Source of the DNA: Marinobacter bohaiensis
GTDB taxonomy: Bacteria > Pseudomonadota > Gammaproteobacteria > Pseudomonadales > Oleiphilaceae
Direction: 5' to 3'
Assembly (NCBI RefSeq): GCF_003258515.1
Contig: NZ_QGEH01000004.1
Coordinates: forward strand, 186,001-250,000
DNA: 64,000 nt
The notes under the pieces are model-generated. The model saw nothing but the letters and a program-made list of their open reading frames with translations, did not search any database and was not told the DNA's origin. Every line of letters starts with the position of its first letter. The first letter of the stretch is position 1. A program made the translations under genes and the position numbers. Of the stretch, positions 1-64,000 are shown piece by piece.

Positions 1-1032
1 CACGATATAAATCAGGGCCACGTAGGAGATCAACGCCGGCAGGATCGCGTGCTTGATCACTTCCAGATAGGAGATGCCCACATACTCCACCATCAGGAAG
101 GCTGCGGCGCCCATGATCGGCGGCGTCAGCTGACCGTTGGTGGAAGCCGCTACTTCCACGGCACCGGACTTGCTGGCCGGGAAACCGACACGCTTCATCA
201 GCGGAATGGTGAAGGTACCGGTGGTCACCACGTTGGCAATGGACGAGCCGGAAATCACCCCGCTCAGGCCACTGGAAACCACCGCTGCCTTCGCCGGACC
301 GCCACGCATGTGGCCCAGCAGCGCATACGACACCTTGATGAAATAGTTACCCGCGCCAGCACGCTCGAGAAGCGCACCAAACAGCACGAACAGGAACACG
401 AAACTCGTCGAAACACCCAGCGCGACACCGAAGACACCCTCGGTACCCAGCCACTGATGCGAAGCCAGCTTTTCGAGGCTCGCGCCCTTGTGAGAGATCA
501 CGTCCGGCATGTAGGGGCCGGCCAGGGAATAGACGATGAACACCGCGGCAACGATGGTCAGCGGCAGGCCCAGCGCGCGACGCGTGGCTTCCAGCAGCAG
601 AACCAGGCCACCCAGGGCGACGATCATGTCCTGCAGATTGGGCGCACCGGGGCGCGACGCCAGCTGATCGTAGAACAGATAGATATAGGCAGCCGCAAAC
701 GCAGCCAGCGCGGCCAGGACCCAGTCATATACCGGGACATAATTGAGCGTCCGCCCCTTGATCATGGGGAAGGCCGCAAACGCGAGGAAAATGGCGAACG
801 CCAGGTGTATAGAGCGGGCTTCGGTGGAGTTGAAAATGCCCGTTTCAAGGATAAAGGGCAGCGGCGAGGCGATCCATAACTGGAATAGCGCCCAGGCCAC
901 CGGCACCAGGAACAGAATGGCGCCTGACACGCCAGTGGCGGCGCGACCGCCGGTTTCAGTCTGCATAACCGCTTCGGTATCAGACAGCTGCATCGGGCTG
1001 TCCGTCGAGGACTTCTTCTCTTGATTCGCCAT
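1..1032 (-). CDS. TRAP transporter fused permease (4TM/12TM), C-terminus cut off
   Basis: Reading leftward from an ATG at 1032, 344 codons stay open to the window edge, so the C-terminal part is missing. After a polar tail of about 30 residues come repeated hydrophobic segments. The conserved stretches PMIKGRTLNYVPVYDW, HKGASLEKL and NGQLTPPIMGAAAFLM are typical of fused DctQ-DctM permeases of the TAXI type. The family uses sodium-coupled uptake of carboxylates or amino acids, fed by a periplasmic binding protein. The TAXI binding protein lies just upstream on the same strand, 124 bp away, with a hairpin between them. The substrate cannot be read from sequence. The family call is firm. Confidence 0.93.
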   Translation of the reverse strand, partial: MANQEKKSSTDSPMQLSDTEAVMQTETGGRAATGVSGAILFLVPVAWALFQLWIASPLPFILETGIFNSTEARSIHLAFAIFLAFAAFPMIKGRTLNYVPVYDWVLAALAAFAAAYIYLFYDQLASRPGAPNLQDMIVALGGLVLLLEATRRALGLPLTIVAAVFIVYSLAGPYMPDVISHKGASLEKLASHQWLGTEGVFGVALGVSTSFVFLFVLFGALLERAGAGNYFIKVSYALLGHMRGGPAKAAVVSSGLSGVISGSSIANVVTTGTFTIPLMKRVGFPASKSGAVEVAASTNGQLTPPIMGAAAFLMVEYVGISYLEVIKHAILPALISYVALIYIV

Positions 1033-1065
1033 TAAAAACGACCTTTCAGGAGGGATGTACCAAAA

Positions 1066-1102
1066 CGGCTGCCCCCTCAGTTGCTGACAAAAGGGGCAGC
1101 CG
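1066..1102 (-). terminator. Hairpin between the TAXI binding protein and permease genes (attenuator/partial terminator)
   Basis: A perfect 10-bp stem (CGGCTGCCCC at 1066-1075, GGGGCAGCCG at 1093-1102) encloses a 17-nt loop. Read on the minus strand the stem is followed by TTTT. It would allow partial termination, or protect the 3' end of the binding-protein mRNA so that this protein exceeds the permease. The role is inferred from position. Confidence 0.6.
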
Positions 1103-1156
1103 CAATCCAACCAGTAGGAATAATCGGGGGCAGGAACACGCCCTGCCCGACCGGTA

Positions 1157-2146
1157 TTACTCCATCAGGCCCGCTTCTTTGTAGTACTTGACCGCGCCCG
1201 GATGCAGAGGCGCACTCAGGGCGTCAGACACCATTTCTTCCTTCTTCAGGTTCTCGAAGGCCGGATGCAGGCGTTTGAAGCTGTCAAAGTTCTCGAAGAC
1301 GGCCTTGACCACTTCGTAAACCACATCTTCCGGAACGTCCGCGGAGGTCACGAAAGTCGCCGCCACACCGAAGGTGGTGGTGTCTTCCGGGTTACCGCGG
1401 TACATGCCGCCCGGGATGTCGGCTACGCGGTAGTACGGGTTTTCTTCAACCAGCTTGGCGGTGGCGTCGTTGTCTACGTTGACCAGCACGCTGTCACAGG
1501 AAGTAGTGGCTTCCTTGATGGCGCCGGACGGGTGACCGACTGTGTAGAAGAAGGCATCGATCTTGTTGTCGCACAGCGCCTGGGACTGCTCGGCGGCCTT
1601 CAGTTCGGCGGCCAGGGAGTAGGCGTCCATGTCCCAGCCCATCTCTTCCATCAGAACTTCCGCGGTGGCGCGCTGGCCGGAACCGGGGTTGCCTACGCTC
1701 ACGCGCTTGCCCTTGAGGTCCGCGAAGTTCTCGATGCCGGCGTCCTTGCGAGCCACGACGGTGAACGGCTCAGGGTGCAGGGAGAAGACAGCGCGCAGCT
1801 TCTTGTTGGGGCCGTCTTTCTCGAATTCGCTGGTGCCGTTATAGGCGTGATACTGCCAATCGGATTGGGCGACGGCCAGGTCCAGCTCGCCCTGGCGAAT
1901 GGCGTTGAGGTTGTAGATGGACCCGCCAGTACTCTCCACCGAACAACGGATGCCGTGTTCCTTGCGATCCTTGTTCACCAGTCGGCAGATCGCACCGCCG
2001 GCCGGGTAGTACACGCCGGTCACGCCACCGGTGCCGATGGTTACAAACTGCTGCTCTGCGGCGGAAACCTGTGCAGAGGCGGCGCCCAGCCCGACTGCGG
2101 TTGCCAGCGCAAAAGTGGATAGCTTGTGTCGAAGTGCCATTGTCAT
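1157..2146 (-). CDS. TAXI family TRAP transporter solute-binding protein
   Basis: This 329-residue periplasmic receptor delivers its ligand to the fused TRAP permease next door. A signal peptide covers about residues 1-29, ending AQVSAAEQ. The mature protein begins [20 protein letters not shown], the TAXI-family (NMT1/TAXI) signature. [21 protein letters not shown] follows, and a later [14 protein letters not shown] segment is also typical. The ATG at 2146 has an AAGGGAA ribosome-binding site. Homologues bind glutamate, other carboxylates or related small acids; which one applies here is unknown. Confidence 0.95.
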
Positions 2147-2280
2147 CGTTCCCTTCTTTTTTATGTCACTCGTTCCGGGACTGCGAACATTGCATATCCC
2201 GCGTTTACTTACTCATTTTAGAACATAGACCAAGGTGCCTATGAAATAAAGCGAAGCATTCTAGCTAAATACATGACCCA

Positions 2281-2311
2281 AAAACAAAAAAAGCCCGCAA
2301 AGCGGGCTTTT
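2281..2311 (-). terminator. Rho-independent terminator after the RND gene
   Basis: An 8-bp stem (AAGCCCGC / GCGGGCTT, 2291-2309) with an AAA loop is followed on the minus strand by a run of seven T residues and then GTTTTTGG. It lies just after the stop of the RND gene. The T tract on the other side makes it partly bidirectional. Confidence 0.92.
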
Positions 2312-2327
2312 GATCGGACACACCAGC

Positions 2328-4712
2328 CTACCTGGCCGCTTCTGCCCTGGCCCGCATCTTCTCCGGACGCAACAGGAAGCGCGCCAGCGCCGGCAGCAGC
2401 CAGATGGCGCCCACCATATTCCACAGGAACATGAAGAACAGCAGCAGGCCCATATCCGCCTGGAACTTGATGGGCGAGAAGATCCAGGTGACCACACCCA
2501 GGCCCAGGGTTACACCGGTGAAGATCACCGCCTTGCCGGTGGAGCGCAGGGTTTCGTAATAGGCCTCCTGCAGCGACTTGCCTTCAAGGATGAACTTCTC
2601 AAGCTTGGTGTAGATATAGATGCCGTAGTCCACACCAATCCCCACACCCAGCGCGATGACCGGCAGCGTGGCCACCTTGATACCGATGCCCGAGGCCGCC
2701 ATGATCGCCTCGCACAGCACCGACGTCAGGCCCAGCGGCACAACGATACAGAGCACCGCGCGGATCGAGCGGAAGGTCAGGAAGCACAGCACGCTGACCA
2801 CGCCGTAGACGAACAGCAGCATCAGATTCTTGGCCTTGGAGATCACCTCGTTGGTGGCCGCCTCGACACCGGCGTTCCCGGCGGCCAGCTTGAAGTTGTG
2901 CACCTCGTTGCTGTGTTCGGCGGCGAAGTCCTCCACCACGCTGACGGCGGTGCGCAGGGTCTCGGCCTTATGATCTTCCAGGAACACCAGCACCGGTGTC
3001 AGGCTGCAGTCGGTGTTGATCAGGCCGCTCGGCGCCTCACGAATCGACGCGTTGATGATGGTCTGGTTGCGGGAGATCTCATACCACTTCCAGTTGCCTT
3101 CGTTGAGCGCCTTGGTGACCACCTTGGAGACGTCCGCCAGGGACACCGATGACTGCACGCCCGGCGTGTTCTGCAGCTCCCACTGCAGACGGTCCATGGC
3201 ACTGAGCACTTCGTACTGGGTGCACTGCTCCTTCTGGGTTTCCACCATCACCACCAGGATATCGGCGCTGGTGGAGTAGTTGTCGATGATGTACTTGTTG
3301 TCCAGGTTATAGCGGGAATCGGCCCGCAGCTCCGGCGCGCCCTGGTCCAGGTCGCCGACTTTCAGGTCCTGCTTGAAGTAGAAACCCACGCCCAGGCCCA
3401 GCACCGCGATCAGCAGCGAGATGGGCGCCACGCCGGGATGGGAGAAGTACGACATCAGGCGCCACTTGCGGTCTTCCTTCTCGCCATGACGCTGGACGTG
3501 ATTGACGCCCCCCTTGGTGATGCCGATGTAGGACATGATCAGCGGGTGCAGGACCAGGTTGGTAACGATGATGATCGCCACACCGATACCGGCCGCCACC
3601 GCCAGGTCGCGGATCACGTCCACCTGGATGAACAGCAGCGTCAGGAAGCCGAAGGCGTCGGACACCAGCGCCAGCATGCCGGGGATGTACAACGCCCGGA
3701 AAGCCAGGCGCGCGGAGGTCAGCGGATCGAAGCCCTTGGCCGCCTCGATGGCCATGGCGTTGACCACCTGCACCCCGTGACTGATGCCGATGGCGAACAC
3801 CAGGAATGGCACCAGCACCGAGTAAGGATCCAGGCCGTAACCCAGCAGGCGCAGCAGACCCAACTGCCAGAACACCGCCACGATTGAGGCGAACACCGGT
3901 ACCAAGGTGCCGGCGATGCAGCGCGAGTACCAGAACAGCAACAGCGTGGTCAGGGCAATGGTGATGCCGGCAAACCAGGCAATCGCACCGATACCCTCGA
4001 TCAGGTCACCGACTTTCTTGGCGAAGCCGACAATGTGGATCTCGATATTGGGGTTCTGCTCTTCGTACTTCTGCCGGATCTTCTCTTCCAACTGACGGGA
4101 AAACGCCGCATAGTCCAGCGCCTCGCCGGTGTCCGGGTTGGTCTCGTAAAGCGGCGCGTACACGATGGTGGACTTGAAGTTATCGGAAATCAGGCGCCCT
4201 ACTTCGTTGGAGCGCAGGATGTTCTGACGCAGCTGTTCCAGACTGGCGCGGGTGCCGTCGTAGTTGTCCGGGATCACCGTGCCGCCCTGGAAGCCCTGCT
4301 CGGTCACCTCGACCCAGCGCACATTGGGCGTCCATACGGACTTGAGACCGGAACGGTCCACGCCCGGCAGGAAGAACACCTCGTCGGTGATCTGCTTGAG
4401 CGTGTCCATGTAGGATTCGGTAAAGATGTCGCCATCCTTCACCTCCACCGCAATCCGCACGAAGTTGCCCAGGTTTTCCAGATCATCCCGGTGTTCGAGC
4501 ATGTTGACGATGTAGGGATGCTCCAGGGGAATCATCCGCTCGAAGCTGGCGTCCGGCTCGATCTTGACGGCGTTGTAGCCCAGGAAAAGCGTCAGGAACA
4601 GGAAGGCAATCAGGATGATCGCCCGGTTATTGAAAATCAGCCGCTCCAGGAACGGTTCGGCGTTCGGCGAGGTGAAGTAGTGATCGCCTCGGTCGTGTTT
4701 GGGGTTGGACAT
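2328..4712 (-). CDS. RND/MMPL-type transporter (membrane exporter)
   Basis: The 794 residues form a single-chain RND protein with a duplicated layout: one TM helix near residues 30-50, a periplasmic loop, a five-helix block (about 235-400), another TM and loop, and a final five-helix block (about 620-780). The motif GVGIGVDYGIYIYTKLE is the sterol-sensing-like/MMPL core seen in proton-driven exporters. It is shorter than AcrB-type pumps (about 1030 residues) and close in size to MMPL/HpnN-like carriers. It is last in an operon with the YCF48 and DUF1329 genes (44-bp gap), a set that commonly travels together in Pseudomonas and Marinobacter relatives. The cargo is unknown; a lipid or hydrophobic compound is plausible. 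Confidence 0.9.
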   Translation of the reverse strand: MSNPKHDRGDHYFTSPNAEPFLERLIFNNRAIILIAFLFLTLFLGYNAVKIEPDASFERMIPLEHPYIVNMLEHRDDLENLGNFVRIAVEVKDGDIFTESYMDTLKQITDEVFFLPGVDRSGLKSVWTPNVRWVEVTEQGFQGGTVIPDNYDGTRASLEQLRQNILRSNEVGRLISDNFKSTIVYAPLYETNPDTGEALDYAAFSRQLEEKIRQKYEEQNPNIEIHIVGFAKKVGDLIEGIGAIAWFAGITIALTTLLLFWYSRCIAGTLVPVFASIVAVFWQLGLLRLLGYGLDPYSVLVPFLVFAIGISHGVQVVNAMAIEAAKGFDPLTSARLAFRALYIPGMLALVSDAFGFLTLLFIQVDVIRDLAVAAGIGVAIIIVTNLVLHPLIMSYIGITKGGVNHVQRHGEKEDRKWRLMSYFSHPGVAPISLLIAVLGLGVGFYFKQDLKVGDLDQGAPELRADSRYNLDNKYIIDNYSTSADILVVMVETQKEQCTQYEVLSAMDRLQWELQNTPGVQSSVSLADVSKVVTKALNEGNWKWYEISRNQTIINASIREAPSGLINTDCSLTPVLVFLEDHKAETLRTAVSVVEDFAAEHSNEVHNFKLAAGNAGVEAATNEVISKAKNLMLLFVYGVVSVLCFLTFRSIRAVLCIVVPLGLTSVLCEAIMAASGIGIKVATLPVIALGVGIGVDYGIYIYTKLEKFILEGKSLQEAYYETLRSTGKAVIFTGVTLGLGVVTWIFSPIKFQADMGLLLFFMFLWNMVGAIWLLPALARFLLRPEKMRARAEAAR

Positions 4713-4756
4713 TCAATGACCCTCTTGGAAATCTTGTCTTTCTTGTCGCGGCGGAA

Positions 4757-5899
4757 TCAGCGGTTCAGGCCATTGATGTCGGTGTGCAGAACGCCACCTT
4801 CACCAAACAGCACCAGCGCATCGTCAGAAACGGGCAGGATGGACAGCAGTCCCTGACGGTCGGACCGGAACTGGGTCCGGAAGCTTTCCGCGTTATTGGC
4901 GCTGACCAGCACCGTGCCACCGTTTCCGACCAGGGTGATCCGGCCGTCGTCGGCGACCGCGCCGCTATTGAGGGTGTTCGGGGAATCGTTGGGGACCGTG
5001 GTCCAGCTCCGCCCCAGATCGGTGGAGAGAAACACGTTGCCGCGCAGCCCGAAAGCCAGGATTTCGTTGACGTCGCCGGTGCCCATGACGCCGAAGAAGG
5101 AGCCGGTGTAGGGACTCTCGATGCTTTCCCAGGTTTCGCCGCGATCGGTCGACAGGAAAAGCGTGCCCGCCTCACCGGCAATCACCAGCGCACCGCCAGT
5201 CACCTCGGCAATCCCGTTGAGGTGGAAGCGATCCGGATTGGGCACGTTGGCCGCCCAGTCCTGCCAGGTCTCACCGCCGTCATCCGTGCGGAAAATAAAA
5301 CCGTAGGAACCCACCGCAAAGCCGGTATTCTCATCGGCGAACCAGACATCCAGAAGCGGCTTCCAGGGGCCCACCTCCTTGTCCGCCTGGGCGTCCTCGA
5401 GGGCGAAAATCATCCCGTCGAGCGCCCACTCCAGATCCCCTTTCTCGTCTTCCGGCGCGTTCTCGACTTTTTCCTCCATGGCGGCGATCTGCTCCTCCAT
5501 GGTGGCGATCACAAGGCCTGAAGCGCTGGTACCGTCCAGCTGCTTCTCCCAGGTTTCACCCCCGTCACTGGAATGCAGGATCACGGCACCGTGCCCGACC
5601 GCCCAGCCTTCGGTGGGCGTGGGGAAGGTCACGCCGGTCAGCGTCGTGGCCACGGGGACCTCGCCCTGCTGCCAGGTCTGGCCGCGGTCGTCGGAATAGA
5701 TGATGTGCCCCCGTTCGCCCACCGCCACCATGCGGTCGCCGGCGAAGGTGCTGTCGGTCAGCAGGTTGTCGTCGGCCAGATCCGTCGGCCGGGCCGGCGT
5801 TTCGAGAACATCACTGACCGCCGATGCCCCGGGGCTGGCAAGCGCCAGCGACAGCGCGAGCAACGCCGCAAACGTCTTGCGCGAGAAAGGTGTAGCCAT
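4757..5899 (-). CDS. YCF48/BNR-repeat beta-propeller protein, secreted
   Basis: The protein has 380 residues with a signal peptide (about 1-27, ending PGASA). Repeated SDDRGQTWQQG, SSDGGETWEK, TDDGGETWQDW and STDRGETWES units are Asp-box (BNR) blades of the kind in YCF48/Hcf136 propellers. A short acidic helix-like insert near residues 130-170 (IAAMEEKVENAPEDEKGD) separates the blades. It sits between DUF1329 and the RND exporter on one strand and is probably a periplasmic or outer-membrane partner of the exporter. Hcf136/YCF48 acts in photosystem II assembly in phototrophs, which cannot be its role here, so the function remains open. Confidence 0.9.
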   Translation of the reverse strand: MATPFSRKTFAALLALSLALASPGASAVSDVLETPARPTDLADDNLLTDSTFAGDRMVAVGERGHIIYSDDRGQTWQQGEVPVATTLTGVTFPTPTEGWAVGHGAVILHSSDGGETWEKQLDGTSASGLVIATMEEQIAAMEEKVENAPEDEKGDLEWALDGMIFALEDAQADKEVGPWKPLLDVWFADENTGFAVGSYGFIFRTDDGGETWQDWAANVPNPDRFHLNGIAEVTGGALVIAGEAGTLFLSTDRGETWESIESPYTGSFFGVMGTGDVNEILAFGLRGNVFLSTDLGRSWTTVPNDSPNTLNSGAVADDGRITLVGNGGTVLVSANNAESFRTQFRSDRQGLLSILPVSDDALVLFGEGGVLHTDINGLNR

Positions 5900-6036
5900 T
5901 CGATGTGCCTTTTATTCTGTTGTTTAGTGTCTGTGCTGTCCGGAACGCCCGCCGGCGGCCGGTTTTCCCGATCGTATCCATCTCCGTCCGACGCGACCGG
6001 ACGCCGCTAGCTACAGCGTAGACCAGCTCGCGCCGG

Positions 6037-7431
6037 TTAGCGCACGCTGCGACGGCGCAGGGAGGCCGGCGAGAAGTAACGGCGGCTGGGAACGTCGTCG
6101 CTGAACACCCGGGTGTTGGGTTCTTCCGTGTCCAGCCCCTGGACGTGGTAGCGCCGCGCCTGGAGATCGTTGAATACCTCCAGCGTCGACCAGACCCCGG
6201 GCAATTCATAGAAATTCTTCACCATCGCCATGGATACCCGCCAGAGCTGATCCCGACCGTCGTACTGGTCCAGCAGCAGCGTGTTCCAGCTGTCTTCATC
6301 GACGTAGAAGCGACGCTTGGCGTAGATATGGCGCTCGCCCTCTTTCAGCGTCGCCAGCACCACGTGCACCCGGTGCAGCTCCCAGCGCGTCAGGTCGGGA
6401 TTGATGTGGGACAGCCCCAGGATCTCGTCATACGACAGGCCTTCCTGGGCAATCCGGTAATTGTTGTAGGGCACGTAAATCTCGCGCATGCCCTCGTAGG
6501 TCCAGTTATAGCGGTCCAGGGCACCGTTGAAGATGTCGGTATCGTCGGCGGTGCGCAGGTTGTCGGCAGCGGCGATGGGCGAGTCGTACCCCAGGTTGGG
6601 CGCCCGGCGCACGCGCCGCTGTCCGGCGTTGTAGCCCCAGCCGTTACGCGGGTTCTTGATCTGGTTCAGCGTCTCGTGGACCAGGATCGCCCCACCCGCC
6701 AGACGCGGCGGCGACTGAGTGAAGGACAGGTAGTAGAAGATCACGTTGTCCAGCGTGGACTCGTCACCTTCCGGGTTGTAGTAGTTGAAGAAGGCTTCCT
6801 GCTGGCTGGTCACCAGGGTGTAATCGCCATTCTGCTGGACCGCCACTTCACTGGCCTTGCGGGTAATGTTGACGCCCCGCCAGCGGGTCAGGTGATTCCA
6901 GATGACCTGGTAGGCTTTCTGCTCGCTGTCGCCGCTGAGGATCGGGAACGGATAACCGCCGTAGGCCCCCTGGATACCGGCGCCCTCCCCCACGACCGTG
7001 GCACTGATCGCGTTTTCCTTTGTGTTCCGGGCCACCCAGTCCGGCACGGCGTGGGAACGACGGCTCTGGTAGACCGGGATCTGGAACGAGGCGGGATAGG
7101 TCTCGATCATGGCGATCACGCCGTCGCTCAGGTGCTCGCGATACTGATCAACGTTCCGGGCGTTGATGGTGAACAACACCGTGTCGTCCGGGAACGGGTC
7201 GGGATGGAAGTCACCGCTCTCCTGGTAATCCGCTCCCGCCGGAGGCTGGGAAATACCGCCGGTCCAGGCCGGGATGGTACCGGCCTCGTTGCCCGCTTTC
7301 TGCGAGCCGAAGGGTGTCAGATCCTGACCCAGCCGGCTCGCCTCGGCGGAGGAGACCGCAGCCAGTGCCTGGCCGGACATAACGGAGAACGCCAACATAC
7401 TGCCCAGAAGCCATTTCTTGTTATGGATCAT
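6037..7431 (-). CDS. DUF1329 family outer-membrane lipid-handling-like protein
   Basis: The 464 residues carry a signal peptide (about 1-24, ending GQALA) and then the DUF1329 opening AEASRLGQDLTPFGSQKAGN and IPAWTGGI. Later blocks such as NPRNGWGYNAGQRRVRRAPN and RRFYVDEDSWNTLL match this family, which is thought to have a LolB-like fold. It is first in the DUF1329-YCF48-RND operon. In relatives a DUF1302 porin-like gene normally sits next to DUF1329. Here the upstream neighbour is pepN, and no DUF1302 gene lies in the window. A role in moving hydrophobic compounds across the envelope is inference from context. Confidence 0.9.
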   Translation of the reverse strand: MIHNKKWLLGSMLAFSVMSGQALAAVSSAEASRLGQDLTPFGSQKAGNEAGTIPAWTGGISQPPAGADYQESGDFHPDPFPDDTVLFTINARNVDQYREHLSDGVIAMIETYPASFQIPVYQSRRSHAVPDWVARNTKENAISATVVGEGAGIQGAYGGYPFPILSGDSEQKAYQVIWNHLTRWRGVNITRKASEVAVQQNGDYTLVTSQQEAFFNYYNPEGDESTLDNVIFYYLSFTQSPPRLAGGAILVHETLNQIKNPRNGWGYNAGQRRVRRAPNLGYDSPIAAADNLRTADDTDIFNGALDRYNWTYEGMREIYVPYNNYRIAQEGLSYDEILGLSHINPDLTRWELHRVHVVLATLKEGERHIYAKRRFYVDEDSWNTLLLDQYDGRDQLWRVSMAMVKNFYELPGVWSTLEVFNDLQARRYHVQGLDTEEPNTRVFSDDVPSRRYFSPASLRRRSVR

Positions 7432-7660
7432 GGTTCGGACCTTCTTGAGTCTGGAAGCCTGAGGCTCTTGTTATTTTTTATCCGCCAACGACGTTAACGC
7501 CGCCAGCGCTTCGCACAGCGATCGGTCCGACGGACGCCCGCGCCCGGCCGGACCTGGCCGCAAAGGGGCAGGTTAGACCATCCCACCGGGTTCGCCATCG
7601 ACCGAAAGTGCGATTTTGCGCAAATTTTTCATTTGCCCCCGTCACGCCGGGGGCGGATAC

Positions 7661-7689
7661 AAAAACGCCCCGCAGCGTGGCGGGGCGTT
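7661..7689 (-). terminator. Terminator of the pepN operon
   Basis: A 10-bp stem (AACGCCCCGC 7664-7673, GCGGGGCGTT 7680-7689) with a 6-nt loop is followed on the minus strand by a T-rich tail. It starts about 30 bp after the pepN stop codon. Confidence 0.92.
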
Positions 7690-7717
7690 GGTACGATCCC
7701 ATGGATCCTTGCGGGAC

Positions 7718-10354
7718 TTAGCCCTTGAGGGACTTGTGGACCACCTCGTAAACGTCCTTGGACAGGTCCGGCTTCGCGTGGATCTGCTCCAGGGCCGCGC
7801 GCATGCCGTCGCGATAGGCCTGGCTGTAGTTGCGCCAGCGGGTCAGCGGTGACACCAGGCGTGCCGCAATCTGCGGATTGGAGCTGTCCAGCGACAGGAT
7901 GTGCTGCGCCAGGAAACGGTAGCCGGAGCCATCGGTGGCGTGGAAGTTGGCCAGGTTCTGGCCGGCGAACGCACCGATCACCGAGCGGATCTTGTTCGGG
8001 TTCTTCCAGTCAAACGCCTCGTGAGTGAGAAGCGCCTCGACGGCCGGCAGGGTTCCGGCGCGCACGCTGCTGGCCTGGATGGCAAACCACTGCTCCACAA
8101 CCTGCGGATCCTCGCGGAACCGGTCGTAAAAGCTGGCCAGCGCGGTGTCGCGGTCCTCCTCGAACTCGGAGTTGACCAGGGCCCGCAGGGCACCGGACTG
8201 ATCGGTCATGTTGCCCGCATTTTCGAACTGCTGGCGGGCCAGCATGCGTCCTTCCTCGTCATTGATGTGCAGCAACCACGCCAGCGCCGTGTTCTTCAGC
8301 GAGCGGCGGGCAATCGCCTGGGGCGTCGGCTCGTAGGGGCCATCCTCACGATTGCGCAGGTAGCAGGCCACCAGTTCGTCGCGCAGCTCCAGCGCCAACT
8401 GGTTGAGCACGCGGGTGCGCGCCTTGTGGATCGCCTGCACGTCGGCCTCGTCCGCCAGCTCGATCAGGTAGGCTTCGCTGGGCAGCTGCAGCATCTTGGC
8501 CACCAGGGCCTGGTCCAGGTCGGTGTCGGACAGCAATTGACGGAAGGCGGTCACCAGACGCGGGTCCACCGTGCGCTCCTGGGGCTCGTCCACCATCGAC
8601 TGGATCACGTCCACCGCCAGACGCTGGCCCGCGTCCCAGCGGTTGAAACCGTCGCTGTCGTGGCTCATCAGGAACAGCAACTGGTCGCGGGTCCAGGGAT
8701 AGTGAACCTTCACCGGCGCGGAGAAACCACGCAGCAGGGACGGCACCGGCTGGGCCGCCACGTCGTGGAACACGAACGTCTGCTGTTCGTCGGTCAGGTC
8801 CAGGACACGCTGGGCCGGCGCGTCGTCCTCGCCCTGCAGCTTCAGCGGCAGATCCTCGCCGTGCTCGCCGACCAGGCCGAGAGCGAACGGGATGTGTTGC
8901 GGCTGCTTGGTCTCCTGCCCCGGTGTGGCGGGAATGCGCTGGCGCAGGGTCAGGGTATAGGTCTTCGCGTCCGGATCGTAGGCGTCGCTGACGTCGACGA
9001 TAGGCGTACCAGCCTGCTGGTACCAACGGCGGAACTGGGTCAGGTCGCGGCCGCTGGCGTCTTCCATCGCCTTGACGAAATCGTCGGTGGTCACCGCCTG
9101 GCCGTCGTGCCGTTCGAAGTAGAGATCACTGCCCTTGCGGAAGCCCTCTTCGCCCAGCAGCGTGTGGATCATGCGCACCACTTCCGCGCCCTTCTCGTAC
9201 ACGGTCAGGGTGTAGAAGTTGGAAATCTCGATGTAGGAATCCGGGCGCACCGGATGGGCCATGGGCCCCGAATCCTCGGCAAACTGGGCCGTACGCAGCA
9301 GGGTGGCGTCCTCGATGCGCTTGACCGTGGGCGAGCCCATGTCCGAGGAGAACTGGGAATCCCGGAAGACGGTGAAGCCTTCCTTCAGGCTCAGCTGGAA
9401 CCAGTCGCGGCAGGTCACACGGTTGCCCGACCAGTTGTGGAAATACTCGTGGGCGACGATGGCTTCGATGCGCTGGAACGCCAGATCCGTAGCGGTATCC
9501 GGCGTCGCCAGCACGCACGACGAGTTGAAGATATTGAGCCCCTTGTTCTCCATGGCGCCCATGTTGAAATCATCCACGGCGACGATCATGAAGATGTCCA
9601 GATCGTACTCCCGGCCGTAGATCTGCTCGTCCCAGCACATGGAGCGTTTGAGGGAGTCCAGCGCATGATCGCACTTGGCGGCGTTACGCGGCTCGACGTA
9701 CATGCGCAAGTCGATCTCGCGGCCCGACTGGGTGGTGAAGGTGTCTTTCTTCTCGGCCAGGTCTCCGGCCACCAGCGCGAACAGATAGCAGGGCTTGGGG
9801 AACGGGTCTTCCCAGGTGACGAAGTGACGACCGTCTTCCAGGTCACCCTTCTCCACATCGTTCCCGTTGGACAGCAGCACCGGATAGCGCGCCTTGTCCG
9901 CCTCAACACGAGTGCTGAAGCGAGCCATCACGTCCGGGCGATCCGGGAAATAGGTGATCCAGCGGAAGCCTTCCGCCTCGCACTGGGTGCAGAACATACC
10001 GGAGGATTTGTACAGGCCTTCCAGACGGGTATTGTCCTGGGGCAGGATCCAGGTCACCACGCCCAGCGTGAACTTGTCGGAGACCTTGTCCACGCGCAGG
10101 CCGCCGGAGGTGACCTCGAAGTCGTCGTCGGCCAGCGGCAAACCATTGAGCGTCAGCCCTTCCAGTTCCAGCCCCTCGCCGTCCAGCTCCAGGGACTGGC
10201 CGGACTCGGCGTCGGGGTTGCGTCGGATCTCCATGGAGTTGTAGACCCGGGCGCCCTCCTCGAACAGCTCGAATCGCAGATCGACATGGTCCACCAGGAA
10301 CGGCGGCACCTTGTAGTCCTTGAGGTAGATGGTCTGTGGCTGACTGGTTCGCAT
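7718..10354 (-). CDS. pepN: Aminopeptidase N (M1 family zinc peptidase)
   Basis: This broad-specificity cytoplasmic aminopeptidase works in peptide turnover. The 878 residues match the E. coli PepN length (870). GAMEN lies at 266-270, the zinc motif HEYFH at 302-306 and the third ligand Glu at 325 within SLKEGFTVF, only about five residues from the E. coli positions. A longer reading to 10519 is possible, but the ATG at 10354 has a GGAGAG ribosome-binding site and starts the conserved MRTSQPQTIYLKDY. It follows the DUF2797 gene by 79 bp, probably as one operon, and ends at a strong terminator. Confidence 0.97.
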   Translation of the reverse strand: MRTSQPQTIYLKDYKVPPFLVDHVDLRFELFEEGARVYNSMEIRRNPDAESGQSLELDGEGLELEGLTLNGLPLADDDFEVTSGGLRVDKVSDKFTLGVVTWILPQDNTRLEGLYKSSGMFCTQCEAEGFRWITYFPDRPDVMARFSTRVEADKARYPVLLSNGNDVEKGDLEDGRHFVTWEDPFPKPCYLFALVAGDLAEKKDTFTTQSGREIDLRMYVEPRNAAKCDHALDSLKRSMCWDEQIYGREYDLDIFMIVAVDDFNMGAMENKGLNIFNSSCVLATPDTATDLAFQRIEAIVAHEYFHNWSGNRVTCRDWFQLSLKEGFTVFRDSQFSSDMGSPTVKRIEDATLLRTAQFAEDSGPMAHPVRPDSYIEISNFYTLTVYEKGAEVVRMIHTLLGEEGFRKGSDLYFERHDGQAVTTDDFVKAMEDASGRDLTQFRRWYQQAGTPIVDVSDAYDPDAKTYTLTLRQRIPATPGQETKQPQHIPFALGLVGEHGEDLPLKLQGEDDAPAQRVLDLTDEQQTFVFHDVAAQPVPSLLRGFSAPVKVHYPWTRDQLLFLMSHDSDGFNRWDAGQRLAVDVIQSMVDEPQERTVDPRLVTAFRQLLSDTDLDQALVAKMLQLPSEAYLIELADEADVQAIHKARTRVLNQLALELRDELVACYLRNREDGPYEPTPQAIARRSLKNTALAWLLHINDEEGRMLARQQFENAGNMTDQSGALRALVNSEFEEDRDTALASFYDRFREDPQVVEQWFAIQASSVRAGTLPAVEALLTHEAFDWKNPNKIRSVIGAFAGQNLANFHATDGSGYRFLAQHILSLDSSNPQIAARLVSPLTRWRNYSQAYRDGMRAALEQIHAKPDLSKDVYEVVHKSLKG

Positions 10355-10433
10355 TGCACTCTCTCCAGTTATTACGTAGCGGCCCTTGTGAGGCCGGGCT
10401 TCGTGGCAGGCGTGATGAACCCGCCGCGAGCGA

Positions 10434-11306
10434 TCAGTTTGAAAACAGGTCCGGTGCCTGTTGCGGGCTCGGCTCGAACACCTGAAGGCGAACGTGGTAC
10501 GCGGTGAACTTGCGCACATTGATCACGCCGGTATCCAGCATCAGGTACTGCCCTTTGACGCCCTCCAGGCGACCGGTCACCTGCGGTGTCTTGTCGAGAT
10601 TGTGGGTCTTCACCTTACTCGGCCAGACTTCCACCGGATAGGCCAGCTCGAGGCCCGACTCGTCCACAACCCTGATGGCGTCTTCGCCATGCTCGGCCCG
10701 CAGCGCGTCCACCCCGTCGGCAATGGTCTCCAGCATGCGCTCGCGCTCGGCCATCAGGTCCACCTCGGGCACATCGCCCTTAAGCATGGCGCGCCAGTTG
10801 GTGCGGTCGGCGACGTGCTGCTTACAAAGCACTTCCACCAGACCGGACAGGCGACGCGTGGCCACTTCCAGCATGGGCACGGCGGCCACGGCTCCCTGGT
10901 CGATCCAGCGGGTCGGCACCTGGGTCTTGCGCGTGATCCCGACTTTCAGGCCGGACGAATTGGCCAGGTAGACGATGTGAGGCACCATGCAATGGGTTTC
11001 GCCCCACTCCGGCTCGCGGCACGTTCCCTCATGGTAATGGCATTTTTCCGGGCTGACGATGCAACTGTCGCAGGCGGCCAGTTTGCGGAAGCAGGGGTAG
11101 CAGAAGCCCTGGTTGAAGCTCTTTTTCGTGAGCCGGTCGCAGTGGATGCAGCGGATCTCACCTTCGAAATCGATCTGCAATTCACGACCGATCAGGTCAT
11201 TTAGGGGAATCAGGGTATCCCCTACCTTCATCCGGTAATGCACCGGAGCTCCCGGCTCGGCCGGCATCTTGCGCAGCGGCCCCTGGACATCGATAACGGC
11301 TGACAT
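10434..11306 (-). CDS. DUF2797 protein with cysteine-rich (zinc) module
   Basis: The 290 residues contain a cysteine-rich N-terminal region with CIHCD, CYPC, CDSC and a CHYHEGTC segment, likely binding one or two zinc ions. A second domain begins HIVYLANSSGLKVGITRK, resembling a GIY-YIG-like motif (YLANS...KVGITR). The ATG at 11306 is preferred over a TTG one codon earlier. The yeaC-DUF2797-pepN order is conserved in Pseudomonas. A nucleic-acid role is possible from the zinc and GIY-YIG-like features, but no activity is established to my knowledge. Confidence 0.9.
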   Translation of the reverse strand: MSAVIDVQGPLRKMPAEPGAPVHYRMKVGDTLIPLNDLIGRELQIDFEGEIRCIHCDRLTKKSFNQGFCYPCFRKLAACDSCIVSPEKCHYHEGTCREPEWGETHCMVPHIVYLANSSGLKVGITRKTQVPTRWIDQGAVAAVPMLEVATRRLSGLVEVLCKQHVADRTNWRAMLKGDVPEVDLMAERERMLETIADGVDALRAEHGEDAIRVVDESGLELAYPVEVWPSKVKTHNLDKTPQVTGRLEGVKGQYLMLDTGVINVRKFTAYHVRLQVFEPSPQQAPDLFSN

Positions 11307-11316
11307 CAAACCACCG

Positions 11317-11577
11317 TTACGAGTTCAGGATGCGGATCGTCGCGGTGCCGTCCGCGGCCATGTCGCGCTTGTCCTTGCGCTCCCGATCGATAAAGCCCAC
11401 ACGCTCACCCTCGGGAACGCCGTGCTCTTTCTCGTAATACAGAACCGCTTCCATGCAGATCGAACGCTGCTCGTCCGAAATGGCACGGCCATCCGGCCAC
11501 TTGCCCAGCTCAACCGCCCGCCGCAGGCTCTTGTAAACCGTGGGGTCCAGGCGCTTGATCAGCTCGTCGTATGTCAT
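11317..11577 (-). CDS. yeaC: DUF1315 (YeaC) family small protein
   Basis: This acidic/basic mixed soluble protein has 86 residues and the family pattern MTYDELIKRLDPTVYKSLRRAVELGKWPDG seen across pieces of the N-terminal half. ICMEAVLYYEKEH follows. It ends 10 bp before the DUF2797 start and heads the yeaC-DUF2797-pepN operon. The function of YeaC is unknown; it may be a small regulator or chaperone of the neighbours, but nothing in the sequence shows this. Confidence 0.9.
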   Translation of the reverse strand: MTYDELIKRLDPTVYKSLRRAVELGKWPDGRAISDEQRSICMEAVLYYEKEHGVPEGERVGFIDRERKDKRDMAADGTATIRILNS

Positions 11578-11758
11578 TTCAACACCTTATCAATCATCGG
11601 GGGACCATCGCCGGAAACCGGGCGGCGTCCAATCCTGAAAGCTTAACACAGCGGCCAGGGCCGCCGCCGTAACGGCCATTGCAATTAGGCTATGACCCTT
11701 ATCGCCATCGTCGAAAACAGCGCCTCGAAAAAAATCAGAAAAAAGTTGGGCGAAATCT

Positions 11759-11788
11759 TTGACAGGCGATAATGATAATGATTATCAT
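11759..11788 (+). promoter_or_regulatory. Sigma70 promoter of the predicted Fur-controlled sRNA
   Basis: A perfect -35 TTGACA (11759-11764) and -10 TATCAT (11783-11788, 5 of 6 consensus bases) are separated by 18 bp. The Fur box fills the spacer and covers the -10, a classic repression arrangement. The expected start site is near 11795. Confidence 0.8.
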
Positions 11789-11790
11789 TA
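11768..11790. promoter_or_regulatory. Fur box (iron-responsive operator)
   Basis: GATAATGATAATGATTATC (11768-11786) matches the 19-bp Fur consensus at 18 of 19 positions. A shifted register gives a perfect 9-1-9 inverted repeat, AATGATAAT-G-ATTATCATT (11771-11789). It lies in a gap with no recognisable protein gene to its right before a terminator, so its target appears to be an RNA. The yeaC promoter on the other strand starts too far away to be the obvious target. Confidence 0.92.
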
Positions 11791-11794
11791 ATCC

Positions 11795-11885
11795 CGTACC
11801 AAGTGAGAACGGTCGTTTCATTTGGTCTCTCTCATCAGGAGCTATATTAGGCTCATTTATGCCCCGCACTGCGGGGCTTTTTTTT
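11795..11885 (+). ncRNA. Predicted Fur-repressed small regulatory RNA (PrrF/RyhB-like class)
   Basis: About 90 nt run from the predicted start to the end of a T8 terminator, directly behind a Fur-covered promoter. No credible ORF with a ribosome-binding site lies inside. The transcript has a pyrimidine-rich, probably single-stranded stretch (TCTCTCATCAGGAGCTAT, around 11826-11843) before the terminator. The layout is that of RyhB or PrrF, which lower iron-protein synthesis when iron is scarce. I recall a CTCATCAGG-like segment in PrrF RNAs, but I cannot align it here. Existence and class are inferred from signals alone. Confidence 0.72.
11861..11885 (+). terminator. Rho-independent terminator of the sRNA
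   Basis: A GC-rich 7-bp stem (GCCCCGC / GCGGGGC, 11861-11877) with a 3-nt loop is followed by eight T residues on the plus strand. The T-run points rightward, so it serves the plus-strand sRNA and not the minus-strand glpG gene. Confidence 0.92.
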
Positions 11886-11941
11886 GCCTGCTCGATAGCC
11901 CTGACCGGACGAGCCTCCAGGTGACGGCGGACCCGACGCGC

Positions 11942-12802
11942 TCAGTCCCTCTTGCGCGCCGGCGGCGGCAATACGGCCAGCAGAAGCCCGGTCAACAGAC
12001 CGCCCAGATGCGCCTCGTTCGCCATCTCCCCCAGCCCCAGCATGCGCGTGAATGGCGTGAAGCCAATCACGATCCACACCAGCGACACCACGATCAGCGC
12101 CGGCGGGAACTGGAACCGGGGCCGGCGCTGCTGACTCAGCCAGCAGTAACCGAGGATGCCGTAGACCACACCGGACAGACCGCCGAACAGCGGCCCGGTG
12201 ACCAGGTACTGCAGGGTGTTGGCGGCCAGACTGATCACCAGCACCAGCAGGATCAGCCGGCGGCGGCCGTCGAACCATTCCACCTGGCTGCCCAGGAACC
12301 ACATCATCACTGCGTTGAAAATCAGATGCGGCCAGCTGAAATGCAGCAGGTCCGGCGTCAGCCAGCGCCACCATTGCCCCTGGGCCAGCGTGGCGGTAAG
12401 GGCGTCGAGCCGGTCGGCAAACGTGTCGAAGAAAAACGCGCGTGGGTCGGCATACATCAGGCCGGTAGCGAGCGGATCGCGCCCGAGACCGGTGAACAGG
12501 GTCACCAGGGCCGCAGCGATGATGATGCCCAGCACGACAGGCGCGTGACGCGGTGACGGCTGCCAGCGACCGTTGACGAACACCGGCGAGTGATTGGTCT
12601 CGTGGATCGCCTGACGGACTTCCGGGCGGGTGATGAACTGTTCGAGGGCTTCCAGTACCGGTTCGGCGTGGTCCTGGTTCGCCAGCCACAGCACCTGCTG
12701 ATCGCCCTCTTCCGTGATGCGGTGCTCCACGCCCTGCTCGCGCAGCCACTGGCTGAACTCGGCCAGGTTGGTGTCGGCCGATAGCTGTTTGATTCGGTAC
12801 AA
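11942..12802 (-). CDS. glpG: Rhomboid intramembrane serine protease GlpG
   Basis: The 286 residues contain a cytosolic N-terminal domain (about 1-85) and a six-helix rhomboid core. Catalytic Ser210 lies in GGLSGVVYG and His265 in ANEAHLGGLL, close to Ser201/His254 of E. coli GlpG. HFSWPHLIFN (about 154-163) is the helix-2 motif. It cleaves membrane proteins within the bilayer. The start is a TTG at 12802 with a GAGGT ribosome-binding site six bases upstream; no ATG fits the N-terminal domain as well. It follows the phosphoesterase gene by 4 bp, so the two are co-transcribed. Confidence 0.95.
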   Translation of the reverse strand: MYRIKQLSADTNLAEFSQWLREQGVEHRITEEGDQQVLWLANQDHAEPVLEALEQFITRPEVRQAIHETNHSPVFVNGRWQPSPRHAPVVLGIIIAAALVTLFTGLGRDPLATGLMYADPRAFFFDTFADRLDALTATLAQGQWWRWLTPDLLHFSWPHLIFNAVMMWFLGSQVEWFDGRRRLILLVLVISLAANTLQYLVTGPLFGGLSGVVYGILGYCWLSQQRRPRFQFPPALIVVSLVWIVIGFTPFTRMLGLGEMANEAHLGGLLTGLLLAVLPPPARKRD

Positions 12803-12806
12803 AGGG

Positions 12807-13817
12807 TTACCTCGTCACACTGTCTTCGGATTGCGGATCACTCGGCAGCTCGGGACGCTGCACTTCCACCCAGACAAATTTGTCGGCGGAAAGTTGCCGC
12901 TCGTCGTCCATGCGATAGGCGACCAGACGCCCGTATTTCACCGCGGAATAGTCGATACAGGCGACGTTGGGCTTGAGCGGCGCCGGCCGTCCCTCGCGCC
13001 AGTAGTGGCCGACAAACACCGGCGGCTCCGACGGGGAATAGGTCAGGATCTTCTTCTTTTCAGCCTCGGACAGCGGACGATTGGCAATGTGCTCGGGCAG
13101 CGGGTCGGGCTGGAACACCACGTCGTTGTAGGTCTGCGGATCCTCAGCCCAGAACTTGGTGCGGAAGAAGCGGCGCACGAACCCGTCCCGTCCTTCGATG
13201 GACAGGTCATCCGGCAGGCGCAGATCGGTGCCGCGCAGCAGGCGGTCCATCACCCGGCCGGCAAAGGAGTCCAGCGCCGAGGAGGCGTGCAGGAAATCCT
13301 CGTCGATGCAGTTGCCGCCCTGGATCTGCTTGAACTGCTCGATCAGGTGGTGGTCCCAGCAGGCGTGCACCACGCGGAAATGCGCCACTTCCAGAAACAG
13401 CGGCAGCGTATAGAACCATTCCAGGAATTCGTTCCACTCGTGGGGATGGTGCTCGAACTGCTCCAGGGTTTCCCGGATCAGCCGGTCATGCCGCGCGTTG
13501 TGTTCACGCAGGAACTTGCGCTCGCTGCCCGCCCGGGCGCGGGTGCAATAGCCCAGGGCGTTGTATTCGTGGTTGCCCATGGTGATCTGGGCCGAGCCGC
13601 GTTCGACCATGTCCCGCACCAGGTGCAGGGACTCGCGGATGCGCGGGCCGCGATCGATGATGTCGCCAATGAAGATGGCCTGCCGGCGCTTGTGTTCGTA
13701 GACGCCGTTCACCTTCCGGTAACCCATCTGTTCCAGCAGGCGCTGGAGTGTCAACGCGCAACCGTGGATATCGCCGATGATGTCATAGCCCCGGCTGCCT
13801 GACCGCATTACAGACAT
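12807..13817 (-). CDS. Calcineurin-like metallophosphoesterase (Ser/Thr phosphatase-type)
   Basis: The 336-residue protein has the metallophosphatase motifs in order: GDIHG (about 15-19), GDIIDRGP and GNHEYNAL, plus a later VVHACWD. These place two metal ions as in PP1/ApaH-like enzymes. The ATG at 13817 is two bases after the nadK stop, indicating coupled translation; a longer reading to 13976 would run into nadK. The substrate is unknown: diadenosine polyphosphates or phosphoproteins are possible. It lies in a nadK-phosphoesterase-glpG operon. Confidence 0.92.
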   Translation of the reverse strand: MSVMRSGSRGYDIIGDIHGCALTLQRLLEQMGYRKVNGVYEHKRRQAIFIGDIIDRGPRIRESLHLVRDMVERGSAQITMGNHEYNALGYCTRARAGSERKFLREHNARHDRLIRETLEQFEHHPHEWNEFLEWFYTLPLFLEVAHFRVVHACWDHHLIEQFKQIQGGNCIDEDFLHASSALDSFAGRVMDRLLRGTDLRLPDDLSIEGRDGFVRRFFRTKFWAEDPQTYNDVVFQPDPLPEHIANRPLSEAEKKKILTYSPSEPPVFVGHYWREGRPAPLKPNVACIDYSAVKYGRLVAYRMDDERQLSADKFVWVEVQRPELPSDPQSEDSVTR

Positions 13818-13819
13818 AG

Positions 13820-14704
13820 TTAACTCGCTGCGATGTTGCTGGCCCAGCCGAGTTTTTCCCGGCAGGTCGCATAGAAGTTGTGATCCGTCGGATGAATCAG
13901 GCGAATCTTGAAGGGTTTCTTGGTGATACGAATGATGTCGCCGGGCGCGCAGGAAATATCCATCTGCCCGTCGCAACTCATCTGCGGGTAGGTTTCGTTA
14001 TCCTCGCCGATCACCAGTTTGATCTCACTCTTGCCGTCCACCACGATCGGCCGGCTGCTGAGGGTATGCGGGAACATGGGCACCAGCACCACCGCATCCA
14101 GCTTGGGATGCATGATGGGCCCCCCGGCGGACAGCGAATAGGCCGTGGAGCCAGTGGGGGTGGATACGATCAGTCCGTCCGAGCGCTGGCTGTAGACGAA
14201 GTGGCCGTCGATGTAGAGATCGAACCCGATCATGCGGGTCGACTTGCCCGGATGCAGCACCACATCGTTCAGTGCGGTGCCATAGCCCACCGGGTTCTCG
14301 TTGCGGGTCACGTGGGCGTCGAGCAGGAAGCGGTGCTCTTCGATGTACTCGCCCTGCAGCACCCGGCCCACGCGTTCTTCCAGGTCGTCCGGGGAAATGT
14401 CGGTGAGAAAGCCCAGGCGACCGCGGTTGACCCCGAGGATGGGGATCTTGGACTTGGCCAGTTCCCGCGCCGCGCCCAGCAGGCTACCGTCACCGCCGAC
14501 CACGATCACCAGGTCGCAGATTTCCCCCAGGAGCTTCTTGCTGGCCACCTGCAGGCCGTGCCCGGGCAACATGGTGGCGGTGTCGGATTCGAGGATGACC
14601 TGATAGTTCTCGTTCACCAGATAGGTTCGCAGGTGTCGCAGCGTCTCCACCACTTTCACGCTGTTCATCCGGCCAATCACGCCGATGTTTCTGAAATGCT
14701 CCAT
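13820..14704 (-). CDS. nadK: NAD kinase
   Basis: This enzyme phosphorylates NAD to NADP. The 294 residues contain GGDGS at 70-74, GRLGFLTD and TPTGSTAYSLSAGGP, the signature blocks of PpnK/NadK. The start is the ATG at 14704 (MEHFRNIGVIGR), which matches the family N-terminus; earlier in-frame codons add an unrelated 31 residues. It begins a three-gene run with the phosphoesterase and glpG, and faces the DUF1853 gene across 153 bp. Confidence 0.97.
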   Translation of the reverse strand: MEHFRNIGVIGRMNSVKVVETLRHLRTYLVNENYQVILESDTATMLPGHGLQVASKKLLGEICDLVIVVGGDGSLLGAARELAKSKIPILGVNRGRLGFLTDISPDDLEERVGRVLQGEYIEEHRFLLDAHVTRNENPVGYGTALNDVVLHPGKSTRMIGFDLYIDGHFVYSQRSDGLIVSTPTGSTAYSLSAGGPIMHPKLDAVVLVPMFPHTLSSRPIVVDGKSEIKLVIGEDNETYPQMSCDGQMDISCAPGDIIRITKKPFKIRLIHPTDHNFYATCREKLGWASNIAAS

Positions 14705-14857
14705 TCGATATCCTGTGCCAGCCCAGTGATGCGATGCGGTCACTCGGGGTATATAGTGAGCGGACGATCCGTCGGCGGCGCCCGGCCACGCGACCACGCG
14801 ACCACGCCAATACTATCGAAACTCGCGACAATTCTGAAAATTTATAGGAGTACGCCG

Positions 14858-15775
14858 ATTCCCGACCGCCCTCATGACACGTCCCGATTCTGGCAAACGC
14901 CGGCGGTCCGGCACCTGGCGTGGCTGTGTCGCGCCCCCACCCTCACCGACAACCGCCTGCGCTTTGCGCTTGAGAACGACCTGCCAGCGGACCTGGACCG
15001 GCGCCTGGCGATCCTGGACCACTCACCCGGCCCGTTGCTGGCCGCTCTCGACGGTGGCACCAACCGCCGCCTGGGTTTCTATTTCGAGCGGCTCTACCGC
15101 TTCCTGCTCAGCGACATCCTGGAGTGGCCGGTGCTGCTCAGTAATCACCCGGTTCGCGAGAACGGCCGCACCCTGGGCGAGCTGGACTTTGTCGTGCACA
15201 ACCGGCGGGAAGACACCATCGAGCATCACGAGATCGCCGTAAAGTTCTATCTCGGCTATCCCCGCAACAACGCCTCCACCCTCTGGCTGGGCCCCAACGC
15301 CCACGATCGCCTCGACCGCAAGCTGTCGCGACTGCTCGACCACCAGTGCCGCATGAGCCGCCATCCCATGGCCCGGGCTCACCTTTCGGAGCTCGGCATC
15401 CAGCATCCGCCGCGCCCACGACTGTTCATGCCAGGTTACCTGTTCTATCCATCGGAGCGCCTTCTGGAAGGTCCGGCCACGACGCCGTCGACGCACGAGC
15501 GTGGCCGCTGGTGCCGGGCGGAATCGCTGGACCCGGCCGAATGCAGCCACTGGCAGCGACTGAACAAGCCTCATTGGCTGGGCCGCTTCCAGTCACGGGA
15601 AGCGCCGGACCGGGAAGACCTGCTGGAAGCACTGGACGGGATTCGGGCAGGAGGACCACCCCGGCTGTTTGCCGAGATGGCACCGCGCCGGGACGGGCAA
15701 GGCTGGGAAGAGCGGCATCGCGTGTTCGTGGTGCCACCGCAATGGCCGGGAGACGGGTTCGATCAGCCTTCCTGA
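14858..15775 (+). CDS. DUF1853 family protein with apparent ATT start codon
   Basis: About 305 residues are encoded. RFWQTPAVRHLAWLCRAP and LGELDFVVHNRREDTIEHHEIAVKFYLG (read in parts) are DUF1853 hallmarks; the D...E-K pattern resembles a restriction-endonuclease-like fold. The reading frame is open far upstream, but no ATG, GTG or TTG sits behind a usable SD motif. AGGAG at 14846-14850 points to the ATT at 14858, seven bases on. The nearest in-frame ATG (14729) has no SD motif and adds 43 unlike residues. The 3' end overlaps the convergent next gene by 13 bp. The family function is unknown. Confidence 0.85.
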   Translation: MPDRPHDTSRFWQTPAVRHLAWLCRAPTLTDNRLRFALENDLPADLDRRLAILDHSPGPLLAALDGGTNRRLGFYFERLYRFLLSDILEWPVLLSNHPVRENGRTLGELDFVVHNRREDTIEHHEIAVKFYLGYPRNNASTLWLGPNAHDRLDRKLSRLLDHQCRMSRHPMARAHLSELGIQHPPRPRLFMPGYLFYPSERLLEGPATTPSTHERGRWCRAESLDPAECSHWQRLNKPHWLGRFQSREAPDREDLLEALDGIRAGGPPRLFAEMAPRRDGQGWEERHRVFVVPPQWPGDGFDQPS

Positions 15776-17013
15776 TGCGCCGGGCAGCGGTCGTCAACGC
15801 CGGGACGGAAGTCCGCCGGCTGACCGACCCGGATCAGCGGCTCGCCGCAGACATGACCGTCCACGTCCGCCTGACAGCTGGGGCTGTCATGATGCGCCAG
15901 CCACTGCCGATAGGCCGGTTCATTGAGGCCACACTTCTCGGCGACGTAGGCCGTGGGGTTCTCGAAATAGCGGGCAATGTCTTCGTAGGGGAGCGTGGTG
16001 TGCCCCAAGCCGGCGTGATAGGCCACCAGGAATACCGTCTGCTGCTTGAGCTCCGCCATCAGAGACTGCTCCGCCGGCTCCTGCCGTGACAGATCCTCGC
16101 ATTCCTGTTCCAGGGCAATGATGCGCTCATTGCGCAGGGCCAGCTCCCGCTGCTTGCGGTCGAGCTGCTCCCGCAACAACACCACTTCGGCATCGCTGGC
16201 TTCGCTGCCGGCGCTTTCCTGCTCGCCCGCCTCGCTCAGTTCCTGCTGCAGGTTCAGGTATTGTTCGTTGCGCTCGGTCAGGCGCGCCTTGAGCTGCTCG
16301 TTGGCCAGACGCTGGCGCTCCAGCTTCTCTTCGAATGTCCGCAGCTCGTTGCGCAGGCCCTGGACTTCGTGGCGATGCTCGCGCTGCATGTCCGACATGG
16401 CATCCCGGTGCACGCTCTGCAGGGTCTTGATGCGCAGCCGCTGCTCGCGGATGGTGCGGGCCAGCCGGACACGCTGCTGGGCCGCTTTCCGCTCTTCGGC
16501 CGATTTACCCCCACGCTGCGCCGGCGTCAGGACGGGGATGTCTTCATCCGCAACCGCCGGCGCCCGCTTCTGGAACTTCAGGCGATTTTCCTGCACCGCC
16601 CGGCGAATGGCCTGGAAGTGGTTACTGCCCGGCGTCATATCCGGGTCCCAGAGGTCGTCGGCATAGCGTGGCTCAGGACATCGGCTGCGGCACACCAGGT
16701 GAATCGGGCCGGCCCCCAGATCGGGCCCGTGCGGCCCCTGCACGGCAAAGCGCTCCACCGGAATGTTCCAGTGGCTGTCGGCCCGGCCTTCCTCGTCGAA
16801 ATAGATACGGAAGAACACCAGCCCCAGAATGCCCAGGTCCGGTGCCAGGTTGATGTAGACCGCGCGCACGTCCGTGTCGGCCAGGTCGGAAAGGCCCACA
16901 TAACCGTCCAGGAAGGCACCGAACTCGGATCCGCGCATCTGACGTGACACCGCCGGCCCATCCATCAGGAATACCGCCGAGTAGCCCTCGTCCGCCGCAG
17001 CGGGTTTTGCCAT
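15763..17013 (-). CDS. Coiled-coil protein with Cys/His-rich C-terminus, function unknown
   Basis: The 416 residues fall into three parts: a globular N-terminal domain (about 1-145), a long coiled coil rich in Arg, Glu, Leu and Gln (about 165-300), and a C-terminal region with several Cys and His residues (CGL, SCQ, HVCGEP, RCPAH) that may bind zinc. The ATG at 17013 has a GGAGG ribosome-binding site. It lies between DUF1853 and fadH, as a similar protein appears to in Pseudomonas as far as I recall. Such proteins are sometimes labelled as chromosome-partition or repair ATPases, but I see no Walker motif. It has no signal peptide, so it is cytosolic. Confidence 0.85.
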   Translation of the reverse strand: MAKPAAADEGYSAVFLMDGPAVSRQMRGSEFGAFLDGYVGLSDLADTDVRAVYINLAPDLGILGLVFFRIYFDEEGRADSHWNIPVERFAVQGPHGPDLGAGPIHLVCRSRCPEPRYADDLWDPDMTPGSNHFQAIRRAVQENRLKFQKRAPAVADEDIPVLTPAQRGGKSAEERKAAQQRVRLARTIREQRLRIKTLQSVHRDAMSDMQREHRHEVQGLRNELRTFEEKLERQRLANEQLKARLTERNEQYLNLQQELSEAGEQESAGSEASDAEVVLLREQLDRKQRELALRNERIIALEQECEDLSRQEPAEQSLMAELKQQTVFLVAYHAGLGHTTLPYEDIARYFENPTAYVAEKCGLNEPAYRQWLAHHDSPSCQADVDGHVCGEPLIRVGQPADFRPGVDDRCPAHQEG

Positions 17014-17232
17014 GCCTAGCCTCCGGTTATGCCGTAATGCGTCAGAAACCAACGAAATGGGTCCTTAATTCAACGCCTATTGTAGACGTCCGGATTCAGA
17101 CGGTAAGTACAAAACTGCAAAGATTTGAAACGGGAAGGACAGCAAAGGCCGGCAGCGGCAGCCGGGACGGCGCGAAAGGTAACTACGACCACCGTCGGAA
17201 GCGGTGGTCGTGGCGCTGGCAGGCAGGGGCGA

Positions 17233-19353
<2,121 letters not shown>

Positions 19354-19393
19354 TTAAATTACTGGCCGCCGTTGCACCGGACAATATCCTCAA

Positions 19394-19425
19394 ATAACAT
19401 TTGATTATCTTCAGACAACATTTCA
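19394..19425. promoter_or_regulatory. Direct-repeat operator between fadH and the AraC gene
   Basis: AACATTT occurs at 19396-19402 and again at 19417-19423, exactly 21 bp apart, within the wider match A(t/c)AACATTT(g/c)A. AraC-family dimers bind direct half-sites on one helix face with this spacing. The second copy ends 10 bp before the regulator's ATG, so autoregulation and control of divergent fadH are both possible. This is inference from spacing. Confidence 0.5.
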
Positions 19426-19432
19426 AAAAATA

Positions 19433-20473
19433 ATGGAAGCCGCCATATCCGCTCGCCGCCGCCACGCCCTGGGTGATATCAGCGTGCTCTACCTTCACGT
19501 AATGGCGCGCGCCGTCGCCGACCTGGGACACGACATCGCTCCAGACTTCGAGCAGTTCGGCATCGGCGAGACGCTCCTGCAGGCCCCCGAAGCCCGAATC
19601 AGCATCCCCCGCTTCATGCGGCTGGGCCACGCAGCCATCCGGCGCACCGGTGACCCCAACCTGGGGCTGTCCATGGGCGCACTGAACCGCCCGGTGGATG
19701 CCGGGCTGTCGGGCCTGGCCGGCATGAGCGCGGCAACCGCCGGCGAAGGCCTGGCGACAATCATCGCCTACTCCCTGCTGAACAGCCGCAACAGCCGCGG
19801 GCACCCCCGTTACGATGCAGTGCGGCACCGGGCGTGCTTCTATTCCATCCGCCCCTACAACCGCTACAACTTTTTCGTGGTGGATTCGGTGATGGCCGGC
19901 TGGACCCAGTTCCTGCGGCGCATGACGGCTCAGGACGCGGTATTGGAGCATGTCTGCATTGAATACCCGGACCAGGGCGAGCGGGCCGCATTCGAGGCAT
20001 GGTTTCAATGCCCGGTCACTTTCGGGGCGAGGGAGAACCACCTGCAGATCCGCCCGGAGATCGCCGCCACGCCGTCGCTGGAGGCGCATCCGGCCATGCA
20101 TCGGGCGCTCCGCCAACAATGCGAGGCGCAACTCAAGCGGATTCGCGGTGGCTGGACGGTGATGGATCAGGTGCGGGAAAAACTGACACCCATGCTGGAC
20201 GGGCAATCGCCTTCCCTGGAGGAGGTGGCGGCGGAACTGGGCATGGCGCCCTGGACCCTACAGCGCCAGCTGAACGCGGAACAGACGCGGTTCAAGGATC
20301 TGTTGGATGAAACCCGCCGGGACCTGGCGGCGGACTACGTGCTGGAAACGCGGCTTAACGTTGCCGAAATTGCCTGGCTGCTCGGATTCTCCGGCCCGCC
20401 GGCCTTCCACAAGGCTTACCGGCGCTGGTTCGGGATGAGCCCGGGTCAACACCGTCGGCCGGCACAGCCCTGA
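19433..20473 (+). CDS. AraC family transcriptional regulator (arabinose-binding-like N-domain)
   Basis: The 346 residues show an N-terminal ligand-sensing domain of the PF12625 type (DPNLGLSMGALNRPVDAG, about 70-100) and a C-terminal double helix-turn-helix (about 245-340: LEEVAAELGMAPWTLQRQL, then VAEIAWLLGFSGPPAFHKAYRRW). The last block is the AraC signature. It is transcribed away from fadH across 127 bp and is the likely controller of that gene. The ligand may be a fatty acid or acyl-CoA, inferred only from context. Confidence 0.92.
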   Translation: MEAAISARRRHALGDISVLYLHVMARAVADLGHDIAPDFEQFGIGETLLQAPEARISIPRFMRLGHAAIRRTGDPNLGLSMGALNRPVDAGLSGLAGMSAATAGEGLATIIAYSLLNSRNSRGHPRYDAVRHRACFYSIRPYNRYNFFVVDSVMAGWTQFLRRMTAQDAVLEHVCIEYPDQGERAAFEAWFQCPVTFGARENHLQIRPEIAATPSLEAHPAMHRALRQQCEAQLKRIRGGWTVMDQVREKLTPMLDGQSPSLEEVAAELGMAPWTLQRQLNAEQTRFKDLLDETRRDLAADYVLETRLNVAEIAWLLGFSGPPAFHKAYRRWFGMSPGQHRRPAQP

Positions 20474-20493
20474 CATGGCGGCGTCGAGCGACC

Positions 20494-20580
20494 TCACATC
20501 TCAACGGCATCGTCGCCGTCGTCCTCATCCTCGAGCTCGTCAAAGTAGCGGTCGAGCAGCTCTTCTTCGTAATCAATCAT
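20494..20580 (-). CDS. Acidic microprotein, 28 residues
   Basis: The reading frame starts MIDYEEELLDRYFDELED, continues with a run of Asp/Glu, and ends DAVEM before TGA. Of 28 residues 16 are Asp or Glu, giving a strongly acidic chain with a short amphipathic helix-like start. An AGGAG ribosome-binding site lies eight bases before the ATG; another ATG five bases upstream is out of frame and stops at once. It lies 165 bp after tRNA-Asp on the same strand and could be on the tail of the tRNA transcript. I do not recognise the family. Coding status is supported by the ribosome-binding site and composition only. Confidence 0.6.
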   Translation of the reverse strand: MIDYEEELLDRYFDELEDEDDGDDAVEM

Positions 20581-20745
20581 GGCATTGTCTCCTGAACTGG
20601 CCGCCTGGAATGGAGGCGCGCGAAAACCAGAATACCGGGGAGAGTATGACCGACGGATGACAACCAGATGACAGAACGGACTGGAATTGAAGAAGATCGT
20701 GTAAACGGAAAAAGGGAAATCAGAGAAAAGCAGGGGAAGGAAAAA

Positions 20746-20822
20746 TGGCGGAGCGGACGGGACTCGAACCCGCGACCCCCGGCGTGACAGGCCGGTATTC
20801 TAACCAGCTGAACTACCGCTCC
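20746..20822 (-). tRNA. tRNA-Asp (anticodon GTC)
   Basis: The 77-nt sequence folds as a standard cloverleaf: acceptor stem GGAGCGG/CCGCTCC, the D-arm with AGCTGGTTA, anticodon loop CTGTCAC, and T-arm with GGTTCGAGTCC. CCA is encoded at the 3' end. It matches the E. coli tRNA-Asp at most positions. A perfect consensus promoter lies just upstream. Confidence 0.97.
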
Positions 20823-20864
20823 GCGCTATTCGTTGACGCCGTTCAGTAGCGACAACGAGGGCGC

Positions 20865-20892
20865 ATTATATAGAGGTCCTGTTTCATGTCAA
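20865..20892 (-). promoter_or_regulatory. Consensus sigma70 promoter of tRNA-Asp
   Basis: TTGACA (20887-20892) and TATAAT (20865-20870) are separated by 16 bp on the minus strand. A GC-rich discriminator (GCGC, 20861-20864) follows, as in stringently controlled stable-RNA promoters. AT-rich DNA upstream (about 20893-20960) resembles an UP element. Confidence 0.9.
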
Positions 20893-20983
20893 CGCTTTTG
20901 ACCAAGGTTTCTGAAAATTTTTTGAAACACCTTAAAAAAGACTGATTTTTAAACGATTTTTCGGGCATTGAGGGAAACGAACC

Positions 20984-21006
20984 GGCCCCACCCGACAGGC
21001 GGGGCC
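20984..21006 (-). terminator. Hairpin after the second AraC gene
   Basis: GGCCCC (20984-20989) pairs with GGGGCC (21001-21006) around an 11-nt loop, 8 bp after the AraC stop. A short TCGTTTCCC tail is only partly U-rich, so termination strength is uncertain. Confidence 0.5.
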
Positions 21007-21013
21007 ATACGGA

Positions 21014-22051
21014 CTAGCCGGCCTGGGCGTCCAGGTAGACTTCCCGCCCCTGGGCGGTCTTGCGGTACTCGATCGGCGTCATCCCCGACCAGCGCTTGAA
21101 CGCCCGGTAGAAGGTCGACGGTTCGGAAAAGCCGGTGAGGTAGACAATCTCATCGATGGACTCGTCGGTGGTGGCGAGCAGCTGACGGGCCAGCCGGTAG
21201 CGGAAATCCGCCAGCACCTGGTTGAAGCTGGTTTCCGCCTCGGTCAGACGGGTACGCAGCGTGCGCGGTTTGATATCCAGCCGCTCGGCCACCGAATCCA
21301 GGGTGACCTCGCCGCTGTCCAGCAGTTCAGCAATGATGCGCTCCACCTGCCCCACGATGTCCTTCTTCTCCAGACGCGCCACCTGCTCGCTGGCGAAACG
21401 TTCGTGCAGAGCCAGCAGCTCGGGCTCGGCGTGGGGAGAGGCGTGTGCCAGCAGGCGCGCCGGAAAATACATCCGGTTCTCCTCGGCACCGAAGACCACC
21501 TCACAGCCAAGTACCTCGGCCACGTGATCCTCGCCGGCGTCACGCTGATGTTCGAATTCCACCCGGGAACACTCGAATCGGTCCTCGGTAATGGACTTGA
21601 AGAAGATGATCAGCCCCAGCACAAAGCATTCATTGAAGTGTTTGAGGCGGCGCACCTCATCGGAGGCGGCGTCCAGAACCAGGCAGGCCTGCTCGCCGTC
21701 GATGAAGAACTCGTTGTTGGCGGCATCACTGAGCAGGCGCTGGTAGTTGAGAGCCCGGCGCAGGCCTTCGCCGAATGTAGGGCTGCTGAGGAAGAGATAT
21801 TCCAGCACCTGCCCCTTGTAGGTGGGCAGGTTCTGGCCGAGGTGGAGACCGATATCCGGATCACCGGAGACCTCCTCGACGATCTGCCAGAAGAAGAGCT
21901 GTGCGTTATGGGGCGTCCGGAGCTGGGCCGAATTCAGGTAGCTCTCATCAACCCCGAGGCGTCGGAGGATTTCATCCGTGTCGACCCCTTTGCGTTTCAT
22001 GGCCTGATAGATCAGGCGCAACATCACACCCGCATCACGAAGTTCCTGCAT
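21014..22051 (-). CDS. AraC family transcriptional regulator
   Basis: The 345 residues have the PF12625-type sensing domain (for example SGDPDIGLHLGQNLPTYKG, about 60-80) and a C-terminal AraC domain with LDSVAERLDIKPRTLRTRL and IDEIVYLTGFSEPSTFYRAFKRW, ending SGMTPIEYR. It is divergent from a MaoC-like hydratase gene across a 403-bp gap and may control it. TTATTGT occurs twice about 31 bp apart in its own leader (22063 and 22094), a possible autoregulatory pair. Confidence 0.92.
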   Translation of the reverse strand: MQELRDAGVMLRLIYQAMKRKGVDTDEILRRLGVDESYLNSAQLRTPHNAQLFFWQIVEEVSGDPDIGLHLGQNLPTYKGQVLEYLFLSSPTFGEGLRRALNYQRLLSDAANNEFFIDGEQACLVLDAASDEVRRLKHFNECFVLGLIIFFKSITEDRFECSRVEFEHQRDAGEDHVAEVLGCEVVFGAEENRMYFPARLLAHASPHAEPELLALHERFASEQVARLEKKDIVGQVERIIAELLDSGEVTLDSVAERLDIKPRTLRTRLTEAETSFNQVLADFRYRLARQLLATTDESIDEIVYLTGFSEPSTFYRAFKRWSGMTPIEYRKTAQGREVYLDAQAG

Positions 22052-22454
22052 GTTGATCCCGCTTATTGTTGTGGGAGCTCTTCATGGGCTCCTTTATTGT
22101 GGTACTGCGTTGGCCAGCTCGCCCCGGCGATTTGACGGGTGAGTCAATGTCCGCCGGGAACGGGTCTGAGACACTCAGCCACTCAGGGCGTGTCGCCTCC
22201 AGACCATCGCCGTCGCATCGACGGCCGGCCAACCCCCTCGAACTCTGGACAGTTGTACCAGATTTTAAGCCGAACCAGTAGCGCCGAACCGGGCGCCATG
22301 TGACGGGCGCCGGTCGGCCGGAGACGCCGGAAATTCCCCATCCTTTGGGGTCGGGATCAGACCGTCGCTCCGGACTGTGGCCCAATATGACTCATAATAG
22401 ACCGAATACGTCCCACCACAAGGACGAACCAGCACACCGACGAGGTCGATCACC
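22052..22454. other. Divergent regulatory gap without genes
   Basis: This 403-bp gap separates the AraC gene and the MaoC-like gene. It has no credible ORF. It holds two TTATTGT repeats (22063-22069, 22094-22100), a short hairpin GGAGC/GCTCC between them, and a -10-like CATAAT near 22394 for the rightward gene. No other structure is clear. Confidence 0.5.
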
Positions 22455-23330
22455 ATGCCGGATGTCATTTCCTACACCCACCAGCCTCCCAACCTGTGGT
22501 CACTCTACGGCAAGGCGTTGCGCGCCGGTGGCTCTGGCGAGTCCGCGCCGGTCATTCCGCCGCTGCAGGCCGAACTGCTGGGTGTCACCAGCGACACCCA
22601 CCGCCTCGAACGCTACGCCGCGGTGTGCGGTTTTCGCGGCGGCTCGCGCATGCCCCTGACCTGGCCGCACATACTGGCGTTCCCACTGCACCTGCGGTTG
22701 CTGACGGACCCGTCGTTTCCCCTGCCGCTGCTGGGACTGGTGCACCTGCGCAATCGCATCGAGCAGGTGCGCCCCATCGCTTGCGGTGAGTGCCTCGACA
22801 TCCGCGTGCATCTCGACAACCAGGTGGCCACGGACAAGGGCATCGAGTTCGACCTGGTCACCGAAGCCAGCAGCGCGGGCCGCCGGATCTGGCGGGAAAC
22901 CAGCACCAACCTGTACCGTCAGGCCAGGGGCGGGAACGAGACTGCGGGCACCAAACCGAAACCGCCTGCGCCGGAAAGCTATCCCAACCATGCCACGATC
23001 ACCGCCGGGGCGTCGTTGGGGCGTCGCTACGGCCGGCTCTCCGGCGACCTCAACCCGATCCATATGCACGCGCTGTCCGCCAGGCTGTTCGGCTTCCCCA
23101 GGGCAATCGCCCATGGCATGTGGAGCAAGGCGCACTGCCTGGCGCTGCTGGAGCGACAGCACGGCTGGCAGGACGGCCCTGTAACCGTCACAGCCAGCTT
23201 CAAGAAGCCATTATTCCTGCCGGGCAAGGCGCAGCTCAACTGGGACGAAAAGAAGGATCGCTGGGCCTACCAGCTATTGAACGAAAAAGGCGACGCGCCG
23301 CACCTGACGGGCGAGATTGTCTGGGGATAG
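22455..23330 (+). CDS. MaoC-like acyl-CoA dehydratase
   Basis: The 291 residues form a double-hotdog protein. The C-terminal half carries the hydratase-2 motif: SGDLNPIHMHALSARLFGFP followed by AIAHGMW (about 200-225), with Asp and His as the expected catalytic pair. Hydratase-2 enzymes convert trans-2-enoyl-CoA to (R)-3-hydroxyacyl-CoA, often feeding polyhydroxyalkanoate or lipid pathways. The N-terminal half looks like a degenerate hotdog. An AGGT-type ribosome-binding site precedes the ATG. The divergent AraC regulator is the likely control gene. The exact substrate is unknown. Confidence 0.88.
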   Translation: MPDVISYTHQPPNLWSLYGKALRAGGSGESAPVIPPLQAELLGVTSDTHRLERYAAVCGFRGGSRMPLTWPHILAFPLHLRLLTDPSFPLPLLGLVHLRNRIEQVRPIACGECLDIRVHLDNQVATDKGIEFDLVTEASSAGRRIWRETSTNLYRQARGGNETAGTKPKPPAPESYPNHATITAGASLGRRYGRLSGDLNPIHMHALSARLFGFPRAIAHGMWSKAHCLALLERQHGWQDGPVTVTASFKKPLFLPGKAQLNWDEKKDRWAYQLLNEKGDAPHLTGEIVWG

Positions 23331-23422
23331 AAAGAGAGGATCAGGGAGCGGACGATCTCATGCCACAGAAGCTTGAAAAGGGGTTGCAAAACACCCGTAT
23401 CCCAAAAGCACCGAGATAATCT

Positions 23423-23445
23423 CCCTCTCCCCTCGCGGGAGAGGG
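23423..23445. repeat. Short palindromic hairpin CCCTCTCCC/GGGAGAGGG
   Basis: A perfect 9-bp inverted repeat with a 5-nt loop lies in the gap after the MaoC-like gene. Similar CTCCCTCTCCC palindromes are scattered in many proteobacterial genomes, often as REP-like or transcript-end elements. There is no T-run, so it is not a classic terminator. Confidence 0.6.
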
Positions 23446-23525
23446 CCGGAGAAGACTACGCAGAGGGGGAAGCGCCGTCAGGCGCTCATGGTTGCCAGAT
23501 GCCCCCTGGATCGGGGAAGGCCTCG

Positions 23526-23597
23526 GCCGTCCCATGGACGGCTCGGAAGCTGAAGCGTCCGCTACATGGCGAACGCCAGTACCCATGGGTCAAGCGG
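23526..23597. repeat. Two-hairpin intergenic repeat, copy A
   Basis: A hairpin CCGTCC-CAT-GGACGG (23527-23541) is followed by CTCGGAAGCTGAAGCGTCCG (23542-23561), CTACAT and GGCGAACGCCAG. The same order (hairpin, CTCGGAA, CTGAAG, TCCGCTACAT, then GGCGAACGCCAG) is present near 45662-45767. The shared blocks outside coding DNA indicate a dispersed element. In copy A the second stem has drifted and is less perfect. Confidence 0.6.
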
Positions 23598-23613
23598 CCA
23601 TGGGACCGCCGCC

Positions 23614-25185
23614 TTACTCAGACGCTTCTTCGACCGGCTGCTCCGCCGTCACCGGCGCCACCGGCAGCGTGAAGTAGAAGCGCGCACCGCCCTCGTCGGG
23701 ACGCTCGAAGCCGATTTCGCCGCCCTGGGACTGGATCAGGCTGCGGCACAGCGCCAGCCCGATCCCCATGCCTTCCTGCTTGGTGGTGAAGAACGGGTGG
23801 AACAGCTTGTCCTCGGCGTCCTCCGGAAGCCCCACGCCACGGTCCAGCACCTCGATACGGACGTGCGACGCGTCGATCATCGACGCCCTGACATGAACCG
23901 GATCGGTGCTCCTGGCGCTGCGGGTGGCCTCCAAAGCGTTGCGGATCAGGTTGAGCGCGACCTGCTGCACCTGGATGGGATCGGCCAGCACATCGGGAAC
24001 ATCGTCGTCGATGTCCAGCTCCACCGCCACCTGGTTGGTGCGGGCGTCGACCTCGGCGAACTGGCGGGTTTCCTCCAGCAGCGACGCCACGTTGATCACT
24101 TCCTTGCCGGTGGCCGGCTTCTTCACGAAGCTACGGATACGCCGGATCACCTCGCTGGCACGGTGCGCCTGGGCCTCGATTTTCTGCAGCGTCTGCTGGG
24201 CGAGATCCCGGTTGAGGTCGTCCGCGGCCAGAATACGGGCGGACACCCGCACGTAATTGGAAATCGCCGTCAGCGGCTGGTTCACCTCGTGGGCAAACCC
24301 CGCCGCCATCTCACCCATGGTGGACAGGCGCGAAGCATGGGCCAACTGGTCGCGCTGGGCGTCCACGGTTTCGCGGGCCTCGTCCAGGGCGCGCTCGTTT
24401 TCCAGCTCGGCGGAAATGTCGCGGAACACCACCACGGCACCCAGCACGTCGTCTTCCTCAAGCTTGGGGCTGGAGCGGTACTCCGCCGGGAAGGTATCGC
24501 CGTCGGGTCGCTGCAGGGTGATGCCGCGCTGGTGTTCGGCCACACCCTCGCGGCAGGTGCCCATCACCGGCAGGGACCCGGCGTCGGCGACATCGCCGAA
24601 ATGCAGTTCGAAGAAGTTACGCCCCACCAGCTCCTGGGGCTCGACGCCCAACATGGCACCGGCGGCCGGGTTGGCAAAGATGATTTCGCCATCGCGGGTC
24701 AGGCCGTAGATGCCTTCGCTGATGGCATTGAGGATGCGGGCCTGGTCGCTTTCCAGCTGCCGGTTGCGTTCCTGCAGCTGGCGTTCGAGCTGGATGACAC
24801 GGGCATGCGTGGCGACACGGGCAATGACTTCCTGAGCCTGGAACGGTTTGGAGATGTAATCCGCACCGCCCAGGGAGAAACCCTTGACCTTGGCGTCAAC
24901 GTCATCGAGCGCCGACAGGAAAACCACCGCACCATCGGCGGTGTCGGGATTGCCCTTGAGCCGCTGGCAGACTTCGTAGCCGTCCATACCGGGCATCATG
25001 ATATCCAGCAGGATCACTTCCGGCTGGTGGCGCTCGGCGAGGGCCAGGGCCTTTTCCCCCTCGTTGGCGATCAGCAGCCGATAACCTCGATCCTTCAGGG
25101 TCTCGTAGAGCACCTTGAGGTTCTGCGCATTGTCATCGACCAGTAAGATCGTGGCATCGTCGCGCTCGCTCACAATGTCTGTCAT
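23614..25185 (-). CDS. Soluble hybrid sensor kinase (REC-PAS-HisKA-HATPase)
   Basis: The 523 residues begin with a receiver domain (about 10-125, phosphorylated Asp61 in LLDIMMPGMDG), then a coiled linker, a PAS domain (about 148-260), a HisKA helix with His299 in GFAHEVNQPLT, and an ATPase domain with N, G1 and G2 boxes (NLIRNALEA, GVGLPED, GMGIGLAL). There is no membrane segment, so it senses a cytosolic signal or receives phosphate from another kinase. It follows the FixJ-type gene by 45 bp in one operon. The 'HEVNQPL' type groups with FixL/TodS-like kinases. Confidence 0.93.
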   Translation of the reverse strand: MTDIVSERDDATILLVDDNAQNLKVLYETLKDRGYRLLIANEGEKALALAERHQPEVILLDIMMPGMDGYEVCQRLKGNPDTADGAVVFLSALDDVDAKVKGFSLGGADYISKPFQAQEVIARVATHARVIQLERQLQERNRQLESDQARILNAISEGIYGLTRDGEIIFANPAAGAMLGVEPQELVGRNFFELHFGDVADAGSLPVMGTCREGVAEHQRGITLQRPDGDTFPAEYRSSPKLEEDDVLGAVVVFRDISAELENERALDEARETVDAQRDQLAHASRLSTMGEMAAGFAHEVNQPLTAISNYVRVSARILAADDLNRDLAQQTLQKIEAQAHRASEVIRRIRSFVKKPATGKEVINVASLLEETRQFAEVDARTNQVAVELDIDDDVPDVLADPIQVQQVALNLIRNALEATRSARSTDPVHVRASMIDASHVRIEVLDRGVGLPEDAEDKLFHPFFTTKQEGMGIGLALCRSLIQSQGGEIGFERPDEGGARFYFTLPVAPVTAEQPVEEASE

Positions 25186-25230
25186 ATAGTCCGTGCCGAC
25201 TCAGAATGAATGGCCATCTTGGCGTGGCTT

Positions 25231-25857
25231 TCAGGAAGCGTCGATACGGTCCTTTACGGACATGACCATACGTACCAGGTGCGCCAGGGAATGGGTGCCC
25301 ATCTTGTGCATGACCCGGGAACGGTGGATCTCGACGGTGCGCTGGCTGATGTCCAGCTCGATGGCAATCACCTTGTTGGCCTGGCCGGCGATCATACGAT
25401 CCATGATCTCGGTCTCGCGCGGGGTGAGCATGTTGATGCGACGCATGATCTCCTGCTTCTGGCCCAGGGTCTTGCGCTGTTCGCGGTCCTGTTCCAGGGC
25501 CTGTTCGATCTTCTTGAGCAGGTCCTCTTCACGGTACGGTTTCTGGATGAAATCCACCGCGCCCTGCTTCATGGCATCCACCGCCATGGGCACATCGCCG
25601 TGGCCGGTGACGAAGATGATGGGCAGGATCGAATTCTTTTCGTTGAGATGGCGCTGCAGTTCCATGCCGTCCATGCCGGGCATGCGGATATCCAGAACGA
25701 TACAGCCGGCCATGTCCTCGTTGTAACTGCTGAGGAAGGCGTTGGCCGTGGCAAAGGTCTCCACTGCCTTGTCGGAGGACTTGAGCAACAGCTCAAGGGA
25801 GTCACGTACCGCTTCGTCGTCTTCGACTACAAAAACCGTCTCTGTATTCTCACTCAT
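25231..25857 (-). CDS. FixJ-family response regulator
   Basis: The 208 residues comprise a receiver domain (1-125; Asp56 in LDIRMPGMDG, Lys in FIQKPY) and a LuxR-type helix-turn-helix (about 140-200; LTPRETEIMDRMIAGQANKV). It is a DNA-binding partner for the kinase downstream. Its ATG overlaps the stop of the M23 peptidase gene by four bases (ATGA), so translation is probably coupled. Family members regulate respiration, tricarballylate or C2/C4 metabolism; the regulon here is unknown. Confidence 0.94.
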   Translation of the reverse strand: MSENTETVFVVEDDEAVRDSLELLLKSSDKAVETFATANAFLSSYNEDMAGCIVLDIRMPGMDGMELQRHLNEKNSILPIIFVTGHGDVPMAVDAMKQGAVDFIQKPYREEDLLKKIEQALEQDREQRKTLGQKQEIMRRINMLTPRETEIMDRMIAGQANKVIAIELDISQRTVEIHRSRVMHKMGTHSLAHLVRMVMSVKDRIDAS

Positions 25858-26762
25858 GGATCCACCTTTGTCCCATCTCGTTGTTCTGCATCGTCCTCGT
25901 CGCGCTGGCTCAGAGCGGTCGCCGGCGGCGTGTGGCCATCCACCAGGGGCGGCGCCACGCTCACCGGGTCAACGCGAACATCGTACCAATTCATGCGCCA
26001 GTCGAGGTGTGGCCCGGTCGCCCGACCGGTGCGGCCCACCTCGCCGATTTTCTCGCCCTGCTCCACCGGCTGGCCCAGTCGGACCGACAGCCGGCTCATA
26101 TGCAGGAACGTCGAACTCACGCCGTAGCCGTGATCGATGATCACCGTGCCGCCGGAGAAAAACAGGTCCGGCTCGGCCAGGGTAACCGTGCCCGCCGCCG
26201 GTGCAAGAACCGGAGCGCCCTCGGGCGCCGCCACGTCCACCCCGAAATGCGGGCTCCGGGGCTTGCCGTTGTAGACACGCTGGCTGCCGTAAACACCGGT
26301 GATCGGCCCCGACGCCGGCCAGATAAACGGCCCCAGGAAGTCCTGCCGATCGCTGTCCGCCTTGCGGGCACGGCGAACTTCCACCGCCTCGGTGCGAATC
26401 CGCCCGGCCTTCAATGGCGACGGCGTCACCGTGCGCTGAGGGACACCGTCGACCCGCTGCACGCGATAGTCCCGACGGGTCAGTCTCAGGGCGCGCGAGC
26501 TTTGCGTGCCGGCTGGGCTCACGACTTTCAGCGTCTGCTCCAGCGCCGCGTCCCGGCCGAACCCGATCACAAAGTGGCCGTCGGCGGTGACACGCACAGG
26601 CCGTTCATTCAACCAGACCTGGCTGCCCGGCTCGACCTGGCCGTATACCAGGCTGCCCTGGGTCAGCGGCCCGCTGAGGGTTACGGCTTCGTCTGCCCCG
26701 GCCAGAGCCGACCATGCAACGAGCGCCGCAACGAGCAACGTCATACTGTATCGTATAACCAT
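25854..26762 (-). CDS. M23 family metallopeptidase (LytM-type), exported
   Basis: The 302 residues have a signal peptide (about 1-23, ending SALAGA) and an N-terminal beta-rich region. The LytM domain is at about 165-275, with zinc ligands in SPHFGVDVA and catalytic region FLHMS and GPHLDW. The usual HLHF has become HLDW, as in a known subset. It likely cuts peptidoglycan cross-links or activates amidases. The ATG at 26762 follows AGGAAAGG; a start at 26789 lacks any ribosome-binding site. It heads the peptidase-FixJ-kinase operon and is divergent from the AlkB-like gene. Confidence 0.9.
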   Translation of the reverse strand: MVIRYSMTLLVAALVAWSALAGADEAVTLSGPLTQGSLVYGQVEPGSQVWLNERPVRVTADGHFVIGFGRDAALEQTLKVVSPAGTQSSRALRLTRRDYRVQRVDGVPQRTVTPSPLKAGRIRTEAVEVRRARKADSDRQDFLGPFIWPASGPITGVYGSQRVYNGKPRSPHFGVDVAAPEGAPVLAPAAGTVTLAEPDLFFSGGTVIIDHGYGVSSTFLHMSRLSVRLGQPVEQGEKIGEVGRTGRATGPHLDWRMNWYDVRVDPVSVAPPLVDGHTPPATALSQRDEDDAEQRDGTKVDP

Positions 26763-26805
26763 AGCCTTTCCTGACCTGAATGTCCTCATAACGACAGGAA
26801 TTTCG

Positions 26806-27411
26806 ATGCGCTTGGCCCTTGAAAAAGAAGCTTTTTTCGACCTGCCCCCGTTCCAGGTCCGCCTCGTCCACGACGCCCTGCCCCGCGATCTGGCCCAGCG
26901 TCTGTGTCACACCCTGCCCGGGACGCTGCCCTGGTACCAGGCGCGCCTGCAACTGTTTGGGCAGTGGCACTGGTCGCCACGGCTACAGGCCTGGATCGGT
27001 GACGATGACGCCCATTACCGCTATTCCGGTCACGACATGGCGCCGGAACCCTGGACGCCAGAGCTGGATCAGGTGCGTGAGCGTGTTGGCGACCTGGCCG
27101 GGCATCGCTTCAACAGCGTGCTGTGCAACTGGTACCGCGGTGGTCGCGACAGCATGGGCTGGCACAGCGACGACGAGCCGGAACTGGGGGCAGCGCCTGT
27201 GATCGCCTCGCTGTCGCTGGGTGAGGAGCGCCGCTTCCAGTTCCGCCGCAGCGATGAACGCCGGCTGTTCACCAGCATCGACCTGCCCCACAACAGCCTG
27301 CTGATCATGCCGCCAGGCCTGCAATCGGCCTATCAGCACCAGATTCCCAAGACCCGGCGCGGCGGCGGCGACCGCTTCAACCTGACCTTCCGGCTGATTC
27401 AGCCCGCCTGA
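26806..27411 (+). CDS. AlkB-like 2-oxoglutarate/Fe(II) dioxygenase
   Basis: The 201-residue enzyme resembles the ALKBH2/3 branch, which reverses alkyl lesions in DNA or RNA. Iron ligands are His120 and Asp122 (WHSDDE) and His178 (YQHQIPK); Arg190 and Arg196 (RFNLTFR) bind 2-oxoglutarate. SVLCNWYRGGRDSMGWHSD is the family's central block. AGGAA precedes the ATG at 26806 by five bases. Its end overlaps the convergent LonH-like gene by 13 bp. Confidence 0.94.
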   Translation: MRLALEKEAFFDLPPFQVRLVHDALPRDLAQRLCHTLPGTLPWYQARLQLFGQWHWSPRLQAWIGDDDAHYRYSGHDMAPEPWTPELDQVRERVGDLAGHRFNSVLCNWYRGGRDSMGWHSDDEPELGAAPVIASLSLGEERRFQFRRSDERRLFTSIDLPHNSLLIMPPGLQSAYQHQIPKTRRGGGDRFNLTFRLIQPA

Positions 27412-29879
27412 TGCACGTGGGGGCCTGACTCGTGGCCCGCTTTCTTGTCGCCGCCTGACTCCTGGCGTTCGTGCTCGCGCATGTCGTCCAGCCGCTTCTG
27501 GATCACACCGAAGACCGACCTGGCCGGATAGCGCCCCTTGGCGTTGGCCTTGCCCGCGGGCATGCCCAGCAGCAGGCCTATCGCCTCTTCCGCACTACTA
27601 ACAGCATAGATGGCAAATTCGCCGCGGCGTACCGCATCGAGGATTTCACTGTCGAGCATCAGGTTCTGGACGTTGGACGCCGGCAGGATCACGCCCTGGC
27701 TGCCGCTCAGCCCCTGGATCCGGCAGGTCTCGAAGAAGCCCTCGACTTTCTCGTTAGCGCCACCAATGGGCTGAACCTCGCCAAACTGGTTCATCGAGCC
27801 GGTGATAGCCAGATCCTGGCGCACCGCCACGCCGGACAGGCTGGAGAGCAATGCGCAGAGTTCCGCCACCGAGGCGCTGTCGCCATCCACTTCGCCGTAG
27901 TTCTGCTCGAAGGTCAGGCTGGCGGAGAGGTGCATCGGATCGTTCACGGCGAAGCGCGAAGCCAGCCATGAAGTGAGGATCATGACGCCCTTGGAGTGGA
28001 TGTTGCCGCCCAGTTTGACGTCGCGCTCGATGTCGATGATGTCGCCGTCGCCGTAGTAGGAGGTCGCGGTGATCCGGTTGGGCATGCCGAACTCGAAACC
28101 ACCGGTGGACAGCACCGACAGTGCGTTGACCTGCCCCACCCGGCTTCCGGCGGTCGACACCAGCGTGGTGCCGTCACGGATCGAGTCGAAATACTGATCG
28201 CGAATGCGGCTGCTGCGGTAACGCGCGCTGGCCAGGGCCTGCTCGATGTGAGTGGCGTGGATCATGCGGGCGCCGGCTTCCCGGGCCCAATAGTCGGACT
28301 CGCGCAGCAGGTTGGCCACGTCCGCGGCGTGGAGGGACAGGCGCTGCTGATGATCGGCAATGCGCGAGCTGTATTCGATCACTCGCGCCACCGCCTTGTG
28401 GTCGCAGTGCAGCAGTTTTTTGTCCACCACCACGCTGGCGATGAACTTGGCGTACTGCAGTTCGGTCTCCGGCGTGCGGTGCATCTCGTTCTCGAAGTCC
28501 GCGGTGATGCGGAACAGCTCGGAGAACTCGGGATCGTACTCCTGCAGCAGCATCCAGGTTTCCCGGTCACCCAGCAGCACGATCTTCACGTCCAAGGGAA
28601 TTGGCTCCGGTTCCAGGGAAATGGTGCCGGACAGGGTCAGCTCCCGCTCCAGGGAGTTGATGTGCAGCGCCTTGGAGCGCAGCGCCCGCTTGAGGCCGTC
28701 CCACACGAACGGCTGTTCCAGCACCTTGATGGCGTCCATCAGCAGATAGCCGCCGTTGGCCTTGTGCAGGCTGCCCGGGCGGATCAACGAGAAGTCGGTG
28801 AACACCGTTCCTTTATAGGTGACGTTCTCTACGTAGCCGAACAGGTTGTGGTAGGTGGGGTTGTCTTCCACCACCACCGGCGCCTCCTGGTCCTTGTGGT
28901 GAACCATCAGGTTGACCTGGTAGCGCCGGGGCATTTTCCGGTCGAGGGAGGCGTAGGCCATGGCCGCCTGGTCTTCGCTGTCCTCCAGGAAGATCTCCAG
29001 GTTGTCGGCCAGATCCTTACGCACACTCTCCAGGTAACTGACGATGTCCGGGTAGGTCTTGTACTTGGCCGCCAGGGCGTCGAGCTGGTGGCCGGTGATG
29101 CTTTCCAGGGTTTCCTCGTTCAGCGCCTGCTGCTTGTCCGTGTACTCCTGCTCCAGGTCCGCCACCTTGCGCAGGGCCGCCCGCAGTTTCTTCTCCAGCT
29201 TGTTGATGATGTCTTCGAATTCAGTGCGCTCGTCTTCAGTCAGCTCGGCGAAGCTTTCCTGGGTATGGGGTTCCTCACCGTTCATGGCGATCAGGCGATA
29301 GCCACCCGGCGTGCTGACCGTCAGGCTGACTTTCTTGCGCTTGGCCTGCTTGGCGACTTTTTCCAGCTCCTCTTCCTGGCGCTGGCCATAGTCGTTCTTC
29401 AGCTTTTCGGCGCGCTCCAGAAAGCTGTCTCCCTCGAAGGTCTGGGGAATCACCTGGGTCAGGCGCTGCATCAGGCGCTCCATGTCCTGCTTGAGCACCT
29501 GTCCTTCGCCCGCCGGCAAACGCAGTACCCGCGGCGACCGGGGCTCCTCGAAGTTGGCCACGTAGCACCAGTCGTAGCTGTGGCCATCCTTGTCAGCGTG
29601 GTGCTGCAGATAGCGCAGCATCATGGTCAGCTTACCCAGACCGTTACGGCCCACCGCATAGACGTTATAGCCGCCGTGGGGCATGGCCAGGGCAAAACGC
29701 ACCGCTTCCTGGGCCCGGTTCTGGCCAACGATTTCCTCGAGGGGTTCAAGCTCGCGGGTGGTCCTGAAGGGGAAATGTTTGGAATCGCAGGTCTTGTACA
29801 GCTGTTTCAGAGGCAGTGACTTCAAGGCGCCGTCCTGTTCCGGGAAATAGAATCCTTTGCCGGGAACATGTTGCGACAC
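27399..29879 (-). CDS. LonH/YcbZ-type ATP-dependent protease
   Basis: The 826 residues have an AAA-like N-terminal region with a Walker-A-like GRNGLGK (77-83), a helical insertion (about 140-290), and a Lon-type protease domain at the C-terminus. The catalytic pair is Ser668 (GDSAS) and Lys711 (ANEKVEG), spaced 43 residues apart as Ser679/Lys722 in E. coli Lon. VKLGGNIHSKGVMIL and FEQNYGEVDG are Lon-family blocks. The start is a GTG at 29879, just behind AGGGA; an ATG two bases upstream is out of frame. The targets are unknown. It is not Lon itself, whose N-terminal domain is absent. Confidence 0.93.
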   Translation of the reverse strand: MSQHVPGKGFYFPEQDGALKSLPLKQLYKTCDSKHFPFRTTRELEPLEEIVGQNRAQEAVRFALAMPHGGYNVYAVGRNGLGKLTMMLRYLQHHADKDGHSYDWCYVANFEEPRSPRVLRLPAGEGQVLKQDMERLMQRLTQVIPQTFEGDSFLERAEKLKNDYGQRQEEELEKVAKQAKRKKVSLTVSTPGGYRLIAMNGEEPHTQESFAELTEDERTEFEDIINKLEKKLRAALRKVADLEQEYTDKQQALNEETLESITGHQLDALAAKYKTYPDIVSYLESVRKDLADNLEIFLEDSEDQAAMAYASLDRKMPRRYQVNLMVHHKDQEAPVVVEDNPTYHNLFGYVENVTYKGTVFTDFSLIRPGSLHKANGGYLLMDAIKVLEQPFVWDGLKRALRSKALHINSLERELTLSGTISLEPEPIPLDVKIVLLGDRETWMLLQEYDPEFSELFRITADFENEMHRTPETELQYAKFIASVVVDKKLLHCDHKAVARVIEYSSRIADHQQRLSLHAADVANLLRESDYWAREAGARMIHATHIEQALASARYRSSRIRDQYFDSIRDGTTLVSTAGSRVGQVNALSVLSTGGFEFGMPNRITATSYYGDGDIIDIERDVKLGGNIHSKGVMILTSWLASRFAVNDPMHLSASLTFEQNYGEVDGDSASVAELCALLSSLSGVAVRQDLAITGSMNQFGEVQPIGGANEKVEGFFETCRIQGLSGSQGVILPASNVQNLMLDSEILDAVRRGEFAIYAVSSAEEAIGLLLGMPAGKANAKGRYPARSVFGVIQKRLDDMREHERQESGGDKKAGHESGPHVHQAG

Positions 29880-30052
29880 ATTCCCTGTTCGTTGTGGTTC
29901 CGAGCATTGTAGAAGGAGACCACCGCCCTGTCGCCACCTGCGGACGCAACTGTGAAATCTTGTTCAAGATTTACACAACCCGGCCGTTAAACCCTAAACT
30001 AGATGTATAGATGAAGTACTTCGCGAAGTGCTTGTCAGAGAGATTGGACGAC

Positions 30053-30340
30053 ATGGAAATCCACCGCAATTCACCGTACGGGCTCAGCACCCTCGACCGG
30101 GTGAAACGAACGAACCAGCAACGGACCGAAGCGTCCCATGAGACGCCCACCGTACCGCTGAAAAAACCCGCCGACCGGCGCACGCAGCCGGACCGGCGGC
30201 GACAGCAGGAAGCCTTCGACGGCCCCGAGCGCCGACGACGGCGCAGTGGTCGACGGAGCCCATCGCTGCTCGACGCCAGGACCCGCCAGCCCGTCAACCC
30301 CGAAGACCGGCGCGGCGCACGGCTCGACACCAGCGTCTGA
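30053..30340 (+). CDS. Arginine-rich small hypothetical protein
   Basis: The 95 residues start MEIHRNSPYGLSTLDRVKRT and become very Arg-rich (PADRRTQPDRRRQQ, PERRRRRSGRRSP, PEDRRGARL), giving a basic, probably disordered tail with DRR repeats. A start at 30011 adding 14 residues is possible; it overlaps a 12-bp palindrome ACTTCGCGAAGT (30018-30029). I recognise no family. The gene precedes the PilZ gene on the same strand by 36 bp, so a co-expressed nucleic-acid or c-di-GMP-linked role is conceivable. Confidence 0.7.
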   Translation: MEIHRNSPYGLSTLDRVKRTNQQRTEASHETPTVPLKKPADRRTQPDRRRQQEAFDGPERRRRRSGRRSPSLLDARTRQPVNPEDRRGARLDTSV

Positions 30341-30376
30341 GGTCAGAACCAACAACAAGCAACGGATGTCAGGGCT

Positions 30377-30754
30377 ATGCGCAGTACCACAACGAATCGC
30401 CGGATCAAGGCGCGCTTTGCGGCGCCCAGCCTGAGGGTGCACCTGATCGAGAAAGGGTTCCTGGGCCGCGAGAAAACCGCCCTGGACGTTCACTGCCTGG
30501 ACATCAACCGCTACGGCCTGGCGGTGATTTCCGCGCGCCCGTTGTCGCCCGGCACTCGCCTGTCCCTGGATTTTTCTGGCAAGTACATCAACGAATCCGG
30601 CGTCCCCGCGCAGATCACCAGCTGCCTGCCCTATCAGGCCGGCTACCGTCTGGGCATCCAGTTCCGCTACTGCTGCAGCCAGCAGGATTACACCCGCGCC
30701 ATGGACAACGCCCTGTCCCGCATCGAGGGCTTCTATAACCGCCTGGCAGGCTGA
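30377..30754 (+). CDS. PilZ-domain c-di-GMP-binding protein
   Basis: The 125 residues have the PilZ pattern: an arginine pair region NRRIKARF (about 7-14, RxxxR) and CLDINRYGLAV (about 40-50), where the usual D/N-x-S-x-x-G reads DINRYG, with Asn in place of Ser. The remainder forms the beta-barrel. PilZ proteins bind c-di-GMP and act as effectors on motility or polysaccharides. A membrane diguanylate cyclase lies about 0.6 kb further on. The changed Ser may lower affinity, but Asn is tolerated in some family members. Confidence 0.85.
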   Translation: MRSTTTNRRIKARFAAPSLRVHLIEKGFLGREKTALDVHCLDINRYGLAVISARPLSPGTRLSLDFSGKYINESGVPAQITSCLPYQAGYRLGIQFRYCCSQQDYTRAMDNALSRIEGFYNRLAG

Positions 30755-30755
30755 A

Positions 30756-31217
30756 TCAGATCAACCCGGCGTCCAGGCTGGCCGCGACGTACAGCCCCAA
30801 CTCTTCACAGCGGGCCTCGAACGCCGCCTGGTATTCCCCCCGGCACAGCACCGGATCACAGACCTGGCGCCAGCGCAGGCCCGTGGTGATGGACTCGATA
30901 GCCCGATGCGTGCCGGTGCCGTCGTGCCCGGCGCGGATATAGAAGGCAAACGGGAGACCCTGGGTCTTTTCCAGGCAGGGGTAGTAGCTGCGGTCGAAGA
31001 AGTCCTTGAGCGCGCCGCTCATGTAGCCCAGGTTTTCGGTGGTGCCGAGAATAATGGCGTCACAGGCCAGCACATCGTCCGGCCCGGCTTCCAGCGGCGC
31101 CATCACGGTCACGGCCACGTTCTCGACATCCCCATGGCCGGCGCCCCGGGCAACGGCATCCCGCAGGGTGCGGGTGTTGGGTGATGGCGCGTGGGCGACG
31201 ATCAGCAGGCGTTTCAT
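30756..31217 (-). CDS. Flavodoxin/NAD(P)H-FMN reductase-like protein
   Basis: The 153 residues begin MKRLLIVAHAPSPNTRTL, an FMN phosphate-binding P-loop-like start. They continue with ILGTTENLGYMSGALKDFFDR, the WrbA/flavodoxin-like motif that covers the isoalloxazine. The ATG at 31217 fits this core; a longer reading to 31274 only adds a dissimilar leader. It sits alone on the minus strand, ending 2 bp from the PilZ stop. It probably reduces quinones or similar acceptors using FMN. Confidence 0.85.
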   Translation of the reverse strand: MKRLLIVAHAPSPNTRTLRDAVARGAGHGDVENVAVTVMAPLEAGPDDVLACDAIILGTTENLGYMSGALKDFFDRSYYPCLEKTQGLPFAFYIRAGHDGTGTHRAIESITTGLRWRQVCDPVLCRGEYQAAFEARCEELGLYVAASLDAGLI

Positions 31218-31401
31218 GAAGGCTCCCGGCATGGACGTAACTGGATTCCCGAGCCTGATACTGTGCCCCGGCACCGTTCTCGGTACAAGCCGGCCAAGAC
31301 ATACTGTCGGTCGATGTTTGACCTTGTTTTACAGGCGATTCCCAGCGCCTGGGCTAGACTGATTCTTTTGCGCTGGGCGACCGCACAGTGCGGGGCAGAC
31401 G

Positions 31402-32481
31402 ATGGAAGCGTACCCCACGATGAACAATTCACCCCCTCTGGAAGAGCACGACCAACCCCACCGCCGCGCGGTTCTGGTGGCACTGCTGTGGATCACGGCC
31501 GTCTCCGGCATTATTTTCGCCACCCTGAACGTCGGCGCCGGGAACGTTGCTGTGGCCGTCGCGGAAATCGTGATGGCGGTCTACTCCCTGTTCCTGCTGT
31601 GGGCCATCCGCGACACGGATCATCTGAACCGCTGGATGCTCGCCTACACCCTGCCCTTCTTCAGCACGATGATGTTCGCCCTGTTTGCCCCGCGCTCCAC
31701 CGTCAGCGTCTTTGGCTGGGTACTGCTGATCCCGATCCTGGCGCATCTGCTGCACGGCCGCCGTCTGGGGCTGGCGCTGTCGGTGATGTTTACCGCGATT
31801 GCCGGTGCGCTGTTCTTTCTCAAGTTCCGCCACTCATCGGAACTGATGCAGCCCATTCCAATCCTCAACATGGCAATCCTGACGCTCTGCGTCCTGACGT
31901 TTTCACACGTGTACGAGGTCAGCCGCGAGCGCTCGGAAAAACAGCTCCTGCGGCTGGCGCGCACCGATCCGCTGACCGGGCTGGCCAACCGCGCCATGTT
32001 CAGGGAGTACTTCGAACGGGAGAATCGACGCTCCCAACGCCGACTCACACCACTGTCGCTGATTCTGTTCGACCTGGACTTCTTCAAGTCGGTCAACGAT
32101 CGTTACGGCCATGAGGTGGGCGACCGCACCCTGGTGCAGATCGCCGCGCTGATCCGCAAACGGCTACGCCTGAGCGACCTGGCCTGTCGCCTGGGCGGGG
32201 AAGAATTCGGCATCCTGATGCCTGACACCACCGCGGCCCAGGCGCTGCAGGTGGCCGAGATGCTGCGCCAGACCCTGGCGGAGCGCCCGCTGGTGTTCGG
32301 CGACGTCACGCTGAGCCAGACGCTGAGTGCCGGTATCGCCGAAATCGGGCTGGACGGATCGACGGTGGAAGACCTGCTGGGCAAGGCCGACGAGCGATTG
32401 TATGCGGCCAAAGGCCAGGGCCGCAACTGCGTGGTGGGGCCGGAATGGCTGGATGCGGAGCTGGCCTCCAGCACCGGTTGA
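31402..32481 (+). CDS. Membrane diguanylate cyclase (GGDEF)
   Basis: The 359-residue protein makes c-di-GMP from GTP. Six hydrophobic segments (about 23-170) anchor it. The GGDEF domain follows (about 180-345) with the active loop GGEEF at 265-269 and an intact inhibitory I-site RLSD at 256-259, five residues before it. DPLTGLANRAMF opens the domain. The ATG at 31402 is preferred; another at 31420 would drop six residues. It is a likely partner for the nearby PilZ protein. Confidence 0.95.
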   Translation: MEAYPTMNNSPPLEEHDQPHRRAVLVALLWITAVSGIIFATLNVGAGNVAVAVAEIVMAVYSLFLLWAIRDTDHLNRWMLAYTLPFFSTMMFALFAPRSTVSVFGWVLLIPILAHLLHGRRLGLALSVMFTAIAGALFFLKFRHSSELMQPIPILNMAILTLCVLTFSHVYEVSRERSEKQLLRLARTDPLTGLANRAMFREYFERENRRSQRRLTPLSLILFDLDFFKSVNDRYGHEVGDRTLVQIAALIRKRLRLSDLACRLGGEEFGILMPDTTAAQALQVAEMLRQTLAERPLVFGDVTLSQTLSAGIAEIGLDGSTVEDLLGKADERLYAAKGQGRNCVVGPEWLDAELASSTG

Positions 32482-32539
32482 TGGCGACCGGTCGCCGACC
32501 CAGGCGCTCGGCACCATCCTTGGCCCGCGCGGGGAACCG

Positions 32540-34141
32540 CTACAGCGCAAGCGGCTCGCTTAGCATGGACGTCGCGCCATCGGGCGTTGTCGCGGTGGCG
32601 GTGACATTACGGACACCCTCCAACTGCTCCGCCGCCAGCGGGAAGCGGAACGTCGCCTTCCCATCATCGTTCAGTGCCACTCGGATAAAGCCCAGGTACG
32701 CCTCTGCCTCGGTCTCGCCCGGCGTCCGGTTGGCAAACAGTTCCACGCGGTACAGGCTGTCAGGCAGCCCAGCCAGTTCCCCCTCAATCTCTGCGGGTCC
32801 CTCATCGGGGACGTTCACCGCAAGCAATTCAGGCGCCTTCTGCCCCCGGTTTGGCGTTTCCTGGCAGCCTTCGGCCGGGCCATCCAGTGCGCAGATCCGA
32901 TCGAGCTTGTCTGAATCGGTTTCGACACCCCCGCCGCGATTGCCCTCGAACTGGCCGTGCTCCAGCCCCGGGACGTTGAACACGATGGCCCCTTTCATCT
33001 GCGGCAGGCAGGAACCGCCGGCGTAACAGCGCCGGATATCCTGCCCATTGTCGATCATGCGATTGGCACTGATGGTATTGATCGACGCGCCCAGCACGCG
33101 ATGCGCGCCCATCTCACCCTCGGCCGGCGGCACTGGCTGGGGCCGAACCGCCACCGCCACCCGATTGCCGCGCAGGGTATTGCCGGCAACGATGTTTCCG
33201 GTACCGCTGAGGGTGACGCCCGACGACAACGCCGTGAAGGTGTTACCGGAGATGTAGTTGCGATTGCCCCAGTTAAGCTGCACACCATCGGACAGATGTT
33301 CGAAGTGGTTATTCACGACGATGTTGTCGTTGCCCCAGAGGATTTCCAGCCCCTGGGAAGGTTCGTTATTACGCTGATCCGAACTCGTCACCCGGTTGCC
33401 GGCAATCAGGTTGAACGCGGCTCCGCGAGTAGCTTCCATCGCATCGCCGTTATCGACGAAGGTGTTGTTGAGGATCTTGTTGTGAACGGTCGTGGTCGCG
33501 GTACTGTTGCCCTGGCCGTCGTCTCCGGTCAGCATCACCCCGGAACCGCCGATGTTATGGACAATGCGATTGTCGTGGATGAGGTTACCCGAGGCCCGGT
33601 TCACCAGCACGCCGATGCAGAAATTGCGAATCTCCAGCCCGTGTATTTCAACCGCGCGGGTATCCCGAAGGACGAGACCGGGCTTGCTGGTCGTGCGCAC
33701 GTTCGTTCCGAACTGGCCGTCAACGGCCCCGGGGCAGTCCTGCGGATCGGTGCCTCCGATATAGTCGGCACCGTCAACCACGACATAGCGGCCGTCGCGA
33801 TCATAGCTGACGTTATCGATAACAACCGGCCCCTTGATCGGCGGCAAGGCGGACTGCACCCGGATGACGTGGGGCCCGTCGCCAGTCACCGCCAACTCAA
33901 TCCGGTACTGACCGGGATCGGCGTTGTTCTTCTGCAGGGCCCAGCGCAAGGTGCCCGGGCTTCCGTCGTCGGCGTAATTCGTTACCTTGAGAACCTCACC
34001 CGGTGCCGTTCCCGGCACAGCCACACCAGCCAGATCCGTCCCCGCCTGTGCCGGTAAGGCCAGTAAGGCCAGTAAGGCCATCAGTGTCAGGCCCCCCAGC
34101 CGGGTGGCCCAATCCCTTGTCACACAACTCGCTGTCATCAT
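32540..34141 (-). CDS. Secreted right-handed parallel beta-helix protein
   Basis: The 533 residues have a long hydrophobic signal peptide (LTLMALLALLALPAQA, to about residue 32). Repeated parallel-beta-helix turns follow, such as GNLIHDNRIVHN, NKILNNTFVDNG and NIVVNNHFEHLSD, as in NosD/pectate-lyase-like folds. A cysteine pair region (RRCYAGGSCLP, CALDGPAEGC) may be disulfide-bonded. The C-terminal 100 residues look like a beta-sandwich. GGAGG lies nine bases before the ATG. No catalytic motif is evident; binding or degrading a polysaccharide is plausible. A 9-bp DNA repeat encodes part of the signal peptide. Confidence 0.85.
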   Translation of the reverse strand: MMTASCVTRDWATRLGGLTLMALLALLALPAQAGTDLAGVAVPGTAPGEVLKVTNYADDGSPGTLRWALQKNNADPGQYRIELAVTGDGPHVIRVQSALPPIKGPVVIDNVSYDRDGRYVVVDGADYIGGTDPQDCPGAVDGQFGTNVRTTSKPGLVLRDTRAVEIHGLEIRNFCIGVLVNRASGNLIHDNRIVHNIGGSGVMLTGDDGQGNSTATTTVHNKILNNTFVDNGDAMEATRGAAFNLIAGNRVTSSDQRNNEPSQGLEILWGNDNIVVNNHFEHLSDGVQLNWGNRNYISGNTFTALSSGVTLSGTGNIVAGNTLRGNRVAVAVRPQPVPPAEGEMGAHRVLGASINTISANRMIDNGQDIRRCYAGGSCLPQMKGAIVFNVPGLEHGQFEGNRGGGVETDSDKLDRICALDGPAEGCQETPNRGQKAPELLAVNVPDEGPAEIEGELAGLPDSLYRVELFANRTPGETEAEAYLGFIRVALNDDGKATFRFPLAAEQLEGVRNVTATATTPDGATSMLSEPLAL

Positions 34142-34313
34142 CCAGTGAATCCTCCAATTCTTGCGGATACAGGGCCCGCCAGGCAAACCCCGCCGTTCAC
34201 GACGTCACCAAACTACGGCAACCGTGTCGGGATTCCCATGAGACAGAGGTGGAAGCGCATCGATACAGCCCCGGCACGCCAGGAACGGACGGCGACTGGA
34301 ATATCCGCCCTGA

Positions 34314-34355
34314 AACAAAAACACCCACCACAGCATTGCCGCCATGGTGGGTGTT
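34314..34355 (-). terminator. Terminator of recA
   Basis: A 10-bp stem (ACACCCACCA 34321-34330, TGGTGGGTGT 34345-34354) with a 14-nt loop lies about 28 bp after the recA stop. The minus-strand tail is TTTTTGTTTC. Confidence 0.9.
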
Positions 34356-34382
34356 CCGGATTCCGCCAATCGGCTTGGGGAA

Positions 34383-35447
34383 TTAAAGCAGTTCGCCGTT
34401 GGTGGTTTCGGCTTCGGCGCTTTCTTTTGCCGCTTTCTCTTTCTCTTCCTTGCTCTCCGGCTTGGGCATCAGCTTGTCGCGTACCTTGCCTTCGATCTCG
34501 GCGGCGATTTCAGCGTTCTCTTCCAGGAACTTGCAGGCGTTGGCCTTGCCCTGGCCAATCTTGTCGCCGTTGTAGCTGTACCAGGCGCCGGACTTGTCGA
34601 CGAAGCCTTCCTTCACGCCCAGGTCCACGACCTCGGCGAGACGGTTGATGCCGCGACCGTACATGATCTGGAACTCGGCCTGCTTGAACGGCGGCGAGAC
34701 CTTGTTCTTGACGACTTTGACGCGGGTCTCGTTGCCCACCACTTCGTCGCCTTCCTTGACCGAGCCGATACGGCGAATGTCCAGACGCACGGAAGAGTAG
34801 AACTTCAGCGCATTACCGCCAGTGGTGGTTTCCGGGCTGCCAAACATGACGCCGATCTTCATCCGGATCTGGTTGATGAAGACCATCATGCAGTTGGCGT
34901 GCTTGACGTTGGCGGTCAGCTTGCGCAGAGCCTGGGACATCAGGCGCGCCTGCAGACCAACGTGGGAGTCGCCCATTTCGCCTTCGATTTCCGCTTTCGG
35001 CGTCAGGGCGGCAACGGAGTCGACGATGATCACGTCGATGGCGTTGGAGCGCACCAGCATGTCGGCGATTTCCAGCGCCTGCTCACCGGTGTCCGGCTGG
35101 GAGACCAGCAGCTCGTCCACATCCACGCCCAGCTTCTCGGCGTAGACCGGGTCCAGCGCGTGCTCGGCATCGACGAAGGCGCAGGTCTTTCCCTGCTTCT
35201 GGGCCTCGGCGATGACCTGCAGGGTCAGCGTGGTTTTACCGGAGCTTTCCGGCCCGTAGATCTCGACAATCCGGCCATAAGGCAGACCGCCAATCCCCAG
35301 TGCCACATCCAGGCCCAGGGAGCCGGTGGAGACGGAGGGAATGGCTTCCCGGGGCTGGTCGCCCATTTTCATGACCGCGCCCTTGCCAAACTGGCGTTCA
35401 ATCTGGCTCAGAGCCGCGCCCAACGCCTTCTTACGGTTATCTTCCAT
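34383..35447 (-). CDS. recA: Recombinase RecA
   Basis: The 354 residues are the standard length. The Walker [10 protein letters not shown] is at 65-73, and the core, the DNA-binding loop regions and the acidic C-terminal tail ([13 protein letters not shown]) all match the family. It performs strand exchange and stimulates LexA cleavage. A LexA box lies about 79 bp upstream of its ATG. recX, which often follows recA, is absent: a terminator and the beta-helix gene follow. pncC lies upstream in the same orientation. Confidence 0.99.
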
Positions 35448-35525
35448 CGCTGCGAAAACCTCTATTTCCTGTGCCGCCTGACGGCGTGAACGAAATGATT
35501 CGGCCTGAGGCCCGCTGAGCCTCCG

Positions 35526-35541
35526 CTGTATATATGAACAG
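35526..35541. promoter_or_regulatory. LexA (SOS) box of recA
   Basis: CTGTATATATGAACAG fits CTG-N10-CAG exactly, with the AT-rich centre typical of LexA sites. It lies in the recA promoter region, 79 bp before the start codon. Confidence 0.94.
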
Positions 35542-35609
35542 TATTAAAACACAACAGATAGACCGGGCCAAGTGTCGTATTTCCCGTAGTATCGGAGCGG
35601 TTCCGGAAC

Positions 35610-36104
35610 TCAGGTCAGGTGCCCGTGAACCCGCTCCAGAGCGAACAGCACCGCCTGCCGACGCACGGCGTCGCGGTCACCGTCGAAATGGCGGACCTCG
35701 CTGTGGGTGTCGGCGGCCGAACGCCCCCAGGCAAACCAGACTGTGCCCACCGGCTTGTCATCGGAACCGCCGCCCGGCCCGGCCACGCCGCTGATGGCGA
35801 CCGCCACGCCGGCGCCGGTGGCCGCCAGGGCGCCGCCGACCATCTCCCGCACCACCGGATCACTGACCGCGCCATGCTCGGCCAGGGTGCTCTCGCGTAC
35901 CCCCAGCAGCCCGGTCTTGGCAGCGTTGGAGTAGGTCACCAGCCCGCTGTCGACGTAGTCCGAGCTGCCGGCGCGGTCGGTCAGGCACTTGGCGACCCAG
36001 CCACCGGTGCAGCTCTCGGCCGTGGTCATCATCAGGCCCTGCGCGCGCAGGGTGTCCCCCAGCGCTGCGGCGGCAGTGGCCAGCGCATCGTCCGTTACGC
36101 TCAT
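35610..36104 (-). CDS. pncC: Nicotinamide-nucleotide amidohydrolase PncC (CinA C-domain family)
   Basis: This enzyme deamidates nicotinamide mononucleotide to nicotinate mononucleotide, recycling pyridine nucleotides. The 164 residues contain TTAESCTGGWVAK (about 27-39) and ISGVAGPGGGSDDKPVGTV (about 104-122), the diagnostic CinA-C blocks. It lacks the N-terminal CinA MoCF domain, so it is the short single-domain form. It precedes recA, a common order in gammaproteobacteria. Confidence 0.95.
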   Translation of the reverse strand: MSVTDDALATAAAALGDTLRAQGLMMTTAESCTGGWVAKCLTDRAGSSDYVDSGLVTYSNAAKTGLLGVRESTLAEHGAVSDPVVREMVGGALAATGAGVAVAISGVAGPGGGSDDKPVGTVWFAWGRSAADTHSEVRHFDGDRDAVRRQAVLFALERVHGHLT

Positions 36105-36200
36105 CGGGAAAACCTCCGGCGTGTGAAAGCCCTCATTCTTTCGATTGTGAGGGCCAACGTCTACCCCATCACGACGATCGATTTGGCATATCGAGGCGGA

Positions 36201-37106
36201 TCAGGAGGTTGCACGGCGAGTCTCACGGCCGGCCAGGGGCATCACGTCCACTTCCACGTGGAGATCATGACGACCACCGCCGCTCATCAGGCCCTTCAGC
36301 GGCACCACGTCGGCGTAATCGCGGCCGTAGGCGACGGTGATGTGGCGCTCGTCCGGCATCAGGTCGTTGGTCGGATCGAAATCCACCCAGCCCAGGGACG
36401 GGTCGAACACGCTGAACCAGGCGTGGGAGGCGTCCGCACCCACCAGACGCTGCTTCCCCGGCGGCGGCAGGGTTTCCAGATAGCCGCTAACGTAACCGGC
36501 CGGAATGCCCAGCGAGCGCAACGCGCTGATCGCCAGGTGGGCGAAGTCCTGGCAGACACCGCGACGCTCTTCCAGCACAGTCCGCACAGGCGTGGTCAGG
36601 GTGGTGAATTCCGGGTCGTAAGTGAACTCACTGAAGATCCGGTGGGTCAGCCGCCGCGCCCCTTCCAGCAACGGCAGGCCCGGCTCGAAGAGGTCCCGGG
36701 CAAAGGCCGCCAGCTCCGGATCGGTCGGCGCCATGCGCGTGCCCACCCGCAGCATCCGCGCCTGCAGCAGACGCGGGGAGTGGTCCTTTTCAAGCTGGTT
36801 CAGCGCGTCTTCCCAGGGCATCGAATGGCCCGGAGTGCCTTCCAGCCCGCGCGGCATCACCTCCACCTGACTGGTGACCTTCACGTCCATGCGATGGTGG
36901 ATACTGTTGACGTGGAAGAAGGTATAGAGGTTGCCGAAATAATCCGGGTGACTGTAGAGGCTGCTGGGGGTGGGCGTGACCTCCAGAGAGCTGGACTCAA
37001 CCTTCTGGTACAGCAGGCTGCGCGGCAGCAGACAGCCGCGATTGTAGCTGTTGGCGATGTCCTGCTCGTAGGTGTAGCGCGTCAGGTGCGTGATGCGGTA
37101 TTTCAT
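36201..37106 (-). CDS. Transglutaminase-like cysteine peptidase (ATP-grasp island)
   Basis: The 301 residues show an N-terminal beta region (MKYRITHLTRYTYEQDI) and a transglutaminase core with the triad Cys (RRGVCQDFAHLA), His (DASHAWFSV) and Asp (WVDFDPTND). This family (DUF/PF01841 with PF08379) clusters with alpha-E and circularly permuted ATP-grasp proteins. It probably cleaves or joins peptides made by the ATP-grasp partners. It lacks a signal peptide. It is last in the four-gene island, 12 bp after the fused ATP-grasp/alpha-E gene. Confidence 0.93.
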   Translation of the reverse strand: MKYRITHLTRYTYEQDIANSYNRGCLLPRSLLYQKVESSSLEVTPTPSSLYSHPDYFGNLYTFFHVNSIHHRMDVKVTSQVEVMPRGLEGTPGHSMPWEDALNQLEKDHSPRLLQARMLRVGTRMAPTDPELAAFARDLFEPGLPLLEGARRLTHRIFSEFTYDPEFTTLTTPVRTVLEERRGVCQDFAHLAISALRSLGIPAGYVSGYLETLPPPGKQRLVGADASHAWFSVFDPSLGWVDFDPTNDLMPDERHITVAYGRDYADVVPLKGLMSGGGRHDLHVEVDVMPLAGRETRRATS

Positions 37107-37118
37107 GGACTCAGCGCC

Positions 37119-39599
37119 TCAGACGTCATCGATGGGGCGCGGGATATCCGCGTGATTGAAATAGGCCAGCGTGATCGCTTCCGACAGCTTGGTGAGCAGG
37201 TTGTTGATCCGCGTGAGCAGCTCATCCAGCTGTGACGAAGGCTCACCCTGCTCGCTGACCAGCGCTTCCAGATCCACCAGTTGCAGCAGCGACACCAGCT
37301 CCACCATGAGCCGCTGTTCGGCGTTCAGCCCGGTCAGCGTGGAGTCCCGCTCGGGCAGCAGGCTGACCTGCCGTTTGAGCCGGGCGCACTGGTAACCCAC
37401 CGAGCGCGGCGTACCCTCGTCCAGCAGCAACAGGTCGATGATCGCCACCGGGTGCAGCTCGGTGCGGTAGCGGCGGCGGTAGGTCATCAACGTATCCGCC
37501 ATGCGCAGCACCGCTTCCATCAGGTTGCTGCCTGGCTGCGGGTATTTCACGAACACCTTGTGCAACAGCGCGGTGGTCTGCTGCGCGCGTTCGATATGCT
37601 GGCCGATGTCCATGAAGCGCAGGGTCTGGGTGCGGCTCATGGTCTCGTTGTTGAGGCCATAGATGGCCGACTGCAGCAGGATGATCTCGTCCAGGGCGCG
37701 GTCCATGCGCGACACCGAGCCCCGCGCCGGGAACTGGTTGAGCGCATTTTGCAGCCGCTCCAGCACGTACCAGGTGTCCTCGCTGAAAAACTCCCGCACC
37801 GACTGGGCGTTCATGATCAGGGCCTGCAACACCGACAGTAACCCGTCCTTGCGCTCATACAGGAACAGGCTGGTGAGCTGGTGGGTCAGCTCGTCTTCCT
37901 GCTCGGTGGGCATGAACACGCCGCCGTTGATGGTACAGGCGAACTCCACCAGGGGCGTCAGGGTGCGTACCTGCTCGTCCCGCGCCAGGGTCGAGATCAG
38001 CGGAAGTGCCGCGCGCATGGCACGACACGCCAGGTTGAGGCGTTCGCTGTAGCGGCCCAGCCAGAACAGGTGATCGGCCACCCGGCTGGGCAGCAGGCCG
38101 CTCTTGCGGGACAGCCGCACCTTGGTCAGCGCGCTGTGCAGCAGACTCACCGAATCGCCGTCGGGACTCTGCAGCCAGACATCCTTGGCGGTGAAGCGGG
38201 AGGTCAGTCCCAGTTGCAGCTGTAACGCCTGTTCATGACAGCGGGCCAGGCCACCGGGCAGCACCTGGTCGTGCTTCGCCTGATGCAGAACAAAAGTCCG
38301 CAGAGACGCAAAACGACACTGCACCGACTGTTTCTGCCACACCGGCACCGTGCTCAGCGGCAGGATACGACGTGCGACAAATCGCTGTGGATCGGCTTTG
38401 ATGCGCTCCGCCAGCCCGGCCCGCTCACGGCGGCTGGCGTTGGCAAAACTGATGCGCTGGCCGGGCACCGCCAGGTCGTGCACCACCATATCGATCAGCT
38501 CATCAAGCACGATCTCGCACTGGGCCGGGTCGCCACACCAGTAGGCGGGCACCGACGGCAGTAACAGGTCTTCATCGAGTAAATGGCGGCAGAGCGTTTC
38601 CATAAAGGGCAGCAAGGCGCCGCTGTCCACCAGTCCCGCGCCCGGCGGATTGGCGCAGACCAGGTTGCCCTGGCGGATCGCTTGCAACAGACCGGGGCTG
38701 CCGGCAATGTCGCTGTCCAGCTCCAGCGGGTCGCTGAGGTGATCCGGCATATAGCGGATCAGGGCGTCGACGGGCTGCAAGCCGCTCAGGGTCTTGAGCC
38801 AGATGCGCCCCTCCCGGAACATCAGATCGGCGCCGTGGACCAGGGCCAGGTCCAGGTAATTGGCCAGGAACGCGTGTTCGAAATACTGGCTGTCGCGGTA
38901 GTTGCGGGTCAGCAGGCCAATCAAGGGTTCGCTGGCGTAGGGCGTCTGCGGCACCAGGGCCCGCTGCAGATCCTTGAAGAAGGCCGCCAGGTGGCGCTTG
39001 TCGAAATGCTGGGTCAGCTCCGGCACCACCTGGTTGATGGCCAGCCGGTTCTCCAGCACGTAGCCCATCCCGCCGGGAGATTGTGAACAGTCGCCGAACA
39101 CGGTCATGCGGCCGTCCGTGTCCCGGCCCAGGTCGCAGCCAAGGGTCACCAGCCAGTCCATGTCCTCCGGCAGCAGATCGTGACACGGCAGCAAGAAACC
39201 GGCGTTGCGATAGATCAGTTCCGGCGGCAGGATGCCGTCGCGCAGCAATGTCTGCGGGCCGTACAGGTCCTTCAACACCCGCGACAGCAGCTCCCGGCGC
39301 TGGATCAGACCGGCTTCGATCGTATGCCATTCCTGGAGATCGAACAGCCAGGGAAACAGGTCGAGCGTCCGGTTCTGCTGATGCTGGGGATCGAAGGTGG
39401 CGCCGTGTTCCCGCAGCTGATGCTGCAGGTCCGAGGACAACGCGCCCAGCGCATCGCCACCCTGCCCCATGAGCCACCCCAGCACGTCCGACCAGCCAGG
39501 CTGAGCCCAGCGCGGCAGCCACTCGTCCCGCTCGGGCGAGGGACACGCATAGATTTGCCTCAGGGCGTCCAGAGACAGGGGCGCATCAAGTCGGGTCAT
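37119..39599 (-). CDS. Fusion of circularly permuted ATP-grasp and alpha-E domains; ATP site degenerate
   Basis: The 826 residues comprise a circularly permuted type 2 ATP-grasp region (about 70-480) and an alpha-E helical domain (about 503-826; SRVADHLFWLGRYSERLN). Compared with its stand-alone paralogue at 40645-42099, the motif EDNLRVPSG is replaced by GDCSQSPGG (169-177). The Lys/Gly loop [12 protein letters not shown] is missing where the alignment resumes near ISFANASRRERAGL (382-396). Nucleotide binding is therefore doubtful, and it may act as a non-catalytic partner. The ATG at 39599 is used, not the GTG-like leader to 39614. That reading of activity is inference from alignment by eye. 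Confidence 0.92.
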   Translation of the reverse strand: MTRLDAPLSLDALRQIYACPSPERDEWLPRWAQPGWSDVLGWLMGQGGDALGALSSDLQHQLREHGATFDPQHQQNRTLDLFPWLFDLQEWHTIEAGLIQRRELLSRVLKDLYGPQTLLRDGILPPELIYRNAGFLLPCHDLLPEDMDWLVTLGCDLGRDTDGRMTVFGDCSQSPGGMGYVLENRLAINQVVPELTQHFDKRHLAAFFKDLQRALVPQTPYASEPLIGLLTRNYRDSQYFEHAFLANYLDLALVHGADLMFREGRIWLKTLSGLQPVDALIRYMPDHLSDPLELDSDIAGSPGLLQAIRQGNLVCANPPGAGLVDSGALLPFMETLCRHLLDEDLLLPSVPAYWCGDPAQCEIVLDELIDMVVHDLAVPGQRISFANASRRERAGLAERIKADPQRFVARRILPLSTVPVWQKQSVQCRFASLRTFVLHQAKHDQVLPGGLARCHEQALQLQLGLTSRFTAKDVWLQSPDGDSVSLLHSALTKVRLSRKSGLLPSRVADHLFWLGRYSERLNLACRAMRAALPLISTLARDEQVRTLTPLVEFACTINGGVFMPTEQEDELTHQLTSLFLYERKDGLLSVLQALIMNAQSVREFFSEDTWYVLERLQNALNQFPARGSVSRMDRALDEIILLQSAIYGLNNETMSRTQTLRFMDIGQHIERAQQTTALLHKVFVKYPQPGSNLMEAVLRMADTLMTYRRRYRTELHPVAIIDLLLLDEGTPRSVGYQCARLKRQVSLLPERDSTLTGLNAEQRLMVELVSLLQLVDLEALVSEQGEPSSQLDELLTRINNLLTKLSEAITLAYFNHADIPRPIDDV

Positions 39600-39708
39600 G
39601 GTCGAACCTTGCAATGGTTAATGGCTCCGGCAACAACTGAGGCTGAACGCGCCTGCCATGGCCGGGGGCTCCCGCTGCGGTGGTCAACCGTCACGTCATC
39701 CCCGCGAA

Positions 39709-40641
39709 TCAGGCGGCCGGAGCGTACAACGCCTCGTTGACCAGGGCCGCATGCAATGTGATCAGACCGGCCTGGACGTTGTCGATCAGCTCGTGCATCT
39801 GCAGCGTCGAGAGCGTGTGCAGCGGTTCAGAGTCTAGCGCTTTGCGCAGGTTTGCCAAGGCTTTCAGCACGGCATCGGCGTGCGGCAGCGTCTGCACCTC
39901 CCACTCGATCTTGTTCAGGCAGTAGGCCACCGAGCGGGGGAAAGCGCCGAACGTCAGCAGGAATTCGCTGACATCGGTCGTGCCCTCCTCCTCGGCATAG
40001 TAACGCCGGTAGGACTCGGAAGCCCCCAGCGCGTTGAGCAGCGAGCTCCACTGGAAATGCCGGCGCCCCTGGAGATCGTCGCTCGGCGTCAATTGCTGCA
40101 GCACGAGGACGTCCATGATACGCGTCGTCATGTCCGCCCGTTCCAGGTGACGGCCGATATTGAACAGGCGATAGGTGTCGTCCCGCAGCATGGTGCCGTC
40201 GGTCACCCCCACCACCGTCTGGCAACGCCGGATCACCTGCGCCATCATGCGGTAGCGCTGGGCGCGGCTGGACGCCACCTTGCACTCGGACTGCACGAAC
40301 AGGTGCAGGGAATTGATCTCCTCCCAGAAATCCCGGGGGATCACCTCCCGCACGCAGCGGGCGTTGGTGCGCATCTGGGCGCAGGAATGGCGCAGGGACG
40401 CGCTGCTGTCTTCCGCCGCGATCAGGTAGTGCATGACGCCCAGCTCGCTGGAGCTGCCCTCCTGGATAAAGCCCTTGGCGTCCTCCCCCAGCACGTCGAT
40501 CAGCACCGGCCAGCTGAAGCGGGTGTCCTCCGGTGAATCGATGAGCATATGCGTGGTGGCGTTAAGCAGGCGCGCCGTATCATCGATCCGCTCCAGGTAG
40601 CGCCCCATCCAGTATACGTTTTCGGCGACTCGTGCCAGCAT
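39709..40641 (-). CDS. Alpha-E domain protein
   Basis: The 310 residues are almost entirely helical: MLARVAENVYWMGRYLERIDDTARL at the start is the alpha-E (DUF403) signature, and a second similar NIGRHLERADMTTRI lies about residue 165. It is three base pairs from the end of the ATP-grasp gene and 109 bp from the next gene, all on the minus strand. Its role is unproven. The family co-occurs with ATP-grasp and transglutaminase genes in many bacteria, suggesting one pathway. Confidence 0.93.
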   Translation of the reverse strand: MLARVAENVYWMGRYLERIDDTARLLNATTHMLIDSPEDTRFSWPVLIDVLGEDAKGFIQEGSSSELGVMHYLIAAEDSSASLRHSCAQMRTNARCVREVIPRDFWEEINSLHLFVQSECKVASSRAQRYRMMAQVIRRCQTVVGVTDGTMLRDDTYRLFNIGRHLERADMTTRIMDVLVLQQLTPSDDLQGRRHFQWSSLLNALGASESYRRYYAEEEGTTDVSEFLLTFGAFPRSVAYCLNKIEWEVQTLPHADAVLKALANLRKALDSEPLHTLSTLQMHELIDNVQAGLITLHAALVNEALYAPAA

Positions 40642-40644
40642 GGT

Positions 40645-42099
40645 TCAGCTCCCGTGATTGATGATCCAGGTGTCCTTGCTGCCGCCCCCCTGGGAGGAAT
40701 TCACCACCAGGGAACCCCGACGCAGCGCCACTCGGCTCAGGCCGCCATTGGTGCAGTAGACATCCTCGCCCTGCAAAATGAACGGGCGCAGATCCAGATG
40801 GCGCGGTTCCAGCCCCTCCTCGCACAGCGTGGGTGCCGTGGACAGGTTGAGCGTGGGCTGGGCGATAAAGTTGCGCGGGTTCTCGCGGATCGACGCGGCG
40901 CAACGGGCGCGTTCCTCCTCCGACGCGCGCGGGCCAATGAGAATGCCGTAGCCGCCGGACTCGTTGGCGGGTTTGACCACCAGCTTGTCGAGGTTGGCCA
41001 GCACGTGCTCGCGCTCCTTCTCGTCCATGCACAGATAGGTGGGCACGTTGTCGATCAGCGGCTCCTGCTTGAGGTAATAGCGGATGATCTCAGGCACGAA
41101 GGCGTAGACCACCTTGTCGTCCGCTACACCGGAACCGGGCGCGTTGGCGATGGCCACATTACCGGCACGCCAGGCTCCGATCAGACCGGGAATACCCAGT
41201 GCCGAGTCCTTGCGGAACACCTGCGGGTCGATGAAGGTGTCGTCGATGCGGCGGTAGATCACATCCACCCGCTGCGGCCCCCGCAAAGTGCGCAGGTAAA
41301 CCACGTCGTTATCGACATAGAGATCGTTGTTCTGGGCCAGCGGGCAACCCATCTGCTGGGCCAGGTAGCTGTGTTCGAAATAGGCGGAATTATAGATACC
41401 CGGCGTCAGCACCACGATGCAGGGCGTCACGTCGTCCCGCGGCGAAAGCGACGCCAGCATGTTCCAGAGCTCCACCGGGTAGTCGTCCACCGGACCGATG
41501 GTGGATTCGGCAAACAGTTCCGGGAACACGCGCTTCATCACCGTGCGGTTCTCCAGCATGTAGGAAACGCCGGACGGCACGCGCAGATTGTCCTCCAGTA
41601 CCAGGAAGTTACCCTCGCCATCACGCACCAGGTCGGTGCCACAGATGTTCGCCCAGACCTTGTAGGCCGGTTCGAAGCCCTGACATGGCGCAAGAAAGTT
41701 CTTGGATTTCAGCACCAGATCCGACGGCACCACCTTGTCTTTAAGAATCTTCTGCCCGTTATAGAGGTCGTTGATGAACAGGTTGAGCGCCTGCAACCGC
41801 TGTTTCAGGCCGTCGCTGGTGCGCTGCCAGTCGCTGGCGGAAATGGTGCGCGGCACCACGTCCAGGGGCCAGGCCCGGTCGATGTTCTCGCTGTCCGAAT
41901 AGACGGTAAAGGAGATCCCCATGGCGGCAATGGTCCGGTCCAGCTCCGCCTGGCGACGCACCAGCTCGTCCGGGCCGTTCTGCATGATGAACCGGGTGAT
42001 GGCCAGTGCCTGGGGACGGGCGTAGCCGGAGGACTCCACCAGTTCGTCAAAGCATTCCGGATAGGGCCGGTAAGGATCGAGTGCGATGGCTTCTGACAT
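40645..42099 (-). CDS. Circularly permuted type 2 ATP-grasp protein (intact motifs)
   Basis: The 484-residue protein has the expected permuted motifs: [11 protein letters not shown] (167-177), [12 protein letters not shown] (374-385, with Lys376 as the likely ATP-binding lysine), and [11 protein letters not shown] (468-478). ATP-grasp ligases couple ATP hydrolysis to amide or ester bond formation, here probably on peptides. It is first in the island, with the start ATG at 42099; a 23-residue extension to 42168 is less likely. The island lies between pncC and mutS. The substrate is unknown. Confidence 0.93.
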
Positions 42100-42378
42100 A
42101 ACGGTCAGGCTCCCTGCTTGGGTCTGAGTGGTCTGGCATCGGGACAACGCTCCGTGCGTCTGTATCAACCCGAAAACCCAAGCAATCCAGCAAGGCCAGT
42201 GCCACTTCGCGACGCCGTTTACTTTTTGTCCGCTGACTTAAGATTAGCCCCGGATACAGATCCTGTGAACTGGCACCTGTCGCCCGGCCAGACAGAACCG
42301 CCGACAGGCACATTTCATCGCCTCCCGGTTTTTCTTACAATGGCCCGCTTCAGCTCACCGCCAGGAAATGGATGCCGA

Positions 42379-44994
42379 ATGTCAGTCGCCCCCACTGAAC
42401 TCACCAAGCACACCCCGATGATGCAGCAGTACCTCAAGATCAAGGTGGAACACCCCAACGAACTGGTGTTCTATCGCATGGGGGACTTCTACGAGCTGTT
42501 CTATGAGGACGCCAAGAAGGCGGCGGAGTTTCTCGACATCACCCTGACCGCCCGTGGCCAGTCCGGCGGCCAGCCGATTCCCATGGCCGGCGTGCCCTAT
42601 CATTCGGCAGAAGGTTATATCGCGCGCCTGGTCCGGGCGGGTCAGTCCATTGCCATCTGCGAACAGATCGGCGATCCGGCCACCAGCAAGGGGCCGGTAG
42701 AGCGCAAGGTGGTGCGCATCGTCACACCGGGCACCCTGAGTGACGAAGCCTTCCTGGAAGACCGTCGCGACAACCTGCTGGTGGCCCTGTTCAGTCACCG
42801 CGAGGAATTCGGCCTGGCGACGCTGGATATTTCCAGTGGCCGCTTCTCCGTGGCGGAATTCAGCGGCACTGAATCCCTGCAGGGCGAACTGCAGCGTCTG
42901 CGTCCGGCGGAGATCCTGATCAGCGAGGACTTCCCGTTCGAGGACCTGCTGGAAGGCTTCACCGGCATCCGCCGCCAGGGCCCCTGGCTGTTCGAGCGTG
43001 ACACCGCCCACCGCCTGCTGACCCAGCAGCTGCAGGTGCGCGATCTCACCGGTTTCGGCTGCGACGACCTGTCCCTGGCCATTTCCGCCGCGGGCTGCCT
43101 GCTGCAGTACGCCCGCGAGACCCAGCGCACGGCCCTGCCGCACATCCGCAAGCTGTCCCGGGAGCGGCGCGAGGATTCGATCATCCTGGACGCCGCCAGC
43201 CGCCGGAACCTGGAAATCGACACCAACCTGACCGGCGGCACCCAGTACACCCTGGCCTGGGTCATGGACCGCACCGCCACCGCCATGGGCGGGCGCCAGA
43301 TCCGGCGCTGGCTCAACCGGCCGCTGCGCGACGTGGCCACCGTGCGCGAGCGTCAGGCCGCGGTGTACGCCCTGCTCGACGGTTTCCATTACGAGCCGCT
43401 GCACGACCTGCTCAAATCGGTCGGTGACATTGAGCGCATCCTGTCCCGCGTCGCCCTTCGCTCGGCCCGACCGCGCGACCTGGCGCGCCTGCGCGACGCC
43501 TTCAAGCTGCTGCCGGAACTGCAGGACGTGCTCGGGGACGTCGCCTCCGACCGCATCGCCAGCCTGCGCGAGACCGCCGGCACCTACCCGGAGCTGGCCG
43601 ACCTGCTGACCCGCGCGGTCATCGACAATCCGCCGGTGGTGATCCGTGACGGCGGCGTCATCGCCGAAGGCTACGACGAGGAACTGGACGACCTGCGCAA
43701 CATCAGCGAGAACGCCGGCCAGTTCCTGCTGGACGTGGAAACCCGCGAGAAGGAGCGCACCGGCATCAGCACCCTGAAGGTGGGTTACAACCGGGTGCAC
43801 GGCTACTACATCGAGATCAGCCGCGCCCAGTCCGACCAGGCGCCGGTGGACTACATCCGCCGCCAGACCCTGAAGAACGCCGAGCGTTTCATCACGCCTG
43901 AGCTGAAGGAATTCGAGGACAAGGCGCTGAGCGCCAAGAGCCGCGCCCTGGCCCGGGAAAAAGGCCTCTACGACGAGCTGCTGGAAACCCTGGCCGAACA
44001 GCTGGCGCCGCTGCAGGACACCGCCCAGGCCCTGGCCGAGCTGGACGTGCTGAGCAACTTCGCCGAACGCGCCACCACGCTGCGTTTGAACCCGCCGGAA
44101 TTCTCCGGCGAGCCGGGGCTGGACGTGCAGGCCGGGCGTCACCCGGTGGTGGAACAGCTGCTGGATGAGCCGTTCGTACCCAACGACCTGCTGATCGACA
44201 ACGAGCGCCGCATGCTGGTCATCACCGGCCCCAACATGGGCGGTAAGTCCACCTACATGCGCCAGGCGGCACTGATCGCCCTGCTGGCCTACACCGGCAG
44301 CTTCGTCCCGGCGGATCGGGCAGTGGTCGGCCCGGTGGATCGCATCTTCACCCGCATGGGCTCCTCCGACGACATCGCCGGCGGCCGCTCCACCTTCATG
44401 GTGGAGATGACCGAGACCGCCAATATCCTGCACAACGCCACCGAAAGCAGCCTGGTGCTGATGGACGAGATCGGTCGCGGCACCAGCACCTTCGACGGTC
44501 TGTCCCTGGCCTGGGCCACTGCCGAACAGCTGGCCCAGAAGGTACGCTGCTACACCCTGTTCGCCACCCACTATTTCGAGCTCACGCAGCTGGCCGACCA
44601 GCTCAAGCACGCGGTGAACGTGCACCTGACGGCGACCGAGCACGACGACAGCATCGTCTTCCTGCACACCGTCCACGACGGTCCCGCCAGCCAGAGCTAT
44701 GGTCTGCAGGTGGCCCAACTGGCCGGCGTGCCGGGCGACGTGATCAGCAACGCCAAGCAACAGCTGCAGCGACTCGAAGGCACCGCAACCCCCGCCGCGT
44801 CCAGCCCGGCGCCAGTCCAGCCCCGACCAGCGGCACGGGAGCCGGAGGCGGGCAGCTTCCAGGGCGACATGTTTTCCGGCTTTGCGCCCAGCGAAGTCGA
44901 GCAGGCGTTGGAGGAACTTGATCTGGATGATCTCACGCCGCGGGAAGCGCTCAATCGCCTTTATGAACTCAAGACCTTAATGCAACGCAACTGA
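42379..44994 (+). CDS. mutS: DNA mismatch repair protein MutS
   Basis: The 871-residue protein binds base mismatches. Its mismatch-reading Phe37-x-Glu39 (GDFYELF) and Walker A GPNMGGKS (617-624) are in place; [13 protein letters not shown] follows as Walker B. An open frame extends further left, but [15 protein letters not shown] at 42379 fits the family N-terminus. A clamp region and a short C-terminal tail with PAPVQ linker precede the final helix. It is followed by fdxA, as in many gammaproteobacteria. Confidence 0.98.
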
Positions 44995-45199
44995 GCAACA
45001 TAAGGTTATAATAAATGAGCCTTTCGGGAGCCCGCCCACGCGCTTGCTACTTCGCGGGGCGCTCCCTACAATACCGCCCTCGCAAGATAAATAACGGTCA
45101 GCAGCCTGGTGTTCTGGACGCCGGAGCGAGAAACTGACCTATGGCGCGCGTCACGCTTCGCCAACTGATGAGATAGATCAAGAAACCAGGGATACCAAC

Positions 45200-45523
45200 A
45201 TGGCATTTGTCGTTACCGATAACTGCATCAAGTGCAAATACACCGACTGCGTGGAAGTCTGCCCGGTAGACTGCTTCTACGAAGGCCCGAACTTCCTGGT
45301 CATCGACCCGGACGAGTGCATCGACTGCGCCCTGTGTGAGCCCGAGTGCCCGGCGGAAGCGATTTTCTCGGAAGACGAGCTGCCGGCAGGCCAGGAAAAG
45401 TACATCGAAATCAATGCCGAGCTCGCCGGCAAGTGGGAAAATATCACGGAAAAGAAAGATCCCCTCCCCGATGCGGCCGAGTGGGATGGCAAGCCGGACA
45501 AGTTCCAGTACCTGGAAAAATAA
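45200..45523 (+). CDS. fdxA: 7Fe ferredoxin FdxA
   Basis: The 107 residues carry two Cys clusters, [14 protein letters not shown] and [12 protein letters not shown]. The first has the spacing for a 3Fe-4S site and the second for a 4Fe-4S site, as in Azotobacter-type FdxA. The tail beyond residue 60 is typical. It is an electron carrier of uncertain partner. A 205-bp gap from mutS and its own terminator make it a single-gene unit. Confidence 0.97.
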
Positions 45524-45554
45524 GGCGCCTGCCGGGTTCGACCCGCGCTCGAAC

Positions 45555-45590
45555 AAAAAAAGGGAAGCTGTCTGGCAGCTTCCCTTTTTT
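45555..45590 (+). terminator. Rho-independent terminator of fdxA
   Basis: A 10-bp stem (AGGGAAGCTG 45561-45570, CAGCTTCCCT 45576-45585) with a 5-nt loop is followed by T6. An A-run precedes the stem, so it may also work on the other strand. Confidence 0.95.
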
Positions 45591-45654
45591 GCGTCTGACG
45601 CCTTTGAAAATTGGGCGCTCAACGGGCCATTGTGACCAGTCTACGGATAAGGCG

Positions 45655-45830
45655 GCGGTCGCCCCTGGGGCGACTCGGAAACTGAAGTTTCCGCTACATC
45701 GACTCCCCGGAAACGAGAGTCGGATAGACAACGCTTGGCTCTCCCTTCGAGTACCGGCGAACGCCAGACCCTGTACCCGAAGCTTTTAGCTTCGGAGGGC
45801 CCTCCAGGGCCCCGGACAATGCCCCAATAC
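45655..45830. repeat. Two-hairpin intergenic repeat, copy B, and further hairpins
   Basis: GTCGCCCC-T-GGGGCGAC (45659-45675) is a perfect 8-bp stem. It is followed by CGGAAAC-TGAA-GTTTCCG (45676-45693), a second perfect stem, then CTACAT. GGCGAACGCCAG recurs about 60 bp further right, as in copy A. The rest holds more palindromes: CGACTC/GAGTCG, CCGAAGC-TTTTA-GCTTCGG (near 45777-45795) and GGGCCCT/AGGGCCC. The gap has no gene. Confidence 0.65.
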
Positions 45831-45843
45831 GCCAAGATTCACA

Positions 45844-46491
45844 TCAAGGCTGCGTCACCGCCAGCTTCGCCCCCAGCGCCACAAACACACCGCCCGTCAG
45901 CCCATGCAGCAACCGCTTGAGCCGGGGCTTCGCGCCCCAGCGGCGTGAACGCACAATCATCACCGCCACCAACGTCTGCCACACCATGGCAATCACGAAA
46001 TGCACCGCCGCCAGCAGGATCGACTGGGTAAACGCGGCACCGGCCGGATCGATGAACTGCGGCAGGAAGGCCATGTAGAACAGGGCGGTCTTGGGGTTGA
46101 GCACGTTGGACAGCACGCCCTCGCGCAGCGAACGCATGGGCCGGTAGCCGCCCTCGCCCACGGATTCGACCCGCGGCATGGGCGATCCGGAACCGGAGGC
46201 CCGCCAGGCCTGGCGCAGGCTCATCAGCCCCAGCCAGACGAGATACAGGGCACCCAGCCATTTGAGCCCGGTAAAGGCCCAGGCTGTCTGCAACAGGATC
46301 AGGGAGATGCCGACCGCCGACAGGGTGGCGTGTACGAACAGCCCGCTACAGATGCCCAGACTGCTCACCACGCCATCGCGCAGGCCGCCGCGGGCGGTGT
46401 TACGCATCACCACCAGGGTGTCGACCCCGGGTGTCACGGTCAGCAGGGAAATGGCCACCAGGTAGGCCCAGAAGAGATCGGCGCTTGGCAT
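45844..46491 (-). CDS. LysE/RhtB family amino-acid exporter
   Basis: The 215 residues are a six-helix inner-membrane protein. The N-terminal LLTVTPGVDTLVVMRNTARGG is the family signature, and a later NVLNPKTALFYMAFLPQF is the second conserved loop. It exports amino acids such as homoserine, threonine or lysine. The ATG at 46491 has a GAGGAT ribosome-binding site; a longer reading to 46644 would overrun the neighbouring gene region. The substrate is not predictable. Confidence 0.93.
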   Translation of the reverse strand: MPSADLFWAYLVAISLLTVTPGVDTLVVMRNTARGGLRDGVVSSLGICSGLFVHATLSAVGISLILLQTAWAFTGLKWLGALYLVWLGLMSLRQAWRASGSGSPMPRVESVGEGGYRPMRSLREGVLSNVLNPKTALFYMAFLPQFIDPAGAAFTQSILLAAVHFVIAMVWQTLVAVMIVRSRRWGAKPRLKRLLHGLTGGVFVALGAKLAVTQP

Positions 46492-46528
46492 TGCAACATC
46501 CTCGGCAGCACGCCGGGACCCGGCGGCT

Positions 46529-47557
46529 TCAGCTTTCCAACAGTTTCTTCGCCGCCGCCGAGCGGTAGAACGGAGCCAGGCGGCGACGCAACAGCCCCTC
46601 AAGATAACCGGACTGGCGCAACAGATCGAGTGTCGGCTGGGCAAAGGCGTCCACTTCGGCCATGACCACCGCCGGCGTCACTCCCACATCGCCCAGCAAC
46701 GTCGCCAGGGGTTCGTCGCCGTACTTGGCGAACAGGTGTGCGACCACCGCCTGGTAACACCCTTCGAAGTACGCCGTCTTGCGGAAACTCAGCCAGAACT
46801 CGTAGCCCAGCACCACGAATTCCTGCAACTCCAGGTCGCCCAGGCCGTTCTGCAGCTCGGCCAGGGAACGGTCTTCGACGCCGTTCCAGGCCGCCATGAT
46901 GGTGTCGCGCAGCTCGTCGTCGGACAACGCCCGCAGCAGGAACTGCTCGGAGCGCTGCAACAGGCCCGGCAGGCTGTCGCTGAGCCAGGACTTGATGCGC
47001 TTCTCGAAGGTCTCGTCGATGCCCGGCACGGCGCGGGTCGCCATGCGCTTGCCGAATTTCATCATCGAGCCCACGCCCGGCACATTGCGGGAAATCAGAT
47101 TGTCTTCGTACAGGTAATTGACCAGGCCGTGATAGACGAGGTTCGACACCAGCTCCTGATACACCGGGTGCGCCATGATCTCGCCGATCAGCCGCTCGCG
47201 GTGCTCGCGCAGTTGCAGGAACTCCTCGACGAAGGCCGCCGCCTGGTCGCGGCTCAGGATTTCGCGCAGCTCGGTCTCGGACTGGACCGGCGCCGACAGC
47301 ACCTGGCTGGCCATTTCCCCCGCCAGTTCCGGGATACCGGCGTCCAGCTCCATGTTCACCACCAGCCGCTGGATCACGCCCAGGATCTGGTCCTCGCTGA
47401 CGGCCTCGTTCAGCGTCACCGAGTCGGCCAGCTCGAACAGCCGGTCCACCTCGCCGGCGACGAACTTACGCAATTTCGCGCCTTTCAGGGCGGACAGTTC
47501 ATGCTTGATGTGCGCTTCCAGTAACTGGTCGGCCAGGCCGTTCGGTTGATCTGCCAT
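46529..47557 (-). CDS. Conserved hypothetical helical protein
   Basis: The 342-residue protein is mostly alpha-helical, with no signal peptide and no catalytic motif I can name. VYQELVSNLVYHGLVNYLYEDN (near 130-150) is a conserved-looking segment, and several hydrophobic-Leu patches suggest helical bundles. The ATG at 47557 fits; upstream codons would enter the intergenic palindrome. It is 37 bp upstream of the LysE gene and could be in its transcript. I recall similar proteins in Marinobacter and Pseudomonas, but no function. Confidence 0.85.
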   Translation of the reverse strand: MADQPNGLADQLLEAHIKHELSALKGAKLRKFVAGEVDRLFELADSVTLNEAVSEDQILGVIQRLVVNMELDAGIPELAGEMASQVLSAPVQSETELREILSRDQAAAFVEEFLQLREHRERLIGEIMAHPVYQELVSNLVYHGLVNYLYEDNLISRNVPGVGSMMKFGKRMATRAVPGIDETFEKRIKSWLSDSLPGLLQRSEQFLLRALSDDELRDTIMAAWNGVEDRSLAELQNGLGDLELQEFVVLGYEFWLSFRKTAYFEGCYQAVVAHLFAKYGDEPLATLLGDVGVTPAVVMAEVDAFAQPTLDLLRQSGYLEGLLRRRLAPFYRSAAAKKLLES

Positions 47558-47692
47558 GATGGTGTGCGTCCGCGCTCCAGGAAAAGGGAATGTTTCAACC
47601 GAGCGTAACACGGCGGGCACGCCGGCGGGTTTGCCCCGCCGGCCTCGAGAGGCGGCCGATCCGGCCAGTCCGGCCCCGCCTCGAGCGGGCGG

Positions 47693-48643
47693 CTACTGGT
47701 GATCGGAGAAGTTGTGGTCCTCGGCCGCCAGCGACAGGCACAGGCTGCCCGGCCCGAGGTAGATGCTGCTGGTGATGCCCATCTGCGAGATGAGCAGCTC
47801 GACCTTGTGCTCGGCACAGGTCTCACGCAGGCGATCCAGTCCCGGCAGCGCCTCGATCTCTTCCCAGGAAAAACCGCAGGACAGCACCACGTATGGCGTC
47901 AGCAGGCCAGCCTTGACGCGACTGTCGGCGTAGTTGATCACCTTCTCCGCGGCGCTGTTGAAGTTGAGCGTCTTGGCCACCGGCGCCGGTTCCGAATTGC
48001 GGCTCATCAGCACCGGGGTGACGTTCAACGCCTTGCCCAGGAAGGCCACCACCGCCGAGATGCTCTTATCACCGCGGCGACGGGCGCGTTCGCGGAGGTA
48101 ATGCAGGTCACGGGGAATCGCGCAGGTGTAGATCCGGTCGGTGAAGGCTTCCACCTGCTGACGCAGCTCGTTCTTGCCCAGCCCGTCCTCGATCAGCCGC
48201 AGGGTGTGGGCGGCCAGCAGCCCCTGGCCGGAGAACAGTTGTTTGCTGTCGATGACGCGCATGGAGAACTTGCCGTCCCGCCCGGCCGCTTCACGCACCG
48301 GCTGGTAGTGAGACATGACGCTGTTCATGGCCTCGGTGGCATTCTGGTACACCAGGCTGCGCGAACGGGTCACCGTCTCACAGATGGCCACGTCGTACTC
48401 GGTCACGATGCGCTCGAGAAACAGATCGTGGATCTGCTGGGCGCTGTAGGCCTCGGTCTCGGCGTGGTGCCCTTTCTGCAGCAGGCCGCTGTCGTAGAAA
48501 CGGGCGGTGGTTTCCGGGCTGTGGTCATCGACGTAGGTTTGTCCGTCGATCTTCGCCGTGACCGGCAGGATGAAGATATCCTTGTCGCGGGAAAAGTCGT
48601 ACGGCAGATCACAGGCCGAATCGACAATCAGACCAACTCGCAT
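47693..48643 (-). CDS. DegV family lipid-binding protein
   Basis: The 316 residues open MRVGLIVDSACDLPYDF and include TETVTRSRSLVYQNA-like blocks, the DegV two-domain fold that binds fatty acids. A later SCGFSWEEIEAL and GITSSIYLGPGSLCLSLA complete the second domain. In Gram-positive bacteria DegV relatives (FakB) deliver fatty acids to FakA kinase. No FakA-like gene is visible here, so a different role is likely. A GC-rich imperfect hairpin (about 47633-47690) lies after the stop. Confidence 0.9.
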   Translation of the reverse strand: MRVGLIVDSACDLPYDFSRDKDIFILPVTAKIDGQTYVDDHSPETTARFYDSGLLQKGHHAETEAYSAQQIHDLFLERIVTEYDVAICETVTRSRSLVYQNATEAMNSVMSHYQPVREAAGRDGKFSMRVIDSKQLFSGQGLLAAHTLRLIEDGLGKNELRQQVEAFTDRIYTCAIPRDLHYLRERARRRGDKSISAVVAFLGKALNVTPVLMSRNSEPAPVAKTLNFNSAAEKVINYADSRVKAGLLTPYVVLSCGFSWEEIEALPGLDRLRETCAEHKVELLISQMGITSSIYLGPGSLCLSLAAEDHNFSDHQ

Positions 48644-48808
48644 GTTGCTTCTCCACTTGCCCCCTGCGTCGACATCGCCGGCGGAGAGGGCTTGTTATGT
48701 TTTTTGTGGGACACCCTGGCAGGCGTCTCAGGCGTCATGAATGGATCACGACGCCGCTATGAGACCTATATCACAGTTTGCCTCGGGCAACTGTAAACTC
48801 CTGCAAAG

Positions 48809-49681
48809 TCAGGCAGTTCGGCTGGTTTCCGCGGTGCCGGCGGCGTAGGACGCTTCCAGCTCCTGCAGGTTCTCCCGCAGCAGCGCCCGGTTGTCCTGCT
48901 GCCACGGGTGAAAACCGGTACGGAAATAGGCCAGAAAATCCGGCAGGCAGCGACGTAACACGCCGGGCCGCCCCCACAGGAAATTCAGGCCATCGAGCCA
49001 GGTGCGCAGGCTCCACAGCTTGCCCTCGCTGCGCAGCATGCTGCAGGTGTTGAGGAAGGTGTACTTGAAGAAGTTGTAGGTGACGAACAGGAACACCACC
49101 TTACGCAGCCGTTCGTTGCCGACGCAGTGGCGATACACGTCAAAGGCGACGGCCTTGTGCTCGGTTTCCTCGATCGCGTGCCAGCGCCACAGCGCGCGCA
49201 TCGTCGGTGACGCGCCGGCCATCCACTGCGGGTGCGCCAGGATCGCGTTGGCCAATACGGCGGTGTAGTGCTCCGCACCGCAGGTCCCGGCCAGCTGCCG
49301 GGAAGGCGATAGCTTCTTCACCCACGCCATGTGGCGGCGGAAGCGGGTATCGAGGCGGTCGATGTCGTAGCCTCGCACTTTGAGCCCTTCGTTATAGGCC
49401 CGGTGCTCGCGGCCGTGCAGCGCTTCCTGGCCGATGAAACCGCGCACTTCGCGCTGGAGCTTGGGATCGTCGATGCGGTCCCGGTAGAGGCGCACCGAGT
49501 CGATGAACTGCTGCTCGCCGTCCGGAAACTGGAGGGACAGCGCATTGAAGAACGCGGTGCGGAACAGGTTGTTGCCGTGCCAGAGTTGCCGGAGCTCACC
49601 GCTCACGTCGAAGCTAACGTGGCGCGGCGCGACATCGATATCGGCCGGGGTGGAACTGGCTGACGTCGTGCTGACGGTCAT
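48809..49681 (-). CDS. Metal-dependent hydrolase-like protein (PF10118, ferritin-like)
   Basis: The 290 residues hold Glu/His motifs of a di-metal four-helix bundle: GQEALHGREHRAYN (about 81-94) and HAIEETEHKAVAFDVY (near 165-180). The family has no proven reaction to my knowledge. The ATG at 49681 sits behind GGAGG. It faces the SDR gene across a 288-bp gap that contains a strong inverted repeat. The two may form a small lipid or xenobiotic pathway, which is inference. Confidence 0.85.
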   Translation of the reverse strand: MTVSTTSASSTPADIDVAPRHVSFDVSGELRQLWHGNNLFRTAFFNALSLQFPDGEQQFIDSVRLYRDRIDDPKLQREVRGFIGQEALHGREHRAYNEGLKVRGYDIDRLDTRFRRHMAWVKKLSPSRQLAGTCGAEHYTAVLANAILAHPQWMAGASPTMRALWRWHAIEETEHKAVAFDVYRHCVGNERLRKVVFLFVTYNFFKYTFLNTCSMLRSEGKLWSLRTWLDGLNFLWGRPGVLRRCLPDFLAYFRTGFHPWQQDNRALLRENLQELEASYAAGTAETSRTA

Positions 49682-49805
49682 GTGACCTCCTTCCGGCGCA
49701 TCTTGTTGTTTTGGGCGCCTGGTTGATGAGGATGATCCGATTAAAGCAACTGCTTCAATACTGCTTAATAATACGGCAACGTCCGTCGGATTGCCCAGCA
49801 TCACG

Positions 49806-49831
49806 GGCCCGATCACCGGTCCGATCGGGCC
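49806..49831. promoter_or_regulatory. Inverted repeat in the hydrolase/SDR divergent promoter region
   Basis: GGCCCGATC (49806-49814) and GATCGGGCC (49823-49831) form a perfect 9-bp inverted repeat around an 8-nt palindromic-looking spacer (ACCGGTCC). It lies between two divergent genes, so it may be an operator for a dimeric regulator or an RNA hairpin. No regulator gene is adjacent. Confidence 0.45.
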
Positions 49832-49969
49832 AATTCACTCGCCACCGCATCTTGCGGCGGCGATTGCCATTTACCAAATACCAGTACAAACTCAAGAACT
49901 TAATAAGCAACAACATGTTTTATCAGGTGGCCGACCAGCGCCACACCGGACAACGGAAGAGGCGTGACA

Positions 49970-50728
49970 ATGGAGATTGACCAGTCGGTCATTGTGGTTA
50001 CCGGCGGCTCATCGGGCCTGGGCGCGGCCACCGTCCGCCACCTGGCGTACCTCGGGGCGCGGGTGGCCATCCTGGCGCGAGGGGAAGAGCGCGCCCGGCA
50101 ACTGGCCAGCGACGTCGGCGGCATCGCCGTTCCCTGCGACGTGCGCGATCCCCGGCAGACCGAGAGGGCCTACCACCGGGTCCGGGACGAACTCGGGCCC
50201 ATGGCGGCGGTCATCAACTGCGCCGGCGTCGGCACGGCGGAGAAAATCCTGCGCAAGGGCGAAGCGATGGCCCTGGAGCGTTTCAGCGGTGTCGTGGAAA
50301 CCAACCTGATCGGCACCTTCAACAGCCTGCGCCTGGCGGCCGCCATCATGAAAGATCGCGAACACAACGCCGACAGCGAGCGCGGGGTGATCATCAATAC
50401 CGCGTCCATCGCCGCCTTCGACGGCCAGTCCAGCCAGGCCGCCTACGCCGCATCCAAGGGCGGCATCGTGGCGCTGACCCTGCCCGCCGCCCGTGAGCTG
50501 GGCGCATACGGCATTCGCGTCAACACCATCGCCCCGGGCCTGTTCGCCACACCCATGACCGAACGCCTGCCCCAGACGGTGAAAGACGGCATTGCCGGGC
50601 AATCGGCGTTTCCGGCGCGTTTCGGCCGGCCACTGGAATTTGCCCGGCTGGTCCAGCAGGTCATCGAGAATCCCATGATCAATGGCGAGACCATCCGTCT
50701 GGATGGCGGCCTGCGCATGCCGAACTGA
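49970..50728 (+). CDS. SDR family dehydrogenase (HSD17B10-like)
   Basis: The 252 residues have the SDR cofactor motif TGGSSGLGAATV (11-22) and the active-site YAASKGG with Ser in TASIAAFDG. They resemble 3-hydroxyacyl-CoA or 3-hydroxy-2-methylbutyryl-CoA dehydrogenases (the 17beta-HSD10 branch). The ATG at 49970 has AGAGG seven bases upstream; a GTG two codons earlier is less likely. The SGNH hydrolase gene follows after 12 bp. Confidence 0.92.
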   Translation: MEIDQSVIVVTGGSSGLGAATVRHLAYLGARVAILARGEERARQLASDVGGIAVPCDVRDPRQTERAYHRVRDELGPMAAVINCAGVGTAEKILRKGEAMALERFSGVVETNLIGTFNSLRLAAAIMKDREHNADSERGVIINTASIAAFDGQSSQAAYAASKGGIVALTLPAARELGAYGIRVNTIAPGLFATPMTERLPQTVKDGIAGQSAFPARFGRPLEFARLVQQVIENPMINGETIRLDGGLRMPN

Positions 50729-50740
50729 GGAGGCCGGTCC

Positions 50741-51466
50741 ATGCACCCGCTGCTGACAATTCCACTGTTGCCCGTACTGCTGCTGGAAGGCCGTTACGTG
50801 CGGGCGCGAACGCCCCGGCTTCCGGAAGCGGACGGGCCCCGCCAGGGCGTCGCCGGCGAGGGGCCGCCGCTGAACCTGCTGATCCTGGGCGACTCGGCCG
50901 CCGCCGGCGTGGGGGCGGACACCCAGGAGCAGGCGCTGGCCGGCCAGGTTGTGCACCGCCTGGCCCGTCGCTACCGGGTGACGTGGCATCTGGAAGCGAG
51001 AAACGGCAGGCGGGTTCAAGACTATCTGGGTGACGACGCGCCGCTCCCGGACCTCCGGCCGGACGTTATTGTCACCTCCCTGGGGGTCAACGACGTGGTG
51101 TCGTCGATTCCACCGCGACGCTGGCTGGGGCAGGTGGAACGCCTGATCCGCGAACTGCATGAGCGCTACCAGCCGGCCCTGATCCTGTTTACCGACGTGC
51201 CGCCGATGGATTATTTCCTTGCCCTGCCCCAGCCACTACGCCGCTATCTCGGCGATCGGGCGCGGCAGTTCAATAACGGCCTGGGAAGGCGGCTGCCGAC
51301 ACTGGAGCGGACCGAGCGGATCAGCGTGCTGTTCGAGAACGATCCGGACCTGATGGCCGCCGACGGCTTTCATCCCGGACCGGCCGGCTATCGGGTATGG
51401 GCCAACGAAGTGGCGGCGCGGGTGTTCGCGCATTTTCCGGTCCAGGCCCCGGCGACCGAAGCCTGA
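50741..51466 (+). CDS. SGNH/GDSL hydrolase
   Basis: The 241-residue esterase/lipase-like enzyme has LLILGDSAAAGVG (46-58, catalytic Ser in GDS), SLGVNDV, and DGFHPGPAGY near the C-terminus with Asp and His. A short hydrophobic N-terminus (PLLTIPLLPVLLLEG) may be an export or anchor signal. AGGAGG precedes the ATG. It is co-transcribed with the SDR gene. The family cleaves acyl esters, including sugars and lipids. Confidence 0.9.
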   Translation: MHPLLTIPLLPVLLLEGRYVRARTPRLPEADGPRQGVAGEGPPLNLLILGDSAAAGVGADTQEQALAGQVVHRLARRYRVTWHLEARNGRRVQDYLGDDAPLPDLRPDVIVTSLGVNDVVSSIPPRRWLGQVERLIRELHERYQPALILFTDVPPMDYFLALPQPLRRYLGDRARQFNNGLGRRLPTLERTERISVLFENDPDLMAADGFHPGPAGYRVWANEVAARVFAHFPVQAPATEA

Positions 51467-51490
51467 CAACGACTACCCCATGGTCCGGCA

Positions 51491-52897
51491 CTACCCGCCC
51501 CGCTGGGCCACCAGCGCTCCCAGGGTGCGGATGGCCTCGTCGATCCGCTCGCTCCAGGGGTTGGCGCCATTGAGGCGGATGCAATCCTCGTACTTGTCGG
51601 TGGTGGAGAACATACGCCCCGGGGCAATGTTGATGCCCCGTTCCCGCGCCGCCTGGAAGACGGCCGTCCCGGACACCCGGTTGGGCAACTGCACCCAGAG
51701 CACAAAGCCGCCCATGGGCCGACTGACCGCCGTACCTTCGGGAAAGTCGCGGATGATCGCCGAACGCAGCCGCTCGGTGGCCTCCCGGTAGCGCTGTCGC
51801 GCGGAGCGTAGATAACGGTCGTAGCCGCCCTGCTCCAGGAAATGCGCCACCGCCATTTGCGGAATCGAGCCCGTCGCCAGGTTGTTGAAGTATTTCTGCT
51901 GGCTGAGCGCGGCGAAATGCTGGCCCGGTACGATCCAGCCCAGGCGCAACCCCGGGGAGATGGTTTTGGAGAAGGAGCTGCAGTAAATGACGTTGCCGGT
52001 CTCGTCGAACGACTTCGCCGGGCGCGGCCGCTCCCCTTCAAACGGCAGGTCGCCGTAGATGTCGTCTTCGATCAGCGGCACACCGGCGTCATCCAGCAAC
52101 CGCACCAGGCGCCGTTTCTGCTCGTCCGGCATGCGCACACCCAACGGGTTGCTGTGATTGGGCACCACCACGCAGGCCTTGATCGGCCATTGGTCCAGGG
52201 CCAGTTCCAGCCCTTCCAGACTCAGCCCTTCCACCGGATGGGTGGGGATTTCCAGCGCCCGCAGGCCGACCACTTCCAGCGCCTGCAGGATGCCGGGGAA
52301 CGAGGGCGATTCCACTGCGACAATGTCACCGGGCCTGGTGACCGCCCGCAGCGCCAGGATGATGGCTTCCTGGGCACCGTTGGTGGCGATGATGTCCTCA
52401 TGGGTGGTGACCACGCCCAGATTGGTCATACGCTGGGCGATCTGACGGCGAAACGCGTCCTTGCCCGGGAAGGCGTAGTCGAGGGTTTCCAGCCCCTGGC
52501 GCGCCGCCCAGATGGTGGCGTGCTGGATCTGGCGCATGGGCAGGAAGTCGGCGTGGGGCACCGCCGCGCCCATGGCCACCATGTTCTTGCGTTCCACCGA
52601 GCACAGGTCCAGCGCCATGTCCCGGGCCGTCACCGGGGCGGGCCGGGTTCGCGGGCGAGGCATCACCGGGATGGGTGCCTCCTGGCGCGGGACCCGGGCG
52701 TAGTAACCGCTGCGTTCACGCGCTTCGAGATAACCGCGGCTTTCCAGGGTCTGGTGAGCCTGGAGCACGGTGGAGATGCTCACCCCGAACTGGCGGCTGA
52801 GCACCCGGACGCCGGGCAATCGATCGCCCGAGCGGTAGACACCATCCTTGATCAGTTGCTGGATCTGATCCGCCAGCTGTGCATAGAGAACGGACAT
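51491..52897 (-). CDS. MocR-type transcriptional regulator (GntR HTH fused to aminotransferase domain)
   Basis: The 468 residues begin with a GntR-type winged helix (about 1-70; PGVRVLSRQFGVSISTVLQA). A fold-I PLP domain follows (about 100-465), with the PLP lysine in YCSSFSKTISPGLRLGW. Such proteins sense pyridoxal phosphate or amino compounds. The ATG at 52897 has AGGAG. It is divergent from the short hypothetical gene/PhzF pair, with inverted CGGTACAG/CTGTACCG sites between them. Confidence 0.93.
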   Translation of the reverse strand: MSVLYAQLADQIQQLIKDGVYRSGDRLPGVRVLSRQFGVSISTVLQAHQTLESRGYLEARERSGYYARVPRQEAPIPVMPRPRTRPAPVTARDMALDLCSVERKNMVAMGAAVPHADFLPMRQIQHATIWAARQGLETLDYAFPGKDAFRRQIAQRMTNLGVVTTHEDIIATNGAQEAIILALRAVTRPGDIVAVESPSFPGILQALEVVGLRALEIPTHPVEGLSLEGLELALDQWPIKACVVVPNHSNPLGVRMPDEQKRRLVRLLDDAGVPLIEDDIYGDLPFEGERPRPAKSFDETGNVIYCSSFSKTISPGLRLGWIVPGQHFAALSQQKYFNNLATGSIPQMAVAHFLEQGGYDRYLRSARQRYREATERLRSAIIRDFPEGTAVSRPMGGFVLWVQLPNRVSGTAVFQAARERGINIAPGRMFSTTDKYEDCIRLNGANPWSERIDEAIRTLGALVAQRGG

Positions 52898-52990
52898 GGC
52901 TGTGCTCCTTCCTTTCCTGAACGCCTGCCCGGCGAGGCCGCCGTTGGGGCAGTTTCCCTGACATCTTCCCAGAAGAACGGGGTGCGGGGA

Positions 52991-53048
52991 CGGTACAGAT
53001 AAGCCTTCAAGCAACCGGAACAGTTCGCCTCGCCACTACCCTGTACCG
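52991..53048. promoter_or_regulatory. Inverted CGGTACAG sites, candidate MocR operator
   Basis: CGGTACAG (52991-52998) and its exact complement CTGTACCG (53041-53048) lie 50 bp apart between the MocR gene and the gene at 53134. The right site abuts a -35-like TTCAAC (53050-53055), with a -10-like GTTATG 18 bp further. MocR sites with a TGTACC-type core are known to me in general terms; the match here is inference. Confidence 0.5.
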
Positions 53049-53133
53049 GTTCAACTTCCCAATCCCTGGATCTGTTATGGTCTCTTGGGTCTGGGGAGAA
53101 TGCAAGACGGGTTCATCGGAAGAGGACAACGTC

Positions 53134-53400
53134 ATGCGCAACGACCTGTTAGGGCTTTATGTTCACTGGGCCAGGCCCCACACCATGACGGTGGCGAACG
53201 CCTGTGATCGCCTCACCGAAGCCGGCTACATCGGCTGCATGCCGGAGGCGAATCACCGGATCCTGTGCCGCAGCGGTCAACGCATCCACCTCTACGGCGA
53301 TGCGGAGCTGCTATCGTTTGCCCAGCACCCGAACGTGCGACGTCCGCTCTCCGAACCACACGCCCGATCTTTCACCATGGAGCAGGAACTTCAGACATGA
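53134..53400 (+). CDS. Small hypothetical protein coupled to PhzF
   Basis: The 88 residues (MRNDLLGLYVHWARPHTMTV at the start) have two cysteines in GYIGCM and RILCRSG and no known motif. GGAAGAGG precedes the ATG. Its TGA overlaps the next ATG by four bases (ATGA), so it is translationally linked to the PhzF gene. I do not recognise a family. The MocR regulator reads away from it. Coding is likely because of the coupling. Confidence 0.75.
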   Translation: MRNDLLGLYVHWARPHTMTVANACDRLTEAGYIGCMPEANHRILCRSGQRIHLYGDAELLSFAQHPNVRRPLSEPHARSFTMEQELQT

Positions 53401-54209
53401 TTTCACTACCGCTGTACCAGGTCGACGCCTTCGCCCACCAGCCGTTTAGCGGCAATCCGGCGGCCGTCATGCCGCTCGATCACTGGCTGCCGGACGCGCA
53501 GATGCAGGCGATCGCCGGTGAGAACAACCTGTCGGAAACCGCCTTCCTCGTGCGCGAGCCGGCCGGCAGCGAGGCCGACTTCCATATCCGCTGGTTCACC
53601 CCCGGCACCGAAGTGCCCCTGTGCGGCCACGCCACCCTGGCCTCCGCCTGGGTGCTGTTCCATCGGCTGGGCTGGACGGACGAGGTCGTCCGCTTTCGCT
53701 CTTTGAGCGGCCCTCTGGCCGTCCGCCAGCTCGACAACGACTGGCTGGAACTGGATTTCCCCAGCCTGCCGTTCGATGCGATGGCGACGCCCAACCTCAT
53801 CCGCGAAGCCATCCCCGGTGCGCCGGACGAGGTCTACCGGGTCAATGTCGACGCCAACTATCTGGTGGTTCTGGAGAGCGAGGCGGCGGTACGCGCGCTG
53901 AATCCGGACCTGCGTCGGCTGAAGCAGCTTGAGCGCGGCGGCGTGATCGTTACCGCGCCCGGTGACGCCGAGTCACGCGATTTCATCAGCCGTTACTTTT
54001 GCCCCGCCGACGGCATCGACGAAGACCCAGTCACCGGCTCCATCCACAGCGTGCTGACGCCGTTCTGGGCCGAGCGCCTAGGAAAAACCGAGTTGCGGGC
54101 ACAACAGGTGTCCACCCGGGGCGGCGAACTGCGCTGTCGGCTGGCCGGCGATCGCGTGCGAATCGCCGGCCAGGCGGTGCCTTTCCTGGAGGGGCAGGTG
54201 AATTTCTGA
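53397..54209 (+). CDS. PhzF family isomerase/epimerase-like protein
   Basis: The 270 residues are of PhzF type. The N-terminus LYQVDAFAHQPFSGNPAAV and the later CGHATLASAWVL and EDPVTGSIHSVL are the three family blocks; Glu in NNLSETAF is the likely proton-shuttling residue. PhzF catalyses an isomerisation in phenazine synthesis, but single genomic PhzF-like genes usually have other roles. The ATG at 53397 overlaps the previous stop. Confidence 0.92.
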   Translation: MISLPLYQVDAFAHQPFSGNPAAVMPLDHWLPDAQMQAIAGENNLSETAFLVREPAGSEADFHIRWFTPGTEVPLCGHATLASAWVLFHRLGWTDEVVRFRSLSGPLAVRQLDNDWLELDFPSLPFDAMATPNLIREAIPGAPDEVYRVNVDANYLVVLESEAAVRALNPDLRRLKQLERGGVIVTAPGDAESRDFISRYFCPADGIDEDPVTGSIHSVLTPFWAERLGKTELRAQQVSTRGGELRCRLAGDRVRIAGQAVPFLEGQVNF

Positions 54210-54233
54210 GCAGGATTTGAGCCAGAACAGGCG

Positions 54234-54266
54234 TCCTGCAGGATCAGGCAATCATCCTGCAGGATC
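54234..54266. promoter_or_regulatory. Paired TCCTGCAGGA palindromes upstream of the alcohol dehydrogenase
   Basis: TCCTGCAGGA is present at 54234-54243 and 54255-54264, with 21 bp between centres, and ATC flanks each 3' side. The second is part of ATCCTGCAGGAT. Two palindromes two helical turns apart suit a pair of dimeric repressor or activator binding sites. They lie about 80-110 bp upstream of the dehydrogenase ATG, after the PhzF stop. Confidence 0.55.
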
Positions 54267-54343
54267 GTCGGTGTTCGCCGTCGGGCACGACAGGCACAGT
54301 CGAGGGGTTTCTTATTCACTCCCGTCCAGGAGGACAACCCGTT

Positions 54344-55399
54344 ATGGCGAATACCAAGGCTTATGCCGCCCAGTCCGAAACATCGGGCGTTGCCCCATTT
54401 CGCATTGATCGCCGCGAACCCCGCCCGGACGACGTGTCCATCGAAATCGATTATTGCGGCGTCTGCCACACCGATATCCACTTCGCCGAGAACGATTGGG
54501 GCATGACCCAGTACCCGGTGGTTCCGGGCCACGAGATCGTCGGCCGCGTGACCGCCGTTGGCAGCGACGTCACCGGATTCCAGGTAGGCGACGTGGTCGG
54601 TGTCGGCTGCATGGTGGATTCCTGCCGCCAGTGTTCCGCTTGCGAAGCCGGTCTGGAGCAGTACTGCCTGGAAGGCAACACCCCCACCTACAACGGCGAG
54701 GATCGTCACGATCATTCCGTCACTTACGGCGGTTACTCCGAGCAGGTCGTGGTGAGCGAGCGTTTTGTCGTCAAGGTGCCGGAAAAACTGGATCCGGCCG
54801 CAGCGGCACCGCTGCTGTGCGCGGGCATCACCACCTATTCACCGCTGCGTCACTACGGCGTGAAAGCCGGCGACCGGGTCGGCGTCATCGGCATGGGCGG
54901 TCTGGGCCATATGGGCGTGAAGTTCGCGAAGGCCCTGGGCGCGGAAGTAACCATCTTCACCCGCTCCGATAGCAAGGTGGCCGAAGCCAAGAAGCAGGGC
55001 GCGGACCACGTCATCATCTCCACCGACGAGGAGCAGATGGCCGCTGCCGCCGAGACGTTCGATGTCATGCTCGATACCGTACCGGTCCAGCACGACCTGA
55101 ACCCATACCTGAACAGCCTCAAGTTCGATGGCAAGCACATCATCGTGGGCCTGCTCGAGCCGGTGGATCCCGCACTGGAAGCGGCAGCCCTGGTCATGAA
55201 GCGCCGTGTCCTGGCGGGCTCGCTGATCGGCGGCATGCCGGAAACCCAGGAGGTGCTGGATTTCTGCGCCGAGCACGACATCACCTGCGATATCGAAATG
55301 CTCGACATCCAGAACATCAACGCCGCCTACGAGCGCATGAAGAAGGGTGACGTGAAGTACCGTTTCGTCATCGACATGCAAACACTGAAGGCGGCCTGA
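54344..55399 (+). CDS. Zinc-dependent NAD(P) alcohol dehydrogenase (YahK/CAD type)
   Basis: The 351-residue MDR enzyme reduces aldehydes. Catalytic-zinc ligands are in YCGVCHTD and GHEIVG. The structural zinc has four cysteines (SCRQC, SAC, QYC), and the cofactor loop is GMGGLGHMG. It resembles cinnamyl-type alcohol dehydrogenases such as YahK. AGGAGG lies in the leader (54330-54335). It is a single gene. A strong hairpin follows it. Confidence 0.94.
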   Translation: MANTKAYAAQSETSGVAPFRIDRREPRPDDVSIEIDYCGVCHTDIHFAENDWGMTQYPVVPGHEIVGRVTAVGSDVTGFQVGDVVGVGCMVDSCRQCSACEAGLEQYCLEGNTPTYNGEDRHDHSVTYGGYSEQVVVSERFVVKVPEKLDPAAAAPLLCAGITTYSPLRHYGVKAGDRVGVIGMGGLGHMGVKFAKALGAEVTIFTRSDSKVAEAKKQGADHVIISTDEEQMAAAAETFDVMLDTVPVQHDLNPYLNSLKFDGKHIIVGLLEPVDPALEAAALVMKRRVLAGSLIGGMPETQEVLDFCAEHDITCDIEMLDIQNINAAYERMKKGDVKYRFVIDMQTLKAA

Positions 55400-55410
55400 T
55401 TCCGCCTGTC

Positions 55411-55435
55411 TCCGGTCGGGCGCTGCCCGACCGGA
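55411..55435. terminator. Hairpin between convergent dehydrogenase and pirin genes
   Basis: A perfect 11-bp stem (TCCGGTCGGGC 55411-55421, GCCCGACCGGA 55425-55435) with a 3-nt loop lies 12 bp after one stop and 17 bp before the other. It has no T-run, so it is probably a shared, weak or protein-dependent terminator. Confidence 0.55.
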
Positions 55436-55451
55436 AACCTTCGCCCCGCCG

Positions 55452-56399
55452 TTATCCCGGTATCTTCCAGGGAATCGGCGGCGGCATCAGTTTCTCGCCG
55501 TTGTATCCCGGCACCTCCCCGAAACGCTCGCTACCGGTTTCCCACTTCAACTGGGCCCGGGCGATCTCCTCTTTCGAATAGCCCACAAAATTCCACCACA
55601 TAAGAATCTCGTCTTCGACGGGTTCGCCACCGAGAAAGATCGCGCGGCCGCCGGCCGGGGCCTCGATATCGATGCGGTTACGCCCTGTGCCCAGGTACGC
55701 CAGCTGGTCGGCGCCAAAGGTTTCGCCATCCACCCGGAAGTCGCCCTCAAGCGGTAGCAGTCCGTATTCGTAATCAGGCCGGAGCGGGAGGTGGAAGGCG
55801 CCGCCCGCCGGATGATGGATGTCCATGCCAAGCAACGGCGCAAACAGCAGCGTCGGCGCGTTGTGATCCCGGAAGTGGCCGGCCAGGAGGGTCATGTCAG
55901 CGCCCTGCTCTTCCCAGCGCGGCAGGTAGGGATAGTGATCGAAGCGCGGATCGGTTTCGCGGTCGGCGTAAGGCAGGGCGATCCAGAGCTGGACGGCATG
56001 CAGCGCGCCCGAGGCCTCCACCGATTCCTCGGTGTGGGCGATGCCCCGACCGGCGGTCATCAGGTTAACCTCACCCGGGCGGATCACCTGCCTTGAGCCC
56101 AGGCTGTCCCGGTGCAGGATCTCGCCCTCGATCATCCAGGTGAAGGTCTGCAGACCGATATGAGGATGCGGTCCTACACGCATGCCGGCCTCACCAGGCT
56201 GAAGCGTTACCGGGCCGATGTGATCCAGGAAACACCAGGCGCCGATCATTCGTCGCTCCCGGGTGGGCACGGATCGGGCCACGGGAATGCCGCCCACCTC
56301 GCTGGTTCGGGCAGCCACCCGCTGGATGTCGCGGCGCCCGTCGACAGTGGGGCAGTCCCTCGACGAGGACAGCGAAGGCGTCTTCTCGATGTTGCTCAT
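55452..56399 (-). CDS. Pirin family protein
   Basis: The 315 residues form a double cupin. The metal site lies in PHPHIGLQTFTWMIEGE (His-rich), with another His in GRGIAHTEES. Family members act as quercetin dioxygenases or redox regulators. The ATG at 56399 fits the core; an extension to 56519 crosses intergenic DNA. It is convergent with the dehydrogenase and divergent from the BaiN-like gene. Confidence 0.92.
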   Translation of the reverse strand: MSNIEKTPSLSSSRDCPTVDGRRDIQRVAARTSEVGGIPVARSVPTRERRMIGAWCFLDHIGPVTLQPGEAGMRVGPHPHIGLQTFTWMIEGEILHRDSLGSRQVIRPGEVNLMTAGRGIAHTEESVEASGALHAVQLWIALPYADRETDPRFDHYPYLPRWEEQGADMTLLAGHFRDHNAPTLLFAPLLGMDIHHPAGGAFHLPLRPDYEYGLLPLEGDFRVDGETFGADQLAYLGTGRNRIDIEAPAGGRAIFLGGEPVEDEILMWWNFVGYSKEEIARAQLKWETGSERFGEVPGYNGEKLMPPPIPWKIPG

Positions 56400-56540
56400 C
56401 ACCGCTCCTGGGCCACGCAGGCATTTTAGCTTTTGGGCATTGATCCTGTTTTTATTATAGCCAAAGGTGGCATCGCAAGACGGGCGCGGTCGAAAACCGT
56501 ATAATCCCCGGCCAGTCATTCACCCGCCAGTGTCCCGATC

Positions 56541-57722
56541 ATGCCCGCAAACTACGATGTCATCATTATCGGCGCCGGGGCCGCTGGCCTGATGTGCGCC
56601 GCCACGGCCGGCTATCGCGGACGCCGCGTGCTGGTCATCGACCACGCCAGCAAGGCGGGCAAGAAGATCCTCATGTCCGGAGGCGGACGCTGTAACTTCA
56701 CCAACCTCAACAGCACGCCGTCCAACTTTCTCTCCGCCAACCCGCACTTCTGCATTTCGGCGCTCAAACGCTACACGCCACAGCATTTCCTCGACCTGGT
56801 GGAGCGCCACGGCATCGAACACGAAGAAAAGGCGGCGGGGCAGCTGTTCTGCCGGGATTCCAGCAAGGACATCGTCAACCTGCTGCTGACCGAGTGCGAG
56901 TGGGCTGGCGCCGAGGTGCGACTGAAGACGACGGTGAACAAGGTGGAACCTCTGGCGGAAGGCTTCCGACTGAGAACCGGCAGCGGCCCGCTGGAATGCG
57001 CGTCATTGGTGATTGCATGCGGCGGGCTGTCGATCCCGACCCTCGGCGCGACCGGCTTCGGCTACGACATCGCTCGCCAGTTCGGACTGGAAGTCCTGCC
57101 CACCCGCGCCGGCCTGGTGCCCTTCACCCTGCATCCGGAACTCAAGGAACAGCTGGCGCCGCTGTCCGGCATCAGTTGCCCGGTGGACGTGCACTGCAAC
57201 GGCGAACACTTCCGCGAACCCATGCTGGTGACGCATCGTGGCCTCAGTGGCCCGTCCATGCTACAAATCTCCAGTTTCTGGGAGCCCGGCGATGCGCTGG
57301 CCGTCGACCTCCTGCCCGGCGAGAATGCCGCCGAAGCGTTGATGGCACAACGCAAGGCCAGGCCCCAATCGACAGTGGCCCACTACCTGAACCAGCACCT
57401 GCCCAAGCGCTTCGCCCAGGCGTTCAACGACCTGAACGGGTGGCAGGGCCCGTTGCAGGGCTACAAGAACAGCGACATCGAGCAGGTGGCCCAGACGCTC
57501 AATCGCTGGCACATCAAACCCGCCGGCACGGAAGGCTACCGCACTGCCGAGGTGACCCTGGGCGGCGTGGATACGCGGCAGCTGTCATCGCGCACCATGG
57601 CGGTCAACGATCGCCCCGATCTCTTCTTTATCGGCGAAGTGGTCGACGTCACCGGCCACCTGGGCGGCCATAATTTTCAGTGGGCCTGGGCCTCCGGCGT
57701 GGCGGCCGGGAACGCGGCCTGA
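56541..57722 (+). CDS. BaiN/HI0933-like FAD-dependent oxidoreductase
   Basis: The 393 residues begin with a dinucleotide-binding GAGAAGLMCA (about 11-20), then KKILMSGGGRCNFTN, the HI0933/YhiN hallmark, and end with TGHLGGHNFQWAWASG. The family includes the bile-acid reductase BaiN, but most members have unknown substrates. No clear SD motif precedes the ATG. It is convergent with the MFS gene, with a 7-bp gap. Confidence 0.93.
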   Translation: MPANYDVIIIGAGAAGLMCAATAGYRGRRVLVIDHASKAGKKILMSGGGRCNFTNLNSTPSNFLSANPHFCISALKRYTPQHFLDLVERHGIEHEEKAAGQLFCRDSSKDIVNLLLTECEWAGAEVRLKTTVNKVEPLAEGFRLRTGSGPLECASLVIACGGLSIPTLGATGFGYDIARQFGLEVLPTRAGLVPFTLHPELKEQLAPLSGISCPVDVHCNGEHFREPMLVTHRGLSGPSMLQISSFWEPGDALAVDLLPGENAAEALMAQRKARPQSTVAHYLNQHLPKRFAQAFNDLNGWQGPLQGYKNSDIEQVAQTLNRWHIKPAGTEGYRTAEVTLGGVDTRQLSSRTMAVNDRPDLFFIGEVVDVTGHLGGHNFQWAWASGVAAGNAA

Positions 57723-57729
57723 CGCTGAG

Positions 57730-58953
57730 TCAGACCGCCGCCGGCGCCAGGTTGTCGACCCGCCGTTCACGGATTCCGGCGTGCAAGGCGACCGCCACCA
57801 GGCTCAGGGCTACACCGGCCCACCAGACTGCGTCGTAGTTGCCTGTCCGCTCGTAGATCCAGCCGCCCAGCCATACGCCGGTAAAACTGCCCAACTGGTG
57901 GCCCAGGAACACCACGCCGTAGAGCGTCGCCATGTAGCGCGTGCCGAACATGGTCGCCACCAGGCCGGTGGTGGGCGGCACCGTCGCCAGCCACAGGAAC
58001 CCGGTCAGGCAACTGAACGTCAGCACCGATGCCAGCGACAGCGGCAGTACCAGAAGGGCTACGGTCACGACGCCGCGAGTGATGTAGATGAACATCAACA
58101 CCCGCTTCATGGAGACGCGACCGGAAATATAGCCGGACACCATGGCCCCCACCACGTTGCATAGCCCGATCAAACCGATGGACCAGGCCGCCACATCCGG
58201 ATCGAAACCGTTGTCCGTCAGGTAGCCCGGAAAATGTACGGTGATGAAAGCAAGATGGAAACCGCACACGAAGAAGCCGAGGGTTAACAGCCAGTAGGAC
58301 AGATGCCCGCGAGCCAACCCGATGGTCCGCGCCATGCTGTCTTCGCCCGTGGCGCTGACGCCGGCGGAGCCGGGCTTGACCCAACGCGCCAGGGGCATGG
58401 CCAGGGCGATCATTCCCAGCGCCATCAGACCCATGACGTGCAGCGCACCGGTCCAGCCCAGCCAGTCAATGAACTGCTGCGCCAGCGGCACGATCAGGAA
58501 CTGCCCCATGGAACCGGCCGCCGTACCCACGCCCAGCACCCACTGCCGGTCGTCCTCGCTGACCGCCTTAGCCATCAGCGGCAGCACGATCCCGAAACCG
58601 GTTCCGGCGATGCCAGCGCCTACCAGAAGCCCGGCGCCCATGTGCAGCCCCCAGGGCGTCTGCACGCCCCCGGTGATCCAGAGCCCGGCGGCGTAGAGCA
58701 AAGCGCCCACCACCAACACCCGCACGTTACCGAAACGGTCCGCCAGACCGCCCGCCAGGACCGCGATGAGCCCCCAGGCCAGGTTCTGGATCGCCAGTGC
58801 CAGACCAATCAGATCCCGCCCCCAGTCGTTGGCGGCCGACATGGGCTGCACGAAAAGCCCGAAACTGGCGCGAAACCCGAACGCCAGCATCAGCAGGCAG
58901 GAGCCGGCGGCAATGATAAACCAGGCCGAAGCCGGCAGGCGGGGAAAGGTCAT
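57730..58953 (-). CDS. MFS transporter
   Basis: The 407-residue protein is predicted to have 12 membrane helices, arranged 6+6 with a polar loop near residue 200. GLADRFGNVRVL (about 66-77) is the loop 2-3 MFS motif, and a second copy is weaker. The sequence resembles oxalate/formate-type or monocarboxylate carriers (N-terminus FRASFGLFVQPMS). AGGAT precedes the ATG. The substrate is unknown. Confidence 0.92.
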   Translation of the reverse strand: MTFPRLPASAWFIIAAGSCLLMLAFGFRASFGLFVQPMSAANDWGRDLIGLALAIQNLAWGLIAVLAGGLADRFGNVRVLVVGALLYAAGLWITGGVQTPWGLHMGAGLLVGAGIAGTGFGIVLPLMAKAVSEDDRQWVLGVGTAAGSMGQFLIVPLAQQFIDWLGWTGALHVMGLMALGMIALAMPLARWVKPGSAGVSATGEDSMARTIGLARGHLSYWLLTLGFFVCGFHLAFITVHFPGYLTDNGFDPDVAAWSIGLIGLCNVVGAMVSGYISGRVSMKRVLMFIYITRGVVTVALLVLPLSLASVLTFSCLTGFLWLATVPPTTGLVATMFGTRYMATLYGVVFLGHQLGSFTGVWLGGWIYERTGNYDAVWWAGVALSLVAVALHAGIRERRVDNLAPAAV

Positions 58954-59080
58954 AGGATCATCCTGGTTGTCTGGTAGGGGCGCCGCTCATCCGCAGGTGG
59001 CCAAGCCCGTAACCGTTCTTTTTTGCGGCATTCACGCGATGATAAACCGAAACGACGATGGCCGCCTCGCTACCGGACCG

Positions 59081-60160
59081 CTAACCGCCGAAGGCGGACG
59101 CCCGTTCCAGCTCCTCGCCCAGTCGCACCACCAGTTCGCCCGCCGGCAACGCGCGGGCCAGGGCCGCACCCTGCCCTGCCCAGCAAGCGTCGAAGCCGGA
59201 CTCGCCGTTCGCCCGCGCGGCGGCCTTGAGCGCCTTGCCGGCGGTGTAGGTGATCGGATAGTCGGGCAGCTCCGGGCCGCCGGGGCCGTCCACCTCTTTC
59301 CACCAGCGATCGACGAAGCCCCGCGCCGGGCGACCGGAGATGACCGACGTGATGGCGGTACGGATGGCGGCACCCGCCTGGAAGCGGGCGCGGTAGGCGT
59401 CGTCGGCGGCCGATTCCGGCGTCAGGATAAAGGCGGTGCCCATCTGCACGCCCACGGCGCCCAGGTCCAGGGCAGCGCGAATGCCGCGCCCGTCCATGAT
59501 GCCGCCGGCGGCGATCACCGGCAGGCGGCATTGGGCCGCAAGCAGCCGCACCAGAGGCAAGGTGCCCAAATCCGGATCACCGCGCTGGGGATCGAACACG
59601 CCGCTATGGCCGCCGGCTTCCCGCCCCTGGGCGATGATGCCATGCAGGCCAGCGCTCTGGATTTCCTGGGCCTCGAACAGACTGGTGGCCGTGGCCAACA
59701 GGGTGATGCCGGCATCGCGCAGGGCGTCGATCCAGTCCTGCCGCGGCAGGCCGAAGTGAAAGCTGACCACCGCCGGCTGGGTCTCCAGCAGCAGATCCAG
59801 CATGGCGCGGTTTTCCAGAAAGCTGGGGTACGGTGTTTCGAGGGACTTCGGCGGCTCCGCGCCGACGGCGTTGAACCTGGGTGCCAGGTAATCGAGCCAG
59901 GCCGACTCGCGTTCCCCATCGGGTTTGGCCGGCGCATGGCAAAACACGTTCACGTTGAAGGGGCGGCGGGTCAGACCCTCGGTCTTTTCGATCATCGCCC
60001 GCGCCTGCTCCACGGAACTGCCGCCGATGCCAATCGAACCCAGGCCGCCGGCGTTGGACACCGCAGCGGCCAGATCCGGCGTCGACACACCGACCATGGG
60101 CGCCTGGATCACCGGTTGCGAGAGACGAATACGGCCCAGGGCCATGCTGAAATCAACCAC
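59081..60160 (-). CDS. Nitronate monooxygenase-like flavoprotein
   Basis: The 359 residues form a TIM-barrel FMN enzyme: PVIQAPMVGVS at the start, AGGLGSIG, and a later VIAAGGIMDGRG for phosphate binding, all class I/II NMO features. NMO oxidises propionate-3-nitronate and related compounds. The GTG at 60160 is chosen because AGGAGG lies seven bases upstream; the ATG at 60145 and a TTG at 60166 are alternatives. It is a single gene next to the desaturase. Confidence 0.92.
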   Translation of the reverse strand: MVDFSMALGRIRLSQPVIQAPMVGVSTPDLAAAVSNAGGLGSIGIGGSSVEQARAMIEKTEGLTRRPFNVNVFCHAPAKPDGERESAWLDYLAPRFNAVGAEPPKSLETPYPSFLENRAMLDLLLETQPAVVSFHFGLPRQDWIDALRDAGITLLATATSLFEAQEIQSAGLHGIIAQGREAGGHSGVFDPQRGDPDLGTLPLVRLLAAQCRLPVIAAGGIMDGRGIRAALDLGAVGVQMGTAFILTPESAADDAYRARFQAGAAIRTAITSVISGRPARGFVDRWWKEVDGPGGPELPDYPITYTAGKALKAAARANGESGFDACWAGQGAALARALPAGELVVRLGEELERASAFGG

Positions 60161-60343
60161 GATCAAACCTCCTGTTATCCACCGTCGGCGTACTGAAGGT
60201 CTGAAAATAACACCTGTATGCCCCCATGCGGGAGTGCGCGGTGGTTATTACGAAAATCAACGGGGTGAATGCCAGGGTAGGCCGCGGTCCGGTCAGACAC
60301 TGTGGCCGCTGCGGTGGGGAGAGCAACGCGGGGAAGCCAGCAT

Positions 60344-60376
60344 CAGGCAGCCCGGCTGATCAGGCCGGGCTGCCTG
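60344..60376 (-). terminator. Hairpin after the acyl-ACP desaturase gene
   Basis: A perfect 13-bp stem (CAGGCAGCCCGGC / GCCGGGCTGCCTG) with a 7-nt loop lies eight bases after the stop. The tail lacks a T-run, so it is probably an mRNA-stabilising hairpin or a weak terminator. Confidence 0.6.
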
Positions 60377-60383
60377 GCGGAAT

Positions 60384-61358
60384 TCAGACCTCGAATTCCA
60401 TGATCCGCTGGTTGATGAAATCGAAGGTGAAACTCTTGGAACGCATGCGGCGCTCCAGAATGTCCGCCAGTTTGTCCAGACGCTTGGGCACGGCCATCAT
60501 CTTGTCCTGGGCTTCGCGGCCCGCCGCGTCCACCGGCGTCAGGTCGGCGATGCCCCAGCTGTCCAGGCACTCCTGGACGACTTTGCGGTAATCGCGCGGG
60601 CCATAGATGTTGGCGCGGTGCACCACGTCGGCCATGTCGTCGTAGCCGGCGATGTTGTGACCCGGCATCGCCAGGCGCGGCATGACTTTCAGCGCCGACT
60701 GCATCGCCTTTGTGCTGTCCACTTCCAGCAGCCCGCGGAAGGCGTCGCGATAGAAACGGAAATGACGGGATTCGTCCGCGGCGATGTGGCCCAGCAGGCG
60801 CTGGATCACCGGGTCGTACTTGGCCGCGATCTTGGCGGTGTTGGCGTGGGCAGACTGGGTGGCGCGTTCCTGCAGGCTGGTGTAGGCCAGCAGCTGGTAC
60901 GGGTCGTCGTGCCAGTCCGGGTCGAAACCGGCTTCCAGATAGAGGTACTGGAGCTTTTCAAAGGCTTCCATATTGAACACACGGGAGTCGCGCACGTAGT
61001 CGTGCAGGGCGCAGCCATGGCGGTCTTCCTCGGCGGTCCACAGGAAGTTCCAGCGCTCCCAGGCGTTGCCGGTACCCAGATGCACCGCAATCAGGCGATG
61101 GAAATGCGGCAGCCCTTCTTCGGTCAGCAGGTTCAGGGCCAGGGAAACACGCACCGAATCCGGCAGACCACGGGCCCGCTCCTGCAGATCCTGGATGTAC
61201 TTGATCTGTTCAGCGGTCATGCCCTCACTGGCGGGCAGGAATTCGCTGGGCATCCACAGGCGCCGCTCGTCGATATGGCGCTGCATCAGTTCCTCGACCA
61301 GAGGCTCCAGCGACGCCAGGACCTCTCTCTTTTCTTGCACTTCAATCGCCGTAGCCAT
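60384..61358 (-). CDS. Acyl-ACP desaturase (di-iron)
   Basis: The 324 residues belong to the soluble acyl-ACP desaturase/ferritin-like family. Di-iron ligands are Glu80 or Glu81 (LLTEEGLPHF), Glu111 and His114 (EEDRHG), Glu164 (QERAT), and Glu196 and His199 (DESRHF). They insert a cis double bond into saturated acyl-ACP, adjusting membrane fluidity. GAGAGGAGA precedes the ATG at 61358. ATGTGCACAT, a perfect palindrome, sits 26 bp upstream and may be an operator. Homologues are common in Marinobacter and actinobacteria. Confidence 0.93.
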   Translation of the reverse strand: MATAIEVQEKREVLASLEPLVEELMQRHIDERRLWMPSEFLPASEGMTAEQIKYIQDLQERARGLPDSVRVSLALNLLTEEGLPHFHRLIAVHLGTGNAWERWNFLWTAEEDRHGCALHDYVRDSRVFNMEAFEKLQYLYLEAGFDPDWHDDPYQLLAYTSLQERATQSAHANTAKIAAKYDPVIQRLLGHIAADESRHFRFYRDAFRGLLEVDSTKAMQSALKVMPRLAMPGHNIAGYDDMADVVHRANIYGPRDYRKVVQECLDSWGIADLTPVDAAGREAQDKMMAVPKRLDKLADILERRMRSKSFTFDFINQRIMEFEV

Positions 61359-61383
61359 GTAGCTCTCCTCTCATCGAACCTTT

Positions 61384-61393
61384 ATGTGCACAT
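61384..61393. promoter_or_regulatory. Palindrome ATGTGCACAT in the desaturase leader
   Basis: A perfect 10-bp palindrome lies 26-35 bp before the desaturase start, in the leader. Its position suits a repressor site for a dimeric regulator. Random occurrence of a 10-bp palindrome is also possible. Confidence 0.3.
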
Positions 61394-61669
61394 CGAATCG
61401 TTCCGTGCCGCCTGCGCTGCAACTTGGCGCGTCCATATGCCGCGCAAACCGTTCGGCGTACACATGTCAGCTAAACCCTAAAATAGCACTGTGGAATTGG
61501 CCCGAACAATCCCTTTATGGCATCTATTCATTATGGTAATCGCCTTAATACCCTGGCGGCTTAAATGACGCCTTCCAAGCGTACGCCTGTGTTCTTAAAT
61601 TCGTGTGACACCCGCAAACCTGGCGGCTGATGCGCTCGCCGTGATTCTGATCATGACGATTTCATTAAA

Positions 61670-61698
61670 ATGTCACTTAACTGTCATCTTGCTGACAT
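61670..61698 (+). promoter_or_regulatory. Extended Pho box (three half-sites)
   Basis: ATGTCAC (61670-61676), CTGTCAT (61681-61687) and CTGACAT (61692-61698) are 7-bp direct repeats with 4-bp spacers, 11 bp apart, the PhoB layout. The middle copy is a perfect consensus half-site. A -10-like TTTATC follows (about 61711-61716). The gene at 61734 is therefore predicted to be phosphate-starvation induced. Confidence 0.85.
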
Positions 61699-61733
61699 AG
61701 GATGCCGTGCTTTATCGACCTGGAGTGTCCTCT

Positions 61734-63068
61734 ATGCAGACAGTATTCTCCGGCCCACTGGCCCGACTGATCGGCGGCGGGCTACTTGGCCTCCTGGCCG
61801 CGTGCGCCCACGCCAATGACCTGGAAATCCACGGCTCCAACACCATCGGCGCGGAGCTGGCTCCGGCCCTGGTCGCCGGCTACCTGAAAGAGCGCAACGC
61901 CGCTTCGATCCGTATCCAGGAAACCCGTCGGGAGAACGAGAAAAGATTGACCGCCAGCCTCTCGGGCAAGCCGTTCGAGGCCCGAATCGAGGCTCACGGT
62001 TCCAGCACCGGTTTCAAGGGGCTCAACGGCGGTTCGGCGCAGATCGCCGCCGCCTCGCGCCCGGCCAAGGACAAAGAAGTGGCACTGCTCGTTTCCCGGG
62101 TGGATCTACGCAGCCCGCAGAGCGAGCATGTGGTGGCGATCGACGGCCTGGCAATCCTGGTCCATCCGGACAACGCTCTGTCGCAGCTCGACAAGACTAC
62201 GCTGGCGCAGATCTTCGCCGGACAGATCAGCAACTGGCAGGTGCTGGGCGGCCCCGATCGGCCCATCCACGTCTATGCGCGGGACGACCGGTCAGGCACC
62301 TGGGACACGTTCCGCCACCTGGTACTGGGCAGTGATTACTCGCTGACCGACAGCGCGCGGCGCTACGAATCCAACGACCAGCTGTCCGACGACGTCAGCC
62401 AGGACCCTGCCGGCATCGGGTTCGCCGGGCTGGCCTCAGTACGCGATAGCAAGGTCCTGGCGATTGCCGATGGCGGCTCGGCCGCCCTGCTCCCCTCACG
62501 GCTGAACGTGGCCACCGAGGATTACCCGCTGTCCCGCCGCCTGTTCATGTATTCCCTGGGCGCGGACGACCGTCCGGTCACCGCCGACTTCCTCGACTTC
62601 GTGCAAAGCCGCAAGGGGCAGGAAATCGTGCAGCAGACCGGCTACATCTCCCAGAACATCCAGGCGGTCGAGGACGACCGGGGCGACAGCGTGCCGGCCA
62701 CTCTCAACAGCCTCACCCGGGACTACCAGCGCCTGAGCGTCAACTTCCGCTTCGCCGAGGGGCGCACCAAGCTGGACAACAAGGCGCAACGGGACCTGGA
62801 CCGGCTCAAGCGGTTCCTGCAGTCCCACCACGCCGACGGCCGCGACCTGATGCTGATCGGCTATGCCGACAAACAGTCCAACGAACTGCGCGCCCAGATG
62901 ATTTCCGAACTGCGGGCGCTGTCGGTCAAGAAAGCCCTGCGCAAGGAACAGGACATCAACGTGGAGGCCTACACCGGCTACGGGCACTACGCGCCGGTCG
63001 GCAGCAGCGGCGGGGAAGCGGGTGCCAACCGCAACGGCCGCGTCGAGGTCTGGTTCCGCCAGCGCTGA
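61734..63068 (+). CDS. PstS-like phosphate-binding protein fused to an OmpA domain
   Basis: The 444 residues begin with a signal peptide ending near residue 27. LLAAC looks like a lipobox, so either signal peptidase I (AHA) or II could process it. A PstS-type domain follows (about 27-290) with HGSNTIGAEL and HVYARDDRSGTWDTFRHLV. The C-terminal OmpA domain (about 320-444) has the SVNFRFAEGRTKLDNKA entry and NRNGRVEVWF end; the usual NR-x2-NRR is slightly altered. It could hold a phosphate receptor to the cell wall. Pho-box control supports a phosphate role. No pst permease genes are near. Confidence 0.92.
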   Translation: MQTVFSGPLARLIGGGLLGLLAACAHANDLEIHGSNTIGAELAPALVAGYLKERNAASIRIQETRRENEKRLTASLSGKPFEARIEAHGSSTGFKGLNGGSAQIAAASRPAKDKEVALLVSRVDLRSPQSEHVVAIDGLAILVHPDNALSQLDKTTLAQIFAGQISNWQVLGGPDRPIHVYARDDRSGTWDTFRHLVLGSDYSLTDSARRYESNDQLSDDVSQDPAGIGFAGLASVRDSKVLAIADGGSAALLPSRLNVATEDYPLSRRLFMYSLGADDRPVTADFLDFVQSRKGQEIVQQTGYISQNIQAVEDDRGDSVPATLNSLTRDYQRLSVNFRFAEGRTKLDNKAQRDLDRLKRFLQSHHADGRDLMLIGYADKQSNELRAQMISELRALSVKKALRKEQDINVEAYTGYGHYAPVGSSGGEAGANRNGRVEVWFRQR

Positions 63069-63262
63069 AGCGGCCGCGTGCCGGGTGCGGTTGCCGTCGC
63101 CGCCCCGGCCTTTTCGCCTGCCCATCAGGGCGCGTTCGAAAACAATCGCTTACAAAAATTCAAAAAGTTCCTATATGACCTGCCCGGGCCAGCCTCTAGA
63201 CTCCGCGAAGGCGTTTTACATCTTTTCACGGAGTGCACGTCATTCGCTTTCTGTTTTCCCAT

Positions 63263-64000
63263 ATGTTCAGCTTGCGTTTGGTCGTGGTCGCGCTCGCTCT
63301 TTGGGTCGCCTTCAGCGCTGACCGGATGCCTCTGGTCCACACCATCGACCACGCCATTTTCAACGCCGTGTGGGACATTCCGGCCAACGCCGCCGAGACC
63401 GCCATTCCCGACAACGGCCCCGCCCTCACTGCCTTTATGGATCAGCACTCGTTGCACCGCCCTGCCTGGACGCCCTATCTGCAACTGGGGCTGACCGGAG
63501 GTGCGACCGCCCTGCTGGTCATGGGCATGCCGGGGCTGGGCACGGCGCTCACAACACTGCTGGTCGCCCTGGCGGTGATCGCGCTGGCCATCACCCAGGC
63601 GTCCCTGCTGCTGTACCGCCAGACGTGGCTGCCGCTGGGGGCGGTCAACGCCGTACTTCTCCCCGGCTACCTGATCATGCTGTTCTGGATGCAGCCGTAC
63701 CGCGAGATCCACACGCTTCAGCGCAACGTGCGGCAGGCGCGCCTGCAACTGGGCCGGCTGCTGCTTCAACAGGGAAAGCCGGAAGACGCCCTGGCCGCCC
63801 TGGCGCACTGTCCGCCCGGGCAGCGCACCCTGGCCCTGCAGTACGACATCGCCATCCAGCAGGAACGCAAGCGCCAGTATGAGGCTGCCGCGGCCACATA
63901 TCGCCAGATCATGGATCAGCGGCGCGGTTTCCGCGATGTCGCCAAGCGCCTGGAAACACTCGAGAAGTTCAGCCAGACCACGACCGTCACCCCGACGGGA
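63263..64000 (+). CDS. Membrane protein with TPR-like repeats, C-terminus cut off
   Basis: The frame runs open to the window end, giving 246 codons from the ATG at 63263. The residues begin MFSLRLVVVALALWVAFSA (a first membrane helix), then a soluble loop, then further helices near 75-145. A tetratricopeptide-like stretch follows (LGRLLLQQGKPEDALAAL, QYEAAAATYRQIMDQ). A truncated CHASE2-like sensor ahead of TPR repeats and a Ser/Thr kinase is possible, but the rest lies outside the window. No SD motif precedes the ATG; a GTG at 63233 is an in-frame alternative. Confidence 0.7.
   Translation, partial: MFSLRLVVVALALWVAFSADRMPLVHTIDHAIFNAVWDIPANAAETAIPDNGPALTAFMDQHSLHRPAWTPYLQLGLTGGATALLVMGMPGLGTALTTLLVALAVIALAITQASLLLYRQTWLPLGAVNAVLLPGYLIMLFWMQPYREIHTLQRNVRQARLQLGRLLLQQGKPEDALAALAHCPPGQRTLALQYDIAIQQERKRQYEAAAATYRQIMDQRRGFRDVAKRLETLEKFSQTTTVTPTG

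Follow-up and report, generated by a model that had tools for sequence, protein, structure and literature searches.

A predicted iron-responsive small RNA encoded between yeaC and glpG in Marinobacter

The window analysed here, a 64,000-nucleotide stretch of the Marinobacter bohaiensis genome, contains an intergenic interval flanked by two genes of the minus strand, a divergent yeaC-like gene and a convergent glpG. The name YeaC is that of a preliminary description of this DNA, the domain found being DUF1315, and glpG encodes a rhomboid-family protein; the position between yeaC and glpG given in that description is confirmed. On the plus strand, a promoter, a Fur box and an intrinsic terminator delimit a predicted small RNA (sRNA) directed away from yeaC and towards the 3′ end of glpG. 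The features of the locus are as follows.

11317-11577, minus strand: yeaC-like gene (DUF1315), divergent neighbour (ORF list, domain match)
11759-11764, plus strand: -35 hexamer TTGACA (promoter scan)
11773-11787, plus strand: Fur box, perfect 7-1-7 TGATAATGATTATCA, in a longer AT-rich run at 11768-11789 (motif scan)
11783-11788, plus strand: -10 hexamer TATCAT, overlapping the Fur box (promoter scan)
11795-11885, plus strand: predicted sRNA of ~90 nt, its start placed from the -10 hexamer and its end from the terminator
11798-11826, plus strand: stem-loop I, 11798-11805 pairing with 11819-11826 (folding and alignment)
11827-11838, plus strand: unpaired seed CTCTCTCATCAG, predicted to pair with mRNA, each position invariant or at least 90% conserved in 48 rows
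11839-11854, plus strand: hairpin II, GAGC (11839-11842) pairing with GCTC (11851-11854) (folding and alignment)
11861-11885, plus strand: intrinsic terminator, 7 GC pairs and T8, with both-sided changes at 3 of the 7 pairs (terminator scan)
11942-12802, minus strand: glpG, rhomboid family, convergent neighbour (ORF list, domain match)

The two promoter hexamers match 11 of 12 consensus bases across a spacer of 18, in agreement with the promoter originally proposed. The Fur box had been placed within this spacer; the perfect TGATAATGATTATCA indeed takes up most of it, and in addition overlaps the -10 hexamer. Two promoter-like sites occur in 1,601 bases, compared with a mean of 0.6 in shuffled sequences. 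Throughout the 64 kb, the only two sites with three or fewer mismatches to the Fur box are both registers of the box at 11773-11787, against a mean of 0.26 such matches in shuffles of the window. The rho-independent terminator (GCCCCGC-ACT-GCGGGGC at 11861-11877, then T8 at 11878-11885) ends at 11885, some 90 nt downstream of the promoter, as first described; terminator-like sites are frequent in shuffles (mean 1.3, against two observed), so that the terminator by itself is unremarkable. In common with RNAs of the RyhB/PrrF class, the locus places a Fur box over a promoter and, judged from its sequence and conservation, would yield a stand-alone non-coding transcript with an intrinsic terminator and no conserved ORF, which bears out the RyhB/PrrF-like architecture suggested earlier.

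The predicted 92-nt transcript folds with an energy of -32.6 kcal/mol, compared with -19.5 (sd 2.7) for shuffled sequences (z -4.8; 0 of 200 as good), and its unpaired core, UCUCUCAUCAG, is invariant in 48 aligned rows. The structure alignment comprises 42 rows, six more divergent rows of the 48 having been left out, and in it the three helices are paired in 99.7% of cells, against fewer than half for slid versions. Twenty-five cells in these 42 rows are changed on both sides of a pair, compared with 7.4 in shuffles, none of the 500 reaching 25; all lie in the terminator, with stems I and II showing one-sided changes only, within Marinobacter. A covariance model, R1, which was built here without promoter or Fur box, matches 11796-11884, this sequence being among the model's own rows.

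Comparison across genomes shows that the Fur-overlapped promoter, the predicted three-helix RNA with its invariant unpaired core and the terminator occur together at a single conserved locus in Marinobacter and in some relatives. A 171-base query gave matches in 21 of 58 genomes, the source genome included. In 13 of these, again with the source genome, the match exceeded 100 bases (L001-L013), the remainder being short pieces of Fur box or terminator. All 13 long matches lie between yeaC and glpG, and when aligned they are nearly constant over TCTCTCATCAGGAGCT and its surroundings and differ in their flanks. A scan for the exact core in a collection holding one genome per species returned 73 loci, two of which (L071 and L118) have neither a Fur box nor the neighbouring genes and were rejected as chance. 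The 71 true loci, 70 of them single-copy, hold 72 copies and are assigned by record title to Marinobacter (68), Tamilnaduibacter (1), an uncultured Oleiphilaceae bacterium (1) and a metagenome-assembled genome (MAG) labelled Halomonas (1). Among the 72 copies the Fur box has no mismatch in 6, one in 55, two in 10 and three in 1, and TTGAC or TTTAC stands 13-14 bases before the start of the box in 71. Downstream, glpG is present in all 72; upstream, yeaC is present in 70, the two copies in which it was not seen (L086, L117) both lying near a locus end. At the same locus in distant relatives (L040, L042, L043, L045, L050, L051, L080) the Fur box, CTCTCATCAG and the T-run are kept and the stem sequences differ. 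A Fur box followed 25-55 bases on by CTCATCA was found in 21 of 58 genomes, the source genome included (20 if G009, where the match is chance-like, is dropped), and the reversed pattern in none of the 58; three of its 23 places (L357, L374, L375) are chance-like, and the strict form of the pattern fails to pick up G005, although the RNA is present there.

A few loci call for separate mention. In Marinobacter xestospongiae (L095:2751-3075) the sRNA is duplicated, with 233 bases between the copies, an arrangement reminiscent of PrrF1/PrrF2, which lie in tandem in P. aeruginosa. The MAG labelled Halomonas (L069) has a Marinobacter-type sRNA together with glpG, and its label may therefore be wrong. 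In G015 (L049), a near-perfect Fur box is followed by an RNA-like stretch and a T-run, but the CTCATCA core is missing; this may be an unrelated iron sRNA.

At gathering score, Rfam holds no family that matches the sRNA locus, the single match in the window being a tRNA elsewhere, nor one that matches any of ten related loci. The comparison with known families proposed in the preliminary description was carried out, and PrrF (RF00444) proved the best of them at 33.5 bits (E 0.0003), far below its gathering cut-off of 90. RyhB (RF00057) reached 15.7 bits over the last 38 bases only, against a cut-off of 55, and other families (anti-hemB, STnc100, GcvB and others) fell, like RyhB, far under their thresholds, the matches being due mostly to the terminator. 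The predicted RNA is a new sRNA family, and perhaps a divergent homologue of PrrF.

How close this kinship may be was assessed in both directions. The PrrF model matched 30 of the 58 genomes at E ≤1, one of them above the cut-off; three of 14 unrelated control genomes also match it weakly, so weak matches alone mean little. Conversely, R1 was run over 390 genomes of the order. Within the window's family, 17 genomes scored 88-112 bits and an eighteenth (G016) 55.6 bits. The next scores, 39.6-39.7 bits (E 1e-6 per genome at 39.7), came from three members of a different genus, which we take to be Pseudomonas; in these three, the matched loci read ATCTCCTCATCAGGCTAATCACGG behind Fur-like sites and are PrrF. 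At E ≤0.01, R1 matched 100 of the 390 genomes, many of them probably by chance: of 32 loci inspected (L148-L179, some representing the same place), a pyrimidine-CATCA core is present in 14 and absent from 18. R1 also detects tandem arrays in other families of the order; they bear CTCTCTCATCAAGCTAATCACGG, which is intermediate between the core of Marinobacter and that of PrrF. These arrays hold five, three, two and two related cores (CTCTCATCAA(A)GCTAATCACGG) in L161 (G290), L160 (G136), L162 (G073) and L177 (G396), respectively; some copies have Fur-like sites, and L160-L162 are under the Rfam PrrF cut-off.

The reciprocal but weak matches, together with the intermediate cores found elsewhere in the order, are compatible with common descent with PrrF, and the relation is possibly, even probably, one of distant kinship rather than membership. 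The stronger proposal, that the RNA is PrrF itself, an orthologue missed by the Rfam model, is compatible with the explanation preferred here and merits consideration, even if we judge it rather unlikely. PrrF is the best Rfam family for the locus, its model reaching up to 44.5 bits in relatives, and R1 recovers PrrF-type genes at 39.7 bits although it contains neither promoter nor Fur box. CUCAUCA is shared, and acnB, listed with sdhD among PrrF-dependent genes of P. aeruginosa in the relevant passages of PMC2851614, is also a predicted target here. Against this, the score lies under the gathering threshold and is inflated because the model includes the Fur box region; three of the 14 controls match weakly as well. 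The PrrF model core, CUCAUCAG-GCUAAUCACGG, is shared only in its CUCAUCAG part, the rest being GAGCU, and there is no counterpart of the GCUAAUCACGG block or of the two 5′ hairpins of PrrF, where the present RNA has the one stem I. Where PrrF reads UCAGGCUAAUCACGG, the Marinobacter RNA reads UCAGGAGCU; the latter is usually present as one copy (70 of 71 loci). Both lie behind a Fur box over the promoter and end at an intrinsic terminator. The neighbours here are yeaC and glpG, whereas those of prrF are others. In length, PrrF1 and PrrF2 measure 114-116 nt in the same passages of PMC2851614, against ~90 nt for this RNA, and the pertinent section of PMC4211561 describes the discovery of PrrF through a Fur site and a terminator in intergenic DNA, the same kind of search as that which singled out this interval.

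With RyhB of the enterobacteria the RNA would share its mechanism, being predicted to be Fur-repressed and iron-sparing with sodB and similar genes as targets; it differs in sequence, as the 15.7-bit match confined to the last 38 bases indicates. ArrF, NrrF, HrrF and BrrF, which are Fur- or iron-regulated sRNAs, belong to the same functional class and were compared by sequence through those members that Rfam holds.

Far less probable than an identity with PrrF is the notion that the Fur box controls the yeaC-like gene on the other side, the terminator being incidental. yeaC does lie upstream on the other strand, at a median of 107 bases from its aligned start to the RNA core in the scanned copies. 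The -35/-10 pair nevertheless faces away from it, the sequence that follows the box shows high conservation, the terminator, being on the plus strand, is not that of glpG, and in the window 196 bases separate the box from yeaC; a second role of the box, for yeaC, is possible. That the interval encodes a small protein under Fur control, or an RNA of dual function, is barely credible. A 50-aa frame exists (11772-11924), but its start codon lies within the Fur box, ahead of where transcription could plausibly begin, and the spacing in relatives shifts out of frame. Although 10 of 42 rows contain a closed frame of 14-18 codons, the other 32 have no closed ATG/GTG frame within the predicted transcript, and the distance from core to terminator is spread over the three phases (18, 14 and 10 of the 42 rows); a coding gene was rejected on these grounds. 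The earlier statement that no ORF lies between promoter and terminator consequently stands in the sense that none is conserved, and an in-frame protein conserved across relatives, which would have told against an RNA, was looked for in the 42 rows and not found.

Both proteins on which such an RNA would depend are encoded in the genome, Fur with a match of 147 bits and Hfq with one of 103 bits. Potential targets were sought by fitting the 20-base seed region to 365 predicted gene starts of the same genome (the window and a further 400 kb), which were picked by a simple script and include some spurious frames. The best fit, at -28.4 kcal/mol, is to the start of a 2Fe-2S subunit gene; a FadH-type oxidoreductase ranks 6, SufB 10 and a fatty-acid desaturase 13, and of candidates chosen by name fdsG ranks 3, acnB 12, sodB 15 and sdhC 40 of the 365. 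Two predicted sites lie within the window.

19309-19320, minus strand: predicted target site GATGAGGAGACC, immediately upstream of the FadH-type oxidoreductase gene (17233-19305, minus strand)
61361-61375, minus strand: weaker predicted target site GATGAGAGGAGAGCT, before the fatty-acid desaturase gene (60384-61358, minus strand), assessed in the source genome

Iron proteins make up 4 of the 14 Pfam-annotated genes in the top 20 starts and 1 of 25 in 40 random ones (one-sided Fisher ~0.05, by hand), a weak enrichment in which 6 top and 15 random genes without a Pfam match were dropped, the genes were judged after the list had been seen, and the iron labels, in particular those of FadH, the desaturase and a thiouracil desulfurase, are our own presumption. 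Pairing scores in general are inflated because Shine-Dalgarno sites suit any CU-rich RNA. None of 400 shuffled seeds fitted sodB, sdhC and acnB jointly as well as the real one. Singly, the fit was equalled by 0 of 400 for sodB and 1 of 400 for acnB, and by 23 of 400 for sdhC; of the targets originally proposed (sodB, acnB and sdh), the first two are favoured by this test and sdhC fares weakly.

Target pairing also differs between genomes with and without the RNA. The sequence CTGATGAGGG precedes acnB in 8 of 8 genomes labelled as RNA-bearing, and CTGATGAG in 5 of 16 others. Median pairing energies are -20.9 with the RNA (9 genomes) and -15.4 without (13) for acnB (p 0.0002), -20.4 (13) and -12.2 (15) for sodB (p 0.00006), and -22.4 (11) and -14.0 (7) for fadH (p 0.015), p values that are too good because related genomes are not independent. 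In this comparison two genomes with PrrF formed neither group, and G009 went into the group without the RNA even though a distant form occurs in other genomes of its genus. The loci used came from 24 of 38 matching genomes for acnB, 30 of 30 for sodB and 20 of 37 for fadH. The correspondence has exceptions on both sides. Among RNA-bearing genomes the fadH site is missing in G016 and G023, and the sodB site in G023; in three genomes without a detected RNA the acnB site is present before the start as (C)TGATGAGG (L277 in G013, L274 in G019, and L288 in G043, where the first C is missing), and these may hold an undetected PrrF-like RNA. The start of a gene that we take to be fdsG-like (L240, L298-L302) bears CCTGATGAGAG, which matches the seed over 11 bases; within it, GATGAGA is kept in all five genomes with a matching gene out of six of the same genus, the source genome included, and the site is absent in G006 and G013. 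Whereas pairing with acnB, sodB and fadH was predicted with controls, that with fdsG was predicted without a shuffle control. Another exact 11-mer match, at the end of a presumably sigma-factor-like gene (L242), is probably due to chance, about two being expected per genome (by hand), and the same doubt attaches to the fdsG match, except for its place.

Conservation over Marinobacter, structure, the presence of Fur and Hfq, and the target sites together support, without proving, the iron-responsive sRNA that the preliminary description had predicted. We consider it highly likely that the interval forms a gene of its own, encoding a trans-acting sRNA of ~90 nt, blocked by Fur when iron is available and pairing through its core with mRNAs of iron enzymes, similar to RyhB and PrrF and possibly a distant relative of the latter. 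In the presence of iron, Fe-Fur would block the sRNA promoter. When iron is lacking, the sRNA would be made and, with the help of Hfq, its core UCUCUCAUCAG would pair with mRNAs of iron-using enzymes (acnB, sodB, fadH, fdsG and others) at their ribosome-binding sites. These mRNAs would then no longer be translated and would be targeted for decay, so that iron is spared. The sRNA very probably shuts down iron-using enzymes under iron scarcity. Marinobacter is a common marine genus of iron-scarce habitats, and it gains here a candidate iron-sparing RNA with a testable list of targets; PrrF-like cores moreover extend past what the Rfam PrrF cut-off accepts. No iron sRNA of Marinobacter was found in open-licence papers on PrrF, RyhB, Fur box sRNAs and iron limitation, PMC11277574 among them, as represented mainly by their titles and abstracts.

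The seed of this RNA also appears in viral DNA. Phage contigs carry its 13-14 bases, CTCATCAGGAGCT(A), as an attachment core, and attP, attL and attR forms were all found. The equivalent in the window is the following.

11831-11844, plus strand: CTCATCAGGAGCTA, counterpart of the phage attachment core of relatives (comparison with phage contigs; no prophage here)

The exact-core pattern occurs once in IMG/VR, in L129 (3415-4955), which represents attL: 126 host bases that match the M. flavimaris locus (L121) with 100% identity, and that span promoter, Fur box, stem I and seed, give way to foreign DNA with tyrosine integrase, terminase and portal genes. The attP form is L394 (4391-5825; also L377), which encodes an integrase 99% identical to that of L129 and has CTCATCAGGAGCTA in the same place, with no host DNA recognised beside it. 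L399 (13532-13690), a second contig from the sample of L129, represents attR; its left arm is 99% identical to that of L394 over 2,000 bases and is followed by the seed and then by host DNA, 159 bases from the core on that are 98% identical to the M. flavimaris locus and comprise hairpin II, the terminator and the end of glpG. L404 is attR-like, with the seed minus its last A, and L402 and L407 are attP-like, with integrases 62-63% identical. Six of the 12 viral matches to the core are thus attachment sites, and the other six (L398, L400, L401, L403, L405, L406) were rejected as chance.

Integrase patterns matched 39 stretches, 18 of which encode relatives, and the core was found in L376 (on the same contig as L129), L377, L379 and L385 among these 18; several others begin at the integrase and so lack upstream DNA. 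The core is absent upstream in two (L383, L387) of the six viral integrase loci whose upstream DNA was examined, and the collection of phage records gave no match to the interval. Three Pseudomonas phages with L129-like integrases (L395-L397; H1, H3 and H5 of 342 records) have no CTCATCA[AG] in the stretch read, leaving the idea of phage integration into PrrF unsupported. None of the paper titles listed bears on phage attachment in such RNAs.

The seed is likely to be the chromosomal attachment site of several temperate Marinobacter phages, in which case a lysogen would retain the promoter, Fur box, stem I and seed of the host and make a hybrid RNA ending in a phage 3′ half, with a stability, Hfq binding or targets that may differ. 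Such a hybrid may be made and work in lysogens. The phages, as suggested here, dock at such an RNA yet keep its seed. Downstream of the seed, L394, L402 and L407 each have hairpins of phage origin and, 123-126 bases on, a T-run, so that integration would swap the 3′ half and keep promoter and seed; that phages should bring a replacement 3′ hairpin and terminator is as expected of an RNA gene worth keeping.
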